A DNA stretch of 64,000 bases from Enterococcus rotai (lineage in GTDB: Bacteria; Bacillota; Bacilli; Lactobacillales; Enterococcaceae). Position 1 is the stretch's first letter; every line of letters starts with the position of its first letter. Below, in pieces: positions 1-64,000 of the stretch. The stretch covers positions 3,287,091 to 3,351,090 of the forward strand of contig NZ_CP013655.1 of NCBI RefSeq assembly GCF_001465345.1, read 5' to 3'. The position numbers were made by a program, and so were the translations under genes. The notes beneath the pieces were generated by a model that was not told the DNA's origin, did not search any database, and saw nothing but the letters and a program-made list of their open reading frames with translations.

Positions 1-25
1 AGCTTTTGAAGCTAGATATGGTAAC
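1..25. repeat. Possible end fragment of the structured intergenic repeat
   Basis: The first 25 bases contain AGCT, a short spacer and AGCTAGATA. This resembles the closing segment of the repeat copies at 11263-11501 and 42942-43184, which end in GCTAGATAAC or GCTAGAGAAC after an AGCT-like half site. The left part would lie outside the window, so the call rests on a short match. Confidence 0.3.
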
Positions 26-157
26 AACATTCCGCTTTGCTTCACATTGTACTTTTCAACATAAAAACAACTAATGGAAGCAACGTTCCTTTCAGTCACC
101 TTGTACCAATCAACATCAACTCATTTCTTCGTTGTGTTTCTTGGCATGTTTCAAAGC

Positions 158-174
158 AAAAGCGTAATAAGCTC
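158..174. repeat. Fragment of the structured intergenic repeat next to the arcA stop
   Basis: AAAAGCGTAATAAGC (158-172) is identical to the first 15 bases of the repeat copy at 11263. It ends directly before the arcA stop codon at 177. The rest of the ~120-nt element is missing here, so this is a solo edge or a remnant of a copy cut short at the arcA 3' end. Confidence 0.45.
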
Positions 175-176
175 AA

Positions 177-1400
177 TTAAATATCCGTCCGATCAAACGG
201 CATACTCATACAACGAGGACCACCACGTCCACGAACCAGCTCACTGCCAGGAATATAATTTAGCTTAACTCCAGCTTCTTCTAATTTTTGATTGGTAATG
301 GTATTACGGTCATATACGACTACTTCACCTGGTGCAATTGCGAGTGTATTAGACCCATCATTCCATTGTTCCCGTGCTGCAGCAGCAAGATTTCCTCCAC
401 CACAACGGATCAAAGTCACATGATCTAACTCTAAATATTTACATAGAATATGTTCTAATGTATCTGTTTCTTCAGAAATGACTAAACCATCTTTCCCTTG
501 AGAAATTGAGTAAATCGTTAAGTTCCCTTCAATTTCAGGATGGATCGTAAACTTATCGTGGTCTACCATGGTAAATACGGTATCCAGATGCATGAACTTA
601 CGCTCTTCACCAATATCAAAGGCTAAAACTCGTTCAAAGCCCAACTCTTGCTCAAAAATATTTCTAGCTAGTTTTTCAATAGAAACTACATCTGTTCGTT
701 GAGAAATGCCAACTGCAATCAGTTTTTTTGATAAAATTAGTTCATCACCGCCTTCAATACGAGTGTTTTCATCTCGAAGGTAGACCATCGGGACTTGAGC
801 ATCCTTAAACATTGGGTGATGACCAAAAATATATTTACCATATAAGGTTTCTCTACGCCGTGTAACCGAATACATTCGGTTTAAGGAAACACCATGCCCA
901 ATCGTCGCAAACGGATCTCGAGTAAAATACAGATTTGGCATTGGATCGATAATAAATGGATAATGGGTATCAGCAAGATCAGATAGACTATTCTGTTTCA
1001 AAGCCGTTAATTCCGATTTTTGAATACCAGCCATTGTCTTATCAATCAATTCTCGCCCATCCGTGATAGACGCTAAAAATTCCTGCAAATACTGTTTGGT
1101 TCGTTCTTCTTTAATATCTGCTTCGTTTAAGTACTCTGTAATAAAACGTTCTTTAACCTCTTTATCTGTTAAAGATTCAGCAGCCAAGTCCTCTAAGTAA
1201 AGCACCTCTACTTGGTTCATTCTTAATGTTTCCGCAAAAAAGTCATGTTCTTTTTGAGCTTGTTCTAAAAAGGGAATATCATCAAAAAGAAGTGATTCCA
1301 GATAGTCCGGCATTAGATTTTCTAATTCCTTTCCTGGTCTGTGGAGCATTACCGTGTTCAATTTCCCAATTTCAGAAAAAACATTAATTGGATTGTTCAT
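177..1400 (-). CDS. arcA: Arginine deiminase
   Basis: Hydrolyses L-arginine to citrulline and ammonia, the first step of the arginine deiminase pathway that yields ATP and counters acid. The 407-residue length is usual for the family. Visible family motifs are FTRDPF in the first half, the MHLDTVF histidine/aspartate segment, [16 protein letters not shown], and the C-terminal [11 protein letters not shown] with the catalytic cysteine at about residue 397. A TTG lies one codon upstream, but ATG at 1400 is preferred because AAGGAGG sits 7 nt before it. The usual arcB/arcC partners would lie left of the window. The upstream region has a cre-like site and an AT-rich TGCAT-containing palindrome that could bind ArgR-type regulators. 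Confidence 0.97.
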
Positions 1401-1441
1401 CAAAATACCTCCTTCTTTTGGTTCGTCATTAGCGTAACAAA

Positions 1442-1456
1442 ATGATAGCGTTCTCT
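1442..1456. promoter_or_regulatory. Candidate cre (CcpA) site upstream of arcA
   Basis: ATGATAGCGTTCTCT fits the consensus WTGNAANCGNWNNCW at all but one fixed position. It lies about 40 bp upstream of the arcA start. Catabolite repression of arginine deiminase genes is known in lactic acid bacteria, so the location is sensible. Direct binding is inferred. Confidence 0.45.
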
Positions 1457-1497
1457 TCTTGATATTTTTCGACTTTAAAAGGCAATGATCCTCACAT

Positions 1498-1528
1498 TAT
1501 GCAAAAATGATGCATATTTTTTCATACA
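1498..1528. promoter_or_regulatory. Possible ArgR/AhrC boxes upstream of arcA
   Basis: Two overlapping AT-rich half-palindromes occur here: ATGCAAAAATGATGCAT and TGCATATTTTTTCATACA. They resemble ARG boxes (TGNAT, an A/T core, ATNCA). Position about 100 bp upstream of arcA fits ArgR-type control of the pathway. The match is loose and AT-rich sequence gives chance hits. Confidence 0.33.
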
Positions 1529-1786
1529 TTTAAATTGATAGTTCAACATGGACAAGGTGAATTTATACTTATCCTTTTTTTTCGAGAATATACATGGTTT
1601 TTATTTAAAAATATTTTCTACCTCTTCAATTTTGTTTGATTTCAGGTGTGATTTGTTATTTTTTTAATGTACTTATTTTCTCATCCTAGAGAAATTTGGT
1701 ACACTAAAAAGCTGTTAATCTTTTTTAGCTTCCTAAAAAAGACCAACAACTTTATTCATCTATATAAAATTTTCTATGTTTTGCTT

Positions 1787-2069
1787 CTATTTATGTGAGT
1801 GATAATATTTACGGTCATTCCATAATTGTTCAATCGCGTCCTTTTCATTTTTAAATACGAACAAGTTAGACGAGGGTTAGTCGAAACGATATGCGTAAAT
1901 TTAAAATCTGCCTGTTTTGCTTCATCATGGTTTAAACTGATTTCCGTCATGCTATTTCCAGTTGGATAATAAATAGAAAGTCATCCTGCTTGATTTTTGA
2001 AATTAGTTCTGCAACATCGCTTTTTCTTTCAATCAACGGTAAACATTCTTTAAGCTGTGATGGATCCAT
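1787..2069 (-). pseudogene. Frameshifted small gene, product unknown
   Basis: Reading leftward from ATG at 2069 (AGGGA ribosome site 7 nt before) gives MDPSQLKECLPLIERKSDVA and continues with protein-like sequence to FLFII. The frame then closes, but a second frame continues with TEISLNHDEAKQADFKFTHI, and a third with FKNEKDAIEQLWNDRKYYHS before TAG at 1787. Three abutting segments in three frames, each with normal residue composition, point to one gene of about 90 codons broken by two frameshifts. I do not recognise the family. The indels are visible in the sequence; decay rather than sequencing error is inferred. Confidence 0.6.
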
Positions 2070-2287
2070 GGTCATTTCCCTTTTTTTTTTATAAACATTT
2101 GTAGCTTTGCGACTGTTATCAGGATAACCGAAAAATTACTATGATTTTTCTCTTTAAATAGGGAAAAAAAATTCTATTTTGATTACTACTCAGTCTTAAG
2201 CAAAATAAGCACTTTCAATTGATCCCCAAATTCCGCTCCACTTTTTATTTCTCACATGGAATGTTCCAGTGTGAAAAGGAATAGCCT

Positions 2288-2550
2288 ATTGTACAATTCG
2301 GCGACATCAAGGCCGTCGCACTCACAACTCATGCAACAACATTATTATTTTCTCGCTTTTTCGCCCCAATGGTCCCTGCAACTCCACCGGCAGAAGCATT
2401 CAAGACATCCCAATAGGTAAACTACTAGCGAACAGCAGTGGTAAGGTTGTTTGTTTAGTGATTCCAGTAGTTTATTATCCTTCATTTTCATTACAGAAAG
2501 GGCTGATTGGCATGCTTGAGCTTTTTTGGGTCTATCTACCTAGTTTTTAA
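2288..2550 (+). pseudogene. Possible relic of a membrane protein gene
   Basis: A rightward frame reads GDIKAVALTTHATTLLFSRF and on to PPAEAFKTS before a stop at 2414. One frame over, it continues with PIGKLLANSSGKVVCLVIPV to a stop at 2548-2550. Both parts are rich in hydrophobic residues, and the join resembles a transporter C-terminus with one frameshift. No start or ribosome site is seen, so this would be a 3' remnant. The assignment is weak. The rest of 1530-2692 shows only AT-rich sequence and the lepA terminator. Confidence 0.28.
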
Positions 2551-2607
2551 TTCCTTAAATTCAAGTTATCTATAGGACTCAAGAACAGGCGTTACAATCT
2601 ATTTTAG

Positions 2608-2640
2608 AAAAAAATCCCACGAGTTTATACGCTCGTGGGA
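2608..2640 (-). terminator. Terminator of lepA
   Basis: A perfect 9-bp stem (TCCCACGAG / CTCGTGGGA) with an 8-nt loop is followed on the leftward strand by seven T residues. It lies about 50 bp past the lepA stop. Confidence 0.85.
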
Positions 2641-2692
2641 TACATGTGGGAAAATCCAATTTTTATTTTTAACTAAAGCTCTCAAACCCTTG

Positions 2693-4528
2693 CTACTTCT
2701 TCGGTTCGTCCTCGTCCATTTTCAGAACAGCCATGAAGGCTTCTTGCGGTACTTCAACAGAACCGACTTGTTTCATTCGTTTCTTACCATCTTTTTGTTT
2801 TTCCAACAACTTACGTTTACGTGAAATATCTCCACCATAACATTTAGCCAAAACATTTTTCCGCAACGCTTTGATTGTTGAGCGAGCAGTGATTTTTTGA
2901 CCGATTGCAGCTTGAACTGGCACTTCAAATTGCTGGCGTGGAATTAATTTTTTCAACTTCTCAACGATTACTTTGCCACGTTCAAAAGCAAAATCTTTAT
3001 GCACAATAAAACTCAATGCATCGACTTTCTCTGAATTCAACAGAATATCCATCTTAGACAGATTACTCTTGCGGTAACCAATCATCTCATAGTCTAATGA
3101 AGCATAGCCTTTTGTACCAGATTTCAAACGGTCAAAGAAATCATATACGATTTCTGATAAAGGCATATCGTAAATAACGTTCACTCGGTATTCATCTAAA
3201 TAATCCATCGTCACAAATTCACCACGTTTGCGTTGTGAGATTTCCATTACAGCACCTACATATTCATTAGGCACCATGATCGTTGCTTTAACGTATGGTT
3301 CTTCTACAAAATCAACACTGCTTTGATCCGGAAATTCAGCTGGATTATCTACTACGATTTTCGTCCCGTCTGTTTTAGTCACATGATAAATTACGGACGG
3401 CGCTGTCGTAATCAAATCAAGATTAAATTCTCGTTCTAACCGTTCTTGAATCACGTCCATATGCAGTAAGCCTAAAAATCCGCAACGATAACCAAATCCT
3501 AAAGCTTGAGAAGATTCCGCTTCAAACTGCAAAGCCGCATCGTTTAATTGTAATTTTTCTAGGGCTTCACGTAATTCAACATAGCGAGAGTTATCGATTG
3601 GGTACAATCCGCAATAAACCATCGGATTCATTTTGCGATAGCCTGCTAATGCCTCTTTGGCAGGATTATTGGCTAATGTCACAGTATCCCCTACTTGGGT
3701 ATCGCGAACCGTTTTGATTGCGGCTGTAATGTAACCTACGTCCCCAACCATTAAGAAATCACGGCTGATCGGTTTTGGTGAGAAAATACCGACATCGGTT
3801 ACTTCAAAGGTTTTATTGTTGTTCATCATCATGATTTTATCGCCAGGTTTTACGACACCATCCATGATCCGGACATTTAAAATAACCCCACGATAACTGT
3901 CATAAACTGAATCGAAAATCAACGCCTTCAATGGTGCTTCAAGATCCCCAGTTGGGGCTGGCACTAGATCTACGATTTGTTCTAAGATCTCTTCGATCCC
4001 AATTCCAGCTTTAGCACTTGCTAGAACAGCCTCACTAGCATCGATCCCAATCACATCTTCGATTTCTGTACGAACTCGTTCTGGATCAGCTGCTGGTAAA
4101 TCGATTTTATTGATGACTGGAATAATTTCTAAATCATTATCTAAGGCTAAATAAACGTTGGCTAACGTTTGTGCTTCGATCCCTTGTGCTGCATCAACGA
4201 CTAAAATAGCTCCTTCGCAGGCCGCCAAACTTCTTGATACCTCATAGGTAAAATCCACGTGCCCTGGAGTGTCGATTAGATGGAAGATATAATCTTCCCC
4301 ATCTTTCGCTGTATATGTCAATTCAACAGCATTCAATTTAATCGTAATGCCACGTTCACGTTCTAAATCCATCGCATCCAATAACTGATCTTGCATTTCA
4401 CGATCAGAAACTGTTTCTGTTTTTTGTAAAATCCGGTCAGCTAGAGTGGATTTTCCATGGTCAATATGAGCAATAATGGAAAAGTTACGAATTTTCTCTT
4501 GTCTTTGCTTCATTTCATTTATATTCAT
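2693..4528 (-). CDS. lepA: Elongation factor 4 (LepA), ribosome back-translocase GTPase
   Basis: A cytosolic translational GTPase that binds stalled or mis-translocated ribosomes and can move tRNAs backward. The 611-residue length is normal. G1 is AHIDHGKST near residue 20, followed by the switch region [17 protein letters not shown] (G3) and NKIDLP (G4). The LepA-specific C-terminal region follows, including the late block [19 protein letters not shown] and the lysine-rich tail. Start ATG at 4528 has GAGGACT upstream. The gene is monocistronic, with a promoter-like site at 4629-4657 and a clear terminator at 2608-2640. Confidence 0.98.
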
Positions 4529-4628
4529 TAATAGTCCTCATTTCTTTTATGAACAGCTGAATGAGCAGGTGATTTTTAATTTTGGCTCCGTCGCTCATCG
4601 CTCAGATCATTTTCAATCAGCACTTTTC

Positions 4629-4657
4629 ATTATAACAAGATTTCGCCTAGAATTAAA
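4629..4657 (-). promoter_or_regulatory. Candidate lepA promoter
   Basis: On the leftward strand a consensus TATAAT (-10, 4629-4634) has TTTAAT 17 bp upstream (4652-4657) as a weak -35. It gives a leader of about 95 nt before lepA. Confidence 0.5.
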
Positions 4658-4927
4658 GAACTTTCCTATGTTTACCAGAATCTAGTACTCTCCTTTGACT
4701 ATTAAAGGTAAATTTCATCTTCCTTGATAGATTTCTTGCTAGTTATAGTTGATTTCACTGTGTCTTGATCAATAAATTTTCCGATTCATTTGCCACCTCT
4801 AACTAGAAGCTTCGCATACTCCATTAGGTCTAGAAACCCCTCTTTACTATTTCTTAGGAAGTAATACTCTATTTATTCCGTTTTTTTTGATATACTGAAG
4901 GTAGAAAAAATAATTGGAGATGGAAAA
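4658..4927. other. Intergenic region between divergent lepA and the Eis-like gene
   Basis: No gene-like frame or clear hairpin is seen. TATACT at 4891-4896 is a plausible -10 for the rightward gene, but there is no good -35. GGAG at 4916-4919 is its ribosome site. Confidence 0.4.
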
Positions 4928-6148
4928 ATGGACCAAAAAGAGTTCAGAGATAGTTTAGAATTAAAAGCCGTAGATGAAAAATATGTCGATCAATTTAATG
5001 AGTTATTGAGTTATGTCTTTCAATTTACAGAAGCTGATTTAGAAGAAAGCGGCTATGAAAGTAAAAAAGAATTGATCAAATCGAAACAACCGATTTTAGA
5101 GCAATCAAAAGTTTTTGGTTGGTTCCATGAAGATCAATTGATCTCTCAAATTGCCATTTATCCTTGTGAGGTCAATATTCACGGTACCCTTTTCAAAATG
5201 GGCGGGATCACGGGTGTGGGGACATATCCGGAATATGCCAACCATGGTTTGATGCAGGATTTGATTCATCTTGCCCTGAAAAATATGCGGGAAGATCAAC
5301 AGTGGATTTCTTACCTTTATCCCTACAGTATTCCTTATTACCGTAGAAAAGGCTGGGAGATCATGTCCGATAAACTATCGTTCAAAATTCGTGATACCCA
5401 ACTACCGAAACAAGTTGAAGTACCTGGAATGGTGGAACGTGTCAGTGTTGATCATGAAGATGTCTTTACTGTCTATGCCAAATTTGCCCGACAAAATCAT
5501 GGTGCCTTGATCCGCAGTGAATTTAACTGGGAAGAATATTGGCGCTTTGAAAATGAAGATGAACGGACCGCAGCTGTCTATTATGGCGCGAATCAAGAGC
5601 CGTTAGGTGTACTCTTTTACTGGGTAGCGGAAGATGTCTTTCATATTAAAGAAATGTTTTATATCAATCAGGAAGCTCGTAATGGCTTATGGAATTTCAT
5701 TTCAGCTCATTTCTCTATGATCGATTGGGCTGAAGGCGATATTTATAAAAATGAACCGTTAGCCTTTTTACTAGATGACAGTCAAATCAAGGAAACCATC
5801 GAACCTTATTACATGGCTAGAATCGTGGACGTAAAAGAAATGTTGCTAGCTTATCCCTATGCCAGTACCGCAAAACCGTTTCATTTTGTCGTAAGTGATC
5901 CTGTGGCGGAATGGAATAATGGTGTATTCAGTCTTTTATGGGATGAAGACGATCAGGTTTCTGTGACCGATGAACCGTTGGGACAACCTGTGCAGATCGA
6001 TATTCAAACGTTGACTTGTCTACTGATGAACTATCGTCGCCCAACCTATCTACATCGGATCGAACGATTAGAGACAGATAAAGAAACCTTAAATTCATTA
6101 GAACGAATTTTCCCTGATCAAGAAGCTTATTTTAGCGATTATTTTTGA
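4928..6148 (+). CDS. Eis-family GNAT N-acetyltransferase
   Basis: A predicted acetyl-CoA-dependent N-acetyltransferase of the Eis type. Family members acetylate amines, including aminoglycosides in some species; the natural substrate here is unknown. The 406-residue length matches the three-part Eis layout: an N-terminal GNAT domain (about 1-150) with the acetyl-CoA loop region GVGTYPEYANHGLM, a second GNAT-like domain, and a C-terminal sterol-carrier-like domain beginning near residue 295. YPYSIPYYRRKGWE is typical of the first domain. ATG follows TTGGAGATGGAAAA. It stands first in a rightward group with the next two genes, but 55 bp separates it from the next start. Confidence 0.85.
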   Translation: MDQKEFRDSLELKAVDEKYVDQFNELLSYVFQFTEADLEESGYESKKELIKSKQPILEQSKVFGWFHEDQLISQIAIYPCEVNIHGTLFKMGGITGVGTYPEYANHGLMQDLIHLALKNMREDQQWISYLYPYSIPYYRRKGWEIMSDKLSFKIRDTQLPKQVEVPGMVERVSVDHEDVFTVYAKFARQNHGALIRSEFNWEEYWRFENEDERTAAVYYGANQEPLGVLFYWVAEDVFHIKEMFYINQEARNGLWNFISAHFSMIDWAEGDIYKNEPLAFLLDDSQIKETIEPYYMARIVDVKEMLLAYPYASTAKPFHFVVSDPVAEWNNGVFSLLWDEDDQVSVTDEPLGQPVQIDIQTLTCLLMNYRRPTYLHRIERLETDKETLNSLERIFPDQEAYFSDYF

Positions 6149-6203
6149 TCATTATTAACACTTTAACATTACAACAGATAACGTTCACTGGAGGAAACAA
6201 CAC

Positions 6204-6683
6204 ATGAAAATTTACTTTGCAGGACCAATGTTTGCGAAAGCTGACTTACTTTACAACGAATTTTTAGTCAAACAAATTCGTGCGCTGGATGATTCATTAG
6301 AGGTTTACTTACCGCAAGAAAACGGTGCAATCAATGATAAAACAGCCTATGCAGACAGCACGATGATCGCATTAGCTGATACTGAACGAGTACTTGAAAG
6401 TGATCTATTAGTCGCTGTTTTGGATGGTATTACGATCGATGCTGGTGTGGCTTCTGAAATTGGGGTCGCTTATGCAAAAAACATCCCGATGATTGGTTTG
6501 TATACTGATACACGCCAACAAGGAGCCGATAACCAAAAGAAATTAGCGGCTTTGAGTGAGACTGCTGAAAATCAATTCCATTATCTTAATTTGTATACAG
6601 TCGGCTTACTGAAGTTAAATGGAACTGTTGCTACGAATGAACAAGATTTCTTAGAATTGATCAAAGAACAATTCACTAAATAA
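6204..6683 (+). CDS. Nucleoside 2-deoxyribosyltransferase
   Basis: Exchanges the base of 2'-deoxynucleosides, allowing purine and pyrimidine salvage in the cytosol. The 159-residue length is standard. Motifs are the N-terminal IYFAGPMF, a central DLLVAVLDG, and DAGVASEIGVAYA, in which Glu85 is the expected nucleophile. The start has GGAGGAAAC upstream. Neighbouring genes give no direct pathway link; salvage enzymes of this type are common in lactobacilli and enterococci. Confidence 0.93.
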   Translation: MKIYFAGPMFAKADLLYNEFLVKQIRALDDSLEVYLPQENGAINDKTAYADSTMIALADTERVLESDLLVAVLDGITIDAGVASEIGVAYAKNIPMIGLYTDTRQQGADNQKKLAALSETAENQFHYLNLYTVGLLKLNGTVATNEQDFLELIKEQFTK

Positions 6684-6725
6684 TTCAGTTGTACTTTATA
6701 AAATACGAAAATTGGAGGCTTTTAT

Positions 6726-7403
6726 ATGAAGTTAGAATTTGAAGATAAACAAGAAAAAAATGCCTTTTACTTTTTACTCGTATTTGGTTTTATTACATTA
6801 CTCGTCAATATCGTTAAAACTTTTGTGGTTCAGCCAACTGAACAATATGTGCTGTTAACCTTTGAAATGATTGCTGGGATTGCAGTAATCTTTCTACCGT
6901 TCGTTTTTACAAAATTTACTGGATTAGTTTTTCCAAAAATGGTCCGCCTTTATTATTGGTTTTTCATTTGGATCGCAGTATTTCTTGGAACTGGGCTACG
7001 TTTGATTATTATCGTACCATTTTGGGATAAAATTTTACACGCAGTTAGCCCGATTTTATTGGTCGCAGTAGGTTATGCAATCATTGGCTATTGTTTACGT
7101 GACGCTGATTTTACCAAAGTTAGTCCTTGGTTGTTTATTATTATGGGCTTTGCTTTTGCTGGATTAGCTGGTGTCTTCTGGGAGTTTTGGGAGTTTCTCT
7201 GTGATTCGCTTGGTAACATGAATTTGCAGCGTTATATGACGGAAGCAGGTAAACCATACATTGGTCGGGCAGCATTGATGGATACGATGGGCGATCTATT
7301 TACAAATACGATCGGTGCCTTGATATTAACCGTTTATAGCTTTACTCAACGACATAAAGCTGATTATTTTAAAGCTTATGCATTTAGAAAAGTTAAAAAA
7401 TAA
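6726..7403 (+). CDS. Multi-pass membrane protein, YjdF/DUF2238-like
   Basis: A 225-residue protein with about six hydrophobic segments: residues 14-32, 40-60, 70-95, 100-122, 134-155 and 190-207. Between the fifth and sixth it has FWEFWEFLCDSLG and later ALMDTMGDLFTNTIGAL. This resembles the EWxxD...DTxxDLxxDxxGA pattern of the YjdF/DUF2238 family, whose function is not established. TTGGAGGC precedes the ATG. The gene ends 4-40 bp before a strong hairpin that serves both this gene and the converging ohr. Confidence 0.6.
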   Translation: MKLEFEDKQEKNAFYFLLVFGFITLLVNIVKTFVVQPTEQYVLLTFEMIAGIAVIFLPFVFTKFTGLVFPKMVRLYYWFFIWIAVFLGTGLRLIIIVPFWDKILHAVSPILLVAVGYAIIGYCLRDADFTKVSPWLFIIMGFAFAGLAGVFWEFWEFLCDSLGNMNLQRYMTEAGKPYIGRAALMDTMGDLFTNTIGALILTVYSFTQRHKADYFKAYAFRKVKK

Positions 7404-7443
7404 AAAACGAGCACTTTAGAAAGCCTAAAGTGCTTGTTTTTTT
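7402..7443. terminator. Bidirectional terminator
   Basis: A 10-bp perfect stem (AGCACTTTAG / CTAAAGTGCT) with a 5-nt loop is flanked by an A-run on the left and a T-run on the right. It can therefore end transcription of both the rightward membrane gene and leftward ohr. Confidence 0.85.
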
Positions 7444-7446
7444 GTG

Positions 7447-7851
7447 CTATTCTACTTCTAACTCTACTGAAATATTGCCTCTTGTCGCTTTTGAATACGG
7501 GCATACTTCATGAGCTGCTTTGACTAATTCTTCCGCAGTTTCACGATCAACATCATCGATTTTCACAGATAAGACAACCCCTACTTGGAAACCAGACTGT
7601 TCATCGCTAAATAGAGAAACAGTTGCTTTTACAGTACTTTTAGACGTAATCTTTTTTTGTGCCATAACAAGTTCCAACGCACTATTGAAACAAGAACTGT
7701 ATGCTGCCGCAAATAATTGTTCTGGATTTGTTTTATTTTCTTGATGAGGTCCAGGAGAGGTTACTTGATAACTAAATGATTTATCAGGTGAAAATACTTC
7801 CCCTTCTCTTCCGCCTGTATTGATAATGGTTGTTGAATAGATTTTTTTCAT
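7447..7851 (-). CDS. ohr: Organic hydroperoxide reductase Ohr (OsmC family)
   Basis: A thiol-dependent peroxidase that reduces organic hydroperoxides to alcohols in the cytosol. The 134-residue length is typical. The two redox cysteines are present: Cys54 in AAAYSSCFNSAL and Cys117 in CPYSKATRGNI. The motif CPYSxAT separates Ohr from general OsmC proteins. The start ATG follows GGAGGAAT. The MarR-type repressor ohrR lies upstream on the same strand, and a perfect OhrR-type palindrome lies between the -35 and -10 of the ohr promoter. Confidence 0.95.
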   Translation of the reverse strand: MKKIYSTTIINTGGREGEVFSPDKSFSYQVTSPGPHQENKTNPEQLFAAAYSSCFNSALELVMAQKKITSKSTVKATVSLFSDEQSGFQVGVVLSVKIDDVDRETAEELVKAAHEVCPYSKATRGNISVELEVE

Positions 7852-7880
7852 GATTCATTCCTCCGCTTCTTTTTCATAGG

Positions 7881-7909
7881 ACTATATCGTACAATTAAAT
7901 TGTACACAA
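7881..7909 (-). promoter_or_regulatory. ohr promoter with OhrR operator in the spacer
   Basis: The leftward -35 is TTGTGT (7904-7909) and the -10 is TATAGT (7881-7886), with a 17-bp spacer. The perfect palindrome GTACAATTAAATTGTAC (7889-7905) fills the spacer and matches the TACAATT-AATTGTA operator known for OhrR. Binding would block RNA polymerase until the regulator is oxidised. Confidence 0.85.
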
Positions 7910-7970
7910 CATTTATTCAAAAGTACATTAGTTTGCTTGAGCTTTTTATTCTTTCCAAAGAAAAAACGTC

Positions 7971-8006
7971 AAAAAGTAGGATCTAGTAACGAGCATCCTA
8001 CTTTTT
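7971..8006 (-). terminator. Terminator of ohrR
   Basis: A 12-bp perfect stem (AAAAAGTAGGAT / ATCCTACTTTTT) with a 12-nt loop lies 16 bp after the ohrR stop, so ohrR and ohr are separate transcripts. T-rich sequence follows on the leftward strand. Confidence 0.8.
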
Positions 8007-8022
8007 AACGTCGTGTTCTATT

Positions 8023-8469
8023 TTATTTTAACTGTGTAATATCATTTACCTGTTTACTTAAAGCATTGATTTGTTTGATTAAGGAAAAATAGTCTGTTTC
8101 ACTAAAATCTAACTGAGTCAAACAGCCTTCCACTTGGTCATAAATCTCTGTTTCCAGCTGAATTGCCTTTTCTGTAAGGGAAATAATCACAATCCGTTCA
8201 TCATCTGGCAATCTGTCACGATTGAGGTAACCATTTTTTTCCATTCTTTTCAGCATAGGTGTCAACGTCCCTGTATCTAATTCAAGTTTTTCGCCGATAT
8301 CCGAGATCCGTTGATCTGAATATTCCCAAAGAACAAGCAATACTAAATATTGGGGATACGTTAAATTAAATGGTTTTAATGCTTTAGCATACATTCTATT
8401 AAATTGTTTGGAGACACTTTGTAAAGAAAAACATAGTTGTTCTTCTAGTCTTCTACTTTTTTTATCCAC
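8023..8469 (-). CDS. ohrR: MarR-family peroxide-sensing repressor OhrR
   Basis: A dimeric winged-helix repressor that senses organic peroxides through an N-terminal cysteine and controls ohr. The 148-residue protein has Cys13 in LEEQLCFSLQSVSK, matching the reactive cysteine of Bacillus OhrR. LTYPQYLVLLVLWE follows, and then the wing and recognition-helix region LDTGTLTPMLKRMEKNGYL and DERIVIISLT. It carries no extra C-terminal cysteine pair, so it is of the one-Cys type. The start is GTG with GAGGGA upstream. It is transcribed separately from ohr, with a strong hairpin between them. Confidence 0.92.
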   Translation of the reverse strand: MDKKSRRLEEQLCFSLQSVSKQFNRMYAKALKPFNLTYPQYLVLLVLWEYSDQRISDIGEKLELDTGTLTPMLKRMEKNGYLNRDRLPDDERIVIISLTEKAIQLETEIYDQVEGCLTQLDFSETDYFSLIKQINALSKQVNDITQLK

Positions 8470-8547
8470 TAGATCCCTCTTTTGGCAATTGTTATAATAG
8501 TTAGATTCTACACAATATCGTTTTTAAAATCAATTTTTTTCACTTAT

Positions 8548-8594
8548 AAAAAAAGTGTGAAGGGGATAACTCTACGAGTCATATCCCTTCACAC
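8548..8594 (-). terminator. Terminator of clpB
   Basis: A 10-bp stem (GTGTGAAGGG / CCCTTCACAC) closes about 45 bp past the clpB stop, and seven T residues follow on the leftward strand. Confidence 0.85.
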
Positions 8595-8639
8595 GGAATC
8601 CGAATAGCTGCTTCTGTCTCAGCCTCAATTAGCTTTAAC

Positions 8640-11243
8640 TTATTCTGCTATCGGTTCATTTTTAAATACTAATTGTCCATTTAATAACGTAATCGTTACT
8701 TTTGTTTTTGGTAATACACGTCCTGACACGATTTCTTTCGCTAAAGGCGTCTCTACTTCTTTAGTAATAAAACGTTTCAGTGGACGAGCACCATAAGCTG
8801 GATCATAGCCACTTTCCGCAATCCAAGTTTTTGCTTCATCAGAAACCACTAATTCGATTTCTTGCTGTTCTAAACGTCGCGCTAATTGAGCTGTCATTTT
8901 GCCAATGATCCCTTTGACATTATCCAAACTTAATGGTGTGAACAATATCGTATCATCAATTCTATTTAAGAATTCTGGTTTGAAATGACCGCGTAATATG
9001 GTCATTACTTGTTCCTCTACTGATTCTGGAATCGTACCTTCTGGTGTAACCCCTTCAAGCAACAATTGAGAACCAATATTACTCGTCATGATCAATACAG
9101 TATTTTTGAAATCAACCACACGCCCTTTAGAATCAGTCAAACGACCATCATCTAACACTTGGAGTAAAATGTTAAATACGTCAGGATGCGCTTTTTCAAT
9201 TTCATCTAGCAACACGATGGTATAAGGATTACGACGAACGGCCTCTGTTAATTGCCCACCTTCTTCATAACCAATGTAGCCTGGAGGTGCACCGACTAAA
9301 CGAGAGACACTATGTTTTTCCATATACTCACTCATATCGATCCGCACCATATGCTCTTCTGAATCAAACAAATCTTCTGCTAACGCTTTAGCAAGTTCTG
9401 TCTTACCAACACCAGTTGGTCCTAAGAATAGGAATGATCCCAAAGGACGATCTGGATCTTGTAACCCAGCACGAGAGCGAATCACGGCATCACTAACAGC
9501 ATCGACCGCTTCATCTTGACCAATCACACGTTTGTGTAAAGTCTCGTTCAACTTCATTAGTTTTTCTCGTTCCCCTTCAACCAGTTTCGTTACAGGGATT
9601 CCGGTTAAGCGACCAACTACTTGAGCAATTTCATTTTCAGTCACGGCTTCTTGCACCATACGGACATTTTCTTCGTCATTTTTTGCTTCAAGTTGTTTTA
9701 ATTCCTCTTCTAATTGAGGAATTGTGCCATGACGAAGGACAGCTGCTCGTTCTAAATCGTAATTGTTTTCAGCATCTTCTAACTCATGTTTTGCTTTATC
9801 GATTTCGCCTCGTTTATTGCTAACAGCATTGACTTCTTCTTTTTCAGTTTCCCATTGCATCTTCATGGCGTTCGCTTCTTCACGAAGATCAGCCAGTTCT
9901 TCTTGCAACGCGTTTAGACGTTTTTTACTAGCATCATCAGATTCTTTCTTCAAGGCAGCTTCTTCGATTTCTAATTGCATTAAACGACGAGTTACTTGAT
10001 CAAGCTCTGTTGGCATTGAATTCATTTCCACACGAATCGTAGCACTTGCTTCATCAACTAAGTCAATGGCTTTATCTGGTAAAAAACGATCCGTGATATA
10101 ACGGTCAGATAACGTTGCTGCAGCAACTAAAGCATTGTCATGGATGTTGACACTATGATGGATTTCAAAACGTTCCTTTAACCCACGCAAAATACTGATC
10201 GTATCTTCAACAGTCGGCTCTTTTACCAAAACTTTTTGGAAACGGCGTTCTAACGCTTTATCTTTTTCCATATATTGACGATATTCATCTAATGTTGTTG
10301 CACCGATCAAATGTAATTCACCACGAGCCAACATGGGTTTCAATAAGTTACCAGCATCCATACTACCTTCTGTTTTTCCTGCTCCAACGATATTATGGAT
10401 TTCATCAATGAATAAAATGATGCGCCCCTCACTCTTTTTAACCTCTTTTAAAACAGCTTTTAAACGTTCTTCAAATTCGCCACGGAATTTGGCTCCAGCG
10501 ATCAACGCTCCCATATCTAACGAAAAGATTGTCTTATCCTTTAAGTTTTCCGGTACATCTTTGCGCACGATTCGTTGGGCTAAGCCTTCGACGATAGCTG
10601 TTTTACCAACGCCTGGTTCGCCGATCAAAACAGGGTTATTTTTTGTTTTTCGTGAAAGAATTCGAACAACATCACGGATTTCTTCATCACGACCAATGAT
10701 CGGATCTTGATTGCCGCTTTTAACCTGCTGTACTAAGTCAACACCATATTTTTCTAATGCTTTGTATTGTTCTTCTTGATTTTGAGAAGTCACATGATCT
10801 CCTCCTCTCATGTCTTCGATATTTTTACGTAGTTCTTTTTCTGTGATTCCTTGACTAGTCAAATACTTGGTCAAGCGATAATTTTTCAATTTCATCAACG
10901 CTAAAATCACGATTTCAGTTGCTAGAAATTCATCTTGAAATGATTCTCTCAACTTATCTGCTTCACCTAATAAGTTAAACAGATTTTGACTCATACTTTG
11001 CCCATATTGGATATTGCTTCCTTGAATACTAGGGTATTCATCGATTGCTTGGTCGATTTCCCGTTCAAAAGTCTCGACGTCAACGCCTGCATCTGTATAA
11101 AAATTACGACCAAAGTGATTCGGTTGTAAAAAAATCTTCCATAAATGAGCAATATCGATTTCCTGATGGTGGCGAGTTACTGCGACCTGTTGTGCCTCAG
11201 CAATGGCCTCTTGTAAAGTTGTTGTCATTTTTTCGATATTCAT
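8640..11243 (-). CDS. clpB: ATP-dependent disaggregase ClpB (Hsp100)
   Basis: A hexameric AAA+ chaperone that works with DnaK to pull proteins out of aggregates after heat stress. The 867 residues give an N-domain (1-145), AAA1 with GEPGVGKTA near residue 205, a coiled-coil middle domain around 410-530 with heptad-like Glu/Lys/Leu sequence, and AAA2 with GPTGVGKTE near residue 605. There is no ClpP-binding loop. An in-frame ATG 90 bp further upstream exists, but the start at 11243 ([12 protein letters not shown]) has a perfect AGGAGG 7 nt ahead and fits the family. Transcription comes from a CtsR-controlled promoter about 370 bp upstream, so the mRNA carries a long leader with two structured repeats. 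Confidence 0.97.
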
Positions 11244-11262
11244 AACATTACCTCCTAAAATT

Positions 11263-11384
11263 AAAAGCGTAATAAGCCCGCTTAGTCTCGAATGAAAAAT
11301 AGGAAAAATCGATTGAGACGCTTTTTGGCTCACTCTATTTTTATCTTTTTTCCGAGAGACTGGCTTATGGAGCTAGATAGATAG
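11263..11384 (-). repeat. Structured intergenic repeat, copy 1 (clpB leader)
   Basis: One of two tandem ~120-bp units. Read on the + strand it starts AAAAGCGTAATAAGCC and ends GAGCTAGATAG. Nested complementary segments are TAAGCC (11273-11278) with GGCTTA (11362-11367), AGTCTC (11284-11289) with GAGACT (11356-11361), AAAAATAG with CTATTTTT, and TGAG (11314-11317) with CTCA (11329-11332). In clpB mRNA its complement lies just before the AGGAGG site. Confidence 0.8.
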
Positions 11385-11501
11385 AAGCGTAATAAGCCTG
11401 TTTAGTCTTGACTGGAAAATAGGAAAAATCGATTGAGACGCTTTTTGGCTCACTCTATTTTTATTTTTTTCCGAAAGGCTAGCTCGTAAAGCTAGATAAC
11501 A
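11385..11501 (-). repeat. Structured intergenic repeat, copy 2 (clpB leader)
   Basis: Tandem copy of the preceding unit with a 120-bp period. The inner part (AAAATAGGAAAAATCGATTG to CTCACTCTATTTTTAT) is nearly identical. The second stem becomes AGTCTT with AAGGCT, still pairing through one G-U. The outer stem is degenerate. The unit ends GCTAGATAACAC. Confidence 0.78.
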
Positions 11502-11613
11502 CTAAAATTACCTTCTATATAAATAGTATCCTTTATTTCCTAAAAAAACATTACGTCTTTTGGACTATTTTTGATAAGGTCTAAAGTCTGATTAACTTTG
11601 ACCTTATAAATCA

Positions 11614-11643
11614 ATTATACTCAATTGGTCAGCAAAGGTCAAA
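11614..11643 (-). promoter_or_regulatory. clpB promoter with CtsR operator
   Basis: On the leftward strand TTGACC (11637-11642), a 17-bp spacer and TATAAT (11614-11619) form a strong vegetative promoter. GGTCAGCAAAGGTCAAA (11627-11643, + strand) is a heptad direct repeat matching the CtsR box RGTCAAANANRGTCAAA and covers the -35 and spacer. CtsR would repress clpB until heat stress. Single GGTCAAA half sites flank it on both sides. Confidence 0.88.
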
Positions 11644-11736
11644 CGAAAACTTCTCTTTTTTGACCAATTCCCCCCCTACCTATTTTTATGATACTCCAAC
11701 TAATTATTTTAGCAAAATAATATGAGTTTTAGTAAC

Positions 11737-11780
11737 AAAAAAAGATGATCTAAACGTCCAATTGAACGTTTTAAATCATC
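11737..11780 (-). terminator. Terminator of the lipoprotein gene
   Basis: GATGATTTAAAACGT pairs with ACGTTTAGATCATC (one bulge) and runs into seven T residues on the leftward strand, 6 bp past the stop of the lipoprotein gene. Confidence 0.8.
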
Positions 11781-11786
11781 TCTAGA

Positions 11787-12263
11787 TCATTGAATTTTTT
11801 CAACTTTTATTACTGAATTTCCAGCAACTTGAGGCGGTATCGACATTGTCATAGCTGGTAACCCTACTAAGGTAAACTGAATTTTATCTCCCGCTCTTAA
11901 GTCCGCTTCTGTTAATCCAGCTGCTAATTGCTCGGTCGATACATTTAGGATCACACCATCATTTTTCATCATATTGAGGATTTCTTCAGGGTCTTTTACT
12001 GCTTCCACCTCATTTAAAACCAAGCGAATCGATTGGTCAACTGTCTCATTTTTCTTTCCATCTTCCACTAGGAGAGCAGTAAAAATGGATTGCTCTTGCG
12101 TCTTGTCTGAACTCTTAGAAGTTTGTTCAGTCGATTCCTCTTTCTTACTCATCATAGAAGTTTCAGTACTTCCTTTCGATTCATCTTTATTATTAGCTGT
12201 ACAAGCGCCTAAAACGAACAATGCACAAATTATTCCTAAAGTAATACTCGTCGTTTTTTTCAT
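11787..12263 (-). CDS. Secreted lipoprotein of unknown function
   Basis: A 158-residue protein with a clear lipoprotein signal: a charged start (MKKTT), a hydrophobic stretch to residue 20, and lipobox VLGAC with the lipidated Cys at 21. A Ser/Thr/Glu/Lys-rich linker follows (22-60), then a compact domain with FTALLVEDGKKNETVDQSIR and an ending in MSIPPQVAGNSVIKVEKIQ. The pattern suggests a small extracellular beta-rich domain. I do not recognise a named family. It lies alone between clpB and dnaI, with its own terminator. Confidence 0.8.
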   Translation of the reverse strand: MKKTTSITLGIICALFVLGACTANNKDESKGSTETSMMSKKEESTEQTSKSSDKTQEQSIFTALLVEDGKKNETVDQSIRLVLNEVEAVKDPEEILNMMKNDGVILNVSTEQLAAGLTEADLRAGDKIQFTLVGLPAMTMSIPPQVAGNSVIKVEKIQ

Positions 12264-12343
12264 TGAAGTTCCACCTTTCCCTTCAAGATACTCTTGAACC
12301 CTTTTCAGTTTGAATTCGAAACGGTATTAACCGCAATAATACT

Positions 12344-12369
12344 GACCTCCAATCATATGATTGGAGGTC
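12344..12369 (-). terminator. Probable terminator of the dnaB-dnaI operon
   Basis: A perfect 26-bp palindrome with 13-bp arms (GACCTCCAATCAT and its complement) lies about 40 bp past dnaI. Only a short T-containing stretch follows on the leftward strand. A TTTTTT tract lies on the other side, so it could also act rightward. Confidence 0.6.
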
Positions 12370-12407
12370 AAACTATTTTTTGGGGTCAATACATAATCAG
12401 ACAGCTT

Positions 12408-13337
12408 TTAGCCATTTCTTCGATCATTTCCTGACATCGTGATTTCTTGTGCTAAATAACGAATTCGCTCCATGATCCGACGGGCCTTCAAAGGTTCTTG
12501 TTCCCCACGTTGCGTGACAGACAAATGTTTTTCTAACTCTTTTAAATCAAGATTAGAGGAGAAAAATGTCACTAATTGTTCTTGCATGCGGTATTGTAAA
12601 ATAACACTTAAAACATCGTCACGGATCCAAGAAGTCATTGATTCTGCACCCAAATCATCAATCATCAACACGGGTGATTTTTTAACAGCATCTAGCTTTG
12701 GTCCAACCATATCTTTACCGATTGCCTGTTTCATTTCAACTGTAAAGGTTGGGAAATGTACAATAGTCGTCACAAATCCTCGTTCCGCTAAACTATTTGC
12801 AATGGCACCTAATAGGAATGATTTTCCTACGCCGAATGTCCCTTGAAGATACAGTCCTTTGTGAAATTCTTTTGGTTCAGAAGTATATTCATTCAAAAAC
12901 TTCATCGTTTCAGCCATCGCCTGTGCTCGACCCTGAGAGGCTGTATCAAATCGGCTTAAACTAGCTTCTCGTACATCTTTAGGCATATCCATCGCGCGAA
13001 CTCTTTTACGAATCTCATCTTCTTTTTGCTTGGCAATCAACGCTTCAGTTGGTACATAAGTAACATCGATATAGTGAAAATTCAAGGTTAATTTCGGCTC
13101 ATAGCCAGGAGCGATCATTGATGGATCATTCAATTGATATTTACGTTTTTCTTGTACAAATTCATACAGTTTTGAATAGCTTTTACGGATGTCATCATCC
13201 GTCAATCGCTCGCGATGTTCTTGAATAAATTCTTGGACATCCGTATCTTTTAATACAACATCGACCAGTTCATTATAGCGCTCGTTCATATCTCTGTTTT
13301 GAATGATTTTTGACATTTCTTTTCCTACGTCTTCCAT
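12408..13337 (-). CDS. dnaI: Primosomal protein DnaI, helicase loader
   Basis: An AAA+ ATPase that loads the replicative helicase at oriC and restart sites, together with DnaB and DnaD. In the 309-residue protein the N-terminal helicase-interaction region spans about 1-130. The P-loop is LQGTFGVGKSFLLG near residue 165 and Walker B is VLMIDDLGAE near 228; a sensor region SSNLDLKELE follows. The start ATG overlaps the dnaB stop as TAATG, with GGAGG upstream, so the two are translationally coupled. Confidence 0.95.
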   Translation of the reverse strand: MEDVGKEMSKIIQNRDMNERYNELVDVVLKDTDVQEFIQEHRERLTDDDIRKSYSKLYEFVQEKRKYQLNDPSMIAPGYEPKLTLNFHYIDVTYVPTEALIAKQKEDEIRKRVRAMDMPKDVREASLSRFDTASQGRAQAMAETMKFLNEYTSEPKEFHKGLYLQGTFGVGKSFLLGAIANSLAERGFVTTIVHFPTFTVEMKQAIGKDMVGPKLDAVKKSPVLMIDDLGAESMTSWIRDDVLSVILQYRMQEQLVTFFSSNLDLKELEKHLSVTQRGEQEPLKARRIMERIRYLAQEITMSGNDRRNG

Positions 13338-14743
13338 TAGTTGCCGCCTCCTTTACTCAGAAAATCTTGAATTTCTTTATCTAATCGTGCTTGTTCTTCT
13401 TTCGATAGCTTTTGTTCTTCAACCGGATTTTCTACCCAATCTGGTAGTGTTTCCTGACGAATCGGACGGTTGTTTTGTCCATAACGCTGTCTCGTTTGTT
13501 TTTGTTCTTTGCCTTTTTTGGCTAACTCACGTACATGATCAATCGCCTTTTCAGGGGAAAAAATACCACTTTGTGCCCATTCATTCGCGATTCGATTAAC
13601 ATAGTCCGCTTTTAGTGTTGGTTGTTTTTGGATATTATAAACGTAATTGATCAAGACATTGATCACACTATTTGGCAGTCCGGATTTACTCACTAAGTAT
13701 TTAACTAAAGAGCGCTCTTGCGGCGTAGTATAACCGCCTCGTTCATTTTTCAAGGCTTCCAAATAGTTCAATGGAAAATTCTTCTCACTATCCATGATCA
13801 TTTGAATATCTTGTGTTGAAAAACCATTCATTTTTAATGAGTTGTAACGATATGTTTGCTGATCTGCAGCAGATAATTCCACTGATTCGTTAGTTTGGAA
13901 TTGGCTTGCCTTTTGTTTTTTATCAGGATCATAAGTACGATACACCGCTCGTTCAAAGTCTTTGACGTCGATCTTACTCGTATAATAATCAAATGATTTA
14001 GAACAAAACTCGATCATATCTAATTCTGTGATCCCAAATAAATTGTGGAAGATAAAGACCTCTTCCTTAAAACCAGCACTATTATCAGGAAGTTTGATTC
14101 CTAAATTTTCAATTCCTTGAACAAAATAGGCCCAATCAAAGGTTTCACTGACTGCACTTGGTTTTTTCACAGGTCTTGGATCAGTGAATGCTTGCGCCAG
14201 CTGACCTAGCTGACCACTTTGTGCAATGATTTGCTCCTCTTTGAACAGATAGACATCTTTAAAACTAGCTGAAACTTCTTCAAAACCTGTCAAACTAATA
14301 AATTTGGGTTTGAATCGCTCAAATAATTTATCCAACTTTCTTTGTCCAACGCTGTTTAACAGAGTCAGTGACAACACTTCGTCTTTAAAGAAACGTTCGG
14401 CCGTTTCAGGATGATTTAAACGATACAAAAAGTAAATCCCTAGTTCACTATCTTCTTTGACAAAGGTACTTAGTAATCCAATACCTTCTAATTTTTTTCT
14501 AGCAGTTTGAATTTCTTTGATACTCATATCCAACATTGTAATCAGCTCTGCATGAAAAAGTGATTCACTAACACCTGTTTCTGTAACTTCTGATAACAGT
14601 GTCAAATATAAACTAAACGCTTTTGCGCCAATTATCGGTTGATATAAAAGCGTTAAAACAGTTTGTTCTTGGTCAGATAAAGTATAAGCAATGGTTGCTT
14701 GAAATATGCTTTTTGGCTGGACTTCTTTCCACTTGTCTTTCAA
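13337..14743 (-). CDS. dnaB: Replication initiation and membrane attachment protein DnaB
   Basis: The Gram-positive DnaB protein (not the helicase) that acts with DnaD and DnaI to load helicase and tether the origin to the membrane. In the 468 residues, the N-terminal winged-helix domain spans about 1-110 and the DnaB/DnaD conserved C-terminal domain about 300-400 (KNFPLNYLEALKNERGGYTT, SGLPNSVINVLINYV). The tail is charged. The start is TTG at 14743, chosen because TAAGGAGG lies 8-9 nt before it. It follows nrdR by 12 bp and is coupled to dnaI downstream. Confidence 0.93.
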   Translation of the reverse strand: MKDKWKEVQPKSIFQATIAYTLSDQEQTVLTLLYQPIIGAKAFSLYLTLLSEVTETGVSESLFHAELITMLDMSIKEIQTARKKLEGIGLLSTFVKEDSELGIYFLYRLNHPETAERFFKDEVLSLTLLNSVGQRKLDKLFERFKPKFISLTGFEEVSASFKDVYLFKEEQIIAQSGQLGQLAQAFTDPRPVKKPSAVSETFDWAYFVQGIENLGIKLPDNSAGFKEEVFIFHNLFGITELDMIEFCSKSFDYYTSKIDVKDFERAVYRTYDPDKKQKASQFQTNESVELSAADQQTYRYNSLKMNGFSTQDIQMIMDSEKNFPLNYLEALKNERGGYTTPQERSLVKYLVSKSGLPNSVINVLINYVYNIQKQPTLKADYVNRIANEWAQSGIFSPEKAIDHVRELAKKGKEQKQTRQRYGQNNRPIRQETLPDWVENPVEEQKLSKEEQARLDKEIQDFLSKGGGN

Positions 14744-14755
14744 GGAAAGACCTCC

Positions 14756-15241
14756 TTATTCATTGGTTGTATCAGCGTTTGAAGACTTTGCTTTATCAAC
14801 GATTCCTTGCAATTCTTTTAAGAACACACTCATATCTTTAAATTGACGGTACACACTGGCAAAACGAATATAGGCAATTTCATCTAGATTGACTAAATCT
14901 TCCATTACATATTCTCCGACTAATGTCGTTGAAACTTCATTCTCGCCTAAGCTACGAACACGATTTTCAACATTATCAACGATTTGTTCCATTTGTTCCA
15001 TGGCAACTGGACGTTTTTCTGCTGAGCGAATCAACCCGCGTAAAATCTTCTCTCTATTGAATTCTTCTCGGTCACCGTTTTTCTTAATGACTAATAATGG
15101 TGCAGCTTCAATCCGTTCAAATGTTGTAAAACGGTAATTACAATTTTCACACTCTCTACGACGACGGATCGCACGACCATCGTCAGCTTGACGACTATCA
15201 ATTACACGAGAATTATTATGATGACATCTTGGACAACGCAT
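14756..15241 (-). CDS. nrdR: Transcriptional repressor NrdR
   Basis: An ATP/dATP-sensing repressor of ribonucleotide reductase genes. The 161-residue protein has an N-terminal zinc ribbon with Cys3, Cys6, Cys31 and Cys34 ([14 protein letters not shown]) and the basic stretch [12 protein letters not shown]. An ATP-cone domain follows from about residue 49 ([20 protein letters not shown]). A GTG lies three codons upstream, but ATG at 15241 has GAGGTG spaced 6 nt and gives the universal MRCPxC start. It leads the nrdR-dnaB-dnaI transcript. Confidence 0.96.
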
Positions 15242-15466
15242 AGTATTCACCTCATTTTATCTAATAATATCTATTTTAACAGTTAATTTTAAGTTTACTT
15301 CCTATATTATAACATGAAATGCTTAAGAAACCAGACATTAGCGATTACTTCTTAACCATTTTTTTTCATTTGTTTAACGTTTATTTAATAACAGTTTTTT
15401 AAATAAAATGAATCAGACTCTCACTGAGCTGGTTATTTCTCTTATCAATTTATCTAAATAAGTTGT
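15242..15466. other. Intergenic region upstream of nrdR
   Basis: AT-rich, with no gene-like frame. A leftward TATAAT about 60 bp upstream of nrdR is a plausible -10, but no good -35 matches it. No NrdR-box pair was recognised. Confidence 0.4.
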
Positions 15467-15524
15467 AACAAAAAAATGAAAACAAAATCGGCTTTAACAT
15501 TCGCTGCCTCCCTTGTCTTCATTT
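15467..15524 (-). terminator. Terminator of coaE
   Basis: AAATGAAGACAA pairs with TTGTTTTCATTT (one G-U) across a 27-nt loop, followed by seven T residues on the leftward strand. It lies about 35 bp past coaE and separates it from nrdR. Confidence 0.65.
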
Positions 15525-15558
15525 ATCTGAAAAATAGTTCTTACTACAGATCGAGTAA

Positions 15559-16152
15559 TTAAAAATGATTTTTTAACACCCAATTTTCCACCAATTTCTT
15601 AGTTTCTTGGATCGTTTTTTGATTATCAAATACGATATCTGCTCTTTGCTTTTTCTGTTCGATCGATAATTGACTGTTTATTCGTTGCCACGCTTCTTGT
15701 TCCGTCAGATGATCTCTTTTCATCAAACGATCCAGTTGAATCGTTTCTGGAACATAGACAACTGCTACTTGATCCATGTCATTTTCATATCCGCCCTCAT
15801 AAAGCAAGGGAATATCAACAACGACTAATGACGCTCGGTCTTTTTTCTTTTCAATTTGCGACAAGATTGCTTCTCTTAAAAAAGGAGAGAGTAATGCATT
15901 TAGTTTTTGTCTTTTTTCTTCGTCTGAAAAAACAAGCGCTCCTAATTTTTTACGGTCCAATGAACCATCTGGCTGCAATATTTCTGTTCCAAACGTAGAC
16001 ACAATTTTAGCTAACGCTGGCATGCCCACTTCAACAATTTCTCGAGCGATCACATCAGCATCAACAACTGGAAAACCCAGTTCTTTAAAGACCTTTACAA
16101 CGGTACTTTTCCCTGTAGCAATCCCACCAGTCAGTCCTAATATCTTAGTCAT
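15559..16152 (-). CDS. coaE: Dephospho-CoA kinase
   Basis: Phosphorylates the 3'-hydroxyl of dephospho-CoA, the last step of coenzyme A synthesis. It is a 197-residue P-loop kinase with GLTGGIATGKST at residues 6-17, a VDADVIAREIV segment, and the lid region VPETIQLDRLMKRD. The start ATG is only 3 bp beyond the mutM stop, so the two genes are co-transcribed and probably translationally coupled. This polA-mutM-coaE order is common in Firmicutes. Confidence 0.95.
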   Translation of the reverse strand: MTKILGLTGGIATGKSTVVKVFKELGFPVVDADVIAREIVEVGMPALAKIVSTFGTEILQPDGSLDRKKLGALVFSDEEKRQKLNALLSPFLREAILSQIEKKKDRASLVVVDIPLLYEGGYENDMDQVAVVYVPETIQLDRLMKRDHLTEQEAWQRINSQLSIEQKKQRADIVFDNQKTIQETKKLVENWVLKNHF

Positions 16153-16155
16153 CGT

Positions 16156-16992
16156 TTAGTTTCTCACTTTTAAGGTTTGACACTTCGGACAAAAATGGGT
16201 TCCTCGTTGTGCAACTTTGATTTTTTTGATTGGTGTAGCACATCGTGGACATGGTTTCTCCGTTTGGCCATAAACATTTAGTGAAATTTGGAAGGTTCCT
16301 GCTTCGCCTAGCGCATTTAAGTAGCTACGGATTGTTGTTCCGCCAGCTTCGACCGCTCGGCCTAGGACATCGATGATTGCATAATACAGCCCTTCAACCT
16401 CTTTAGGTTTTAATGAATCAGCGGGTTGTTCTGGATGAATACTCGCTTCCCACAAAGCCTCATCTACATAAATATTCCCTAAACCGGTAACTAGTCGTTG
16501 ATCTAATAATAACGGTTTGATGGCTTTATGATGTTTTTTTAACCCCATTCGAAATTCCTTTAATTTGAATTGAGTAGGAATCGGTTCAGGACCTAAAGCC
16601 AAGATACCTTTATACTGTTCACCTTGATTTTTAGGCACTAAAACCATACGACCAAATTTCCGAACATCAAGATAACGGAGTTCAGTTCCATCGGTAAATG
16701 TAAAAATCACATGGGTGTGTTTTGTTCGCTCTTCTTCCGGCTTATGGGTTTCATACTTTCCTTCCATCCGCAGATGAGAAATCATATCGTAATTCGTTAA
16801 TTTGAAAATCAAAAATTTCCCACGTCGTTCCATTTTTTCGATTGTTTGACCAATCAACTGTTGCGCAAAAATATCTGTTTCAGGTGATTCAATGATTCTC
16901 GGCCATAATATCGTGACTTCTTCGATTGTTTTGCCGACAACTAACTTTTCCAACCCTTTTCTGACGGTTTCAACTTCTGGTAATTCAGGCAT
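16156..16992 (-). CDS. mutM: Formamidopyrimidine-DNA glycosylase
   Basis: A bifunctional glycosylase/AP lyase that removes 8-oxoguanine and Fapy lesions. The mature N-terminus PELPEVETVRKGL carries the catalytic Pro2 and Glu3. In the 278 residues the beta-rich N-domain is followed by a helix-two-turn-helix region with TGLGNIYVDEALW. A C-terminal zinc finger CPRC...CPKC ends the protein. GGAGAGGTGAG precedes the ATG. It sits between polA and coaE on the same strand, with a hairpin in the 97-bp polA-mutM gap. Confidence 0.97.
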   Translation of the reverse strand: MPELPEVETVRKGLEKLVVGKTIEEVTILWPRIIESPETDIFAQQLIGQTIEKMERRGKFLIFKLTNYDMISHLRMEGKYETHKPEEERTKHTHVIFTFTDGTELRYLDVRKFGRMVLVPKNQGEQYKGILALGPEPIPTQFKLKEFRMGLKKHHKAIKPLLLDQRLVTGLGNIYVDEALWEASIHPEQPADSLKPKEVEGLYYAIIDVLGRAVEAGGTTIRSYLNALGEAGTFQISLNVYGQTEKPCPRCATPIKKIKVAQRGTHFCPKCQTLKVRN

Positions 16993-17012
16993 AACTCACC
17001 TCTCCTTTGAAG

Positions 17013-17072
17013 AAAAAGACCGAAACAAACACATCAAGGTTTTACAACCTTGTTCGTTAGGTCAGTCTTTTT
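17013..17072 (-). terminator. Hairpin between polA and mutM, possible partial terminator
   Basis: AAAAAGAC pairs with GTCTTTTT around an inner CAAGGTT/AACCTTG hairpin. The final T-run is inside the stem. It could end part of the polA transcript or act as a processing site upstream of mutM. Confidence 0.5.
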
Positions 17073-17089
17073 CAGCTTATTTTAGTTGC

Positions 17090-19735
17090 TTATTTTGCTT
17101 CGTACCACGTTTTACCCCAGCTGCTATCTGTCAGCAATGGTACATGTAATGAAACAGCATTTTCCATCACTTCTTTAACCAAAGCATTTAGCTGATCTAA
17201 TTCAGCTTCTGGCGCTTCAAAAACAAGCTCATCGTGAACTTGCAGTAACATCGTTGCCTGCATTTTTTCTTCTTTTAATCGTTGATCCATATTGATCATC
17301 GCAATTTTCAAAATATCAGCGGCACTACCTTGAATCGGTGTATTGATTGCAGTTCGTTCTGCAAACGAACGAAGATTGAAATTACGTGAATTGATATCTG
17401 GCAAATAACGACGACGATTATACAAGGTTTCTACAAATCCTTTATCTTTAGCGTCGCGAACGATATCTTCCATATATTTTTTAACACCTGGGTATTTCTC
17501 AAAATAAGTATCGATATACTCTTGTGCTTGTTTCCTAGTAATACCTAAATTTTGGGATAAGCCATAATCGCTGATTCCATAAACGATCCCAAAATTGACC
17601 GCTTTGGCTTGGCGACGCATATTTGGCGTAACATCTTCTGGTTTTTCGATACCAAACACACGCATCGCTGTACTTGAGTGAATATCTTGTCCTTCAATAA
17701 ACGCTTCTTTCAAATGCTGATCATCAGAAATATGAGCTAATACACGTAGTTCGATTTGAGAATAATCGGATGAAAAAATCAACCAGTCTTTTTCTCTTGG
17801 CACAAAAGCTTCACGAATTTTACGCCCTTCTTCTAGACGGATTGGAATATTTTGTAAATTAGGATCAACAGAGCTTAAACGACCCGTTTGAGTTAACGTT
17901 TGCACATACCTTGTATGGATTTTATCATCTGGCTGAATTACTTTTAAGAGACCTTCAACATAGGTCGATTGAATTTTAGCAATCTGACGGTAAACTAAAA
18001 TATCTTCTACGATCGGTGCTTGTTCTTTTAACTGTTCTAAAACGTCAACGGCCGTTGAGTAGCCAGTTTTTGTTTTTTTAATAACAGGTAAGCCCATTTT
18101 TTCAAACAGAATTACACCTAATTGTTTCGGTGAATTCAAGTTAAATTCTTCACCCGCTTCAGCATAGATTTTTTGTTCGATTTCACGTAGTCGATCTGAA
18201 AACTCAATACGCATTTCTTTTAATCGATTTGCATCTACACGAATTCCCGTAATCTCCATGTCACCTAAAATTTTTGACAGTGGTAGCTCCATTTTATAGA
18301 ATAAATCAGCTTGATTTTTTTCAACTAATTCTGTGTCCAATTTTGCGGAAAGAAATTGAATAGCCTTAACCTTTCGAGCCAAGTGACTGAAAAATGCTTC
18401 ATCGTCTTCTGGCAGACCTTTTTTGGCACCTTTTCCATAGACTGATTCATCCGAATGAATATCTGTGTAGCCGTAATGTTGAGCCACGCCTTCAATATCA
18501 GCACTATTATCATTTGTATCTAGTAAATAAGCAGCCAATAAAACATCAAACTTAAGCCCTTGTGGTTTTCCAACATAGCGATTTAGTGATACATAGGTCC
18601 GTTTTGCATCATATACAGTTTTCTTATATTTATCTGATAATACCCAATCAACAAACGGTTTACTTTCAAATAGCTCTAAACTATTTGTCACGTATACTTT
18701 TTCTTTATTGCCCCAAGCAACTCCTACGATTGGAGAGGTGTGGTAATTTTCTTCCATCATTTCAATATATAAGGCCATATCATCAGTAAACATTTCTTCA
18801 GTGAACGTATCCACTACATTGAAATGAACATCTTCAAGTTCAACGGCTTCTTCTTCAACATTTAATTTGCTTAACATTTGCTTGAATTCCATTTCCTTAT
18901 AGAAGGGAATCAGTTTTTCTAGATCTTTTCCTTCATATTTCAATTCATCGATATCGACTTTGACTGGAGAATCAACATTGATTGTCGCTAAGCGCTTAGA
19001 CATGAAGGCTTGCTCTTTATCATTGATTAGGTTTTCTTTCATTTTACTTGGTTTCATGCTGTCGATGTTTTCATAAACCCCTTCAACTGAACCAAATTCT
19101 TTCAATAATTTGATTGCTGTTTTCTCACCAATTTTTGTAACACCAGGAATATTATCCGATGTATCTCCAGCAAGACCTTTCATATCAATGATCTGATTAG
19201 GTGTTAGGCCATCATATTTTTCAGCTACATGCGCTGGTGTATAAGTTTCGAGATCACTAACGCCTTTGATCGTAATGTCGACTTTGACAGAATCTGTCGC
19301 CAATTGTGTTAAATCTCGATCTCCAGACAACACAACGACATCAAATTGGTCTTTTGGCACTTTAGTAGCCAATGTTCCGATAATATCATCTGCTTCATAA
19401 TTATCTAGCTCATAATATTTCACGCCTAAACCAGTCAGTAATTCGCGAATATAAGGCATTTGCTCTTTAAATTCTCCTGGAGTTTTTGAACGACCTGCTT
19501 TGTATTCTGGATAAAATTCGGTTCTAAAGGTTGTTTTCCCAGCATCAAATGCGACTAAAACATGCGTCGGATTTTCTTTAGCCATGACGTTTTCGAACAT
19601 ATTATTAAACGCATAAACTGCATTGGTATGTAACCCATTTTTATTTTTAAATCGTTCTAGGGAATTATGCAAAGCAAAAAACGCTCGAAAGGCAACACTG
19701 TTTCCATCAACTAATAATAACTTATTTTTTGTCAT
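17090..19735 (-). CDS. polA: DNA polymerase I
   Basis: Repairs DNA and processes Okazaki fragments. The 881 residues divide into a 5'-3' exonuclease domain (1-300; LLLVDGNSVAFRAF, NYEADDIIGTLA, LSGDRDLTQL), a 3'-5' exonuclease-like domain (about 310-470) and the polymerase domain (SSDYSQIELRVLAHIS, RRQAKAVNFGIVYG, LQVHDELVFE). The second domain has LYIEMMEENYH where active enzymes have a DTET motif, so proofreading is probably absent, as in other Gram-positive PolA. The upstream in-frame ATGs at 19759 and 19750 are less likely than ATG at 19735, which has GAGGAG 7 nt ahead. Confidence 0.96.
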   Translation of the reverse strand: MTKNKLLLVDGNSVAFRAFFALHNSLERFKNKNGLHTNAVYAFNNMFENVMAKENPTHVLVAFDAGKTTFRTEFYPEYKAGRSKTPGEFKEQMPYIRELLTGLGVKYYELDNYEADDIIGTLATKVPKDQFDVVVLSGDRDLTQLATDSVKVDITIKGVSDLETYTPAHVAEKYDGLTPNQIIDMKGLAGDTSDNIPGVTKIGEKTAIKLLKEFGSVEGVYENIDSMKPSKMKENLINDKEQAFMSKRLATINVDSPVKVDIDELKYEGKDLEKLIPFYKEMEFKQMLSKLNVEEEAVELEDVHFNVVDTFTEEMFTDDMALYIEMMEENYHTSPIVGVAWGNKEKVYVTNSLELFESKPFVDWVLSDKYKKTVYDAKRTYVSLNRYVGKPQGLKFDVLLAAYLLDTNDNSADIEGVAQHYGYTDIHSDESVYGKGAKKGLPEDDEAFFSHLARKVKAIQFLSAKLDTELVEKNQADLFYKMELPLSKILGDMEITGIRVDANRLKEMRIEFSDRLREIEQKIYAEAGEEFNLNSPKQLGVILFEKMGLPVIKKTKTGYSTAVDVLEQLKEQAPIVEDILVYRQIAKIQSTYVEGLLKVIQPDDKIHTRYVQTLTQTGRLSSVDPNLQNIPIRLEEGRKIREAFVPREKDWLIFSSDYSQIELRVLAHISDDQHLKEAFIEGQDIHSSTAMRVFGIEKPEDVTPNMRRQAKAVNFGIVYGISDYGLSQNLGITRKQAQEYIDTYFEKYPGVKKYMEDIVRDAKDKGFVETLYNRRRYLPDINSRNFNLRSFAERTAINTPIQGSAADILKIAMINMDQRLKEEKMQATMLLQVHDELVFEAPEAELDQLNALVKEVMENAVSLHVPLLTDSSWGKTWYEAK

Positions 19736-19849
19736 CTTTTTTCTCCTCATCTTCAGCAAACTGGTTTCCTATCTATTCTAACAAAAAACTGTCAACTTTG
19801 CAGTAGGAAGGAACTAAAGTTCGCAAAGCTTCAGTAAACACAAAAGAAA
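19736..19849. other. polA leader region
   Basis: Holds the polA ribosome site. The sequence is otherwise featureless. No confident promoter was found between here and 20044; the stretch right of the 19850 hairpin is AT-rich with weak -10-like elements only. Confidence 0.35.
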
Positions 19850-19875
19850 ACCCGCTCTGCACACTCAGAGCGGGT
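19850..19875 (-). terminator. Terminator of the aldo/keto reductase gene
   Basis: A 10-bp GC-rich perfect stem (ACCCGCTCTG / CAGAGCGGGT) with a 6-nt loop, followed on the leftward strand by a TTTTCTTTTG tract. Confidence 0.75.
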
Positions 19876-20044
19876 CAAATTAGGAGTTCACACAAATGAA
19901 ATTGTTTTTTGTAGCAATTGTCTTTCTTCTATGTCCTTATAGTACAAGGAATTTGTGAACATTGTATGAACGAAAGATTTCTAAAATGTAACTTTTTTTA
20001 GGAAAAATCGACCTATATTTCTATTTACACCGAAATCTTTAACT

Positions 20045-20956
20045 CTAAGGCAAGATATTTCCAGCCGCACGATAAATTTCGTACCATTCTTCTCTACTTA
20101 AAACAATCTCTGATGCTTTCGCTATTTCTGCGATCCTTCCTTTATTCATTGTTCCTGCGATCACCTGCATTTGGGCTGGATGCCGTAAAATCCATGCAGT
20201 TGCAAGCCCCGTAGCTGTACAATTATGTTGCTCAGCGATTTTATCTAACGTGGCATTCAGCTCTGAAAATGTTTCATTTCCAATAAAAACGCCTTCGAAG
20301 AAACCGTACTGATAAGGTGACCAAGCTTGGATCGTCATTTGATTTAAACGAGAATAATCTAAAATACTGCCATCATGATCTACACTTGCTTCGTCTGTCA
20401 TATTTACATGGATGCCTTGATCGATCATTTCGGTATGTTTGATCCCAAATTGCAACTGATTTGCTAATAATGGTTGTTTTACTGTTTTTTTCAATAAATC
20501 GATTTGCATTGGTTTTTGATTGCTGACACCAAAATATTTCACTTTGCCTTGTGCTTCGAGTTGATTAAAAGCAGCCGCAACTTCTTCTGGTTCAACAAGT
20601 GTATCTGGTCGATGAAGTAATAACGCATCGATATAATCCACACCTAAACGTTTTAAACTGCCTTCAACGGAAGAGATGATATGTTCCTTTGAAAAGTCGA
20701 ACATGCCTTTACGAATCCCGCATTTTGTTTGAATAATAATTTCTTCTCTTTTGATCGATGTTTCTTTTAATGCTTTACCAAAAATTGTTTCGCACTCGCC
20801 ACCGCCATATATATCTGCATGATCAAAAAAATCGATACCGTGCTCATACGCTGTCTCAATAATTTCTGCTGGTTTTTCGGCTGCGTTCATCCTCATACAA
20901 CCAAGAATCACTGATGCTACTTGTAAATCACTTGTCCCAAATTGAATTTTTTTCAC
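20045..20956 (-). CDS. Aldo/keto reductase
   Basis: An NADPH-dependent oxidoreductase of the AKR superfamily; the substrate is unknown. The tetrad is visible: Asp and Tyr in DFFDHADIYGGGE, Lys in IIIQTKCG, and His in DALLLHRPD. A GVSN motif and the cofactor-binding C-terminal segment VIAGTMNKGRI follow. The length is 303 residues from a GTG start at 20956. That GTG is preferred over an ATG nine codons upstream because AGGAGGG lies 6-7 nt before it. It is monocistronic with its own hairpin. Confidence 0.9.
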   Translation of the reverse strand: MKKIQFGTSDLQVASVILGCMRMNAAEKPAEIIETAYEHGIDFFDHADIYGGGECETIFGKALKETSIKREEIIIQTKCGIRKGMFDFSKEHIISSVEGSLKRLGVDYIDALLLHRPDTLVEPEEVAAAFNQLEAQGKVKYFGVSNQKPMQIDLLKKTVKQPLLANQLQFGIKHTEMIDQGIHVNMTDEASVDHDGSILDYSRLNQMTIQAWSPYQYGFFEGVFIGNETFSELNATLDKIAEQHNCTATGLATAWILRHPAQMQVIAGTMNKGRIAEIAKASEIVLSREEWYEIYRAAGNILP

Positions 20957-21016
20957 AGGAAACCCTCCTAAAATTGTATTCACTTATTTAGTTTAACACA
21001 TTTTCTTGAAAGGGCT

Positions 21017-22495
21017 TCATTTCGTCACTTTTTTTATTAGGTTTTCGATCTGGTAAAGTGTTTTTTCTGAAAAACCTGCTTCAATTAATAACGTAGGCTG
21101 AGGATATTTCCGATGTAAAGATTGATATACAACTGTAGTTAAAATAATATCTGCATATGAGATAGATTTCGAAGTTCTTGCGTAGATCACAGTTAAATTG
21201 AATTTATGCATAAAAAAGTGAGTGATTCTTTTCCCTAGTTTCATTTCCATTTCAAGTGGCAAATCAGTCATTAAACAGATAAAAATTCTTTTTTCACAAG
21301 AAACTGGGGAAACGAGTGAACTTACAATCATAAAATAGCGATACCATATTGTAGCTTTAGGAATCCGCTGATAATAGTCATTTTCTTGCATCAACTCATT
21401 TATAGCAACATCAAGTTTACTAGTAAAATTAGGGTAATTCTCTGTAAAAAGCGCTTTTAGATATTTTTTTTCAAAGGGAAAACCTGAAAGTATTTCATAA
21501 TATAAATGAAAGCTTAAAAATGCCACCAGGCTCTCTTTTGAGTGACTTAATTTTCCTCCGAAAGAGATGTGTCTCAATTTACGATTTGCTGTCAGCGTCA
21601 GTAAATAACAAGTCGTTTTCTTTAAATAGTGTTCCCCAATCAGAAATATCTGGTTGCTTGATCCAAAATATGGTAAAAAATAGGCTTGAATCACTAAATA
21701 CAAATAGACCAGCTCTTCAAAATCTAAATTAGTAGCACTGCTTTCTGAATCCATAACAGCCAAGAATTTAGAAAAAGTAGCGCTATTTTCGATATACTGC
21801 TTCCAACTCTTTTTGATCCAGACTTTATTGCCACTTTGATAGCGCCAAAAAGCTATTTGAGTGATACGAGCTATCGTTTCTTTTTGCAGATCATTGATTT
21901 TCATATTAAAAAAAGAAATAAATTTAATAGCAAGTTCGCGACTGTTTTCTATTGTCCTTAAAAAAAAATGTGGTTTCATTTCTTGGTAAGCAAACCAATA
22001 AAAAGGTAAAACTAATGCTCTGATTTGTTCTTCTTCTCCCACAAGCTCCCAGGATCCTCGTTTTAAATGTAAATCAAATTTTTTCAACCAGCAATTTATT
22101 TTCTTTGCTCGCCTTCTAAGGCTAGATTCACTCACTAGCATTTTATCTATTAGTTGTTTTGTCGTGACATTTTTCTCTTCAATAATTGTTTTTAGAAAAA
22201 TGATTTCTGGAAGATCGTTTAAATATTGAACTAAAAAAAACTCCAAATATTGGTCATCCTGCCTTTTCAAATAGAATTGGTTTCTATCACGACAGCCAAT
22301 TGCTAATTGCTTTTCTAATTGATAGCGTTTGAACAGCTTTTTCAATTTTTTTATTGCCCTTATTATTGTTTTTGAATTTATTCCTAATTCTTTTGACAGT
22401 GTATCTAGTGACTTGCTATTATCCGTAGATCTTAACGCATTAAACAGGCCAAGTAATTTCTTTGATTCAACATCAAAAATTTCATTATAATCCAT
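21017..22495 (-). CDS. Mga-like helix-turn-helix regulator
   Basis: A 492-residue stand-alone regulator. The N-terminal region has two winged-helix segments (about 20-60, LDTLSKELGINSKTIIRAIK, and 85-130, TTKQLIDKMLVSESSLRRRA), as in Mga and AtxA family virulence regulators. A long helical middle follows, then a C-terminal EIIB-like region with RIFICLMTDLPLEMEMKLG and YADIILTT. No clear PRD histidines were seen. A GGAGG site lies before the ATG. It is located between an aldo/keto reductase and copB. Its targets cannot be read from the context. Confidence 0.75.
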   Translation of the reverse strand: MDYNEIFDVESKKLLGLFNALRSTDNSKSLDTLSKELGINSKTIIRAIKKLKKLFKRYQLEKQLAIGCRDRNQFYLKRQDDQYLEFFLVQYLNDLPEIIFLKTIIEEKNVTTKQLIDKMLVSESSLRRRAKKINCWLKKFDLHLKRGSWELVGEEEQIRALVLPFYWFAYQEMKPHFFLRTIENSRELAIKFISFFNMKINDLQKETIARITQIAFWRYQSGNKVWIKKSWKQYIENSATFSKFLAVMDSESSATNLDFEELVYLYLVIQAYFLPYFGSSNQIFLIGEHYLKKTTCYLLTLTANRKLRHISFGGKLSHSKESLVAFLSFHLYYEILSGFPFEKKYLKALFTENYPNFTSKLDVAINELMQENDYYQRIPKATIWYRYFMIVSSLVSPVSCEKRIFICLMTDLPLEMEMKLGKRITHFFMHKFNLTVIYARTSKSISYADIILTTVVYQSLHRKYPQPTLLIEAGFSEKTLYQIENLIKKVTK

Positions 22496-22546
22496 TCCAA
22501 ACCTCCACCATAAAGATTAAAGTAGTATTTTATTCATTAGCTGTAC

Positions 22547-22598
22547 AAAAAAAGCAATGAGTTATGCATAGAAAGTATACGCATAATTCATTACTTTT
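22547..22598 (-). terminator. Terminator of copB
   Basis: A long stem AGTAATGAATTATGC / GCATAACTCATTGCT (G-U tolerant) with a 12-nt loop begins about 10 bp past copB and runs into a T-rich tract on the leftward strand. Confidence 0.8.
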
Positions 22599-22605
22599 CA
22601 TTTTT

Positions 22606-24672
22606 TTAATTGTGGATTCTTAATGTCATTGCATTAGCTGCCACAATCACTGTACTTAGAGACATCAAAATCGCTCCTACTGCGGGGTTCAACAAAATTC
22701 CCCATGGAGCTAAAATACCTGCAGCAAGTGGAATCGCAATAATATTGTAGCCCGCTCCCCACCAAAGATTTTGAATCATTTTACGTCGTGTTTGCTTTGC
22801 TAAATCAAGGAATCGAAGAATATCTTTTGGATCACTATCAGTTAAAACAACATCAGCTGAATCAATGGCCACATCGGTTCCAGCTCCAATAGCAACACCA
22901 ATTGTGGCTCTGACTAAGCTTGGTGCATCATTGATTCCATCACCAACCATCATTACTTTCTCACCTTTTGCTGTGTACGTTTGAATGATTTTTTCTTTAT
23001 CTTCTGGTAATAACTCACCATGATAATCATCAATTCCTAAATAATGAGCGACCGATTCCGCAGCAACTTTATTGTCACCGGTCAACATTACCGGCACGAT
23101 TCCCTGCGCTTTTAAATCCGTTATGAATTGTTTTGCTTCTGGTTTCACTATATCGCCTAGGGCAATCATTGCGACTAACTTCTTATCAATAATTAAGTAA
23201 CTTAATGTATTTCCCTGTTCTTGGTATTGTCGTTTCATTGACTCATCAAACGAAAACGCAAGATGTTCTACTTCCTTCTCATTTACAATTTTGACGTTTT
23301 TTCCGTTGACCACACCTGTCAAACCTATTCCAGCAAGGCTTTGAAGATTTTCAGCTTTATAAGGTGAAATTTTTTTCTCCGCCAAATAGTTCATGATTCC
23401 AATTGCCAAGGGATGATTTGCATTATTTTCTAAAGCGCCAATCACTTTTAAGGCTTCTTCTTGAGTTGTATCTGGATCGATCATTTCAACTCCAGTAACT
23501 GTAAATTTGCCTTCTGTTAAGGTACCAGTTTTATCTAACATTATATAGCGAATATCGTTGGCTTGTTCTAACGCATTTCGGTTTTTTAACAATAAACCGT
23601 GTTTTGCTGCAATAGACGTCGAACGAGCTATAACTAGCGGGATTGCTAACCCCAATGCATGAGGACACGCAATAATGAAAACTGTTACCATACGCTCAAA
23701 TGCAATACTGATATCTTTATCGACCATCCACCAAATAATAAAGGCTAAAAGTCCAGCACCAAGTGCAATATAAAATAACCATTTAGCCACTCGATCAGAA
23801 AGTGATTCAAGTTTTGATTTTTCAGTCTGTGCCTTTTTAACCATCTCCATCACTTTTGAAAGATACCCAGTTTCTCCAGTCCCCGTAACGATTATTTCAA
23901 TTGTTCCACTGCCGTTGACAGCCCCGCCGATCACCTTATCTTTTTCGTTTTTTGTGACTGTTTTTGATTCTCCCGTAACCATCGATTCATCTACAGAAGT
24001 GCTTCCTTTAATAATCACACCATCAGCCGGAATCTTATCACCAGCACGTACAACTAGATGGTCATTTTCTTGGACTTGCTTTAATGATACTTCTTCTTCA
24101 GTTCCATCTTTATTTAAGCGTTTCACTTTGTCAGGTAGTAATTCCGCCATTTTTTGTAACGCATCACTAGCATTGGATACAGCATTCATTTCGACCCAAT
24201 GTCCTAACAGCATAATAACGATCAAGGTTGCAAGCTCCCAGAAAAAATCCATCACATGATTTTGTGGCATCATTTTATTCATAATAAAAGCATAAATACT
24301 ATAGAAATATGAAACAGAAATCCCCATCGCAATCAATGTCATCATCGCTGGACTTTTTTGTTTAAGCTCCATTTTAGCCCCACTTAAAAAAGGTTCTCCG
24401 CCATAAAAAAAGAGAATCGAAGCCAAGATCAATACTAACCAATCTGAACCTAGAAAAGTGAACTGAAATGGAAGATCAACGCCCATCATCGGAGATAGAA
24501 AAATTATTGGAATGGCCAGAACTAGTGAAAACCAAAATTTTTGTTTAAAGTTTCCCATGTGCATAGTATGATCCATCCCACTCATCTGATTGTCACCATG
24601 CATTGCACCATGATCCATCCCTTCCATTTGATGAGCTTGATGATTCATATGCTTTTCTTCCTTATGATTCAT
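22606..24672 (-). CDS. copB: Copper-exporting P-type ATPase CopB
   Basis: A P1B-type ATPase of the CopB class that pumps copper out of the cell. The 688 residues begin with a His/Met-rich cytosolic tail (MNHKEEKHMNHQAHQMEGMD, then repeated MDH and MH) in place of a CxxC domain. About eight membrane segments follow. The intramembrane motif is CPH, not CPC, in FIIACPHALGLAIPL. Further motifs are the TGES actuator, DKTGTLTEG phosphorylation site, HPLA, and GDGINDAPSL. AAGGAA precedes the ATG. No copY, copA or copZ is adjacent, so it is an orphan copper gene here. Confidence 0.94.
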   Translation of the reverse strand: MNHKEEKHMNHQAHQMEGMDHGAMHGDNQMSGMDHTMHMGNFKQKFWFSLVLAIPIIFLSPMMGVDLPFQFTFLGSDWLVLILASILFFYGGEPFLSGAKMELKQKSPAMMTLIAMGISVSYFYSIYAFIMNKMMPQNHVMDFFWELATLIVIMLLGHWVEMNAVSNASDALQKMAELLPDKVKRLNKDGTEEEVSLKQVQENDHLVVRAGDKIPADGVIIKGSTSVDESMVTGESKTVTKNEKDKVIGGAVNGSGTIEIIVTGTGETGYLSKVMEMVKKAQTEKSKLESLSDRVAKWLFYIALGAGLLAFIIWWMVDKDISIAFERMVTVFIIACPHALGLAIPLVIARSTSIAAKHGLLLKNRNALEQANDIRYIMLDKTGTLTEGKFTVTGVEMIDPDTTQEEALKVIGALENNANHPLAIGIMNYLAEKKISPYKAENLQSLAGIGLTGVVNGKNVKIVNEKEVEHLAFSFDESMKRQYQEQGNTLSYLIIDKKLVAMIALGDIVKPEAKQFITDLKAQGIVPVMLTGDNKVAAESVAHYLGIDDYHGELLPEDKEKIIQTYTAKGEKVMMVGDGINDAPSLVRATIGVAIGAGTDVAIDSADVVLTDSDPKDILRFLDLAKQTRRKMIQNLWWGAGYNIIAIPLAAGILAPWGILLNPAVGAILMSLSTVIVAANAMTLRIHN

Positions 24673-24853
24673 TTGAATTCCTTCTTTCTCGAATTATAGA
24701 ATGTTTAAAAATATGCTGACTTTCAAACAACGAAGTACAGAAGAAAGTGCTATCCTCATTCAAGCATAGCACAACAAATCTTTCGGGAAAAATAAAGTCT
24801 CTTAATTCATGGAAATAAGAAAATTTTGCGTATTTAACACTAAGCAGGCTGAT

Positions 24854-25417
24854 TCAATGCCAAGTATAGCTCTTTAACAACCATAATGCGTGATTCTTTT
24901 TTTCTTTGATTCTATTCATTTTTCTTATACAAGAATCTTTAAAATATCTTTGTAGGCTCTTTTTTGACTCACGTTTTATTTCCAGATACATCTGCTGAAT
25001 TGCTTTACGATTCGATTGGTATTTTTTTCGTTTGCCTCCAGTAAATTCATAGAAAATATCAATACCTCCTGACTCCTTAGTGATAGGTGACTGAAGAAAT
25101 AATTCATTTTGTGTTTTCTTTAATCGCTTCAGTAATTCTTCTGTAATGTTTTTATCGAAATTTTGTTTGATGATCATTTTACAAAGTCTTGTATATTCGA
25201 TTTTAGCTACATGGTTATACACTTTGCTTGCGTAATCCAGTCCTCTATGTAAAACATTTGCGCTAAAAGACATATTTACTAATAACTTATACTGATGAAC
25301 ACAGCTTTCTGCCATTTTTTGCTTATTTTCCTGATAAGGAATCTCATTGTTCAACCTTGCTAAAAATTGATATAAAAGATCATTTTTTTGCTCTTCAATT
25401 CTAATTATCCTTTTCAT
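24854..25417 (-). CDS. Hypothetical basic cytosolic protein
   Basis: A 187-residue protein with many Lys, Arg and Gln residues and predicted mostly alpha-helical. Features are LLYQFLARLNNEIPYQENKQ near the N-terminus, YTRLCKMIIKQNFDKNITEE in the middle, and a charged stretch KKYQSNRKAIQQMYLEIKRE. No signal peptide or membrane segment is present. The start at 25417 has AAGGAGGAG spaced 7 nt; an upstream in-frame ATG lacks a site. It is divergent from an HTH regulator gene, 284 bp away. The family was not recognised. Confidence 0.7.
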   Translation of the reverse strand: MKRIIRIEEQKNDLLYQFLARLNNEIPYQENKQKMAESCVHQYKLLVNMSFSANVLHRGLDYASKVYNHVAKIEYTRLCKMIIKQNFDKNITEELLKRLKKTQNELFLQSPITKESGGIDIFYEFTGGKRKKYQSNRKAIQQMYLEIKRESKKSLQRYFKDSCIRKMNRIKEKKNHALWLLKSYTWH

Positions 25418-25701
25418 TATATTTCTCCTCCTTAAATAATGAATAAATTTCGGCATTTCAAAACTAAATAAAACAATATGAATACTTAATAAAACACAGT
25501 ATAATGAATGCATTTCGGTAAACTTATAATATCATTGAGAACAACGAAAAACAATGACAAAAAGAATAAATAACAATACAAAATTAACGATAAAAATGAT
25601 ATAATAGAAGAAACACATCTAAACTACCATGAAAAAAACAGAGCCATTACCAATCATACAACGCAAGCTCTATCTATTTGAAAAACTAGGAGGTAAAATT
25701 T
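25418..25701. other. Divergent intergenic region with probable promoters
   Basis: Very AT-rich. A rightward TATAAT at 25600-25605 and a leftward TATACT near 25500 are plausible -10 boxes; neither has a good -35. A strong AGGAGG at 25689-25694 serves the HTH gene. Confidence 0.4.
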
Positions 25702-26529
25702 TTGGAAATAAATTTAAAAGCTGTTGGACTAAGAATCAAACAAATCAGAAACCAGCATAACTATTCAATGGCTCGTTTTGCCAATTTAGTTGGAAATTCG
25801 AGTGCTAGCACTGTCAACAATTGGGAAAAAGGCAATAATTTACCGAAGCAAGATCGATTAGAAAAAATAGCGATTCTAGGAAGTACAACAGCTGATTGGA
25901 TACGCTATGGCGATTTTGAAGACTATGTAACTCAATTATTAAACGAAGCTAATTTACAGCATGAACTTAACATAGAACAACAGCAACAATTGATGCTCAC
26001 CTTAAAAAAACAAAAAATCAGCTATACTCAAGATTTAAAAATATTGACTACTGCAAGCAAACTGTTTCCAGTTTATTTTGAAAAAAACTATCAGTTCGAT
26101 CTTTCTAAACCTCATGCTTTAATTATTTCAGAAGACTCAACGACGTATAGCATTGAGCAAAATGATCGATACAGAACTGGCTTTTTGCCAATGATCGAAG
26201 CCTTGTTGTATGACTCTGACCAAAAAGAAGTCAATGCTTCTGTCTTGTTTTTAGTATTCGACTTATTGAAACGAACTGAATCAAACAAACATTATTTAAG
26301 CATTCTCCCCCTCTTTAAAATGGTCAGTGATATCGTCACAAATGATATTACTTATCGCAATAAACCAATAGCGAAAATAGTGAATTATGATGATCTCACA
26401 AAAAAACATACGGCTAATAAAGGAAAGCCTTTATCTGGGAAAACAGTACTAAAAAAATATTTACAAACAAAAAAAGAGTTGATCGATGTTTTAGATGCGT
26501 TTTATTCGGAGTATAATAATCCTCAATAG
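25702..26529 (+). CDS. XRE-type helix-turn-helix regulator
   Basis: A 275-residue DNA-binding protein. The N-terminal HTH covers about residues 8-65 (GLRIKQIRNQHNYSMARFAN then SASTVNNWEKGNNLPKQDRL and TTADWIRYG). A 200-residue C-terminal region of unknown type follows, with FDLSKPHALIISED and FLVFDLLKRTESNKHYLS. The start is TTG, chosen because AGGAGG lies 8 nt before it. The gene is divergent from the basic hypothetical protein at 24854-25417, which it may control together with itself. Confidence 0.82.
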   Translation: MEINLKAVGLRIKQIRNQHNYSMARFANLVGNSSASTVNNWEKGNNLPKQDRLEKIAILGSTTADWIRYGDFEDYVTQLLNEANLQHELNIEQQQQLMLTLKKQKISYTQDLKILTTASKLFPVYFEKNYQFDLSKPHALIISEDSTTYSIEQNDRYRTGFLPMIEALLYDSDQKEVNASVLFLVFDLLKRTESNKHYLSILPLFKMVSDIVTNDITYRNKPIAKIVNYDDLTKKHTANKGKPLSGKTVLKKYLQTKKELIDVLDAFYSEYNNPQ

Positions 26530-26786
26530 CTACCTGTCTATCCGCTTTTTATTTCCTGTTACAAACGTATTTTCTTATTAAAAGTAAGTTTCATATATTA
26601 CAATTAGATGATACCTTTATTGCCAGATTTTAAATTTCGCCATTTCCCATTAATCTTACTCTTTAAACATGATTATTCTTCTTAGACTATGGTATACTTT
26701 GTCTTGTGTTATTTAAGAATAGTAACGATGACTTTTTCACCAAAAGCATCCGTTTAAAATGATAAATAAAAAGCGAGGAACGTCAC

Positions 26787-28088
26787 TTGAAGAAAAAACT
26801 ACTCATTACACTTTCATTTGTTTTATTAGTAAATGCTGCGCCGTTGAGCGCATTAGCCGATGATATCGATCAAAAAATAGAAACTCAAACAAAAAAAATT
26901 GAAGATATCGTCAAAAATGAAAATGATGCGAAAGATTATTTAGCAACTCTAGAAACAGAAATCGCGACAATTGAAACGGAGTATCAAACAGTCCTTTCTG
27001 AGAAACAGAAACATGAAAAAGAAATGAACAAGCTAAATACTGACATTGCTAATTTAGAAGAAAAAATTGAAAAAAGAAATGAGCAATTACAAGCGCAAGC
27101 ACGAGTTACACAAACGAATCATGAACAAGAATCCATGCTAGCCGTTTTGTTAAGTGCCGATTCAATTTCTGACGCTATTTCAAAAGCTTTGGCAGTAAAT
27201 ACATTGGTTACTGCAAATAATGATATTTTAACCGCTCAAAAAGAGGATAAAAAAGAACTGGATACGTTAAAAGTCAACTTAACCGCAACTCTAAAAGCAC
27301 TTGAGAAGAAAACTGAGGAACTTGAAGAAAAAGAAGCTGCTTTGGCAGAAGCTAAACTTGAGCAAAATGTAAAAATCAACGAAATCGCTGCAAGTCTTGC
27401 AACTGAAAAAGCTGAAAAAGATAAATTTGTAAAACAAAAAGAAGAAGCAGCTAAAAGAAAAGAAGCACAATTAAAAGCCATTGCTGAAGAAAAGAAAAAG
27501 GAAGCTGAAGCTAAAGCTGCTGCTGAAAAACAAGCGAAAGAACTGGCTAAAACCAAACAAACACAAGCGGCAACGGCTCCAACAAAAACAACAGAAAAAG
27601 AACAAGCGACAACTGTTCCTGATACAAATACAGGTACTAGTAATAACGACGCTCCTGCAAATGCCCCAACACCTACTCCACCAGCATCATCTGGAGGTTG
27701 GTCTGCTCCTGTGGCAAGTATGACGATCACTAGTGGTTTTGGTGGCCGTGAAGACCCAACAGGTATCTCAGGATCTTTCCATGACGGTATTGACTTTGGT
27801 GGAGCCAGTGGCACACCAATTATGGCTGCCCGTTCTGGTGAAGTTGTCAGCGCAAATTATAGTGGTATGGCTGGAAATCACGTTGTGATCAAGCATGATA
27901 ATGGTTATTATTCCTATTATTTACACATGAGCAGCTTAAGCGTTGCAGCTGGACAAAGCGTTAGTGCCGGACAAATGTTAGGCGGTATGGGGACTACAGG
28001 TAATTCAACTGGCGTTCATTTACATTTTAGTATTTCAACAGGTCTGTGGAGCGGTTTTGTTAACCCCGCACCATTCATCGGATTATAG
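26787..28088 (+). CDS. Secreted M23 peptidoglycan endopeptidase with coiled coil
   Basis: A cell-wall hydrolase or hydrolase activator of the PcsB/EnvC layout. The 433 residues show a signal peptide (cut near residue 24, after PLSALA) and a long coiled coil (25-255, with Glu/Lys/Ala heptads). A Thr/Pro/Ala linker (256-305) and a C-terminal LytM/M23 domain follow. Zinc ligands are visible as His and Asp in FHDGIDFGG and the HLHF pair near the end; SGFGGRED opens the domain. All ligands are present, so it is likely active. The start is TTG with GAGGAA 6 nt ahead. It is monocistronic, with a strong terminator. Confidence 0.9.
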   Translation: MKKKLLITLSFVLLVNAAPLSALADDIDQKIETQTKKIEDIVKNENDAKDYLATLETEIATIETEYQTVLSEKQKHEKEMNKLNTDIANLEEKIEKRNEQLQAQARVTQTNHEQESMLAVLLSADSISDAISKALAVNTLVTANNDILTAQKEDKKELDTLKVNLTATLKALEKKTEELEEKEAALAEAKLEQNVKINEIAASLATEKAEKDKFVKQKEEAAKRKEAQLKAIAEEKKKEAEAKAAAEKQAKELAKTKQTQAATAPTKTTEKEQATTVPDTNTGTSNNDAPANAPTPTPPASSGGWSAPVASMTITSGFGGREDPTGISGSFHDGIDFGGASGTPIMAARSGEVVSANYSGMAGNHVVIKHDNGYYSYYLHMSSLSVAAGQSVSAGQMLGGMGTTGNSTGVHLHFSISTGLWSGFVNPAPFIGL

Positions 28089-28100
28089 AGAATCTAGTAA

Positions 28101-28140
28101 AGATAGCAAGTCAGCACTTTTTGACTTACTATCTTTTTTT
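28101..28140 (+). terminator. Terminator of the M23 gene
   Basis: GATAGCAAGTCA pairs with TGACTTACTATC (one mismatch) and is followed by seven or more T residues. Confidence 0.9.
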
Positions 28141-28215
28141 GCACCTGTCAATTCGTTTACCCTCTACTGGCGAACATGTTATAATAAGGATAGATAAAGA
28201 AAGGTGCTGATTAAG

Positions 28216-28650
28216 ATGATCAATAACTACTCAAATATCCTTGTTGCTGTCGATGGTTCAAAAAATGCTGAGTTGGCTTTACAACATGGCGTTGCGATTG
28301 CAAAAGAAAAAAATGCTACTTTGTACTTGTTGTCTGTCGTTGATGAAAATGCAATCAGTCATAGTTCTTATGCCTATTCAAAAGTGCTTGCTGAGGAAAA
28401 GGAAGCTATCGAAAAAGAGTTATTAAAAAATATTTATTATGCTACTGAGCAAGGATTGGATGACATTATACCGCTTGTTGAAATTGGCAATCCAAAAGAA
28501 ATGATTTCTACAATTGTTCCAACAAATCAAGCAATCGATTTGATTATCGTGGGTGCAACGGGTAAAGGGATGATCCAATCAAACCAATTAGGTACCACAA
28601 CAAGTTATGTCGTACAATATGCTCCTTGTAACGTGCTTGTCGTAAAATAA
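28216..28650 (+). CDS. Universal stress protein, UspA family
   Basis: A small cytosolic ATP-binding protein of the Usp fold, 144 residues. The start of the fold is ILVAVDGSKNAELAL. The ATP signature G-x2-G-x9-G-T is exact in GATGKGMIQSNQLGT near the C-terminus. Its role is unknown; members accumulate under stress or starvation. A GTG four codons upstream overlaps the ribosome site AAAGGTG, so ATG at 28216 is chosen. TATAAT near 28182 with TTTACC 18 bp upstream is a possible promoter. Confidence 0.9.
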   Translation: MINNYSNILVAVDGSKNAELALQHGVAIAKEKNATLYLLSVVDENAISHSSYAYSKVLAEEKEAIEKELLKNIYYATEQGLDDIIPLVEIGNPKEMISTIVPTNQAIDLIIVGATGKGMIQSNQLGTTTSYVVQYAPCNVLVVK

Positions 28651-28666
28651 TTAGTTACTATATACT

Positions 28667-28709
28667 AAAAAAAGCAGCCCCTTCTTATTTCCAAAGGAGC
28701 TGCTTTTTT
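28667..28709. terminator. Bidirectional terminator
   Basis: AAAAAGCAGC pairs with GCTGCTTTTT, with an inner CCTT/AAGG. Runs of A on the left and T on the right let it serve uspA and the converging methyltransferase gene. Confidence 0.8.
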
Positions 28710-28735
28710 CTCACCGTTCATCCGCTCTTTTTTAA

Positions 28736-29494
28736 TTACTCTCTTAACTTTCCAATTAGCACAAATCGATGTTGTTGATTCCGAAGGTAACCTTTTTTTG
28801 ACAATTCCTTTTGAATCTCAAGTAATTGAGTAAAATGCGTTTCTACTGAAACATCAGGATACTCCCACGGAATTCTTTTAATGTAATAAATCAACCCTTC
28901 CATATCCCAAAAGTCTTGATACGGAAAATACTCATCAGCAAATAGGATATCCATATTTTCTTTGACCAAAGCTTCTTGTGCTACTCCTTTTGACCATTCA
29001 AAAGAATTTCTTCGACGCTTTGTATCTAATTTCTCTGAGAGGTGCTTTCCATTTTGATCACCAACTTGCTGTGTAATGAATAGGCCGCCTGGCTTCAATA
29101 CTCTAGAAACTTCTTTTGGGTCATATGACTCATGGCTGTTCAATACAATATCAAATGAGTTAGTTAAAAAGTCCAAGTGACCCGTTTTATCGACAAAAGT
29201 AACCGTTACACCTTGTGGCTGCAGCTTCTTTTTTAGCAGTTCATAATTAGGTTTCCAGCCTTCAGTAACCGACGTCTGAGCAAACGGATGAGCAAATGTC
29301 AACAACAGCTCTCCACCACCAGTCCCCATATCCAACAAATGCATCTCATTAGACAAATTGGCACGAACAAGCTCATCATAACGCCACGGTAAGACCTCTT
29401 GTCGCCAACGTCCTTCCAAATATGAAAAATCCCAACCTTTAAACTCCAACGCTTCAATAGTCTGCCAATATTTTTTTAATGCTATTTTTTCCAT
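28736..29494 (-). CDS. Class I SAM-dependent methyltransferase
   Basis: A 252-residue protein with the SAM-binding motif I LLDMGTGGGELLLTF near residue 55, motif II around VTFVDKTGHLDF, and the post-motif SFDIVLNSHESYD. VLKPGGLFITQQVGDQN follows, as in many small-molecule and RNA methyltransferases. The substrate cannot be told. It resembles stand-alone Methyltransf_11 proteins. It is single, on the leftward strand, ending at a shared terminator. Confidence 0.88.
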   Translation of the reverse strand: MEKIALKKYWQTIEALEFKGWDFSYLEGRWRQEVLPWRYDELVRANLSNEMHLLDMGTGGGELLLTFAHPFAQTSVTEGWKPNYELLKKKLQPQGVTVTFVDKTGHLDFLTNSFDIVLNSHESYDPKEVSRVLKPGGLFITQQVGDQNGKHLSEKLDTKRRRNSFEWSKGVAQEALVKENMDILFADEYFPYQDFWDMEGLIYYIKRIPWEYPDVSVETHFTQLLEIQKELSKKGYLRNQQHRFVLIGKLRE

Positions 29495-29538
29495 AACGAA
29501 CTCTCCTTTATACTTAATCGTTGTCTGATTAAATGTTA

Positions 29539-29610
29539 GATACAGTTATGGATGATCCGATAGTCATAACTTTACTCAATACAGCCCTATCAGAGCATTA
29601 TAACTGTATC
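29539..29610. repeat. Inverted repeat with 11-bp arms
   Basis: GATACAGTTAT (29539-29549) and ATAACTGTATC (29600-29610) are perfect inverted copies 50 bp apart, upstream of the methyltransferase gene. No transposase or target duplication is seen. Confidence 0.5.
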
Positions 29611-29650
29611 GAGTTGTTACTTCGTTGCATCACCTTGAAAATCATGTCAG

Positions 29651-30022
29651 TCATCTCCTACTTTTTTTCATTACTTTTGAGCCAATATATACCCATAAAT
29701 ACCCCATTAACACGCAAAAAGACAAAGCACATAACAGAAATAGTGGACCTTTATAAAATGTTGGCGAAACAATCAGCTCAACTAAAGGAATCACATAAAT
29801 GAATAATACAATTGCAACGACTACACCTGTAAAATAAAGTACCCCATTTGAAACATAGCCCCCAGAGCCTCTAACTTGATCTCTCTCAGTAGGCAAAACA
29901 TTTTTCCCTTGACCATTGGAGTAACGTGTTTGATTTGTATTCATTGCATCAAACGTACTATTGTTGATATTACTTCTTTCAGCAAATTTTCTTTGTTGTT
30001 CTCGCTGATTCACTTTTATCAC
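29651..30022 (-). CDS. Small two-pass membrane protein
   Basis: A 123-residue protein. The N-terminal 55 residues are hydrophilic and Asn/Gln/Arg-rich; two membrane segments follow (about 61-83 GVLYFTGVVVAIVLFIYVIP, and 92-113 GPLFLLCALSFCVLMGYLWV). It ends in a basic KVMKKSRR tail. No family was recognised. The start is GTG at 30022 or GTG at 30013; AAGAAG spacing is acceptable only for the second. Confidence 0.65.
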   Translation of the reverse strand: MIKVNQREQQRKFAERSNINNSTFDAMNTNQTRYSNGQGKNVLPTERDQVRGSGGYVSNGVLYFTGVVVAIVLFIYVIPLVELIVSPTFYKGPLFLLCALSFCVLMGYLWVYIGSKVMKKSRR

Positions 30023-30067
30023 TTCTTTTCTCTTTAGTCCCGTTAGTCTTTAGACTATTATAGCATC

Positions 30068-30110
30068 ACAAAAAAGAATAAAGCCAGACTTATTTCTGAC
30101 TCTATTCTTT
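30068..30110 (-). terminator. Terminator of the glycan operon
   Basis: AAAGAATA(GAG)TCAGA pairs with TCTG(GCT)TATTCTTT across a small loop, followed by T-rich sequence on the leftward strand, about 10 bp past the GH1 stop. Confidence 0.7.
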
Positions 30111-30120
30111 CCTTCACTAG

Positions 30121-31494
30121 TTATATCAAGCCATTTCGATCGATCAACTCTTTAAACCAAATACCACTTTTCTTTAAAGAGCGTTGATCATTTTCTAAGT
30201 CCAAGCGATAAAATCCATAGCGATTCTTATATCCGTTCAACCAAGACCAACAATCGATAAACGTCCATGAATGGTAGCCAAAACAATTACTGCCTGCTTC
30301 AATTCCTTTATGCAACTGATTGAGATGTTCTTCCATAAATTCAATCCGATAATCATCTTGAATCATACCTGTTTGATCTAAGAACCGCTCTTCTTCTGCC
30401 ACCCCCATACCATTTTCTGAAACGTACCAGGCAATATTGTTGTAGTCATTTTTGATCATCATCGCAACATCATATAACGCCTCTGGATAAATTTCCCAAC
30501 CACGATACGGATTGATTTTTTTATCAGGCCAATCATAATGATCGTAAAAATCAGCAGGAGAAACTGCAGGTTTATTGACGTTAGCAGGCGCTTGAACACG
30601 GCGTGGCTGATAATAATTCATGCCAATAAAATCAACTGTGTTCTTTTTAATCAACTCTAAATCATTCTCTGCAACATCAGGCAATAATTCATTTTCAGCT
30701 AAACGATCAATTAATTTTGCTGGAATGGTTCCTAAAACTGTAGGGTCTAAAAAGCTTTTGGTATTTAATAAATCAGCGAACTCAGCCGCTTTTAAATCTT
30801 CTGGTGACTGACTTTTGGGATAACACGGCGAAACGTTTAAAATGATTCCGATTGAGCCTTGATACTTTCCGTCTTTAAAGCTTTTAACAGCCATTGTATG
30901 AGCCATCAGCGTGTTAAACCCAACTTGAACTGCTTTTTTCAGATCATGAATTGCAGGATAATGATACCCATATAGATAGCCGCACTCCACATGGACCATC
31001 GGCTCGTTAAAGGTTGTCCACTGCTCAACTAAATCACCAAATAATTCAAAACAAGTATTGGCATAAAAAGCAAATGCCTCCACCGATTCTCTCGTTTCCC
31101 AACCGCCCTTTTCCATCAACCACCAAGGCATATCAAAATGAAATAAATTGATGATTGGTTTAACACCATTTGCAATTAATTCAGAGAAATAATGACGATA
31201 AAACGTAACAGCTTCTGAATTAACTGTTTGTCCATCCGGCAACAAACGAGTCCAAGCAATAGATGTTCTAAAAGAATTCATATGGATCTCTTTCATCCTT
31301 TTAGCATCATCCTTGAAATACTCATACATCTTAGTCGTATCTTCTGGACCTTGATTTAATTGGAATTTTTCTGGATTCAGTTCATACCATTTATCCCAGG
31401 TTGAAGGAGATTTTCCATTTTGTGAACCATGCCCCTCTGATTGAGGAGCAGATGTCGCTGCGCCCCATAAAAAATGTTCTGGAAATTTTTTCAT
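30121..31494 (-). CDS. Glycoside hydrolase family 1 beta-glycosidase
   Basis: A cytosolic retaining beta-glycosidase of 457 residues. Acid/base Glu164 is in TTFNEP and nucleophile Glu360 in YVSENGMG. Near the C-terminus, DCWSWLNGYKNRYGF has the Ser-Trp...Arg-Tyr arrangement of 6-phospho-beta-galactosidases (LacG), though the phosphate-binding Lys is one residue off. A phosphorylated substrate is possible and fits the PTS EIIC in the same operon. The upstream in-frame start at 31572 lies inside the previous gene; ATG at 31494 follows TAGGTG and sits 11 bp past the GH125 stop. Confidence 0.88.
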   Translation of the reverse strand: MKKFPEHFLWGAATSAPQSEGHGSQNGKSPSTWDKWYELNPEKFQLNQGPEDTTKMYEYFKDDAKRMKEIHMNSFRTSIAWTRLLPDGQTVNSEAVTFYRHYFSELIANGVKPIINLFHFDMPWWLMEKGGWETRESVEAFAFYANTCFELFGDLVEQWTTFNEPMVHVECGYLYGYHYPAIHDLKKAVQVGFNTLMAHTMAVKSFKDGKYQGSIGIILNVSPCYPKSQSPEDLKAAEFADLLNTKSFLDPTVLGTIPAKLIDRLAENELLPDVAENDLELIKKNTVDFIGMNYYQPRRVQAPANVNKPAVSPADFYDHYDWPDKKINPYRGWEIYPEALYDVAMMIKNDYNNIAWYVSENGMGVAEEERFLDQTGMIQDDYRIEFMEEHLNQLHKGIEAGSNCFGYHSWTFIDCWSWLNGYKNRYGFYRLDLENDQRSLKKSGIWFKELIDRNGLI

Positions 31495-31505
31495 TTGTTT
31501 TACAC

Positions 31506-32777
31506 CTATTTTCCTATTTTTAAATAATCTAACAGTAACGTACAAAACATCATATTCGCCCAGGAAAACCATTCACGGGTATATTGATTGGGGTCGTTCA
31601 CATTAACACCTTCATGCATATGATTAGTGCCAGCATCGGTTTTAACTAAAATGTCTAACAACTCAGCCTTTTCAACTTGGCTAGTCGTCGTTAAGCCTTG
31701 GATAGATAATGCGATCGGCCAAACATACTCTTTTGGCGTATGCTCACTTCCGATTCCTTTTAACTTTATTCCTTTATAATAATATGGATTAACATCAGAT
31801 AAAATTAAGGCACGTGTATTTTGATAAATTTCATCATCAATCGAACAATACCCTAAATAAGGAGCTGCTAATAGACTAGGTACATTGGCATCATCCATTA
31901 AAAGATAATTTCCTAATCCATCTACCTCATAGGCATAAACTTTTTGCCCCTGATGTTCAACGATACCCCATTTTTTTATGCCTTGATTGATTTCATCTTT
32001 TAATTGATTTGCTTGTTCAGCCAGTAATTTATCGTGGTAAATCTCTGTAAAAATTCCCTCAAGATAACCTAAAATAACAACAGCAAACATATTAGAAGGA
32101 ACTAGATAATTATATGTACAGCTGTCATCGCTTGGACGAAAACCAGACCAAGTCATCCCTGTGTACCCACAAGGCTCTCCTAAGCCGTGATTTGAAAGTG
32201 TGTCTTCTGGTCTTTCATCAAAACGCTCAAAACGATAAGAAGAATTTTCATGTTGCTGCTCTATTTTGAAAACCTTGATAATAGATTCTGCAGCACGTTT
32301 AAACTCTTTTGAAAACTGCTTGGTCTCACCTGTTTGTTTCCATAACAAATAAGCTAATTCGATTGGATAACATAACGAATCCACTTCATATTTCCGTTCC
32401 CAGATCCAACCATTCATCTCTGTAAGATCTTGGTGGTAACAATGACCATTCTCAGTTTCGTTAAAGGCATTTGCATATGGATCGATCAAAATACATTTTA
32501 TTTGGCGGTCAACTAATCCCCGTATCAATTGTTTGATGTTTTCATCTTCATTTGCAATTGCTAAGTAGGGTTTGATTTGAGCGGATGAATCTCGCAGCCA
32601 CATTGCTGGAATATCGCCAGTGATTACAAACACATCATCCTCTGTGTTTTTGACTGTGGTTTCCAAAGTGTTGTCAAAACAATTTGAAAATACTTCGCTC
32701 CATCTAGGATTACTGGACTGCTCTGATACCAATGTTTTCACTTTTTCGATGACTGATTTTGAATAGTTTACACTCAT
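31506..32777 (-). CDS. Glycoside hydrolase family 125 exo-alpha-1,6-mannosidase
   Basis: Removes non-reducing alpha-1,6-linked mannose, as known for streptococcal and clostridial GH125 enzymes that process N-glycans. In the 423 residues the family signatures are PAMWLRDSSAQIKPYL near residue 55, NAFNETENGHCYHQD, the EVDSLCYPIELAY helix, PEDTLSNHGLGEPCGYTGM and WSGFRPSDD, followed by LLMDDANVPSLLA. No signal peptide, so it is cytosolic. GGGGAATCATC precedes the ATG. It lies 14 bp after the RpiR gene and 11 bp before GH1, in one operon with GH38. Confidence 0.93.
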   Translation of the reverse strand: MSVNYSKSVIEKVKTLVSEQSSNPRWSEVFSNCFDNTLETTVKNTEDDVFVITGDIPAMWLRDSSAQIKPYLAIANEDENIKQLIRGLVDRQIKCILIDPYANAFNETENGHCYHQDLTEMNGWIWERKYEVDSLCYPIELAYLLWKQTGETKQFSKEFKRAAESIIKVFKIEQQHENSSYRFERFDERPEDTLSNHGLGEPCGYTGMTWSGFRPSDDSCTYNYLVPSNMFAVVILGYLEGIFTEIYHDKLLAEQANQLKDEINQGIKKWGIVEHQGQKVYAYEVDGLGNYLLMDDANVPSLLAAPYLGYCSIDDEIYQNTRALILSDVNPYYYKGIKLKGIGSEHTPKEYVWPIALSIQGLTTTSQVEKAELLDILVKTDAGTNHMHEGVNVNDPNQYTREWFSWANMMFCTLLLDYLKIGK

Positions 32778-32791
32778 GATGATTCCCCTTT

Positions 32792-33589
32792 TTACTTTCC
32801 TTTTAAAATCACTTCTGATTTAATCCAAGACTTGATCGTGTCTTCATGGTACATGGCTAAAATTTCTGTATATAAGATATCGATCACTGTTAATACTGGA
32901 ATTTGTGGTGAAATCCCCCCCATATCCTTCTTTCCCATTGAGCTTGTTACACAGAACGCTTCAGAGAACTCTTTATATGGACTTTTCTCGTTGGCAGTAA
33001 TTACGATTACCTTTGCATTTTTTTCAGAAACTATTTTTACTGCTTCTTGGACTGCTTCGTTATTGCCAGAAATAGATGAGACAACCACAAGATCGCCTTG
33101 CTGCACACCATGAGCCATCATCACAATTGAATGTTCGTCCTTGATCACGTTGACGATTTTTCCAAGCCTTGAGAATTTAAATTGAAAATCTTCACCGCAA
33201 AAAGCGTTGTAACCTGTTCCCCAGTAATGAATGATCCGCCCGCTATCGATCATTAAAGCTGCTTTTTTAACTTCCTCTTTATCTAATTTTTCGATAATGT
33301 CATTGAGCAACAAAGAGTAATTTAGATTGACGTAGCTAATACTAGAATCTGTTTGCTTTTTAGTGCTTTTACTTGAATATTTATATAAATAAATCAGTTC
33401 TTTATAATTAGCTAAACCAATTTTTTTACAAAAGCGCGTGATTGAAGAATTAGATACACTAAGCTTTTTAGCCAATTCTTGAATGCCTAATTCTTTATTA
33501 CCATCAAGAAAATATTGAGCGATCACTCGTTCGACATCCGTAAACTTTTTTTGATTTGCTTGAATGATTAGTTCGATGTAACTTTCCAT
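32792..33589 (-). CDS. RpiR-family regulator with SIS domain
   Basis: A sugar-phosphate-responsive regulator, 265 residues. The N-terminal HTH (about 15-75) includes LGIQELAKKLSVSNSSITRF CKKIGL-type helices. The SIS domain follows (about 105-240) with IIHYWGTGYNAFC, VVVSSISGNNEAV and VIVITANEKSPYKE. It is embedded in the glycan operon and probably controls it, sensing a phosphorylated glycan product. The start ATG at 33589 has AAAGGAG spaced 8 nt; a GTG three codons earlier overlaps the site. Confidence 0.9.
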   Translation of the reverse strand: MESYIELIIQANQKKFTDVERVIAQYFLDGNKELGIQELAKKLSVSNSSITRFCKKIGLANYKELIYLYKYSSKSTKKQTDSSISYVNLNYSLLLNDIIEKLDKEEVKKAALMIDSGRIIHYWGTGYNAFCGEDFQFKFSRLGKIVNVIKDEHSIVMMAHGVQQGDLVVVSSISGNNEAVQEAVKIVSEKNAKVIVITANEKSPYKEFSEAFCVTSSMGKKDMGGISPQIPVLTVIDILYTEILAMYHEDTIKSWIKSEVILKGK

Positions 33590-33614
33590 GATTAGCACTC
33601 CTTTCGCTATAGTA

Positions 33615-33662
33615 AAGAAAACAAGAGACTGGACCCGTTCTCAGTCCAGTTTACCTCTTGTT
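33615..33662 (-). terminator. Hairpin between EIIC and the RpiR gene, possible attenuator
   Basis: AACAAGAG pairs with CTCTTGTT, with an inner ACTGGA/TCCAGT, followed by TTTTCTTTA on the leftward strand. It is a moderate terminator that could lower expression of the downstream regulator and hydrolases relative to GH38 and EIIC. Confidence 0.6.
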
Positions 33663-33676
33663 ATGATTTCCAACTA

Positions 33677-34999
33677 CTAGTCTTGTGCGTTCAGTAATTG
33701 GCTTTCATCAAATTTCATGTTCATACGTACAAACGGTGCATAAATAAAGACATCTAAAACAACTAAAACGGCTGTTAAGATCACCGGGCTAAGATGGAAT
33801 GCGCCTAAGATCCAGGTGCTGATGAAAATTGGTTCATTTCCTGAATTTAAGACAACTAAGGGAACGACCCAACCAATTTTAGTCACAATATAAGCGACTA
33901 CTGCATTGAAAACTGGTACAAAAACAAATGGGATAAACATCAATGGATTTAAAACGATCGGGAACCCAAAAATAATGGGTTCGTTGATCCCGAATAATCC
34001 TGGAATAAATGATAGTTTTGCTACTTCACGACCACTATACGTTTTTGGTGTAAAAATCAAAATCGCTAGAATCAACCCAAAAGTGGCACCAGATCCACCA
34101 ATCATAGCGTACACATTCGTCATTGTATTTGGTGCAATAGAAATGTCTGCAAAGCTTTTTGTTTCAGCAAATTTCGCAACATTTTCTAAGAAAATCGGTA
34201 GCCATAAAGCAGATACAACGCCCCAAACGATATTAAAACCATGTAATCCTAAGAACCATAATATTTGTTCCAATAAGATCACTACAATAATAGCAGGTAA
34301 CCCCGTTCCAACAGATGTTAGCGGTTGAACAAATAATTGACTGACCAGATCCATAAAGGAATTGAAATCAAACGCTTCAATCACGACTTTCATAACAGAA
34401 CAGATCAATAATACGATTGAAATTGGAATCAAAGCAAAGAAGGAATCAAAAACATTTGGCGGAACATTCCCTGGTAGCTTGATAGCAATCTTATGTTTTG
34501 CTAAAACTGAATAAAGGAAAACAGCAAGTAAGCCTACGATCAAAGCGGTAAACATTCCTTCATAACTAAAGAAATTATTCGCATAGCCTTGAATAACTTC
34601 CGCTGAATTATCAGCGAAATTCACATTGTTCGGTACCATTACAAAATAGGCTGCAAAGGCTAATAACGTTGCCAGTAGTGGATTGATGTTTGCTTCCGGA
34701 TGTTTTTTCATCAATTCTTTTGCATAGTTATAAGCAGTTGAAAAAACAATTAATAAAGCCACTATTCCTAACGTTCCTAGATAAACATTGCCAAAAATTG
34801 CTGATGCTGTTTGACCGATTGCTGTTTCTCCAAAAAAGGCATCGATCTGCATTTTGATCAAGTTGGAAAACGATCCTACCACAGTAAACGGAATACTGCT
34901 GATAAATGCATTTTTAATAGCTTGTAAAACGCTGTTGTTATCTACTTTATTGGCAATTTTTAATAATGGATCTTGAATTTTCTCGATATTTATTTTCAT
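33677..34999 (-). CDS. PTS transporter subunit IIC, cellobiose/lactose family
   Basis: The membrane channel subunit of a PEP-dependent sugar phosphotransferase, 440 residues with about ten membrane segments. Typical EIIC-Lac family features are IKNAFISSIPFTVVGSF near residue 30, GTGLPAIIVVILLEQILWFLGLHG, and the substrate region NEPIIFGFPIVLNP. No IIA or IIB gene is in the operon, so shared subunits encoded elsewhere must supply them. It lies between GH38 and the RpiR gene. Confidence 0.9.
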   Translation of the reverse strand: MKINIEKIQDPLLKIANKVDNNSVLQAIKNAFISSIPFTVVGSFSNLIKMQIDAFFGETAIGQTASAIFGNVYLGTLGIVALLIVFSTAYNYAKELMKKHPEANINPLLATLLAFAAYFVMVPNNVNFADNSAEVIQGYANNFFSYEGMFTALIVGLLAVFLYSVLAKHKIAIKLPGNVPPNVFDSFFALIPISIVLLICSVMKVVIEAFDFNSFMDLVSQLFVQPLTSVGTGLPAIIVVILLEQILWFLGLHGFNIVWGVVSALWLPIFLENVAKFAETKSFADISIAPNTMTNVYAMIGGSGATFGLILAILIFTPKTYSGREVAKLSFIPGLFGINEPIIFGFPIVLNPLMFIPFVFVPVFNAVVAYIVTKIGWVVPLVVLNSGNEPIFISTWILGAFHLSPVILTAVLVVLDVFIYAPFVRMNMKFDESQLLNAQD

Positions 35000-35020
35000 C
35001 TTAACTCGACCTTTCCCGTG

Positions 35021-37648
35021 TTATCTTTCTATTGAAACGGTTTTAATTTCTCCTGGTTTCACTATACCTAACGAAACTTCCTTCAACTTACCAACTGATT
35101 CAATCAAGTCACCATTTAAATCAACAAAACGAACGTTGCATTCCGTTGCTAATATGATTTTCTCATTGGTGACGCTCTTTTCAAGTGATGGGTTATACAG
35201 ACGCAGATTGACCCATTGACCATCGCGGCTTAATTCTAATGCGCTAAACACCAAATTGGAGTTATTCAAATCAACATACTCTTTCAATTCATTCAAATGA
35301 TCGACTTTATTACTTTGGAAATATTGGATTGGATTCGTAAATCGATTTAAGGTTTGAACTTGATAATATGGGCTTGTGACAGAATAGGTTTGATATTCCT
35401 TTTGGATCCTCACTGGATTAAAGTCAGCTGAAATGATTAAAGATAACGCCATCTCTAATTCACCTAATAATTGACTATCTGGAGTCGGAATATAACGGTA
35501 TTGATTCCCTGAAGCATCTCCAGGTCTTCTTAATAACTCTGGTCTGCCCAAAAAGCCTACTCCTCTAAATAAAGTCATATAGATTTGGTCATCAATCACT
35601 TGATATTCTTTGATTCCTTTACTCAGAATCGTCCAACTAGCGGCAGAATCGTGAATGTTTGCATAGTGGATCATTGGATAAATCTCCGTTGGTTCTTCTT
35701 TCCAGCCTAGCTTTCTCCAATCCTGAATATGGGGATCTTGATTTTGTCGTTCAACGATTCCAAATAAGGTATCTGCATAACTGACGTTGTTTTTGACTGG
35801 TGTATTAACAACCAGACGCATCCGATGATCCATTGCTTGGTTATTGATCTTGATTTTCATATCAATTCGCTTAGACTTTTTGCTTAATGATAAGCTCAAG
35901 GTGTAGTTAACTGTTGCATTCAATTCCTCAGATTTCCTAGCTTGTAGATCTTTTGGTAATGTCCAATTGCCATTCAATGTCATAGTAGATAAAAACGGTC
36001 CTGTTTGAACAGATACATCGTTTGTATCGAAAGCCAATTGATGAACTTTATCATGATAGGCAGGTGAATAATCGTACGTGTCGCCTTCATCACCTGATTC
36101 TTCCACGTATAGACAGTTCTCATAGGTTTCGCCTTGTTCTTTCGCCAAAATAGTAAATTGTCCATCTGAGAAAGTGATTTTGTACGTCTCATTTTCAATT
36201 AGCGTACTTGCTGGAACTGATGTTTTAGCGCTATCATTTGATTCTGATAGCTCTTTTACCGTTATGATCGTATACGCAAGTGGCGGGGTTTCTTTGATAA
36301 AACTTACTTTGTGAATATAGTAATACTTCGCTTCATCATAATCGCTTTCTGAACGTCTAACTTCGCCAGCATAAACTTTTTCAGTTGATAGAATTTGACT
36401 AGCCAATTCATGGTTATTTTCATCGAGTAGTTTGATACTTGCATGCTTTGTGCTTACCTCTACTATATACGGATCCGTTCTGGTATAAGGTAAGGTATTA
36501 AATAGAATCAAATCATTTTCTTGGATACCTTTAATGGATTCTGAAATTTTTCTTACTAAATAGTCGATCGTTGAATAGGATAATTGGTCCGCTTCTTTAT
36601 ATCTCGCTAAGATCATTTCATTTGTTTTATCCGTATTGCAGCCACCAATACTGTCATGAGCATGGTTTTTTAATAATAAGGTCCAAATATAATCCAAAAG
36701 CTCTCGTTTAAAAGGAATCCCTAAATCATCTGCCATAAACATTAATGGTTCCAGTTGGAAAATCAAGCGATTTTCGATGGTATCATTTAACTTTTTCAAA
36801 TCATATCTTGATGAATAAATGGAGCGATGGATTTTTGAAACACTGCCACTCATAAACTCACCTTGTACCGTTGGAAGGTCCGTTGCTTGTTCTTTTAATA
36901 AATTAAATATATGCGGATAATTGCTTTCTTCGATTTTGTATTCGGTACCAAATTGTTCGTTGACCTCTTGAATGATCGCTTTTAAATCTCGATCGACTGC
37001 TCGTTGATCTCCACCAACCGGCAATGTTACAACTTCAGTAGTGCTGTCTTCTGCTACAAGATCCAGCATCGCTTTTTTCTGATATAGGTCACCTTCAACA
37101 AGTGTTACCCCGGCATAATAACCATTGCGAATATTGATTGTTAATACTTTTGAACCATCTTCAGCTGTCCAGTAAAATTCTCGACTTTTCGTCACTTCAT
37201 TCGGCATTCCTCGCCAAAACACGGCATCTGTGATTCCAAAACCATTATAGATTTTCGGCATATCTTTCCCCTGTCCAAATGAATCAGGTAAATATCCTAA
37301 CGATGTATGACCACCTAAGCGTTTTGACATATTAATCCCAATTTGCAAATTCTTCACGACCGATTCACCAGCCACCACGAATTCGTCCATTTGAGTATAC
37401 CAAGGTCCAATAAATAATTTATTGGCTTCCACTAATTCTTTGATTTTAGTCTCTTTTTCTGGATAAATTTTTAAATAATCATCTAGAATGCTAAGTTGAC
37501 CATCCAAATAATAGTAATCCAGTTCGTTATTTTCTAAGGCATAAATCACCTCATCCATATGATAAGAAAATTGGATAAATGCTTCATTATCACTAAAATA
37601 CCACTCACGATCCCAATGAGTATGTGCTACGACATGTATCTTCTTCAT
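35021..37648 (-). CDS. Glycoside hydrolase family 38 alpha-mannosidase
   Basis: A cytosolic zinc-dependent retaining alpha-mannosidase, 875 residues. HTHWDREW at residues 9-16 supplies zinc ligands, and LGYLPDSFGQ carries the expected nucleophile Asp122. LKNHAHDSIGGCNTD near residue 330 gives the last metal-site histidine and aspartate. A beta-sandwich C-terminal half follows, as in streptococcal SpGH38, which trims alpha-1,3-mannose. No signal peptide. It is the first gene of the leftward operon GH38-EIIC-RpiR-GH125-GH1, which is preceded by an AT-rich leader without a convincing cre site. Confidence 0.94.
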   Translation of the reverse strand: MKKIHVVAHTHWDREWYFSDNEAFIQFSYHMDEVIYALENNELDYYYLDGQLSILDDYLKIYPEKETKIKELVEANKLFIGPWYTQMDEFVVAGESVVKNLQIGINMSKRLGGHTSLGYLPDSFGQGKDMPKIYNGFGITDAVFWRGMPNEVTKSREFYWTAEDGSKVLTINIRNGYYAGVTLVEGDLYQKKAMLDLVAEDSTTEVVTLPVGGDQRAVDRDLKAIIQEVNEQFGTEYKIEESNYPHIFNLLKEQATDLPTVQGEFMSGSVSKIHRSIYSSRYDLKKLNDTIENRLIFQLEPLMFMADDLGIPFKRELLDYIWTLLLKNHAHDSIGGCNTDKTNEMILARYKEADQLSYSTIDYLVRKISESIKGIQENDLILFNTLPYTRTDPYIVEVSTKHASIKLLDENNHELASQILSTEKVYAGEVRRSESDYDEAKYYYIHKVSFIKETPPLAYTIITVKELSESNDSAKTSVPASTLIENETYKITFSDGQFTILAKEQGETYENCLYVEESGDEGDTYDYSPAYHDKVHQLAFDTNDVSVQTGPFLSTMTLNGNWTLPKDLQARKSEELNATVNYTLSLSLSKKSKRIDMKIKINNQAMDHRMRLVVNTPVKNNVSYADTLFGIVERQNQDPHIQDWRKLGWKEEPTEIYPMIHYANIHDSAASWTILSKGIKEYQVIDDQIYMTLFRGVGFLGRPELLRRPGDASGNQYRYIPTPDSQLLGELEMALSLIISADFNPVRIQKEYQTYSVTSPYYQVQTLNRFTNPIQYFQSNKVDHLNELKEYVDLNNSNLVFSALELSRDGQWVNLRLYNPSLEKSVTNEKIILATECNVRFVDLNGDLIESVGKLKEVSLGIVKPGEIKTVSIER

Positions 37649-37781
37649 TGTTTATTCTCCTTCCATCACTGTTCTTATTTAATATACCTCTGATTTTATA
37701 AAAAGAAAACGCATCCGGTAATATTTTCAAGTATTTTCTTTTTTACTCACTAATTATGAAAATATTACCATTGGAATATAG

Positions 37782-37823
37782 AAAAAAGCTGAGTATAAAA
37801 TGCTTTACACATCACACTCAGCT
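37782..37823 (-). terminator. Terminator of the haem/ECF cluster
   Basis: AGCTGAGT pairs perfectly with ACTCAGCT across a 21-nt loop and is followed by TTTTTTC on the leftward strand. It lies about 65 bp past the monooxygenase stop. Confidence 0.75.
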
Positions 37824-37889
37824 AATTTACTTTCTATAGTCAATCAAAAAATGAAGAAACTATTTTCAATAATCATTCTCACCAATCAA

Positions 37890-38225
37890 TTAAGTTAGCA
37901 CTTCATATTCAGCAATCGTACTTGAAATAATACCAGGGCGTTTTTTCTTTTCCACCGTTTCATCCGTTGATTCTTTTCTTTGATGCATCTTTTTAAATGA
38001 TTGGCTCTGCACCCAATTTTTTTGATGTTCTTTTGAGGTCCAGCGGCTTAAAACAACCAATTCCGTTACTTCCGGATTATCTGGTAATGCCCGCTGCATT
38101 AATTGAAAGTTCAAGAATCCATCTACAGCTTCCATACTTTCTTTCGTATGCCCTGCTGTAAATTGTTGAATAATTTTTTGCGAGTGAGCCGTTTCTGTTT
38201 GAATCGTATTCGTTACAATATACAT
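37890..38225 (-). CDS. IsdG/IsdI-like haem-degrading monooxygenase
   Basis: A 111-residue ABM-fold protein that resembles staphylococcal IsdG, which opens haem and frees iron. The Asn/Trp/His set of IsdG is in place: Asn6 (MYIVTNTI), Trp71 and His81, with the same 10-residue spacing W-x9-H in WVQSQSFKKMH. VDGFLNFQLMQ and ELVVLSRW match the core strands. It is the last gene of a Fur-box-controlled ECF transporter cluster, 13 bp after the ATPase, which supports a haem role. A general antibiotic-biosynthesis-monooxygenase function remains possible. Confidence 0.82.
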   Translation of the reverse strand: MYIVTNTIQTETAHSQKIIQQFTAGHTKESMEAVDGFLNFQLMQRALPDNPEVTELVVLSRWTSKEHQKNWVQSQSFKKMHQRKESTDETVEKKKRPGIISSTIAEYEVLT

Positions 38226-38238
38226 ATTTTTTCCTCCA

Positions 38239-39666
38239 CTATTCTATTTTTCTTGTTTCGATATGGTAATCTGCAATGATTTGACCTTGATCGAACTGAA
38301 GCACGCGCTGACAAGTTTGACTGAGAAATTCTTTATCGTGGGTAATCACTAAAACTAAAATATTCTCTTCATGCAGCCAACGAATCGTATTACTGACTTC
38401 TTCCATATGCACTAAATCTAAACCGCTGGTTGGTTCGTCAAAAATAATGATTTTTTTCCCTGATAACAAAGCACTAGCAATTGCCACACGTTGTTTTTCG
38501 CCACCGGATAAGGTTTGGGGATGACGCATTAAAAGCGGTTCTAAATTCAGCATGGCGACAACTTTGTCAAACTCAGCTGTGTTTTGTGCATTTAAACTTA
38601 TTTCTTTCTCTACCGTTTCAAAAAACAATTGCAAATTGACATCTTGCATCACAACAAAACTTTCCTTAATCAACTCTTTTGGTCGCATCACTTTTTGATT
38701 TAGTTTTATGACACCTGCTTTTGGCTTGATCAATCCTGACAACAGTTTAGAAAAGGTTGATTTTCCTGCACCATTATGCCCCACAATTCCGATAATATCA
38801 GCGCTAGTCAACGTTAATGAAGGGATTTTGAGCACGGAAGGCTGCTTGCGATAGTGAAAATCCAGTCCATCACAGGTCAATACTAGTTTTGCAGGTCCTT
38901 CAGCCTGTGTCACTTTTTTTGTAAGATGCGTTGGTTTAAGTGATCTTAACCCCAACGCCTGAATATCAGCAGCAGATTTTTCTCGCATTTCTTGACTTGT
39001 ATAGTTTTCAACAATTTGACCTTTTTCCATCACTAAATAGCGATCTGCCAAATCCGTCAAATAGTATAAGCGATGTTCAGAAACAATAATTGTCATACCT
39101 TGGCTTTTCAAGACCTGTAAATAGGCTTTTAACTGCTCGATCGTTGCTTCATCCAAATTACTTGAAGGTTCATCTAATAAGAATAATCGATGCTGCAACA
39201 TACTGGCAGAAGCAAATGCGATCAATTGTTTTTGTCCACCAGATAAATGGAACATGCTTCGTTCTAAAAATTCTTCTAGAGAAAACAAACTTGTTATCTC
39301 ATTGATTCGATCAATCATTTCTTTTCTAGATACACCATAATTTTCCATTGCAAATGCTAATTCAGAATAGACATCACTCGTAAAAAATTGGGTTTTAGGA
39401 TTTTGAAATACCACGCCAATTTCTCGAACATATTCATTAAATTCTTTCGTTAATAGCTCTTGTTCTAAAACAGAACCAGAACCCGTTAATTCACCCAGAT
39501 ATAATTCAGGAATCAACCCGTTTAAAATTCTTAGTAATGTTGATTTACCACACCCACTTTTGCCGCACAATACAATGAATTCGCCAGCTTTAACTTCCAA
39601 CTCCACATTTTGGATAACCTTTTCCTGATCTTCATAAGCAAATGTCAGATCATGTAAATCAATCAT
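38239..39666 (-). CDS. Fused double ECF ATPase (EcfA-EcfA')
   Basis: The energizing subunit of an ECF importer, with two ABC domains in one 475-residue chain. Domain 1: GKSGCGKSTLLR near residue 33, LSGGQKQLIAFAS, LFLLDEPSSNLD. Domain 2: GHNGAGKSTFSK near 300, LSGGEKQRVAIAS, IIIFDEPTSGLD. All catalytic motifs are intact. The start ATG at 39666 overlaps the ecfT stop as TAATG, with GGGAGG 8 nt ahead. It is dedicated to this cluster rather than the housekeeping EcfA1A2. Confidence 0.93.
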   Translation of the reverse strand: MIDLHDLTFAYEDQEKVIQNVELEVKAGEFIVLCGKSGCGKSTLLRILNGLIPELYLGELTGSGSVLEQELLTKEFNEYVREIGVVFQNPKTQFFTSDVYSELAFAMENYGVSRKEMIDRINEITSLFSLEEFLERSMFHLSGGQKQLIAFASASMLQHRLFLLDEPSSNLDEATIEQLKAYLQVLKSQGMTIIVSEHRLYYLTDLADRYLVMEKGQIVENYTSQEMREKSAADIQALGLRSLKPTHLTKKVTQAEGPAKLVLTCDGLDFHYRKQPSVLKIPSLTLTSADIIGIVGHNGAGKSTFSKLLSGLIKPKAGVIKLNQKVMRPKELIKESFVVMQDVNLQLFFETVEKEISLNAQNTAEFDKVVAMLNLEPLLMRHPQTLSGGEKQRVAIASALLSGKKIIIFDEPTSGLDLVHMEEVSNTIRWLHEENILVLVITHDKEFLSQTCQRVLQFDQGQIIADYHIETRKIE

Positions 39667-40361
39667 TAAATCAGCCTCCCTACGATTCCACACAGAATCA
39701 ATATACCAATCAATACATAATCTTGACTCTTTAAACGAATCTCATAAACACTTGTATGTGCTTTAGGATTGCCTAAGCCTCGAACCAGAGCTGCAGCTGA
39801 TAGATCCAAAGATGTATTCTCTGCTGACATCAAGATTGGTACAATAATATATTCCATCGTTTGAAATGGATGTAGAAATAACTCAACAGTTGAAACTGCG
39901 ATTCCACGGTATTTCATCGCATTACGAATACTTTTAAAATCTTGAAATAGTGTAGGAAAGAAACGAAACAAGACAGTTAATGGAATAATCAGCCCAAAAG
40001 GCACATGACATTTCTTTAGCGCTGCGATCCATTCACTGATTTTAGTTCGATTCATCGCAAACGCTGCCGCCATGATCGTTGGTAGCATTCGACGATTTCC
40101 GACAAATAAAAAATCAAAAAAAGCAGCAAAACCATTCTCAATATGAGGAAATAGTAGATAATCGCCCAGAACAAGCAACCAAAAAAGACCATAGAAAATC
40201 GTTCCTTTTTTTAAACTACCATTTAGAATAAACAAAAAATACAACAACGTTACAAACAGCATTTCTGCTTTAAATGGTAGAGGAAACATCAATAAAAAAC
40301 TAGCAAATAAAATCGTACATAATTTACTTCTGGGATCAAACGTTACGTATGTTTTTTCCAT
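39666..40361 (-). CDS. ECF transporter transmembrane subunit EcfT
   Basis: Couples the S component to the ATPase. It has 231 residues with about five membrane segments. The N-terminal start MEKTYVTFDPRSKLCTILFA carries the DPRSKL motif typical of EcfT/CbiQ. The coupling-helix signature is visible as SIRNAMKYRGI and AALVRGLG. The start at 40361 has AAAGGA 8 nt upstream and overlaps the S-component end by 26 bp. A longer in-frame start at 40412 is less likely. Confidence 0.9.
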   Translation of the reverse strand: MEKTYVTFDPRSKLCTILFASFLLMFPLPFKAEMLFVTLLYFLFILNGSLKKGTIFYGLFWLLVLGDYLLFPHIENGFAAFFDFLFVGNRRMLPTIMAAAFAMNRTKISEWIAALKKCHVPFGLIIPLTVLFRFFPTLFQDFKSIRNAMKYRGIAVSTVELFLHPFQTMEYIIVPILMSAENTSLDLSAAALVRGLGNPKAHTSVYEIRLKSQDYVLIGILILCGIVGRLI

Positions 40362-40953
40362 AATTTTTTCCTTTAGCTTTATCAAAGTGTTTCTCATAAA
40401 TCTTTTGTCCAATCATTATCCCTAAAATACTACAAATGATCACAGCCAACACACACACATAAAAAGTTGTGGTTGTGATCGGTGCAAAGACTTTATCGAT
40501 GTATACGGCATCTTTACCACGAGCCACCAATGAATCGACATAGGCATTTTTCATAAACCACAATGGTAAAACGGGACCCATCAAGCCAAAACTAAAGACA
40601 GTATAACTAAGCATCGTCCGGATTTTTTGAGATAGCTTGGTATGATATTGAATCCAATCTGCAAGGATCGCACACAGAATATTTGGTAAAAATGATAATG
40701 GAAAATGCCCCGAAACGAGAAAGAATAACCCCATCACACTGCCCATGATCGTAATTGCACCAAAACGAGGAATACGATGAATCACCAATAAATAGACAAT
40801 CCCCGCAAAAAGTGCTGTTGCGCTAGGAATCAAAATAGAATTAAAAGCTGGGATTGTAAAACGTAAGATCAGCATTGCAATAGTTACGACTAAAAAATAA
40901 ATGGCGGTATAAATACCAATTGAAATAAAATCTTGGATTTTTAACTTTTTCAT
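40336..40953 (-). CDS. ECF transporter S component, MptD/Trep_Strep family
   Basis: The substrate-binding membrane subunit of the ECF importer, 205 residues with six hydrophobic segments. Family-like segments are IQDFISIGIYTAIYFLVVTI at the N-terminus, IPRFGAITIMGSVMG and SGHFPLSFLPNILCAILADW. Trep_Strep S components have been tied to haem uptake in Streptococcus pyogenes (SiaFGH) and Lactobacillus sakei. Here the Fur box and IsdG-like enzyme point the same way. It overlaps the upstream gene by 4 bp (ATGA). Confidence 0.88.
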   Translation of the reverse strand: MKKLKIQDFISIGIYTAIYFLVVTIAMLILRFTIPAFNSILIPSATALFAGIVYLLVIHRIPRFGAITIMGSVMGLFFLVSGHFPLSFLPNILCAILADWIQYHTKLSQKIRTMLSYTVFSFGLMGPVLPLWFMKNAYVDSLVARGKDAVYIDKVFAPITTTTFYVCVLAVIICSILGIMIGQKIYEKHFDKAKGKNYGKNIRNV

Positions 40954-42122
40954 TCTTGTACTAACCCTTCTTGTTTAATTGTCACTAATAATAATAGCTG
41001 TCCATAAGTGTCACTTTTAATTTTCAACTGATAGCGGCCTGGCTTTTCAAATTGTTCACCTGATAGCACCAATTGATTTTCTGTCAATTTATACTCTAGT
41101 GAATAGCCGTTTACAGAAGTTTTTTTCGTTTTGAATAATTCAAATAGTACTCTTTCTTCTGCTAATTCTTTGATTAGTCCTTGATCAAGCGATAGACAAA
41201 TCTCTTCTCCTAAGCCATATTCTGATTTTGAAAGTTTTGGCGGAAAACTCATTGGTTGTTTTAAGTGCGTTTCAAATCTGACATCTTCAAAACCTTCGGC
41301 CAAAATCTCGATTGTTATGGGGTCATTAGCTTCCCATCGGTCAAACAAGCGATATCTTGCTTCATCAGTATTTGCCAATAGGCCAAACTCTAAATGATTT
41401 TCAGGTTTATGGTATAAGTAATCTGGCCATAACAGTGGCATTGTTTGTCCATTTTTTGTAATAGTAAAACTATAAATATACTTCCCGTAAGCTTCGTGAA
41501 ACTGATCATAAGAAGCGATTTCATATTCTGGTAAAAACTGAACCATGGCAGCGTAACTATAATGAGCAAAATAATACATCTCGTTTACATATTCTAACTT
41601 CGCTTGAATCGATTGAACATTCGTTTCCAGCCCATTTTCAAGTAAGACTCTAGAACCATATGTACCATCCAAATATAGACGTTTTCGTTTATAACCAATC
41701 ACTGGTGCGGCCTCAACTTCCTCTATAGGAATCAACGATTGGATCGGTACCCGTTTTGCATGAAACTCTGGATAAATTGCAGGATTACTTTCAGCAAGGA
41801 TAAAATCTTTCGTATCAACATAAACAGGTACATCCAGGATGCTGTAGCTACCGTGCTCATTCAACGTGATTTTTTGCTGATTTGTATGAGGAAATCGGCC
41901 GATGATCTGTTGGAATTTTTCTGATAATCGATAATCAGATTCTTGAAGATCTGGACAATCTGCGCGATAAAAATCATAAAAAGACATGGTTGCTTCACCA
42001 ATAAGATAACGTGGTAATGGTTTGTTTTCAATATATACTTGATCAGCAAGTTTTAACGGGCATTGTTCCGTTTGTACTGTATCATACCTGATAAAAAAGT
42101 TATTGATTTTTATTTCGTTCAT
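40950..42122 (-). CDS. Protein with Shr-HID/DUF1533-like folds, probable haem-cluster partner
   Basis: A 390-residue protein, first gene of the ECF cluster. The C-terminal part (about 310-385) has VNGYSLEYKL, QLVLSGEQFEKPGRYQLKIK and a Tyr-Gly after it. This follows the pattern of the haemoglobin-interacting domain of Shr (formerly DUF1533). A weaker earlier copy ends in ITIEILAEGFEDVRF near residue 280. Tyr, Trp and His residues are plentiful. There is no signal peptide, membrane segment or sorting motif, which is odd for a haemoglobin binder. The start ATG follows AAAGGAGTG. The domain match is pattern-level, so the role is inferred. Confidence 0.6.
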   Translation of the reverse strand: MNEIKINNFFIRYDTVQTEQCPLKLADQVYIENKPLPRYLIGEATMSFYDFYRADCPDLQESDYRLSEKFQQIIGRFPHTNQQKITLNEHGSYSILDVPVYVDTKDFILAESNPAIYPEFHAKRVPIQSLIPIEEVEAAPVIGYKRKRLYLDGTYGSRVLLENGLETNVQSIQAKLEYVNEMYYFAHYSYAAMVQFLPEYEIASYDQFHEAYGKYIYSFTITKNGQTMPLLWPDYLYHKPENHLEFGLLANTDEARYRLFDRWEANDPITIEILAEGFEDVRFETHLKQPMSFPPKLSKSEYGLGEEICLSLDQGLIKELAEERVLFELFKTKKTSVNGYSLEYKLTENQLVLSGEQFEKPGRYQLKIKSDTYGQLLLLVTIKQEGLVQE

Positions 42123-42148
42123 TGAATCACTCCTTTACTTATTGAGTT

Positions 42149-42185
42149 AGTATAGCATAACAAGATGATAATGAGAATCATTATC
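42149..42185 (-). promoter_or_regulatory. Fur box and promoter of the haem/ECF cluster
   Basis: GATAATGAGAATCATTATC (42167-42185) differs at one base from the 19-bp consensus Fur box. On the leftward strand the -10 is TATACT (42149-42154). The Fur box covers the -35 region, which has no consensus of its own. Iron-loaded Fur would block transcription of 42122-37890. Confidence 0.88.
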
Positions 42186-42214
42186 AGTAAAATGTAATGT
42201 TTCAATTTAATAAC

Positions 42215-42262
42215 AAAAAATAGAAAGACAAAATAAACCTACTACTTTGTCCTTCTATTTTT
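42215..42262 (-). terminator. Terminator of pcp
   Basis: AAAAATAGAAGGACAAAGTA pairs with TATTTTGTCTTTCTATTTTT, with one bulge and G-U pairs. It starts 13 bp past pcp. Confidence 0.8.
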
Positions 42263-42275
42263 GATAATCACTATT

Positions 42276-42920
42276 TTAATGGGTCGTTCCTGTATTTTCT
42301 TCAATATCCACTTCTGTTGTTACTGCTGCCTCAACTGCATAAATCAATGAATCCGCAATTGTTTGGATTGGCATAGAAGGTGTTCCTACAGGTCGATCAA
42401 TCACCTGTGTTGGTTCAAACGGAACATGGATAAATCCACCTTTAACACCTGAGAATTCTTTATCGATCATGTACAATAAACGGTACATGATATCATTACA
42501 GACAAATGTGCCGGCAGTATATGAAATATACGCTGGCAAGCCATGATCCTGAACATTTTTCATCATCGCTTTGATTGGTAGCGATGTAAAATAAGCAGTC
42601 TCACCATCCTCTTCCAGTTTGACTCCGATTGGTTGATTGCCTTTATTATCTGGAATTCTCGCTTCGGCTAAGTTGATTGCTACTCGTTCGAAAGAAACAG
42701 CGCTACGTCCGCCAGCCTGACCAACACAAATAACAATATCGGGCTGATGCTCTTTCATTGAAGCCTCTAACACCTTAGCACTCTCTTCAAAAACAGTTGG
42801 TATTTCTATTTTGATAATTTGTGCTCCTGCTACCTCATTTGGGATCAATTTTACCGCTTCATAAGCCGGATTAACGGTGTCTCCACCAAATGGATCAAAA
42901 CCTGTGATTAAAACTTTCAT
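42276..42920 (-). CDS. pcp: Pyrrolidone-carboxylate (pyroglutamyl) peptidase
   Basis: A cysteine peptidase (C15) that removes N-terminal pyroglutamate from peptides, releasing 5-oxoproline. The 214 residues are standard. The catalytic set is Glu78 (VSFERVAINLAEA), Cys141 (TAGTFVCNDIMY) and His165 (GFIHVPF); the N-terminus MKVLITGFDPFGG is typical. AAGGAGG precedes the ATG and directly follows two tandem structured repeats. The DUF979 and DUF969 membrane genes upstream are frequent neighbours of pcp and may move its substrate or product. Confidence 0.96.
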   Translation of the reverse strand: MKVLITGFDPFGGDTVNPAYEAVKLIPNEVAGAQIIKIEIPTVFEESAKVLEASMKEHQPDIVICVGQAGGRSAVSFERVAINLAEARIPDNKGNQPIGVKLEEDGETAYFTSLPIKAMMKNVQDHGLPAYISYTAGTFVCNDIMYRLLYMIDKEFSGVKGGFIHVPFEPTQVIDRPVGTPSMPIQTIADSLIYAVEAAVTTEVDIEENTGTTH

Positions 42921-42941
42921 TACAAATTACCTCCTTATTTT

Positions 42942-43062
42942 AAAAGCGCAGCGGGCTCGTTCAGCTCTGACAGAAAAATAGGAAAATATGTTTGTGGCGC
43001 TTTTGGCCACAAGCAGATTTTATCTTTTTTCCGAAGAGCTAGCCCGTGTAGCTAGATAACAT
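42942..43062 (-). repeat. Structured intergenic repeat, copy 3 (pcp leader)
   Basis: Same element as the clpB leader copies, but with altered, still complementary stems: CGGGCT (42952-42957) with AGCCCG (43041-43046), AGCTCT (42963-42968) with AGAGCT (43035-43040), and TTGTGGC (42992-42998) with GCCACAA (43006-43012). The inner AGAAAAATAGGAAAA and TATCTTTTTTCCGA segments are conserved. The gene-proximal edge lies about 6 bp from the pcp ribosome site. Confidence 0.83.
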
Positions 43063-43184
43063 TTAAAGCGCAGCGGGCTCGTTCAGTCTCGACTGAAAAA
43101 TAGGGAAAATTGATTGAGGTGCTTTTTGCCTCACTCCATTTTCATCTTTTTTCCGAGAGACTAGCCCGCATAGCTAGAGAACAT
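43063..43184 (-). repeat. Structured intergenic repeat, copy 4 (pcp leader)
   Basis: Tandem to copy 3 with a 122-bp period. Stems: CGGGCT with AGCCCG, AGTCTCG (43085-43091) with the CGAGAGACT segment (43154-43162), and TGAGG (43115-43119) with CCTCA (43129-43133). The last stem is one pair longer than in the clpB copies, with both sides changed. Confidence 0.83.
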
Positions 43185-43207
43185 TAATTATAGTCTCAAC
43201 TCAACAA

Positions 43208-44152
43208 TTATTTAAATAAAATCATATAAACAACTTGGAATACAAACATAAAAATCGCAATAAACCATTGATTTTTGATTACTCCATATTTATCTTTCAT
43301 TTCCAACATCGCAACAGGAACCACGTTAAAGTTTGCTGCCATCGGTGTCAGTAATGTTCCACAGTAGCCGCAAGTTAGTGCCAGCATACCGATCAAAGCA
43401 GGATTTGCGCCTTGTGCAAAGACAAATGGTGCACCGATTCCGACTGTCATCACAGTAATCGCCGCAAAAGCGTTCCCCATGATGATCGTAAATAGCATCA
43501 TCCCGAAAGCATAAATAATAATTCCGACTACTACATTTCCTTGTGGTACAACTTTTCCGACAGCAGAAGAAATCACCGTGCCAACACCAGCACTCGTGAA
43601 CACCGCTCCTAATGAAGCTAAGAGCATTGGCAACATACTCAAAGGACCAACCGTCCCAAGCATATCTGCTGCATCATCCAAAAATGTCGTAGGCTTATTA
43701 TTTTTAGAATAAAACATCAAGATCAAAATTGCGACGAAAACACCCACTCCGACACCAACTAAGGCACCAAGTTTAGTAAATAAGGCAAAGATGATCGCAA
43801 AGACACCAATACTTAGAGCAGGGATGAAAATTTTCATACCTAATTTATCTGACATTTGTTGCATATACTCTTTAGATGGTAGTTTAGTTTTTCCTTTACT
43901 CACCTTTTTCAAAACAGCTGGAATCGTCATTGAAAAAATCAGGATCCCACTAATCAGTGATGGAATAAAGCGTCCACCTGAGATCACTACTCCTAATGTA
44001 CACCAAAAATAGCCAGTTCCATAGCGATGAGGATTACTTTTATCTAGAAAATTCTTAATTCCAGTATAAATCAAAATCAAGCCCATCAAGATATATAAAA
44101 CTTCTAATAATTTTTCACCAAGCAAGACCTCTGGGTTCATAAAATAACTCAT
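43208..44152 (-). CDS. DUF979 family membrane protein
   Basis: A 314-residue integral membrane protein with about nine hydrophobic segments. Recognisable family stretches are LLEVLYILMGLILIYTGIKN at the N-terminus, YFWCTLGVVISGGRFIP, and the late GYCGTLLTPMAANFNVVPVA. It resembles half of an ion-coupled carrier; DUF969 likely provides the other half. It overlaps the DUF969 gene by 4 bp (ATGA), which implies a complex. pcp follows after a repeat-filled 287-bp gap. Function is not established; transport of pyroglutamate or pyroglutamyl peptides is inferred from the neighbour. Confidence 0.85.
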   Translation of the reverse strand: MSYFMNPEVLLGEKLLEVLYILMGLILIYTGIKNFLDKSNPHRYGTGYFWCTLGVVISGGRFIPSLISGILIFSMTIPAVLKKVSKGKTKLPSKEYMQQMSDKLGMKIFIPALSIGVFAIIFALFTKLGALVGVGVGVFVAILILMFYSKNNKPTTFLDDAADMLGTVGPLSMLPMLLASLGAVFTSAGVGTVISSAVGKVVPQGNVVVGIIIYAFGMMLFTIIMGNAFAAITVMTVGIGAPFVFAQGANPALIGMLALTCGYCGTLLTPMAANFNVVPVAMLEMKDKYGVIKNQWFIAIFMFVFQVVYMILFK

Positions 44153-44850
44153 GAGCGGTCTCCTTTCTTCTCGATAGTACCATAGTATTTTTTCATCAAT
44201 CGACGATCTTTAGTATAAAAATAAATACTTGCTGTAATCAACGCAACAAGTGCCACAGGAATTTCAACTGCAGCTAATTCTACTAAACTTACTTCATAGC
44301 CTAACTCTTTTAAGGTGGATTGAACTAAGAGACCACCTGCGCCACCGATAAACAATACTTGACCGAAAAACCAGCAAATATTTTCCATTGCTGAGGCCAT
44401 TCCTTTAAGTTCTTCTTCATACTCGTCATTTAATTCTAAATTTTGTGATTCAACAGCACCAATCGACATTGGTAAAATAATTGGACGTACAAAACCAGCT
44501 ACACCACCAAAACTAACATTGAATGCTGCAAAAATCATTCTAAAAACACCATAGATGTCGATGATCAAGCCCGCTGAAACCTTTTTGAAACGACGAATTA
44601 GAGAAGCCGCTGACTCTTTTAAACCATTTCTTTCTAATGTTCCTGTTGCTAGCATAATAATAATAAAAATAGCCATACCACGATTACTTACAAAGCTGGT
44701 TCCTAAAATATCCAGCATGCCTTCTAAACCAATACCGCCGACTAAGGCAGTGACTACTAAGGCGATCATAACAATTAAAATCGAATCTAATTTCATAGCA
44801 AATCCGACAATCACGATCAACACACCTAATAAGCTAAGAATATTTTCCAT
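44149..44850 (-). CDS. DUF969 family membrane protein
   Basis: A 233-residue membrane protein with six to seven hydrophobic segments. ENILSLLGVLIVIVGFAMKL opens the chain; SFVSNRGMAIFIIIMLATGT and LERNGLKESAASLIRRFKK follow, then FGGVAGFVRPIILPMS and ENICWFFGQVLFIGGAGGLL. Always found with DUF979. ATG at 44850 is preferred over a GTG three codons upstream because the AAAGAAG site is spaced correctly for it. It is the first gene of the DUF969-DUF979-(repeat)-pcp group. Confidence 0.84.
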   Translation of the reverse strand: MENILSLLGVLIVIVGFAMKLDSILIVMIALVVTALVGGIGLEGMLDILGTSFVSNRGMAIFIIIMLATGTLERNGLKESAASLIRRFKKVSAGLIIDIYGVFRMIFAAFNVSFGGVAGFVRPIILPMSIGAVESQNLELNDEYEEELKGMASAMENICWFFGQVLFIGGAGGLLVQSTLKELGYEVSLVELAAVEIPVALVALITASIYFYTKDRRLMKKYYGTIEKKGDRS

Positions 44851-44991
44851 TGCGTTCACTTCTTTCTTTTTAGTTTATTTCATTTATCATATTAAAAATA
44901 ATGACTTCTTTATTATACACAAAATTTGTTTTATGTTTAATTTTTACGATAAAATTCATTAAAAAAAGAATGGTACCGTTTGAAAAAAATA

Positions 44992-45031
44992 AAAAATACA
45001 GCCGATTTTTTTCAGAATCAACTGTATTTTT
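44992..45031 (-). terminator. Terminator of the J-domain-like gene
   Basis: AAAAATACAG pairs perfectly with CTGTATTTTT across a 20-nt loop; T-rich sequence follows on the leftward strand. It lies about 90 bp past the stop. Confidence 0.65.
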
Positions 45032-45120
45032 GCCCAATTATACGGAATCCCAATAAACGATTGAAACAGAAGCAAGCCCTTTGGAACGAATCCTACTGTC
45101 CATCCTTTTATCTCAAACGA

Positions 45121-47199
45121 TCAATAAACACCTATCGTTTCTTCTGCATTATCATAAATTAATTTTTGTTTTACTTCCTCCATTTTTTCCCATTTATCGC
45201 CATAAATATGCTCTAAGCGACCATAATCATCATACGATAAGATAAAACGATGTTCGTTATTTTCATCATTGATGATCGTATACAATTTATCCTCTTCATC
45301 TTGGCTGATTTGCCAAGTACCTGATTCAAATTCAACGGCTGTTGGCATTGAGCTATTCTTTTCCAACATCTTTTTAACATTTTCTGTTGTATACTCTGGA
45401 TTGTCTTTTAGATTTTCTTTTCGTTCATCTGATAATAAATAATAAATAACAAAGAATTTTTGTGACATCATTGGACGCACTTGTATATCTGCCCACAATG
45501 CATCAAATTTATCCTTAGGCAAAATTTCCCAGCCCGTTCCAAAAATAGTTGAAATTTTTTCATCATGATCTTCTTGCAAAATAATAAACGGTTCTTCTTT
45601 TTCTAAGAGCGTTAGTGCCGTTACAGGTCCATACTCAGCCACAATATCTGGTGAAGAATGAAAAGCATATTTGGAATCGATCGCAAGCTCAGGCAGATCA
45701 GAAATAGTCAATTTTTGAGCCATTTCTTTTGCATGTCCCGTTAAATTTGTCTCAACAAAATCAGCTCGATCTGGATCTTCACGATCAACATAGAAATAAT
45801 AAACAAATTGGTCATACAAATTTTCGCTTTCTTTGAGCGCCGAAGCGCTACTTGTAACAAAATTGTTATTCACATTTCGCTCTCCACTAAATAGATTTTG
45901 AATTTCAGAGGGTGTCGTGTATGCTTTATCCTCACTATTTCTTGAAATAACGCCACCTATTTTAACTACGGCCACGATCAATAAGAAAATAGCCCCTAAA
46001 TAACTGCCCACCCCTTTTTGTTTCTTTGGAAGAATCTGGACCGGTTCCGCCGGTTGCAACAGAGCTAATTCATTTTCTCTAAATAAGGAAGGATTTTTTT
46101 GGGCTAATTCTGCCCAACATTCCTTCACACAAGAATAGCGTCGCAACTTAAAATAAACATAGCCCATCAGTAAATCAATGATTGTTATCGATAACGTAAG
46201 CTCACTTTTATCAAAAGTCAGTACGTCATTTGTTGCCTCGTCATTTTTCACCCATTCATAGTACGTTCTAAAAAAATCAAGTTCTTGACCTTCTTTTAAA
46301 GCTTTGGCTTCATTTAACAGTTTTTTAAACGTTGTAACGGTTCGCTCCTGCTCCATTCTAAAATCATTGAGTAATAGATAGGAGATTTCTAAGGTAACAA
46401 CATCATAATCTTTAGTTGTCACACTTCCACACCAATCTAAGCGCTCTTGCCACGAGCTCTGATTTACAACGCCATTATCCACTATCTGAAATAATTCATA
46501 ACGATTCGTAAAATACTGGATACGTTGTTCTTTTGAAATATCACGGTAAATGTCAAAAGCAAACAGCGGTACTTGCTTGATTTCTGACCACGAATAACAA
46601 AAGTAGTCACCAGATTTATACTCTTTAACCAAGGAATCAAAATCAAAAAAACTACCTATATAGGTAATTACTTCTCGCGATAATACACGATAATTTGCCA
46701 ATAAAAACTCTTGCATTCGATCTTTGATTTGATTATGTTCATCGCTCGACCATGCTAATTGATTAGAAAATAACGGCGTCCATTTTTCAATAGTTGCAAA
46801 AAAGTCTTTCTGTTCAAAAATCTCTGTTAGTTCCTGATCGAAAAGCGCAACATGATTTGTTGGCTTTTTTTCATAGATAGATTCTGATGTTTCATTCTCA
46901 TTAAATTGCTGTGGTTCAACTTCTTCTATATCTTGTTCTGGTGTCTCTTTAGCTACTTCAGTTCTATCTGCTTTAGCTTGCTCTTCCTTGACTTGTTCAC
47001 CCTCAACACGTACAACTGGTCGATTACTCTCGATAATTGTTCCTGACAGAAATAATGCTGAATCAAAGGCTTCTTTTAATGAATGAAAAGCTAATGGTTC
47101 TGCGTCTTCATCAATCATTTTTAACTTTTCTTCATAGGCCATTTTGATTCTCTTTTTATCTGAAGTTGGTTCCAACTCCAAAATTTCCCAACAATTCAT
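45121..47199 (-). CDS. Membrane protein with degenerate J-domain
   Basis: A 692-residue protein. Residues 1-50 (MNCWEILELEPTSDKKRIKM, then AYEEKLKMIDEDAEPLAFHS) follow the J-domain layout of WxILxIxPTxDxxxIxxAYxxxL, but the HPD tripeptide needed to stimulate DnaK is missing. An acidic linker (65-115) and a long helical region follow. One membrane segment near 398-420 (LGAIFLLIVAVVKIGG) precedes a C-terminal part with several KxxLxxLW-like repeats. The ribosome site before ATG is weak (GTTGGGG). No partner gene is adjacent. It could be a membrane-anchored adaptor; function unknown. Confidence 0.72.
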   Translation of the reverse strand: MNCWEILELEPTSDKKRIKMAYEEKLKMIDEDAEPLAFHSLKEAFDSALFLSGTIIESNRPVVRVEGEQVKEEQAKADRTEVAKETPEQDIEEVEPQQFNENETSESIYEKKPTNHVALFDQELTEIFEQKDFFATIEKWTPLFSNQLAWSSDEHNQIKDRMQEFLLANYRVLSREVITYIGSFFDFDSLVKEYKSGDYFCYSWSEIKQVPLFAFDIYRDISKEQRIQYFTNRYELFQIVDNGVVNQSSWQERLDWCGSVTTKDYDVVTLEISYLLLNDFRMEQERTVTTFKKLLNEAKALKEGQELDFFRTYYEWVKNDEATNDVLTFDKSELTLSITIIDLLMGYVYFKLRRYSCVKECWAELAQKNPSLFRENELALLQPAEPVQILPKKQKGVGSYLGAIFLLIVAVVKIGGVISRNSEDKAYTTPSEIQNLFSGERNVNNNFVTSSASALKESENLYDQFVYYFYVDREDPDRADFVETNLTGHAKEMAQKLTISDLPELAIDSKYAFHSSPDIVAEYGPVTALTLLEKEEPFIILQEDHDEKISTIFGTGWEILPKDKFDALWADIQVRPMMSQKFFVIYYLLSDERKENLKDNPEYTTENVKKMLEKNSSMPTAVEFESGTWQISQDEEDKLYTIINDENNEHRFILSYDDYGRLEHIYGDKWEKMEEVKQKLIYDNAEETIGVY

Positions 47200-47474
47200 A
47201 ACCCCAACTCACTTTCTTATTTCCCCAACTCGTTTATTCTGATACTTTTTTTGATGCTCCATTCTTAATCTATTATGACAAAAGTAACTAAGAATAACAA
47301 TACAAGAAAGAGAGAGACTGAGAAGAATGCGTTTAGATTCAAAAAGTCAGTCCTACAATTCTTAGTGACGTTGACACTTAGAGAGTGATGAGGGTGGAGA
47401 TAATGTGCTCCAGATAATTCGACTACTTCTCCTTTATCGACATTTACTGCTTATTCACTGTGACTAAAATCTAT
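47200..47474. other. Intergenic region without recognisable features
   Basis: Between the J-domain-like gene and the lsa terminator. Only short frames and purine-rich tracts are present; no repeat, RNA or strong promoter was recognised. Confidence 0.4.
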
Positions 47475-47524
47475 GAAAAAAAACGATCAAACAACTCAGA
47501 ATTTCTGAATTAGTTGATCGTTTT
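47475..47524 (-). terminator. Terminator of the Lsa-type gene
   Basis: AAACGATCAA pairs with TTGATCGTTT around an inner CAACT...AGTTG stem, followed by TTTTTTTC on the leftward strand; it begins 6 bp past the stop. Confidence 0.8.
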
Positions 47525-47529
47525 ATTTA

Positions 47530-49029
47530 TCAATTCTTATCCAAACTAATCACTTGTGTCGCGATATTTTCCAAAAAAACTTGGTCATGTTCTACTACTA
47601 ACATGGTTGGTTTTACTGCTATAATCAGCTTTTCTAATTGTTCTTGATTAAACACATCCAGATAATTTAATGGTTCATCCCAAATATAAAGCTCGGCTGG
47701 TTGAGCTAATGATTTTGCTAGTTCAACTTTTTTGCGTTGTCCCATACTCATTTGCTCGATACGATTTTGAAAGACAGTTCTTTCCATTCCTAATTTGTGC
47801 AGATTATTAAGAAATTCTTGATGATTTAGACCCTGTTCTTCAGAAAATTCTAGTAACGTTCCTTGGTTATCTTCATAATTCTGACGAACATAACTGATTT
47901 TTAAGTTTGTTGGTCGAAGAATTTCGCCTTGGCTTTCTCCCTCAAACTGATTGAGTAAAAAACGAATGATCGATGATTTTCCAGAACCATTTTGTCCTGC
48001 TAAGGCGATTCTTTGCCCTTGATTTAGCTCAAAAGAGAGCTTTTGAAACAATGGTTGATCTTGATAACTTAAGACTAAATCTTCAACTGTCAATATACGT
48101 TTATGATGAGCTGGTTGATAATTCATGGTTAACGGATCTACATATTCAATATCTTTTAAGAGATTTTCTTTTTCTAACAATTGTGCATCCATCCGATGTT
48201 CGATTGTTTTAGCTCGCTTCATTGTTCGAGCTGCTCTTGCGCCGATAAAGCCTGTATCATAAATCGCGCCACTGCCTTTTTCAGATGCTTTACCATATTT
48301 ATCTTGCTCCTTAGAACGAGACCATTCAGCTTTTTCAGCAGCTGTTTTTTTCAGACGACTGACTTCTTTTTTTAGTTTTTCATTTTGTGCTAGTTCAAAT
48401 TCATCTTTTATTTTCTTTTGTTCTTCATAAACTGAAAAATTGCCTTGATAAAGCTCTAACTGACTTTTTTCAATTGATAAGACATGATCAACAACCTCAT
48501 CCACAAATGAACGATCATGACTGACTACGATAAAGCCTTGACGTTTCTTTTTTAAATAGTCTGCTACTTGTTTGCGTCCAACAATATCCAAATGGTTAGT
48601 CGGCTCGTCAATCAGTGGAAAATGATAATCATCAATAAACAATAGCGCCAATAAGACTTTTGTTTGTTCGCCGCCAGAAAGAGTCTCAAAATCACGCCAC
48701 AAAATCTCTGGATCGACTTGCAGAAGATTTAGCTCTCTTTCGATTTCCCATTGCTCAAAATCACTGATTTCCTGTAATACATAATAGGTTAATTGCTTTT
48801 TTTCTTTGATTGGTTGCGGGAAATACAAAAAGTCTAATTGGTGCAAGATCTGCCCACTATACGCTAACTGATTCAGCAATATATTAAGCAACGTTGTTTT
48901 ACCACGACCGTTTCTTCCGATCAACCCTAATTTCCATTGAGTATCAAAATTTAAATTAGCTTGATCAAATAATAATGTACCTTGAGTGTCATATCCAAAG
49001 GTAAGATTTTTTATTTCAATTTTTGACAT
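47530..49029 (-). CDS. ABC-F ribosomal protection protein, Lsa family
   Basis: A soluble twin-ATPase protein that binds the ribosomal E site and displaces lincosamides, pleuromutilins and streptogramin A. It has 499 residues, the size of Enterococcus faecalis Lsa(A), and shares long stretches with it, for example WKLGLIGRNGRGKTTLL near residue 32 and NRIEQMSMGQRKKVE and WDEPLNYLDVFN in the second half. Domain 1 has LSGGEQTKVLLALL and LIDEPTNHLD. The interdomain linker (about 200-290) is highly charged, with ARAARTMKR. The start follows GAGGTGATAGT. A strong promoter lies about 230 bp upstream, leaving a leader with attenuator-like hairpins. Confidence 0.93.
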   Translation of the reverse strand: MSKIEIKNLTFGYDTQGTLLFDQANLNFDTQWKLGLIGRNGRGKTTLLNILLNQLAYSGQILHQLDFLYFPQPIKEKKQLTYYVLQEISDFEQWEIERELNLLQVDPEILWRDFETLSGGEQTKVLLALLFIDDYHFPLIDEPTNHLDIVGRKQVADYLKKKRQGFIVVSHDRSFVDEVVDHVLSIEKSQLELYQGNFSVYEEQKKIKDEFELAQNEKLKKEVSRLKKTAAEKAEWSRSKEQDKYGKASEKGSGAIYDTGFIGARAARTMKRAKTIEHRMDAQLLEKENLLKDIEYVDPLTMNYQPAHHKRILTVEDLVLSYQDQPLFQKLSFELNQGQRIALAGQNGSGKSSIIRFLLNQFEGESQGEILRPTNLKISYVRQNYEDNQGTLLEFSEEQGLNHQEFLNNLHKLGMERTVFQNRIEQMSMGQRKKVELAKSLAQPAELYIWDEPLNYLDVFNQEQLEKLIIAVKPTMLVVEHDQVFLENIATQVISLDKN

Positions 49030-49053
49030 ACTATCACCTCGTTAAGAAAAGCA

Positions 49054-49087
49054 GAAGGACTACTTCCTTCAGTTCTTCTCAGAACTG
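49054..49087 (-). promoter_or_regulatory. Paired hairpins in the lsa leader, possible attenuator
   Basis: Two adjacent perfect stems: CAGTTCT/AGAACTG (49070-49076 with 49081-49087) and GAAGGA/TCCTTC (49054-49059 with 49065-49070). The second is followed on the leftward strand by CTTTTCTT, like a weak terminator, just before the ribosome site. Confidence 0.5.
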
Positions 49088-49096
49088 GCTATCTAT

Positions 49097-49120
49097 TTAG
49101 GCGTACACAAAAAGACCCAT
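49097..49120 (-). CDS. Candidate leader peptide MGLFVYA in the lsa leader
   Basis: A seven-codon frame, ATG to TAA, lies inside a small hairpin (GCGTA...TACGC) between the promoter and the attenuator-like stems. Its size and hydrophobic content resemble leader peptides of ribosome-targeting resistance genes. No good ribosome site precedes it, and other short frames overlap it. Confidence 0.25.
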   Translation of the reverse strand: MGLFVYA

Positions 49121-49261
49121 ACGCTGAAAAATCAAAGCCAATCCTGAAAATCTGCACACTGCTCCCTTGATGATTCTTCAGGTTACAGTCTGAATGCAGC
49201 TTCAACAAATGGACTTAATTTTTCAACGCACGGATCCCTCACTTCGTTTTTAATTGCATTC

Positions 49262-49291
49262 ACTATATCATGCTGCTTTTAGTTTTGTCAA
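49262..49291 (-). promoter_or_regulatory. lsa promoter
   Basis: Consensus TTGACA (49286-49291), an 18-bp spacer and TATAGT (49262-49267) on the leftward strand. It predicts a start near 49255 and a ~225-nt untranslated leader. Confidence 0.75.
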
Positions 49292-49396
49292 CAACCATTT
49301 ATCGCACTGCATCAGGAGACTAGTAAAATGAAAGGAGTAACGTATAATAGATTTTATATAAATTGAATTTGTTTTGTACAGTTTGGAGGAACCAAT

Positions 49397-50026
49397 TTGA
49401 AAAAAATACTCTGTATTCATGCCCACTTTTCTAATATTCCTTATTTAACACAACTATTTCAAGATAAACCGACGATTGTGTTGGAACATTATGTTATACC
49501 TGATTTTCTGGAACAGATCACCACAAAAAGTTTGATACATTTTATTGAAGAAAAAACAACAGAAGCAGTTATCGGCATCCTTATTACCTGCACGATGTAT
49601 TCTAATTTGGTCAAGCCAAACGTCATCAATCATGTACCCGTGATGCGGGTAGAAGACCCGCTTGTTGCTCATATTGTGACGAATCCTCACAAAAAAAAGT
49701 TGGTGTTTTCAAACCCTAAAACAGTGGATCAGACGGTGAATAAAATTGAAACTCTTTACAATGAAAAAAGTTTAGCACTTGATTATGAGGTTTTCATTGT
49801 TCCAAATGCCTTTGACTTGATTCTAACAAACCAGAAAACAGCTTATCAAAAAGCCTTATTTGAGTATTTATTCTCAATGAACAATACGTTTTCAGGCGAT
49901 ATTTACTTAATGCAACTTTCCATGTCGATCCTCTCAAAAGAACAGCTAATGACTCTTGATTATTCCGTATTCACGATCCTAGATTCTTTAGATGCAAGGA
50001 TAAAAAACAATTTTAACTATAATTAG
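49397..50026 (+). CDS. Asp/Glu racemase-like protein
   Basis: A 209-residue protein. ILCIHAHFSNIPYLTQLFQD is followed by ILITCTMYSNLV and the VPVMRVEDPLVAHIV segment, the order seen in Asp/Glu/hydantoin racemases around the first catalytic cysteine (here in TCT). The second half-site usually with Cys reads YLMQLSMSILS, so the second cysteine is missing. It may therefore not racemise amino acids by the two-Cys mechanism. The start is TTG with TTGGAGGA 6 nt ahead. It stands alone, divergent from the lsa gene. Confidence 0.6.
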   Translation: MKKILCIHAHFSNIPYLTQLFQDKPTIVLEHYVIPDFLEQITTKSLIHFIEEKTTEAVIGILITCTMYSNLVKPNVINHVPVMRVEDPLVAHIVTNPHKKKLVFSNPKTVDQTVNKIETLYNEKSLALDYEVFIVPNAFDLILTNQKTAYQKALFEYLFSMNNTFSGDIYLMQLSMSILSKEQLMTLDYSVFTILDSLDARIKNNFNYN

Positions 50027-50193
50027 TCGTTATTGAATAAAAATTTTCACTTTTATCCATTGATTGTTATTATTTTTGAAAAAAAACTGTCAATCTCTCT
50101 GTTATCACTCTTTCCTGCTTCATTATCCTTTATACTATAGTGGATCGGATTAATAAAATAGTTACTGTATTTGATAGAAAGGGAGATTTTATT

Positions 50194-50577
50194 ATGAAAA
50201 TTGAACACATAGGTTTGTGGGTCAAAGACTTAGAAAATATGCGTACATTTTACGAAACCTATTTTAATGCAACGGCTTCTGAGCTTTATCACAACACAAA
50301 AACAAGTTTCCATTCTTATTTTTTAACGTTTGCGGATGGCGCTAGGCTTGAAATCATGCAACGAGAGGATGTTATAGATCGTAATTTAGAGAACGAAATG
50401 CTTGGATTTGCTCATTTAGCGATTTCTTTAGGCACTAAGGATAACGTTGATAATCTCACCAACATATTAGTGATGGAAGGCTATACGCTATTAAGTCCAG
50501 TTCGGACTACTGGAGATGGCTATTATGAATCTGTTATTGCGGATCCAGAAGGAAATCGTTTAGAATTAACTGTTTAA
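50194..50577 (+). CDS. VOC-family (glyoxalase-like) protein
   Basis: A 127-residue metal-binding fold with two beta-alpha-beta-beta-beta modules. MKIEHIGLWVKDLENMRTFY opens module 1; ARLEIMQRED, GFAHLAISLGTKDNVD and the ending YYESVIADPEGNRLELTV are typical. His4, the middle His and the late Glu are probable metal ligands. The substrate is unknown. ATG at 50194 (AAAGGGAG 8 nt ahead) is preferred to an upstream in-frame ATG. The HAD phosphatase gene follows 26 bp later, probably in the same transcript. Confidence 0.88.
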   Translation: MKIEHIGLWVKDLENMRTFYETYFNATASELYHNTKTSFHSYFLTFADGARLEIMQREDVIDRNLENEMLGFAHLAISLGTKDNVDNLTNILVMEGYTLLSPVRTTGDGYYESVIADPEGNRLELTV

Positions 50578-50603
50578 AATCAAGGATAGACGGAGGAAAT
50601 ACG

Positions 50604-51443
50604 ATGGATGTAAAAGCGATAGTTTTAGATATTGATGGGACACTTTTGAATGATGAAAAAAAACTGACTAGGCAAACCAGAACAGCGTTGATCGATGCGC
50701 AAAAAAATGGCATTAAAGTCATTCTTGCCTCAGGCAGACCAACTCCTGGTATGCTGAAATATGTTGAAGAATTAGAGATGGATCGCTATAATGGTCTGCT
50801 TGTTTCTTATAATGGGGCCCATGTCCTTGATGTAAGTACTCAAAAAGAACTATTCAGCCAACCCCTTTCGATCGAAAGTAGTAAAAATATATTAGAGCAT
50901 CTTAAACAATATGATGTAAAACCAATGATTGCTAAAGACGACTATATGTATGTCAATAATGTCTTTGATGGGATGTTGGATCTAGGCTCAGCGGATGGGC
51001 TGTTCAACATTATCGAATACGAATCGCGTGGCGGTAATTTTCAATTATGTGAAAAAGATGATTTAGCGGCTTTTGTTGATTTTCCTTTACACAAAATTTT
51101 GGTTGCTGCTCAACCTGAGTATTTACAAGAACACTGGCAAAAAATTCTTGCACCGTTTGAACAAACCGTTAGCGGGATGTTTTCAGCACCAATGTATTTT
51201 GAATTTACGGATCAGGGTATTGATAAGGCCAATGCTTTAGAGCAAACATTAAAACCTTTAGGCATCCATGAAGAACATATCATTTCATTTGGCGATGGAC
51301 ATAACGATTTGTCCTTGATTAAATATGCTGGAATGGGGATAGCCATGGGGAATGCGGTCGATGAGTTGAAGAAAGCTGCAGATAAAATCACATTATCTAA
51401 TAATGAAGATGGCATAGCGAAAGCCTTAGCTGACTTACTATAA
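50604..51443 (+). CDS. HAD-superfamily Cof-type sugar phosphatase
   Basis: A cytosolic phosphatase of the Cof/YidA group, 279 residues. Motif I is VLDIDGTLLN (Asp9 nucleophile, Asp11 acid), motif II VILASGRP, and motif IV IISFGDGHNDLSLIKYAGMG with the following IAMGNA. The C2 cap fills the middle. Substrates of this group are sugar phosphates and related small phosphoesters. CGGAGGAAATACG precedes the ATG. It follows the VOC gene and ends in a terminator. Confidence 0.93.
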   Translation: MDVKAIVLDIDGTLLNDEKKLTRQTRTALIDAQKNGIKVILASGRPTPGMLKYVEELEMDRYNGLLVSYNGAHVLDVSTQKELFSQPLSIESSKNILEHLKQYDVKPMIAKDDYMYVNNVFDGMLDLGSADGLFNIIEYESRGGNFQLCEKDDLAAFVDFPLHKILVAAQPEYLQEHWQKILAPFEQTVSGMFSAPMYFEFTDQGIDKANALEQTLKPLGIHEEHIISFGDGHNDLSLIKYAGMGIAMGNAVDELKKAADKITLSNNEDGIAKALADLL

Positions 51444-51447
51444 ATAA

Positions 51448-51482
51448 AAAAGATCAGGAGAAAATCATCCTGATCTTTTTTA
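51448..51482 (+). terminator. Terminator after the HAD gene
   Basis: AAAAAGATCAGGA pairs with TCCTGATCTTTTT, followed by T residues; an 8-nt loop. Confidence 0.9.
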
Positions 51483-51550
51483 TTTCCCACACCTGAACAA
51501 TAATCAGTTATAATGCATATATACAACCCTAACTGAAAGGTGTTTATCGA

Positions 51551-52402
51551 ATGAATTTAATCGTAAAATTGAAAAAACTAGAGCGACTTACCACAAGTGA
51601 ACAAGCACTTGTTGACTACATTCTCGATTATCCAGGCAAAGTGATTCATTTTTCACCAAAGGAATTGGCAGAACATTCTTTTGTCTCTATTTCAACGATA
51701 TACCGCCTGATCAATAAACTTGATCTTGATGGCTTGAACGATCTTAAACTAGCTTTAGTCAATGATCTAAATGAGCACATGACAGATCAAATTATTGATA
51801 TTGATTACCCCATTTCAGCAGAAGATAATCATTATGCCATGACTAAGAAACTAAAGACAGTCTATGAACAAACGCTCCAGTCAACGATTGATATCAATAA
51901 TGTTGAAATGATCGCTTCTACTAATTTACTCCTTAAAAAGGCAAAGTTTATCGATATTTACGCTTCATCTGCAAACATTTATTTTGCCCAAAACTTTCAA
52001 TTTCAAATGCTGGAAATCGGGAAAAGAATCAACGTTCCGATTGATGACTACACGCAAAATTTATCCGCTGCCAATAGCACGTCTGATCATCTTGCGATTG
52101 TTGTCTCTTACGAAGGACGCGGCTCCAGCATAAAAAAAATCATAGACATTTTGCAGAAAAATAATAGCCAGATTCTACTGATCACATCCCAAAACAGCAC
52201 ACTTCTAAAAGAAAAAGTCGATGGTATTTTACTATTTTCCTCAATGGAAAACCACTATAACAAGATTTCATCTTTCTCAACACGGATGTCCTTGATGTAT
52301 CTCTTCGATCGTTTATATCTTAGTTTTTTTAATCAAGATTATGAAAAAAATCTAGCTTATAAACTAGAAAACTATCAAAAGATGAATCCAAATTTGATTT
52401 AG
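51551..52402 (+). CDS. RpiR-family regulator with SIS domain
   Basis: A 283-residue sugar-phosphate-type regulator. The N-terminal HTH reads KLERLTTSEQALVDYILDYP and FVSISTIYRLINKLDLDGLN. A SIS domain follows from about residue 125 with IDIYASSANIYFAQNF, LAIVVSYEGRGSSIKK and QILLITSQNSTLLK. Its target is not evident; neighbours are a HAD phosphatase upstream and the NagZ-like region on the opposite strand. It is single, with its own terminator. Confidence 0.9.
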   Translation: MNLIVKLKKLERLTTSEQALVDYILDYPGKVIHFSPKELAEHSFVSISTIYRLINKLDLDGLNDLKLALVNDLNEHMTDQIIDIDYPISAEDNHYAMTKKLKTVYEQTLQSTIDINNVEMIASTNLLLKKAKFIDIYASSANIYFAQNFQFQMLEIGKRINVPIDDYTQNLSAANSTSDHLAIVVSYEGRGSSIKKIIDILQKNNSQILLITSQNSTLLKEKVDGILLFSSMENHYNKISSFSTRMSLMYLFDRLYLSFFNQDYEKNLAYKLENYQKMNPNLI

Positions 52403-52409
52403 TTGAGTA

Positions 52410-52446
52410 AAAAAACAGCTCATCCAATAAAGTATGAGCTGTTTTT
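52410..52446. terminator. Bidirectional terminator
   Basis: AAAAACAGCTCAT pairs with ATGAGCTGTTTTT across an 11-nt loop, between the converging RpiR and zinc-ribbon genes. Confidence 0.85.
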
Positions 52447-52453
52447 ATCTGCA

Positions 52454-53227
52454 TTACTTAAGGTTTTCCAAAAAAAGTTCAAGCAATTTCGAACCGCCTA
52501 CAAGATTAAATAATAAGAATATGACTACAAATGATCCTAACAATACTAGTAAGGTTAGCCCAAAACGACTTAAGATATCTTCTCTTTTCCACAAATGATC
52601 CGTAAATGAGAAACTAACCATCAAAGCTACTAAACACAGCAAGCCCATCACGATCATATAAGAATCTCTTATCAAAAAAGAACAGACGAAAGCGCCTAGA
52701 CTAATATAAACCGCTAAGCTTGTTGAACGAAACAACGCTGAAAATTTAACGATGAATGAGCCCTTTTTCTTTGATATTTTGGTACTTGCTACGAAATAGA
52801 CCAAGCCAAAAAGTGTAAAGTAAATGCCGATCACGAACAAATTTTCAATAAATAATGATAGTACCGTTTCAGCCCCGTAACCATCCATCCTTAACATGCT
52901 CCGACTAATGGCTAGACTGTTCACAACGCTCAAAATTAAAAAGTTGATAACACCAAAAATGGAACTCGCTTGTTCTGTATTGGTATTGTTTCCTTTGATT
53001 TGGCTATTAAGCCAACTAAAATAATTTTTGCTTTCTTTCGTTAGCTGCTGGACCGTTTGATTGCTTTTCAGTTGCTCATTTATTGTGGATTGGATTTGTG
53101 CCCCTTTTTCTAAAACAGTCTCTACTGTTGTCGTTTCTGTTTGCTCTTGATTTTGCCTTTTACCACAAGCAGAGCAAAATTTTGCCCCAGTCTTCAGTTC
53201 TTTGCCACATTGAATACAATACTTCAT
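52454..53227 (-). CDS. Zinc-ribbon membrane protein
   Basis: A 257-residue protein. Residues 1-22 form a zinc ribbon with Cys4, Cys7, Cys18 and Cys21 (KYCIQCGKE, KFCSACGKR). A Gln/Thr/Glu-rich linker runs to about 75. Five hydrophobic segments follow: 88-106, 124-146, 158-176, 180-205 and 220-243. No catalytic motif is seen. The stop of the NagZ-like gene is 10 bp upstream, so both are in one transcript. Its zinc ribbon resembles that of the TcaA-like protein further upstream. Confidence 0.8.
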   Translation of the reverse strand: MKYCIQCGKELKTGAKFCSACGKRQNQEQTETTTVETVLEKGAQIQSTINEQLKSNQTVQQLTKESKNYFSWLNSQIKGNNTNTEQASSIFGVINFLILSVVNSLAISRSMLRMDGYGAETVLSLFIENLFVIGIYFTLFGLVYFVASTKISKKKGSFIVKFSALFRSTSLAVYISLGAFVCSFLIRDSYMIVMGLLCLVALMVSFSFTDHLWKREDILSRFGLTLLVLLGSFVVIFLLFNLVGGSKLLELFLENLK

Positions 53228-53237
53228 TTTTACACCT

Positions 53238-54428
53238 CTACCAATTTATTAACCCTACATCATTTTTCATTTTTAATACTCGATAAACTGATTGATTCAA
53301 AGCTTCCTCTGTGTATGTTCCTGCTTCAATTCCCTGTAGAACATAAGGAATCTGTTCTTGAAAAGAGGAAGATAAAATCAAATCATTCCCCGCTTTTAAT
53401 GCAGCTAGCCCTGCTTCTTCTTGAGAAATGAAATCGGCAAGACCCGCCATATCCATATCATCTGTCATAATAACTTTTTCAAAACCTAATTCATTCCGTA
53501 AAACATCATGAACGGGGCGAGAAATTGAAGCTGGCATTGTTCCATCAATACTTGTAATAATATTATGAGAAACTAAAACACTATCTGCACCAGCATCGAT
53601 CCCTGCTTTAAAAGGTAAAAAGTCGTTGCTTCTTAGTTCATCGATACTGCGAGTGTCATAAACGATTTCCACATGAGAGTCACGATTATTGCCGTAACCT
53701 GGAAAATGTTTTAACGTGGACGTTATCTTTTGTTTTTTTAATTCTTCAACACTGACTTTCACAAACTCACTTGTTTCTTGCGCATCAAGACCTAATGTTC
53801 GATCATAAATAAAAGCTTGTGGATCGGTCGCAACATCTGCATCAGGAAATAAGCCACCTTGGATCCCATACGAATGGAGTACTGCTGCTTTTTTTTGAAT
53901 ATCCGAACGAATCCCCGGCCACCCTGATTCCTGATAGACTTCTTGTGGTGACTTAAAAACTTCCGAAACCAAGCCTGTTCCTCTGCTTAAACGAGAAACA
54001 GTACCACCTTCTTCATCTGAGGCAATAAACAATGGTACTTTACTTGCAGATTGATAGGACTTTATTTTGTCCTTCAGTGAATCTGGTGTTTCAGATTCAA
54101 CATCACGCCCAAAAAGAAGATAGCCTCCTAGATGATAATTTTTGATACTTTCTAACTGCTGATTAATTGGTACTCGTGCCAAAAATAGTTGTCCAACTTT
54201 TTCTTCTACACTCATAGTAGCGATCATTTCATTGATTATTTTCTCTGAATCTTTTATGTTATTCTCCCCTGTTTCTTTCGTTGAATCCTTTGTCCCTTTG
54301 CTAGTTGATGTCGCTTCATTAACATTACTTTTAGCGATTTCTGTATTTTTATCTTGATTAAGAAATAAAATTATCACTAAACTAATACCCAAAATCGCTA
54401 GTAAAACTAGTACTGCACTGACAATCAT
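53238..54428 (-). CDS. GH3 beta-N-acetylhexosaminidase (NagZ-like), membrane anchored
   Basis: Removes N-acetylglucosamine from peptidoglycan fragments. It has an N-terminal membrane anchor (2-24), a Ser/Thr/Lys linker, and a GH3 domain with VGQLFLARV, KHFPGYGNNRDSHVE near residue 240 (the Asp-His dyad of NagZ) and the nucleophile in MTDDMDMAGL near 325. Length 396. The annotated ATG at 54428 has no ribosome site. A strong GGAGG sits 7 nt before an in-frame ATC at 54443, which would add NNKK before the anchor. Either start keeps the same mature enzyme. Confidence 0.92.
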   Translation of the reverse strand: MIVSAVLVLLAILGISLVIILFLNQDKNTEIAKSNVNEATSTSKGTKDSTKETGENNIKDSEKIINEMIATMSVEEKVGQLFLARVPINQQLESIKNYHLGGYLLFGRDVESETPDSLKDKIKSYQSASKVPLFIASDEEGGTVSRLSRGTGLVSEVFKSPQEVYQESGWPGIRSDIQKKAAVLHSYGIQGGLFPDADVATDPQAFIYDRTLGLDAQETSEFVKVSVEELKKQKITSTLKHFPGYGNNRDSHVEIVYDTRSIDELRSNDFLPFKAGIDAGADSVLVSHNIITSIDGTMPASISRPVHDVLRNELGFEKVIMTDDMDMAGLADFISQEEAGLAALKAGNDLILSSSFQEQIPYVLQGIEAGTYTEEALNQSVYRVLKMKNDVGLINW

Positions 54429-54661
54429 CTTTTTGTTATTGATGGTATTTCCTCCTCATATGGATCACAATGTTTGTTTGGCTTTTCCTTTTCAATATAA
54501 CATAGACCTGTCGGATTCACTCTATTTTAAACTAAAAATTTAGGGGGATCGCTTTATCACAACAAGATCTAAATGAGGTTTTCCATCATTATTGCTTTTT
54601 AAAAAAAAGACTAGCTTGTCCACCAAATCAGTTGCCAAACATCACGCGCTCATTTGTTACA

Positions 54662-56200
54662 TCATTCGATCCCGCCATTATCAACTATTTCAAAATTCTC
54701 TTTACCACCTAGACTTTGAATGGTGAATTTCTTTGCTTCTTCGTCATAGATAAGTGTTGCTTTTTGATAGCGGAAAATTTGAGTTACATCTTTAGTTTTG
54801 TAATCTTGATAACTGGTCTTATATTTGATTAAATAGCGAACCTCATAGCTATTCTTCCCGTTCATTTTAACCGTTTCCACGGTTGGTGAGCCGTTGACTA
54901 CGCTTTTAACCTTACTATCTCGGATAGATTGAATAAATGTATTAAAATCCTGATACTCAGCATTATTTTCTCCATCCGTAAAATAAGTAGAAAATTTTTG
55001 CTTATTGATTGCATCATACGTTGCGTATGTTCCTGTATAATTTGAAACTGCTGAGTAGAATCCATTTAAAAAATACTCAACTTCTGATTTCCCTTGAATA
55101 TCTGCAAAATTTAATTCGATCATCGACGAATAAGATTCTGGATCATAATGATCAGCTGCAAAGGAAGAATCTGTGATTACTTGCTGTTTTGTTTCAATGA
55201 TGCTTTTATCGTCCAATGTTTTCTTCAATTGAACAGTCATTCCTTGATGCCATATCTGATTTTTCACTTCATATTCTTCAGCTGTGAGTTGACCGATTTT
55301 TTGATCGTCAAGAAATACTTCTGCATCTGAGATATTCGACTTCAGCTTAAATGAGATTTTCCTAAAATCTAAGCTAACTTGACCCATCTGCTGCAGATCT
55401 GAATCAGAAGATTGGACTAAATCAATTGTTGTTTCGCTTTTTTCTCCTGCTAACTCCCCTTTGATCCTATACTCAGCCGGTGTTAAAGGGCCCCATACCG
55501 TTTGAAACTGATTTTTGTCGGTTGTCTCTTTTTCTTGATCATCCAAAAAAAGTTTCATATCTTTTTGATTTGCTGTAATGGTAATATATCTAGGCTTTAG
55601 TTCCCAGCGAAAATCATCAAATAACAGAAGCTTTTTTCCTTTTTTTACGAATGCTAGCTCGCTGTTTTGATTGTCATTCGTTTTTAATTGAGTGATTAAC
55701 TGAGAAAAGGCTGCTTTGTGTTCGTTCTGACTATAATAATCAAAATATTTTTTTAATTCTTTCTTGGTTATAGAATAATTTGGATCGGCTGAAAACGTCA
55801 ATTTTTCCATTTGATTTACATCTTTGTTTTGAACCGTTTCTACCATTCTTTTGAGCTGATTTTCCTGACTATAATAATTCTTCGTAGCAAAATAACTACC
55901 GAAAGCGATGCACAAAAGGACAGCAACTATACCAAGTATGAGCTTTTGCTTTTTACTCATTGGTGTTTTTGGAACAGTCTGTGCTTGGTCACTCCTCTTG
56001 TTAGCAACCGCTTTTCCACAAGCAGAACAAAATTTATCATCCGCTTCTAATTGTGCACCACAGGAACAGGTTGTTTTAGCTTCTTTTGCTTCTCCAAGTG
56101 TTTCTGATTGAATTGACTCTTGCTCAAATTTTTCTCCGCAATTTTCACAAAATACTGCCTCTTCTTGATTTTCATGACGACATGATCGACAAAGTTTCAT
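54662..56200 (-). CDS. TcaA/YvbJ-like double zinc-ribbon membrane protein
   Basis: A 512-residue single-pass protein. Two zinc ribbons occupy the N-terminus: Cys4/7/18/21, and a second with Cys45, Cys47, Cys58 and Cys61. A membrane segment follows at 87-106 (LILGIVAVLLCIAFGSYFAT), then a long outside part. The extracellular region follows the TcaA layout, with VETVQNKDVNQMEKL, FDDFRWELKPRYITI and YRIKGELAGEKS. Staphylococcal TcaA affects glycopeptide susceptibility and wall composition; the role here is inferred by resemblance. It is upstream of the NagZ-like gene on the same strand, but 233 bp apart. Confidence 0.78.
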   Translation of the reverse strand: MKLCRSCRHENQEEAVFCENCGEKFEQESIQSETLGEAKEAKTTCSCGAQLEADDKFCSACGKAVANKRSDQAQTVPKTPMSKKQKLILGIVAVLLCIAFGSYFATKNYYSQENQLKRMVETVQNKDVNQMEKLTFSADPNYSITKKELKKYFDYYSQNEHKAAFSQLITQLKTNDNQNSELAFVKKGKKLLLFDDFRWELKPRYITITANQKDMKLFLDDQEKETTDKNQFQTVWGPLTPAEYRIKGELAGEKSETTIDLVQSSDSDLQQMGQVSLDFRKISFKLKSNISDAEVFLDDQKIGQLTAEEYEVKNQIWHQGMTVQLKKTLDDKSIIETKQQVITDSSFAADHYDPESYSSMIELNFADIQGKSEVEYFLNGFYSAVSNYTGTYATYDAINKQKFSTYFTDGENNAEYQDFNTFIQSIRDSKVKSVVNGSPTVETVKMNGKNSYEVRYLIKYKTSYQDYKTKDVTQIFRYQKATLIYDEEAKKFTIQSLGGKENFEIVDNGGIE

Positions 56201-56438
56201 TTTTCTCTCCTATTTTTAAATTCATTTTTATCCCCTCTACTATCATTCTATTTTAAAAACAAAAAGTCAACTATTTTTAGATTAAAACGAACTATATTTT
56301 ATAATTTATCCACAAATAGAAAGGCTGGTTTGCTATTTAAATAACATTTTTAATTTAATTCTTTATTTTTGACAAAAAAATAGCCACATGAGATGCTTTA
56401 CGCGTATTAAACAACAAAAGAAAGAAGGTTGGATTTTT

Positions 56439-56837
56439 ATGACAACAACGGTATTTGTCAATTTTCCAGTATCGGATGTAAAACGTTCTACAGAGTTTTA
56501 TGAAAAATTAGGCTTTAAAAAGAATCAAGAATTTTCAAATGAAGATACCAGTTCAATGGTTTGGGATGACAGTTTCTGGATCATGTTACTAAATCACGAC
56601 TTCTATAGTAAATTTATCAAAGACAAAAAAATTGCCGATGCAAAATCGACTAGCGGCGTTTTAGTTGCATTCAGTATGGAAAGTGCTGATGCTGTTAAGA
56701 AATTTGCTGAAACAGCTAAAGCTAATGGCGGAGATTTTTATAAAGTTGATATGGGGATTCCAGAAGATGTTATGCTTGGGTTAGAAGTACAAGATCCAGA
56801 TGGAAACTCTTTGGAACCGACTTGGATGAAAATGTAG
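56439..56837 (+). CDS. VOC-family (glyoxalase/bleomycin-resistance-like) protein
   Basis: A 132-residue protein of the PhnB/YycE-like group. VFVNFPVSDVKRSTEFYEKL opens the fold, then SSMVWDDSFWIMLLNHDFYS, and the end reads GLEVQDPDGNSLEPTWMKM. His and Glu metal ligands typical of true glyoxalase I are mostly missing. The substrate is unknown. ATG at 56439 is chosen over an upstream in-frame ATG because AGAAGG lies before it. It is convergent with the TPM-domain gene at a shared terminator. Confidence 0.87.
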   Translation: MTTTVFVNFPVSDVKRSTEFYEKLGFKKNQEFSNEDTSSMVWDDSFWIMLLNHDFYSKFIKDKKIADAKSTSGVLVAFSMESADAVKKFAETAKANGGDFYKVDMGIPEDVMLGLEVQDPDGNSLEPTWMKM

Positions 56838-56873
56838 GAATAGAGAAGAGTCCGAAGAAAAAATAAATAGTCT

Positions 56874-56908
56874 AAAAAACAAGCGGGCAATTACCCGCTT
56901 GTTTTTTA
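56874..56908. terminator. Bidirectional terminator
   Basis: AAAAAACAAGCGGG pairs perfectly with CCCGCTTGTTTTTT around a 6-nt loop, between the converging VOC and TPM-domain genes. Confidence 0.92.
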
Positions 56909-56913
56909 CTGAT

Positions 56914-58470
56914 TTAAAATCGATTTTTACTTTTCGGCCGTAAAATTGTTTTAACTTCTCTTTCAACAAAATCGAAACGAACTACCGTTTTCTGATGCTT
57001 CTTTCTATCTCTAATAGTTTCTTGAATGTTAATAATGGTGACTCTCACTACTTCTTTCAACTTAGGGATGGAGGTAAGATCCGCTCTATAACCGATTCTT
57101 ATACTAGACATAACTTCTGACAAATCTTCATCTGAGAAATCATTTTCAATAATCTCTTTATAAATTGGTTCTAATTTATAAACTTCTCCTAAATCCACTT
57201 TGAAAATGGCTGTTTTAAAAGAATTTGAACAAACCTTTTCAAGTTCATCAGACAATCCATCAAGTAACTGCTCGTAACTAAGATTTGCAATCATATTTTC
57301 AGTCAAGTAGTCTCCGTTTTCGTGTCTAGCTTCTATCACTGATTTGGCTTCTTCATACATACTCATTTTATATTGTGGTAATAATAGCCACTTTGATTCC
57401 AGAATCTCATCCTCGATAGACTTCTCAGAAATAACCTTACTTAAACTGCTAAGAAGATTTTCAGTATATGCTTCTGACACTTTTTGAGCATCTATTATCA
57501 TTGTGTTAAACATCAAAAATGTATATTCTTCATCTGAGAAATAGTTCGTAAAAAAATAGTCCTCAATTTTTCGATTCATCAATGATTTTTTCAATAGACT
57601 TTTTTGCTGATCGGTTATTGCTCTATATTGATTGATTTTTTTAGGAAAATAATTATAAAGACAATAATATTTTAAGGCTCTAATTGCTTCGTTTTTGTTA
57701 GTGTAATCGTGGTAAAATTTCCGATTATTTTGTAACCAATGATCTAAATCCTTTTGATCGTAAAGCGCATCTTTTAGTAACTTGTCGGGGAGAATACTAT
57801 GCGTGTAAAAGTCCTGCTTAACACGACTATTCTTGTAGCGGTAATAAAAATTATAAACAAGGAAGACGATAACAAGAATAGAAGTAAACAATAGTAAATA
57901 ACGTATCTTGCCATACTCTTGTTGTTTAATATATTCGTCTCTTAATTTATCACTTTCTTTGGAAATAGTTGCTAGACCTTTTTCCAAATATGCCTGTTCG
58001 ACCTGTTGATAAACAATATTAGATACTTCTATGATTGCTTCATTATAGTTACCAGACTTAACTAGGTCTAGCAATCGTGCTTTTAATTCAAGGTCTTTAT
58101 TTAAAGGATCAAAAATAGACGTGAGCTTTTCTCCATGAGCAAAGCTTATTTCATTTTGCGCCAAAACAAAGACGACAACTATGTTCACTGGTGCTTCTCT
58201 AGTCTTAAAATCAAAATTTCTAAATTTATTTTCTATATGCAGATCGATTCGATTGCCCTCAGGTTCCACATCTTGTGTGATTGCTACACCATACTTAGGC
58301 TCTCCCTCTAAAATTGAAAACTTTTCTTTATTCAACGTAGAAACATAATCTTTGGTCTCTTGATTGACTTTTCCCGTTTGGTCTTCAATATATGACTGTG
58401 CGTAGCTACTCTGTGAAAAAAATATACCTGTGAAACAAATTAAAAACAACGAATACCCCATTTTTTTCAT
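56914..58470 (-). CDS. Secreted-N-terminus TPM-domain membrane protein
   Basis: A 518-residue protein. A signal peptide (1-24, ending SSYAQS) precedes a TPM-type domain of about 120 residues: YIEDQTGKVNQETKDYVSTL, VVVFVLAQNEISFAHGEKL, NYNEAIIEVSNIVYQQ. A membrane segment lies near 192-212 (YLLLFTSILVIVFLVYNFYY). A long cytosolic helical part follows, with many Tyr/Lys residues. TPM domains occur in membrane repair and photosystem assembly proteins. No partner is adjacent. The C-terminal part was not recognised. Confidence 0.7.
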   Translation of the reverse strand: MKKMGYSLFLICFTGIFFSQSSYAQSYIEDQTGKVNQETKDYVSTLNKEKFSILEGEPKYGVAITQDVEPEGNRIDLHIENKFRNFDFKTREAPVNIVVVFVLAQNEISFAHGEKLTSIFDPLNKDLELKARLLDLVKSGNYNEAIIEVSNIVYQQVEQAYLEKGLATISKESDKLRDEYIKQQEYGKIRYLLLFTSILVIVFLVYNFYYRYKNSRVKQDFYTHSILPDKLLKDALYDQKDLDHWLQNNRKFYHDYTNKNEAIRALKYYCLYNYFPKKINQYRAITDQQKSLLKKSLMNRKIEDYFFTNYFSDEEYTFLMFNTMIIDAQKVSEAYTENLLSSLSKVISEKSIEDEILESKWLLLPQYKMSMYEEAKSVIEARHENGDYLTENMIANLSYEQLLDGLSDELEKVCSNSFKTAIFKVDLGEVYKLEPIYKEIIENDFSDEDLSEVMSSIRIGYRADLTSIPKLKEVVRVTIINIQETIRDRKKHQKTVVRFDFVEREVKTILRPKSKNRF

Positions 58471-58518
58471 TTTAACTTTTTCCTTTTTATACTAATTGTA
58501 CCATAGTCTATTTGAACT

Positions 58519-58571
58519 AAAAATAGCTGGAAAGACAAACAATTTACTCGTCCGTCTCTCCAGTTATTTTT
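58519..58571 (-). terminator. Terminator of the MFS gene
   Basis: AAAAATAACTGGAGAGAC pairs with GTCTTTCCAGCTATTTTT (few mismatches) across a 15-nt loop, directly past the stop. Confidence 0.8.
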
Positions 58572-59873
58572 CTAACTTTCTACATGACTCACTTCTTTAT
58601 CCTCTTCTACTTCTTCTTTCGCTAATCGTTTCTGTAATTCTTTATCATAATTACGTGATACTGGTATCATAAAATTGATCAGACCACACACCAACGCACC
58701 GATACCTGCGATCACAAACATTTTCTCTACCCCAATTCTATCCGCTAATGGCCCTGCAAAGATTAGCCCAACGGGTCCTGTGATGCTCATTAAGGAATTT
58801 AGCACTCCTAACACACGACCTAACACATTTGGATCATAACTTTGTTGAATCATCGCCATCAGTAAAGTATTGAAATATGGTGTCGCAAAGCCTGCAATTG
58901 AATTTAACAAAACAAAATAGATAAATCCCTTACTTGTAGCAGGTAACAATCCACTTAACCCAATTGAAGCACCAATCACTGCATAAGCCCAAAAGATCAG
59001 CGTCATACGATTTTTCCATTTCCCAAAAATTCCGATCACAGCCCCACCAATCAGCATTCCTACAGAGTAAACCACTTCGACCAATCCAGCTTGCCCAACC
59101 GATCCATTAAAATAATTCATCGTCATCAATGGATATAAGCTTGCAGCCGGCATGAATAATAACATGAAAATCGATCCAACGATCGTAATATACCACAAGC
59201 CTTTATTTTCAAATAATTTTTTAAAGCCAAACTTAGTATCTGCTAAAAGATGGATGGTCTCTCCTTCCGAGGTGACTTTGGGAATGGTCACAAAAAGTAA
59301 TAACCCGACACCAAAGACAGCTCCAAGTACATCTAATAAAATCAAAAAATTCATTGGAACAATAGAATACAGCACTGCACCTAATGCTGGAGCAATAATA
59401 AAATTGGCTGATTGAACCATGCTAAATTGTCCATTGACTTTTGTCAGCTCATCTTCAGGTACCATTGTTGGTAATATGGATTGAATCGTTGGCATTTGAA
59501 ACGTTTGTGCAACAGAACGAACCAATAATGAGACGAACACTAACCATAAAGGAAAATCCGCTGAAATCGTTCCAACAATCGATAAAATCAAAGCAAAGAT
59601 TGCAACAATAATATCTGTCACGATCAACAACACTTTTTTATTCCAACGATCGATCAGTGGTCCGGCAAATGGGCTTAATAGAACCATTGGCAACATCCCC
59701 AGTAGCATAGCAAAACTTAAGACGGTTGCTGAACCCGTTGTTTTAGTCAAATACCAAATTATCGAGTATTGGACGGCCATACTTGTAATTCCTGATAAAA
59801 ATTGCCCTGTTAGGAATAAATAGAAGTTCTTTTTCCAATGAATCGTGTCAGATGTAGTAGGATGCTTAGACAT
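58572..59873 (-). CDS. MFS transporter, probable drug or metabolite exporter
   Basis: A 433-residue membrane protein with 12 predicted segments, of the MFS_3/EntS-like group. Features: FLFLTGQFLSGITSMAVQYS-type first segment, MVLLSPFAGPLIDRWNKK (motif A) near residue 65, and PILGxVxF-like TM4. The second half has GPVGLIFAGPLADRIG. GAGGAGTG precedes the ATG. Many relatives are macrolide or siderophore exporters, but no specific substrate can be read here. It is single, between a TPM-domain gene and the sigma operon. Confidence 0.88.
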   Translation of the reverse strand: MSKHPTTSDTIHWKKNFYLFLTGQFLSGITSMAVQYSIIWYLTKTTGSATVLSFAMLLGMLPMVLLSPFAGPLIDRWNKKVLLIVTDIIVAIFALILSIVGTISADFPLWLVFVSLLVRSVAQTFQMPTIQSILPTMVPEDELTKVNGQFSMVQSANFIIAPALGAVLYSIVPMNFLILLDVLGAVFGVGLLLFVTIPKVTSEGETIHLLADTKFGFKKLFENKGLWYITIVGSIFMLLFMPAASLYPLMTMNYFNGSVGQAGLVEVVYSVGMLIGGAVIGIFGKWKNRMTLIFWAYAVIGASIGLSGLLPATSKGFIYFVLLNSIAGFATPYFNTLLMAMIQQSYDPNVLGRVLGVLNSLMSITGPVGLIFAGPLADRIGVEKMFVIAGIGALVCGLINFMIPVSRNYDKELQKRLAKEEVEEDKEVSHVES

Positions 59874-60022
59874 ATGTTCACTCCTCGAATGATGATTTAT
59901 TTTCTAATGTCCTCTTTTTTATATGTATATCATTTAATGGTTTCCTTGATTTATCACTTTAGCTACATTGATTCTACTTTATGGATTCTTTTCCTACAAC
60001 TAATTAATCCAACCAAAAAGGT

Positions 60023-60063
60023 GGGTGTGAGACAAAAGTAAAAAGCACTTTTGTCTCACACCC
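60023..60063 (-). terminator. Terminator of the sigma-factor operon
   Basis: A 17-bp perfect stem (GGGTGTGAGACAAAAGT and its complement) with a 7-nt loop; on the leftward strand ACCTTTTTGG follows. It lies about 55 bp past the last gene. Confidence 0.75.
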
Positions 60064-60118
60064 TAAATGCGAATTTGCGGAAGCCAAATACAGAATTTAT
60101 GAGCTACTTGCTAGGCTA

Positions 60119-60787
60119 CTACTTTTCCACAAATTCATTTTCTTCAATAAATTCCACTGGTTGATAAATAGTTTGCCGTTCTTCCTTATGATCGTATTCA
60201 TCAAATGGCGTGAAGACTATTTTATCCTCGACCCAATAAACCTTAAACGTTGAGCTTAACGTTTTATCATGCATTTTGACCTCTTCTCGAAATTCATTAC
60301 CAGTCATTGTGTAACCAATAATGCTTAGATCTTCGCCTGGTGGTAATTCTTTCCCAGTTTCCTTATCTAAACCGTTTAATGCCTTACCAGACTTTTTATC
60401 GAAGGTGATGATTTTCCGTTTTTGTTCTGTAAAAATATGCACTGATTCAAATTCTTTATTTTGCAAAAACTCTTCATCCATTCCCTGATCTAAGCCAACC
60501 CAACTATACTTCATCAATTCTTCTTTTGTTACTTCCTCACCATGTTCTACTTTAATCGGTCTAACGATGCTATTTTCTTTAAAGGTATTGACTTGTATCG
60601 TTTGTTTCGCTTCTTTGGGTAATTCATTTGGTTTATCGGACGTTTTAGTCATTTTTGCTCCGTATGACTCATCTGCTTGAACTTCTTGCGTCAGTTTAAC
60701 CAATTCATATGCGAAAAAACCTATTGCTGTACAACCAATCAAGACTGCAAGTGCATTTACCCAACGAATAACTCTTTTAGTTTTCAT
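60119..60787 (-). CDS. Single-pass extracytoplasmic protein of the sigma operon
   Basis: A 222-residue protein. A membrane segment at 10-29 (NALAVLIGCTAIGFFAYELV) is followed by an exported domain rich in Glu and Lys. Segments include VRPIKVEHGEEVTKEELMKY, ITFDKKSGKALNGLDKETGK and VYWVEDKIVFTPFDEYD. No family was recognised. It is 37 bp downstream of the anti-sigma-like gene on the same strand, and both share the short-anchor plus beta-domain layout, so it may help sense the signal. Confidence 0.7.
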   Translation of the reverse strand: MKTKRVIRWVNALAVLIGCTAIGFFAYELVKLTQEVQADESYGAKMTKTSDKPNELPKEAKQTIQVNTFKENSIVRPIKVEHGEEVTKEELMKYSWVGLDQGMDEEFLQNKEFESVHIFTEQKRKIITFDKKSGKALNGLDKETGKELPPGEDLSIIGYTMTGNEFREEVKMHDKTLSSTFKVYWVEDKIVFTPFDEYDHKEERQTIYQPVEFIEENEFVEK

Positions 60788-60824
60788 TTTTTCATCCTTT
60801 CAATTATATGATCTAAAATAAAGT

Positions 60825-61751
60825 CTATTCTTTATTTGGCTTAAGGAGCACAACGCTCTCCTCATCATATTCTTCTCTGTCTTCTGATTTTGGAAGTGTA
60901 CTTGAGGCCGGCCATAAAACAATATTCTCTCCATCCCAATACATATCACTGCCAATTGTATAACCACCATAATTCACCAGAATTCGATTATCCTTTACTT
61001 CATAAGTGGTTGTCATCCACCTTTCTTCACCATCAATTTTTTCTTTTCTAAGAAATCCATCAAACGTAACCGTACTATTTAAGCCATGATTTCCTTTTAT
61101 AATTGATGTCCATGAAGCATATTTAGTGAAATCTGGTTCAACAGCTGGCTGAAGTTTTTTGATACTTTCTTCAGTATATGGAAAAATTTCTTCGTTATGT
61201 GGCTCTAAAATAAGACGTTCTATTTCAGCAGAATTTGGTTCTAATACTAAATTCGCGCCATCTCTTTTCACTTGATATGAATAGGTATCAGCCACGTCCT
61301 CCCCTTGATCATTGATGACTTTGGCAAATATCACTAACTGGTCTTCTTTAAATGTATATTCAGGCTCCATTCGCGTGAAATACTGGACAATCATCCGAAT
61401 CTTACTTTCACTAAAACTGTAATACTTCTCTTCGTTCTTGACTTTCCAATAGTTTACGGATTGTAAAATAGTCGCTGGTATTTCGTTTGTATTTTCCAAT
61501 GTAGAAGAAGTAGAAATCGAAGCACTGGGTTTATTTATCTCATTTTTCTTTGGCCACATTAATGCTCCTACAAGAACTAAACAGACAATGATGACGCCTG
61601 ATAGAATCAGCTCCCCCCATTTATATTTCAGTTTACTGAACTTCGTTTTCCTTCGGTTTGAATGTGTCTCTAAAGCCGCGAGTGTATCTTCATATGGTAC
61701 TTTTATTTGCTTCATCGCTTTTTCTAGAATTTTCTTCTCGTTATCAGACAT
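60825..61751 (-). CDS. Probable anti-sigma factor
   Basis: A 308-residue membrane protein. The N-terminal cytosolic part (1-46, MSDNEKKILEKAMKQIKVPY...) would hold the sigma factor; one membrane segment lies at 47-66 (GELILSGVIIVCLVLVGALM). A Ser/Thr linker and an extracellular domain of about 210 residues follow. It overlaps the sigma gene by 8 bp, with GGGGAGGATT ahead of the ATG, which is the usual sigma/anti-sigma arrangement. No zinc-binding HxxxCxxC motif and no RsiV-like domain were recognised, so the class is unclear. Confidence 0.8.
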   Translation of the reverse strand: MSDNEKKILEKAMKQIKVPYEDTLAALETHSNRRKTKFSKLKYKWGELILSGVIIVCLVLVGALMWPKKNEINKPSASISTSSTLENTNEIPATILQSVNYWKVKNEEKYYSFSESKIRMIVQYFTRMEPEYTFKEDQLVIFAKVINDQGEDVADTYSYQVKRDGANLVLEPNSAEIERLILEPHNEEIFPYTEESIKKLQPAVEPDFTKYASWTSIIKGNHGLNSTVTFDGFLRKEKIDGEERWMTTTYEVKDNRILVNYGGYTIGSDMYWDGENIVLWPASSTLPKSEDREEYDEESVVLLKPNKE

Positions 61752-62283
61752 AATAATCCTCCCCTAGTGTTTGTCTAAGTGCTTCACGTCCCCGTTTTAA
61801 ATTTGTTTTGACTGTACCTTGCGGCATCGCTAAAACTTCGCTGATTTCTTTGACTGACAGATCCTGATAATAAAATAACTGTAAAACCAAACGATAGTTG
61901 TCATCTAAGCTTATTACCGCTTCTAATACGTCAATGCTTTGGTTCTTATTGAACGATGGATCTTTTGGTTCCGTATACGCGGGATTGTTCTGTAATGCTC
62001 GGATTTTAACTTTTTGATCGATCACTTTACTTGCCTGTCTTGCCATAATCGTACAAAACCAAGTTAAAAAATAGCTTGGTTCTTTTAATGAGTGAATCGA
62101 TTTTATCGACTGGATTGTGGCCTCTTGCATAATATCTAACGCATCTTCCTTATTCCCAATATAGATGTACGCCATTTTATATAGATATTCATGATTTTTC
62201 TGTAATAGTTTACCTAATGCTTGGACATCTCCTTTGATCGCTTTTTTGACCAATAAACGTTCTGAATAACTAAACTTCCCCAT
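61744..62283 (-). CDS. ECF-family RNA polymerase sigma factor
   Basis: A 179-residue sigma-70-type factor. Region 2 reads LLQKNHEYLYKMAYIYIGNK and EDALDIMQEATIQSIKSIHS, with a WF motif in YFLTWFCTIMARQ. Region 4 is VLQLFYYQDLSVKEISEVLA followed by MPQGTVKTNLKRGREALRQ. It probably directs an envelope-stress regulon under control of the anti-sigma encoded downstream. No autoregulatory -35 AAC-type promoter was recognised upstream. Confidence 0.93.
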   Translation of the reverse strand: MGKFSYSERLLVKKAIKGDVQALGKLLQKNHEYLYKMAYIYIGNKEDALDIMQEATIQSIKSIHSLKEPSYFLTWFCTIMARQASKVIDQKVKIRALQNNPAYTEPKDPSFNKNQSIDVLEAVISLDDNYRLVLQLFYYQDLSVKEISEVLAMPQGTVKTNLKRGREALRQTLGEDYYV

Positions 62284-62341
62284 TTCCTCACCTCTTCACC
62301 CTAATAGTGTAAAAAAATTGTATTTAGGTTTCAATAAAAAT

Positions 62342-62374
62342 AAAAAAAGAGCTAAAACTTTCTAAGTTTTAGCC
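62342..62374 (-). terminator. Terminator of thiT
   Basis: GGCTAAAACTT pairs with AAGTTTTAGCT across a 4-nt loop, followed by CTTTTTTTATTTT on the leftward strand; it lies about 35 bp past thiT. Confidence 0.88.
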
Positions 62375-62406
62375 CAGATACTAGAATTACATTAAATGAT
62401 ACCCAT

Positions 62407-63009
62407 TTATTCAATTTCTTTATGATGACGACGAATTCCTGTCATCGTTGTAGGGGTAAATAGCTTAGGATCGATTCTAAGAAGCAATAGCAGCACAACT
62501 GATGTTACAATTGCAGTTGCTACCCCACTTAACCCATTCATTACAAATGAAAACAACCATGGATTCATTCCCCAAAGTGCAAAGCTCCCCCAGAAAATCA
62601 CGCCGGCTATAAAGTGCCAAATATAACGCATCAGTGTGCCAAAAAATGAAGCATAGATAATGATGCGGCTACTCTTCTTATATTCTTCATTTCGAATTGC
62701 TTGTTGCAACTTGTCACTATAAACGCCTGCGACCCCTGCAAAACCAAAAGCTAAAATATACTCAATAATCACTTGGGCTGGCATTAAATAATAGACTTGT
62801 GCTAAAGGAAAGTGTAACAATCCCCAAATAAATGCTGAAAAGAAGCCAGCTTTGGTTCCTCTCCGTAAAGCATAAAGCGTGATAGGGATCATCCCTAATG
62901 ATATTGAAAAACTACTACCAATATTCGTTGGAATAAAGGACAACACCATTGCAATAGCTGCCACGATCGTTCCTTCGATCCAAACTCGTAACTCTGATGT
63001 TCTTTGCAT
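62407..63009 (-). CDS. thiT: Thiamine-specific ECF S component ThiT
   Basis: The high-affinity thiamine-binding membrane subunit that works with the shared EcfT/EcfA1A2 module. The 200 residues have six membrane segments; LRVWIEGTIVAAIAMVLSFI and SISLGMIPITLYALRRGTKA match ThiT. The Trp and Tyr-rich thiamine-site region shows as AQVYYLMPAQVIIEYILAF and IWHFIAGVIFWG. A TPP riboswitch in the leader confirms the substrate. GGGAGGA precedes the ATG. It is monocistronic; its EcfT/A partners must lie elsewhere. Confidence 0.95.
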   Translation of the reverse strand: MQRTSELRVWIEGTIVAAIAMVLSFIPTNIGSSFSISLGMIPITLYALRRGTKAGFFSAFIWGLLHFPLAQVYYLMPAQVIIEYILAFGFAGVAGVYSDKLQQAIRNEEYKKSSRIIIYASFFGTLMRYIWHFIAGVIFWGSFALWGMNPWLFSFVMNGLSGVATAIVTSVVLLLLLRIDPKLFTPTTMTGIRRHHKEIE

Positions 63010-63071
63010 AAAAAAATCCTCCCTCTAGAACGACCGATTCACAAAGGAGGAGTAAAAGTTGCTATTTACTC

Positions 63072-63161
63072 CATCACAATTCCTACGCTCGTACTAACGA
63101 ACAGGTTCGAAGGGTTTAGAGTTATTACTCATTCTCAGCCATGGCTCCCCTTTGTGATGGG
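63072..63161 (-). ncRNA. TPP riboswitch (THI element) upstream of thiT
   Basis: On the leftward strand P1 is CCATCACAA / TTGTGATGG (9 bp). The conserved core follows: GGGGAGCC...GGCTGAGA, then ACCCTTCGAACCTG, and a short GTTAGTAC arm before GCGTAGGAA. This is the canonical TPP aptamer order. Downstream, GGAGTAAA/TTTACTCC (63050-63057 with 63066-63073) overlaps the end of P1, and TCCTCC can pair with the thiT ribosome site. No T-run terminator is present, so translational control is likely. Confidence 0.95.
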
Positions 63162-63311
63162 TTCTATTTAATTTTTAGTGGTCATCATTTTCTGACAACA
63201 CTAAAAGAGTAACATGTTGTTCAAAAAAAGTAAAGAAGCGACTTTAATAAAAAAGCGTGAGCTTTCTCTATATCAATACGGTAAAATAGAATTAAACTAA
63301 GGAGGTATCGT
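63162..63311. other. Region between divergent thiT riboswitch and the M50-like gene
   Basis: AT-rich. Contains a weak rightward TAAAAT (-10-like) near 63281 and a perfect AGGAGG at 63300-63305 for the next gene. Nothing else was recognised. Confidence 0.4.
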
Positions 63312-64000
63312 ATGAAAAAAAAGGTAAAAAAAGTTGGTTCTATTTTGATTTCATTAGGGTTAGGAGGCATAGGTGGCTATTTTGGGGGATATCTAATTGC
63401 AAAAAATAATCTTGATTTATCTGTTTTAGACATACTTATTTTTGTCTTTGCGCTGATTCTTTCTTATATCCTTCATATCATTATCCACGAAGCAGGTCAT
63501 GGCATTTTTGGGAAATTAACTGGTTATAAAATGGTGAGTTACCGAATTTTCTCTTTTATGTGGGTTTGGCAAACGAATGGTGGAGTTGTGTTTAGACGCT
63601 TCAACGTTCCCGGTACCCTTGGACAATGCTTGATGGCACCTCCAACCTATGAAAAGGGGAAGTTTCCTTTTCGCCTATATTTATTAGGTGGTGTTTTAGC
63701 AAATGTGATTATTTCTGGTATCGTTTTGATTTCATTTGGATTTCACTCGCTGATTGCTATGGCATTTATTGTTACTGGGCTGTTTACGGTTCTTACAAAT
63801 GCTATTCCAATGGGATTTAATGATGGTATGAGCTTAAAAACAGCTACCTCTAGTGAAGAACAGCAATATTTATTATACTTACAATTTGAAGTGAACTCTC
63901 TTTTAAATCAAGGCTTTAGTTACATTGAACTACCAAAGGTCTATTTTGAATTAGTTCCAGCTATTCCTAAGCAAACGTATTCTAATGACTACCAACAATT
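63312..64000 (+). CDS. M50-like site-2 membrane metalloprotease, cut by window end
   Basis: The first 229 codons of a rightward gene that continues past the window. Membrane segments lie at about residues 9-30 (GSILISLGLGGIGGYFGGYL), 41-62, 121-145 and 150-170. HEAGH at about residues 61-65 is the zinc-binding HExxH motif, inside a hydrophobic stretch as in M50 proteases. A later NAIPMGFNDGMSL segment resembles the NxxPxxxxDG second metal motif. AGGAGG precedes the ATG. It may process membrane proteins; the usual M50 PDZ domain is not seen in the part present. Confidence 0.82.
   Translation, partial: MKKKVKKVGSILISLGLGGIGGYFGGYLIAKNNLDLSVLDILIFVFALILSYILHIIIHEAGHGIFGKLTGYKMVSYRIFSFMWVWQTNGGVVFRRFNVPGTLGQCLMAPPTYEKGKFPFRLYLLGGVLANVIISGIVLISFGFHSLIAMAFIVTGLFTVLTNAIPMGFNDGMSLKTATSSEEQQYLLYLQFEVNSLLNQGFSYIELPKVYFELVPAIPKQTYSNDYQQ

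Follow-up and report, generated by a model that had tools for sequence, protein, structure and literature searches.

The window analysed here, a stretch of 64,000 nucleotides of the Enterococcus rotai genome (contig NZ_CP013655.1, positions 3,287,091 to 3,351,090), contains two pairs of hairpin-forming units, each directly upstream of a gene. We take these genes to be pcp and clpB, names that follow the original prediction (Table 1). The pcp array consists of two 122-nt units arranged head to tail (42940-43183), which are 78% identical to each other when compared ungapped and 81-82% by BLAST, and the second pair, at clpB, spans 11261-11501. At both genes the unit strand is the strand shown, and the pcp mRNA would carry its reverse complement. 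On the strand shown, the pcp units fold better than 200 of 200 shuffled sequences, both as RNA and as DNA (z of -4.4 to -5.9), while on the opposite strand, for which RNA folding was computed, the z values are -4.4 and -3.4, with 0 and 2 of the 200 shuffles doing equally well. The original prediction had described a leader of pcp in which the stems differ between copies on both sides. All of the stem 2 and outer stem sequences that it quoted can be read in the DNA, that is, AGCTCT/AGAGCT (copy 3) and AGTCTC/GAGACT (copies 1 and 4) for stem 2, and CGGGCT/AGCCCG (copies 3 and 4) and TAAGCC/GGCTTA (copy 1) for the outer stem. In copy 2 (11381-11501), the outer stem is partly broken, a point absent from the original prediction.

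Table 1. Hairpin units and neighbouring features at pcp and clpB (window coordinates; copies numbered as in the original prediction)
Feature	Position	Strand	Evidence
Hairpin unit, copy 3, adjoining the pcp Shine-Dalgarno sequence	42940..43061	+	Sequence, folding, BLAST; covariance model R1, 139.6 bits
Hairpin unit, copy 4, distal in the pcp array	43062..43183	+	Sequence, folding, BLAST; R1, 136.4 bits
pcp Shine-Dalgarno (SD) sequence AAGGAGG	42930..42936	-	Sequence; gap of 5 nt between GGAGG and array
pcp (presumed pyrrolidone-carboxylate peptidase), downstream of array	42276..42920	-	ORF; orthologues in 19/22 same-genus genomes
TATAAT-like hexamer immediately upstream of the pcp array	43187..43192	-	Sequence
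Putative membrane-protein gene, other side of the pcp array	43208-44152	-	Look of the sequence
Hairpin unit, copy 1, adjoining the clpB SD	11261..11382	+	R1, 128.1 bits
Hairpin unit, copy 2, distal in the clpB array	11381..11501	+	R1, 108.8 bits
clpB SD sequence TAGGAGG	11251..11257	-	Sequence; gap of 5 nt between GGAGG and array
clpB-like gene, downstream of array	8640..11243	-	ORF, counted from the ATG after the SD

Every unit forms a single long hairpin of 122 nt, and the tandem step is also about 122 nt. The stems of the hairpin vary by compensatory change, while three features are kept, namely a 5-nt bulge on one side, an apical loop (GCTYTTT), and an internal loop (GAC / CCGA). We measured covariation over a named structure of 41 pairs in 78 distinct copies from the E. 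rotai genome, using 500 shuffled and a series of slid alignments as controls. Paired cells amount to 91.6% in the 78 copies, compared to 81.9% after shuffling and at most 52.2% after sliding, and cells with a two-sided change number 407, compared to 152.8 and 45-85, respectively. The number of pairs showing two-sided change, which is the weakest of these measures, is 24, against a mean of 20.0 in the shuffled controls (6 of 500 reach 24) and at most 17 in the slid controls, the latter carrying most weight since the copies are related to each other. That double-sided changes preserve the folding is therefore strongly supported.

Long inverted repeats are known to undergo arm correction by template switching or gene conversion, a process that could keep the arms of a quasi-palindrome complementary with no selection on folding. 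While the stem changes, which by eye often come in blocks, are in line with such a process, it does not account for the conservation of the bulge, of both loops and of a noncanonical pair, G43.T84, which is retained in 228 of 255 copies. Since it would not be expected to produce a strand asymmetry among mismatches either (see below), we regard arm correction as an improbable explanation. Some units depart from the common architecture. Three loci (L002:1696-1817, L024:1501-1622, and L039:1819-1940) display a composite 3' arm, in which an extra palindrome (CCTTCAATCCTTAGAGCTTTAGCTCTTAGGA..) takes the place of part of the outer stem. A second subfamily, whose unit ends are GCTTTTCT / TGATCCAGC, forms arrays in E. 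rotai (3276478-3276599) and in its near relative G007 (C1:832907-833484), where it follows a terminator-like hairpin and does not abut an SD.

The units at pcp and clpB belong to a large family. BLAST against the E. rotai genome returned 62 matches, and a covariance model (R1) built from 78 aligned copies identified at least 149 full-length units (149 matches among 150 candidates scored). These form 94 arrays, comprising 51 single units, 34 doubles, 7 triples, one array of four and one of five units. Within the genus, 17 of 22 genomes were matched by BLAST and all 22 by R1. Across the Enterococcaceae, searched with stricter filters and 34 candidates scored per genome, R1 found a match in 62 of 105 genomes (10 of 17 genera), with five or more matches in 34 genomes (6 genera) and a single match, sometimes weak, in 18. 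G089, a far relative with a 2.1-Mb genome, carries 78 very densely packed matches that retain the architecture in a very different sequence, starting with CGGTGTCT and ending with GACAACC or GACATCC plus T. No unit was matched at E 1e-5 in plasmid and phage records, a set that may omit records close to E. rotai. Comparison with Rfam, covering the window region and ten further loci, gave no family at the gathering threshold, and the weak hits look like chance. The tandem repeat with compensatory stems is thus confirmed as real and as part of a genome-wide repeat, so that copies 3 and 4 do not constitute a leader specific to pcp. Two of the three outcomes that would have refuted the original prediction, a lack of further copies and a lack of covarying pairs, are not what we observed. 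The edge of the window offers a further example of family sequences, since positions 1-175 hold what remains of a unit end and, after it, a second module, which we call 'B' (GGTAACAAC..TGTTTCAAAGCAAAAGCG), beside the 3' end of a gene at 177-1403 that we take to be arginine-deiminase-like, and a complete unit lies just outside (genome positions 3286866-3286987). Elsewhere in the window, Rfam recognizes a TPP riboswitch (63063-63161, minus strand) upstream of the ORF at 62407-63009.

Most arrays also share a common position. In the orientation of the original prediction, they mostly have an SD and a start codon, in reverse complement, ahead of their left end. We applied a strict test requiring an SD motif no more than 9 nt from the array end and a start codon opening an ORF no shorter than 60 codons. 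The left end passes in 61 of 94 arrays (34 of the 41 in the first BLAST set and 27 of the remaining 53), the right end in none of the 94, and random positions of the examined stretches in 118 of 20,000. The typical junction reads GCTTTTAA-A-T(T/A)A-GGAGG, with the gene reading away from the array, and the transcript would carry the reverse complement of the unit. GGAGG lies 5 nt from the unit end in 41 of 56 measured cases, 4 nt in 11, and at other distances in 4, and the three bases before it are TTA or TAA in 50 of the 61 genes adjacent to an array or module, compared to 8 of 52 other genes. Among the 33 arrays failing the strict test, by eye, three sit at AGGGGG-type SDs and one at an SD whose start codon could not be placed. 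Another 16 run on into more units or the 'B' module, after which 13 reach an SD and one is masked. For the remaining 13 of the 94 arrays, our tests showed no SD, either at the array end or beyond a run-on, and seven of these have another unit end (GCTTTTCT and similar). The SD-linked arrays thus total 61 by the strict test and about 77 when run-on and AGGGGG cases are included. Two arrays, 918549 and 1053963, lie upstream of an oppositely oriented gene, without touching its SD.

Could this abutment be a mere by-product of insertion anywhere between genes, with only those insertions surviving that leave the SD intact? The varied intergenic positions of relatives outside the genus would fit this explanation. 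However, if survival were the only factor, distances should be widely spread, whereas 52 of the 56 measured are 4 or 5 nt and TWA is frequent before GGAGG, which makes this the least probable of the explanations that we considered. In other species of the genus, abutment was seen at 23 of 28 loci, corresponding to 21 of 26 distinct arrays, which had been chosen because they matched the query best. In G006, a divergent genome of the same genus, none of five loci lies within 26 nt of an SD, and in five genomes of other genera only two of 24 loci do, these being one and the same array. Since relatives elsewhere are seldom found at SDs, SD targeting does not characterize the family as a whole, and abutment is, as far as sampled, specific to one clade within the genus. 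Going by the names at the tsf locus, this clade includes E. quebecensis, E. moraviensis, E. crotali, E. ureasiticus, E. plantarum, E. caccae, and E. termitis. Units are present in nine of 80 named tsf loci, only partially in E. ureilyticus, and a tenth locus shows a weak match of 40 nt. Among the papers listed by our literature search, none deals with hairpin arrays abutting SDs in Enterococcus, although one may exist.

Fixed spacing directly before the SDs of dozens of genes is also an argument for the main rival to the reading that we favor below, in which the arrays are functional mRNA leader modules (5' stabilizers or translation modulators) whose transcript folds beside the SD and aids expression. 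In keeping with this, both strands fold well, and the unit end CUUUUA pairs weakly with UAGGAG of the SD, a pairing that follows from the fixed unit end. Moreover, there is a slight excess of -10-like boxes within 25 nt upstream of the arrays (13 of 40, compared to 9, 7, 8, and 4 farther out, with the better of two filters, and 15 of 55, compared to 13, 10, 9, and 8, with an imperfect one). Because this excess is weak at most, we do not claim that arrays extend from the transcription start to the SD. The predicted accessibility of the SD at 61 arrays is the same with real units as with shuffled ones (0.38 and 0.36), a point against the leader explanation. Neither is there an evident regulon. 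NCBIfam, applied to 30 of 38 proteins with a downstream ORF (some were unmatched, and among the 38 ORFs three seem to be spurious or to begin within a module), names a mixed set including fabD, gmk, yebC, galT, nagB, ddl, nfo, aroC, codY, hslV, trxA, pstC, parts of PTS systems, and others. Two more genes downstream of arrays are presumably glyQ and tsf, the latter having been traced via its orthologues. A guide-like pairing of the unit's conserved TAGGA with the CCTCCTA target was considered as well and rejected, since by eye the same motif occurs in some relatives that are not at SDs.

Which strand is under constraint can be judged from the mismatches in the stems, where G.T and A.C on one strand correspond to A.C and G.T on the other. 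In 260 distinct units from the genus, the unit strand shows 346 G.T and 206 A.C mismatches, and 27 positions lean toward G.T while six lean toward A.C. This excess is moderate and the copies are not independent. The count omits the paired positions 43-84 and 59-67, the inclusion of which would strengthen the bias. Because G.T on the unit strand is A.C in the mRNA, the constraint leans toward the strand opposite to the mRNA, which speaks against a leader acting as RNA and suggests that selection for folding acts on the antisense strand of the gene. The usual deamination linked to transcription or replication would push the mismatch bias the opposite way.

Comparison of species reveals that arrays change while their places do not. 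At pcp and tsf, the proteins of E. rotai and G007 are 97-100% identical, and at eight of eight correctly paired E. rotai loci, G007 has units at the same gene. Nevertheless, E. rotai has one extra complete unit at glyQ, and G007 one at tsf, both on the SD side and with matching flanks, while at codY the interior of the unit differs between an unchanged junction and gene. Across the genus, tsf leaders contain from zero to four unit matches, with at least one in 16 of 22 genomes and none in six, one of which (G017) shows an apparent short remnant. At pcp, a unit match is found in only five of the 19 genomes that have the gene, the others showing, partly as judged by eye, short or decayed remains or nothing recognizable. 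The persistence of arrays at the same genes while units change (eight of eight loci in G007, 16 of 22 genomes at tsf) would suit functional leaders, and their scarcity at pcp would not. On the evidence as a whole, we consider the leader explanation unlikely, though it deserves to be taken seriously. As for the age of the copies, BLAST pairs between loci of one genome have a median identity of 78% (n = 4404), and most cross-locus copies are old. Ten pairs, however, reach 95-97.5%, and because they are as similar as orthologous units of E. rotai and G007 (0.92-0.98 where recognizable), some copies have recently moved or been converted. Simple tandem duplication occurs but leaves most arrays unexplained, since adjacent units have a mean identity of 0.82 (31 pairs, five above 0.9) compared to 0.77 for random pairs (395 pairs, three above 0.9). 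Nor did we see by eye a target-site duplication, the TWA before GGAGG having no consistent recurrence at the far end of arrays. Arrays turn over at fixed places, and insertion, recombination between unit ends, or gene conversion all fit. The same two genomes also differ at 49342-49898 of the window, where G007 lacks, between matching flanks, about 550 nt that cover a large part of the ORF at 49397-50026.

The original prediction did not recognize the repeat among known enterococcal elements, but a relative with the same layout exists in E. faecalis. In the 747-kb record NZ_CP143580.1, R1 gave 40 matches at E values up to 10 (best score, 37.6 bits), none of which reaches the high scores of the clade with SD arrays. 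The seven full-length copies that we examined are 125 nt long and match R1 over positions 1-122, with approximate E values of 2e-7 to 5e-4 (best, 2.1e-7). They share the bulge, the internal loop, and the apical loop and, by eye, are followed by a second, terminator-like hairpin. In four of the seven, 0-9 nt separate the copy from a preceding stop codon, the unit strand being the sense strand, and a fifth copy shares 2 nt with a stop codon (annotated neighbors were covered for three copies). EFAR elements, which we take to be the same as Efa-1, are mostly 170 bp long, adopt an L-shape, and are inserted into stem-loop targets. Efa-1 is described as a 163-bp repeat with 65 copies, of type I (taken as intergenic), forming a pair of adjacent stem-loops (PMC2267715), and "EFAR elements in Enterococci" are classed as MITEs (PMC3733652). 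By length, two hairpins, and layout, the E. faecalis copies fit Efa-1/EFAR, an assignment made by matching to the published description.

Our units resemble Efa-1/EFAR, whose first hairpin of about 125 nt likewise has an outer stem, a one-sided 5-nt bulge, a middle stem, an internal loop (GA.../...CCGA), an A/T stem and a GCTCTTT apical loop, and whose many copies are likewise dispersed between genes. In contrast to the 163 bp and two adjacent stem-loops given for Efa-1, however, the units have 122 nt, one hairpin, and a tandem layout. While the E. faecalis copies are single and mostly 3' of stop codons, the units form arrays before SDs, 61 of 94 abutting one where EFAR would use stem-loop targets, and the sequences have diverged. 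Since the units have neither the two stem-loops nor the target features, we file them as a related new variant rather than as members of Efa-1/EFAR. The copies and compensatory stems of the original prediction are thus real, but its label of a pcp leader needs correcting, and the repeat does have a known enterococcal relative. The folding strand is the same in E. faecalis, where the direction of transcription is different, which we take as support for a role at the DNA level. Judging from these sequences, a role of the DNA strand would be the only one common to the SD arrays and the E. faecalis setting. Apart from the units, a difference between E. rotai and G007 at about 33640 of the window looks like an Efa-1/EFAR insertion polymorphism. 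In place of a short hairpin in the window, G007 has about 230 nt (GAGGTTGGGACAGAA...TTCTGTCCCAACCTC), and about half of this insert matches Enterococcus plasmid records, one record overlapping an E. faecalis copy found by R1.

Other known systems are more distant. BOX elements are modular and can repeat their inner module, and we know of no SD-abutting habit for either BOX or RUP. Both of these Streptococcus pneumoniae repeats, which PMC2267715 lists, are short, noncoding and structured like our units, a likeness of description. Cis-regulatory leaders in Rfam, such as T-boxes and riboswitches, are likewise found before genes, yet none matched at threshold. IS200/IS605-type transposases act on folded single strands. 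REP and IS200-IS605-derived elements, linked to such transposases (PMC3733652), are also palindromic, but REPs measure 20-40 nt compared to 122 nt for the units. A Y1 transposase does not seem to be the mobilizer, since Y1_Tnp (PF01797) is absent from ten of 22 same-genus genomes, its sole match in E. rotai has an in-frame stop, and its presence does not track that of the family. The search for a mobilizing enzyme, which covered this domain, found none.

Taken together, we slightly favor the reading that the units are a MITE-like hairpin element related to Efa-1/EFAR, with a site preference on the SD side and selection for folding of a DNA strand. Units would reach their place because they prefer TWAGGAGG, which reads CCTCCTWA on the unit strand, and would then accumulate, be lost, or be exchanged at the junction between unit and SD. 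The unit strand may have to fold as single-stranded DNA for propagation, which would explain why folding is kept. Consequences for the mRNA, for example that a stable hairpin comes to lie just 5' of the ribosome-binding site, would be secondary. Against a mobile element, the gain and loss seen at glyQ and tsf could also result from recombination between the short repeated unit ends. More tentatively, and with somewhat less than an even chance in our estimation, the element may home in one orientation to TWAGGAGG and stack unit by unit before the SDs of about 60 to 80 unrelated genes in E. rotai and, judging by samples, of many genes in 16 related Enterococcus species.

What reads as new here is the SD-abutting, tandem habit, the related Efa-1/EFAR hairpin being already known. 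The usual description of MITEs and REPs in bacteria is that they are scattered between genes, and arrays that stop 4-5 nt before the GGAGG of dozens of genes would represent an unusual choice of target for a mobile element. The family constitutes a large natural set in which to distinguish selection for structure at the DNA level from that at the RNA level, and, thanks to close species pairs that differ by one unit at glyQ and tsf, the mechanism and the consequences for expression can both be tested directly. If it is mobile, an SD-abutting family could rewire many leaders in one go and, if it does home to TWAGGAGG, would be specialized on the translation start signal.
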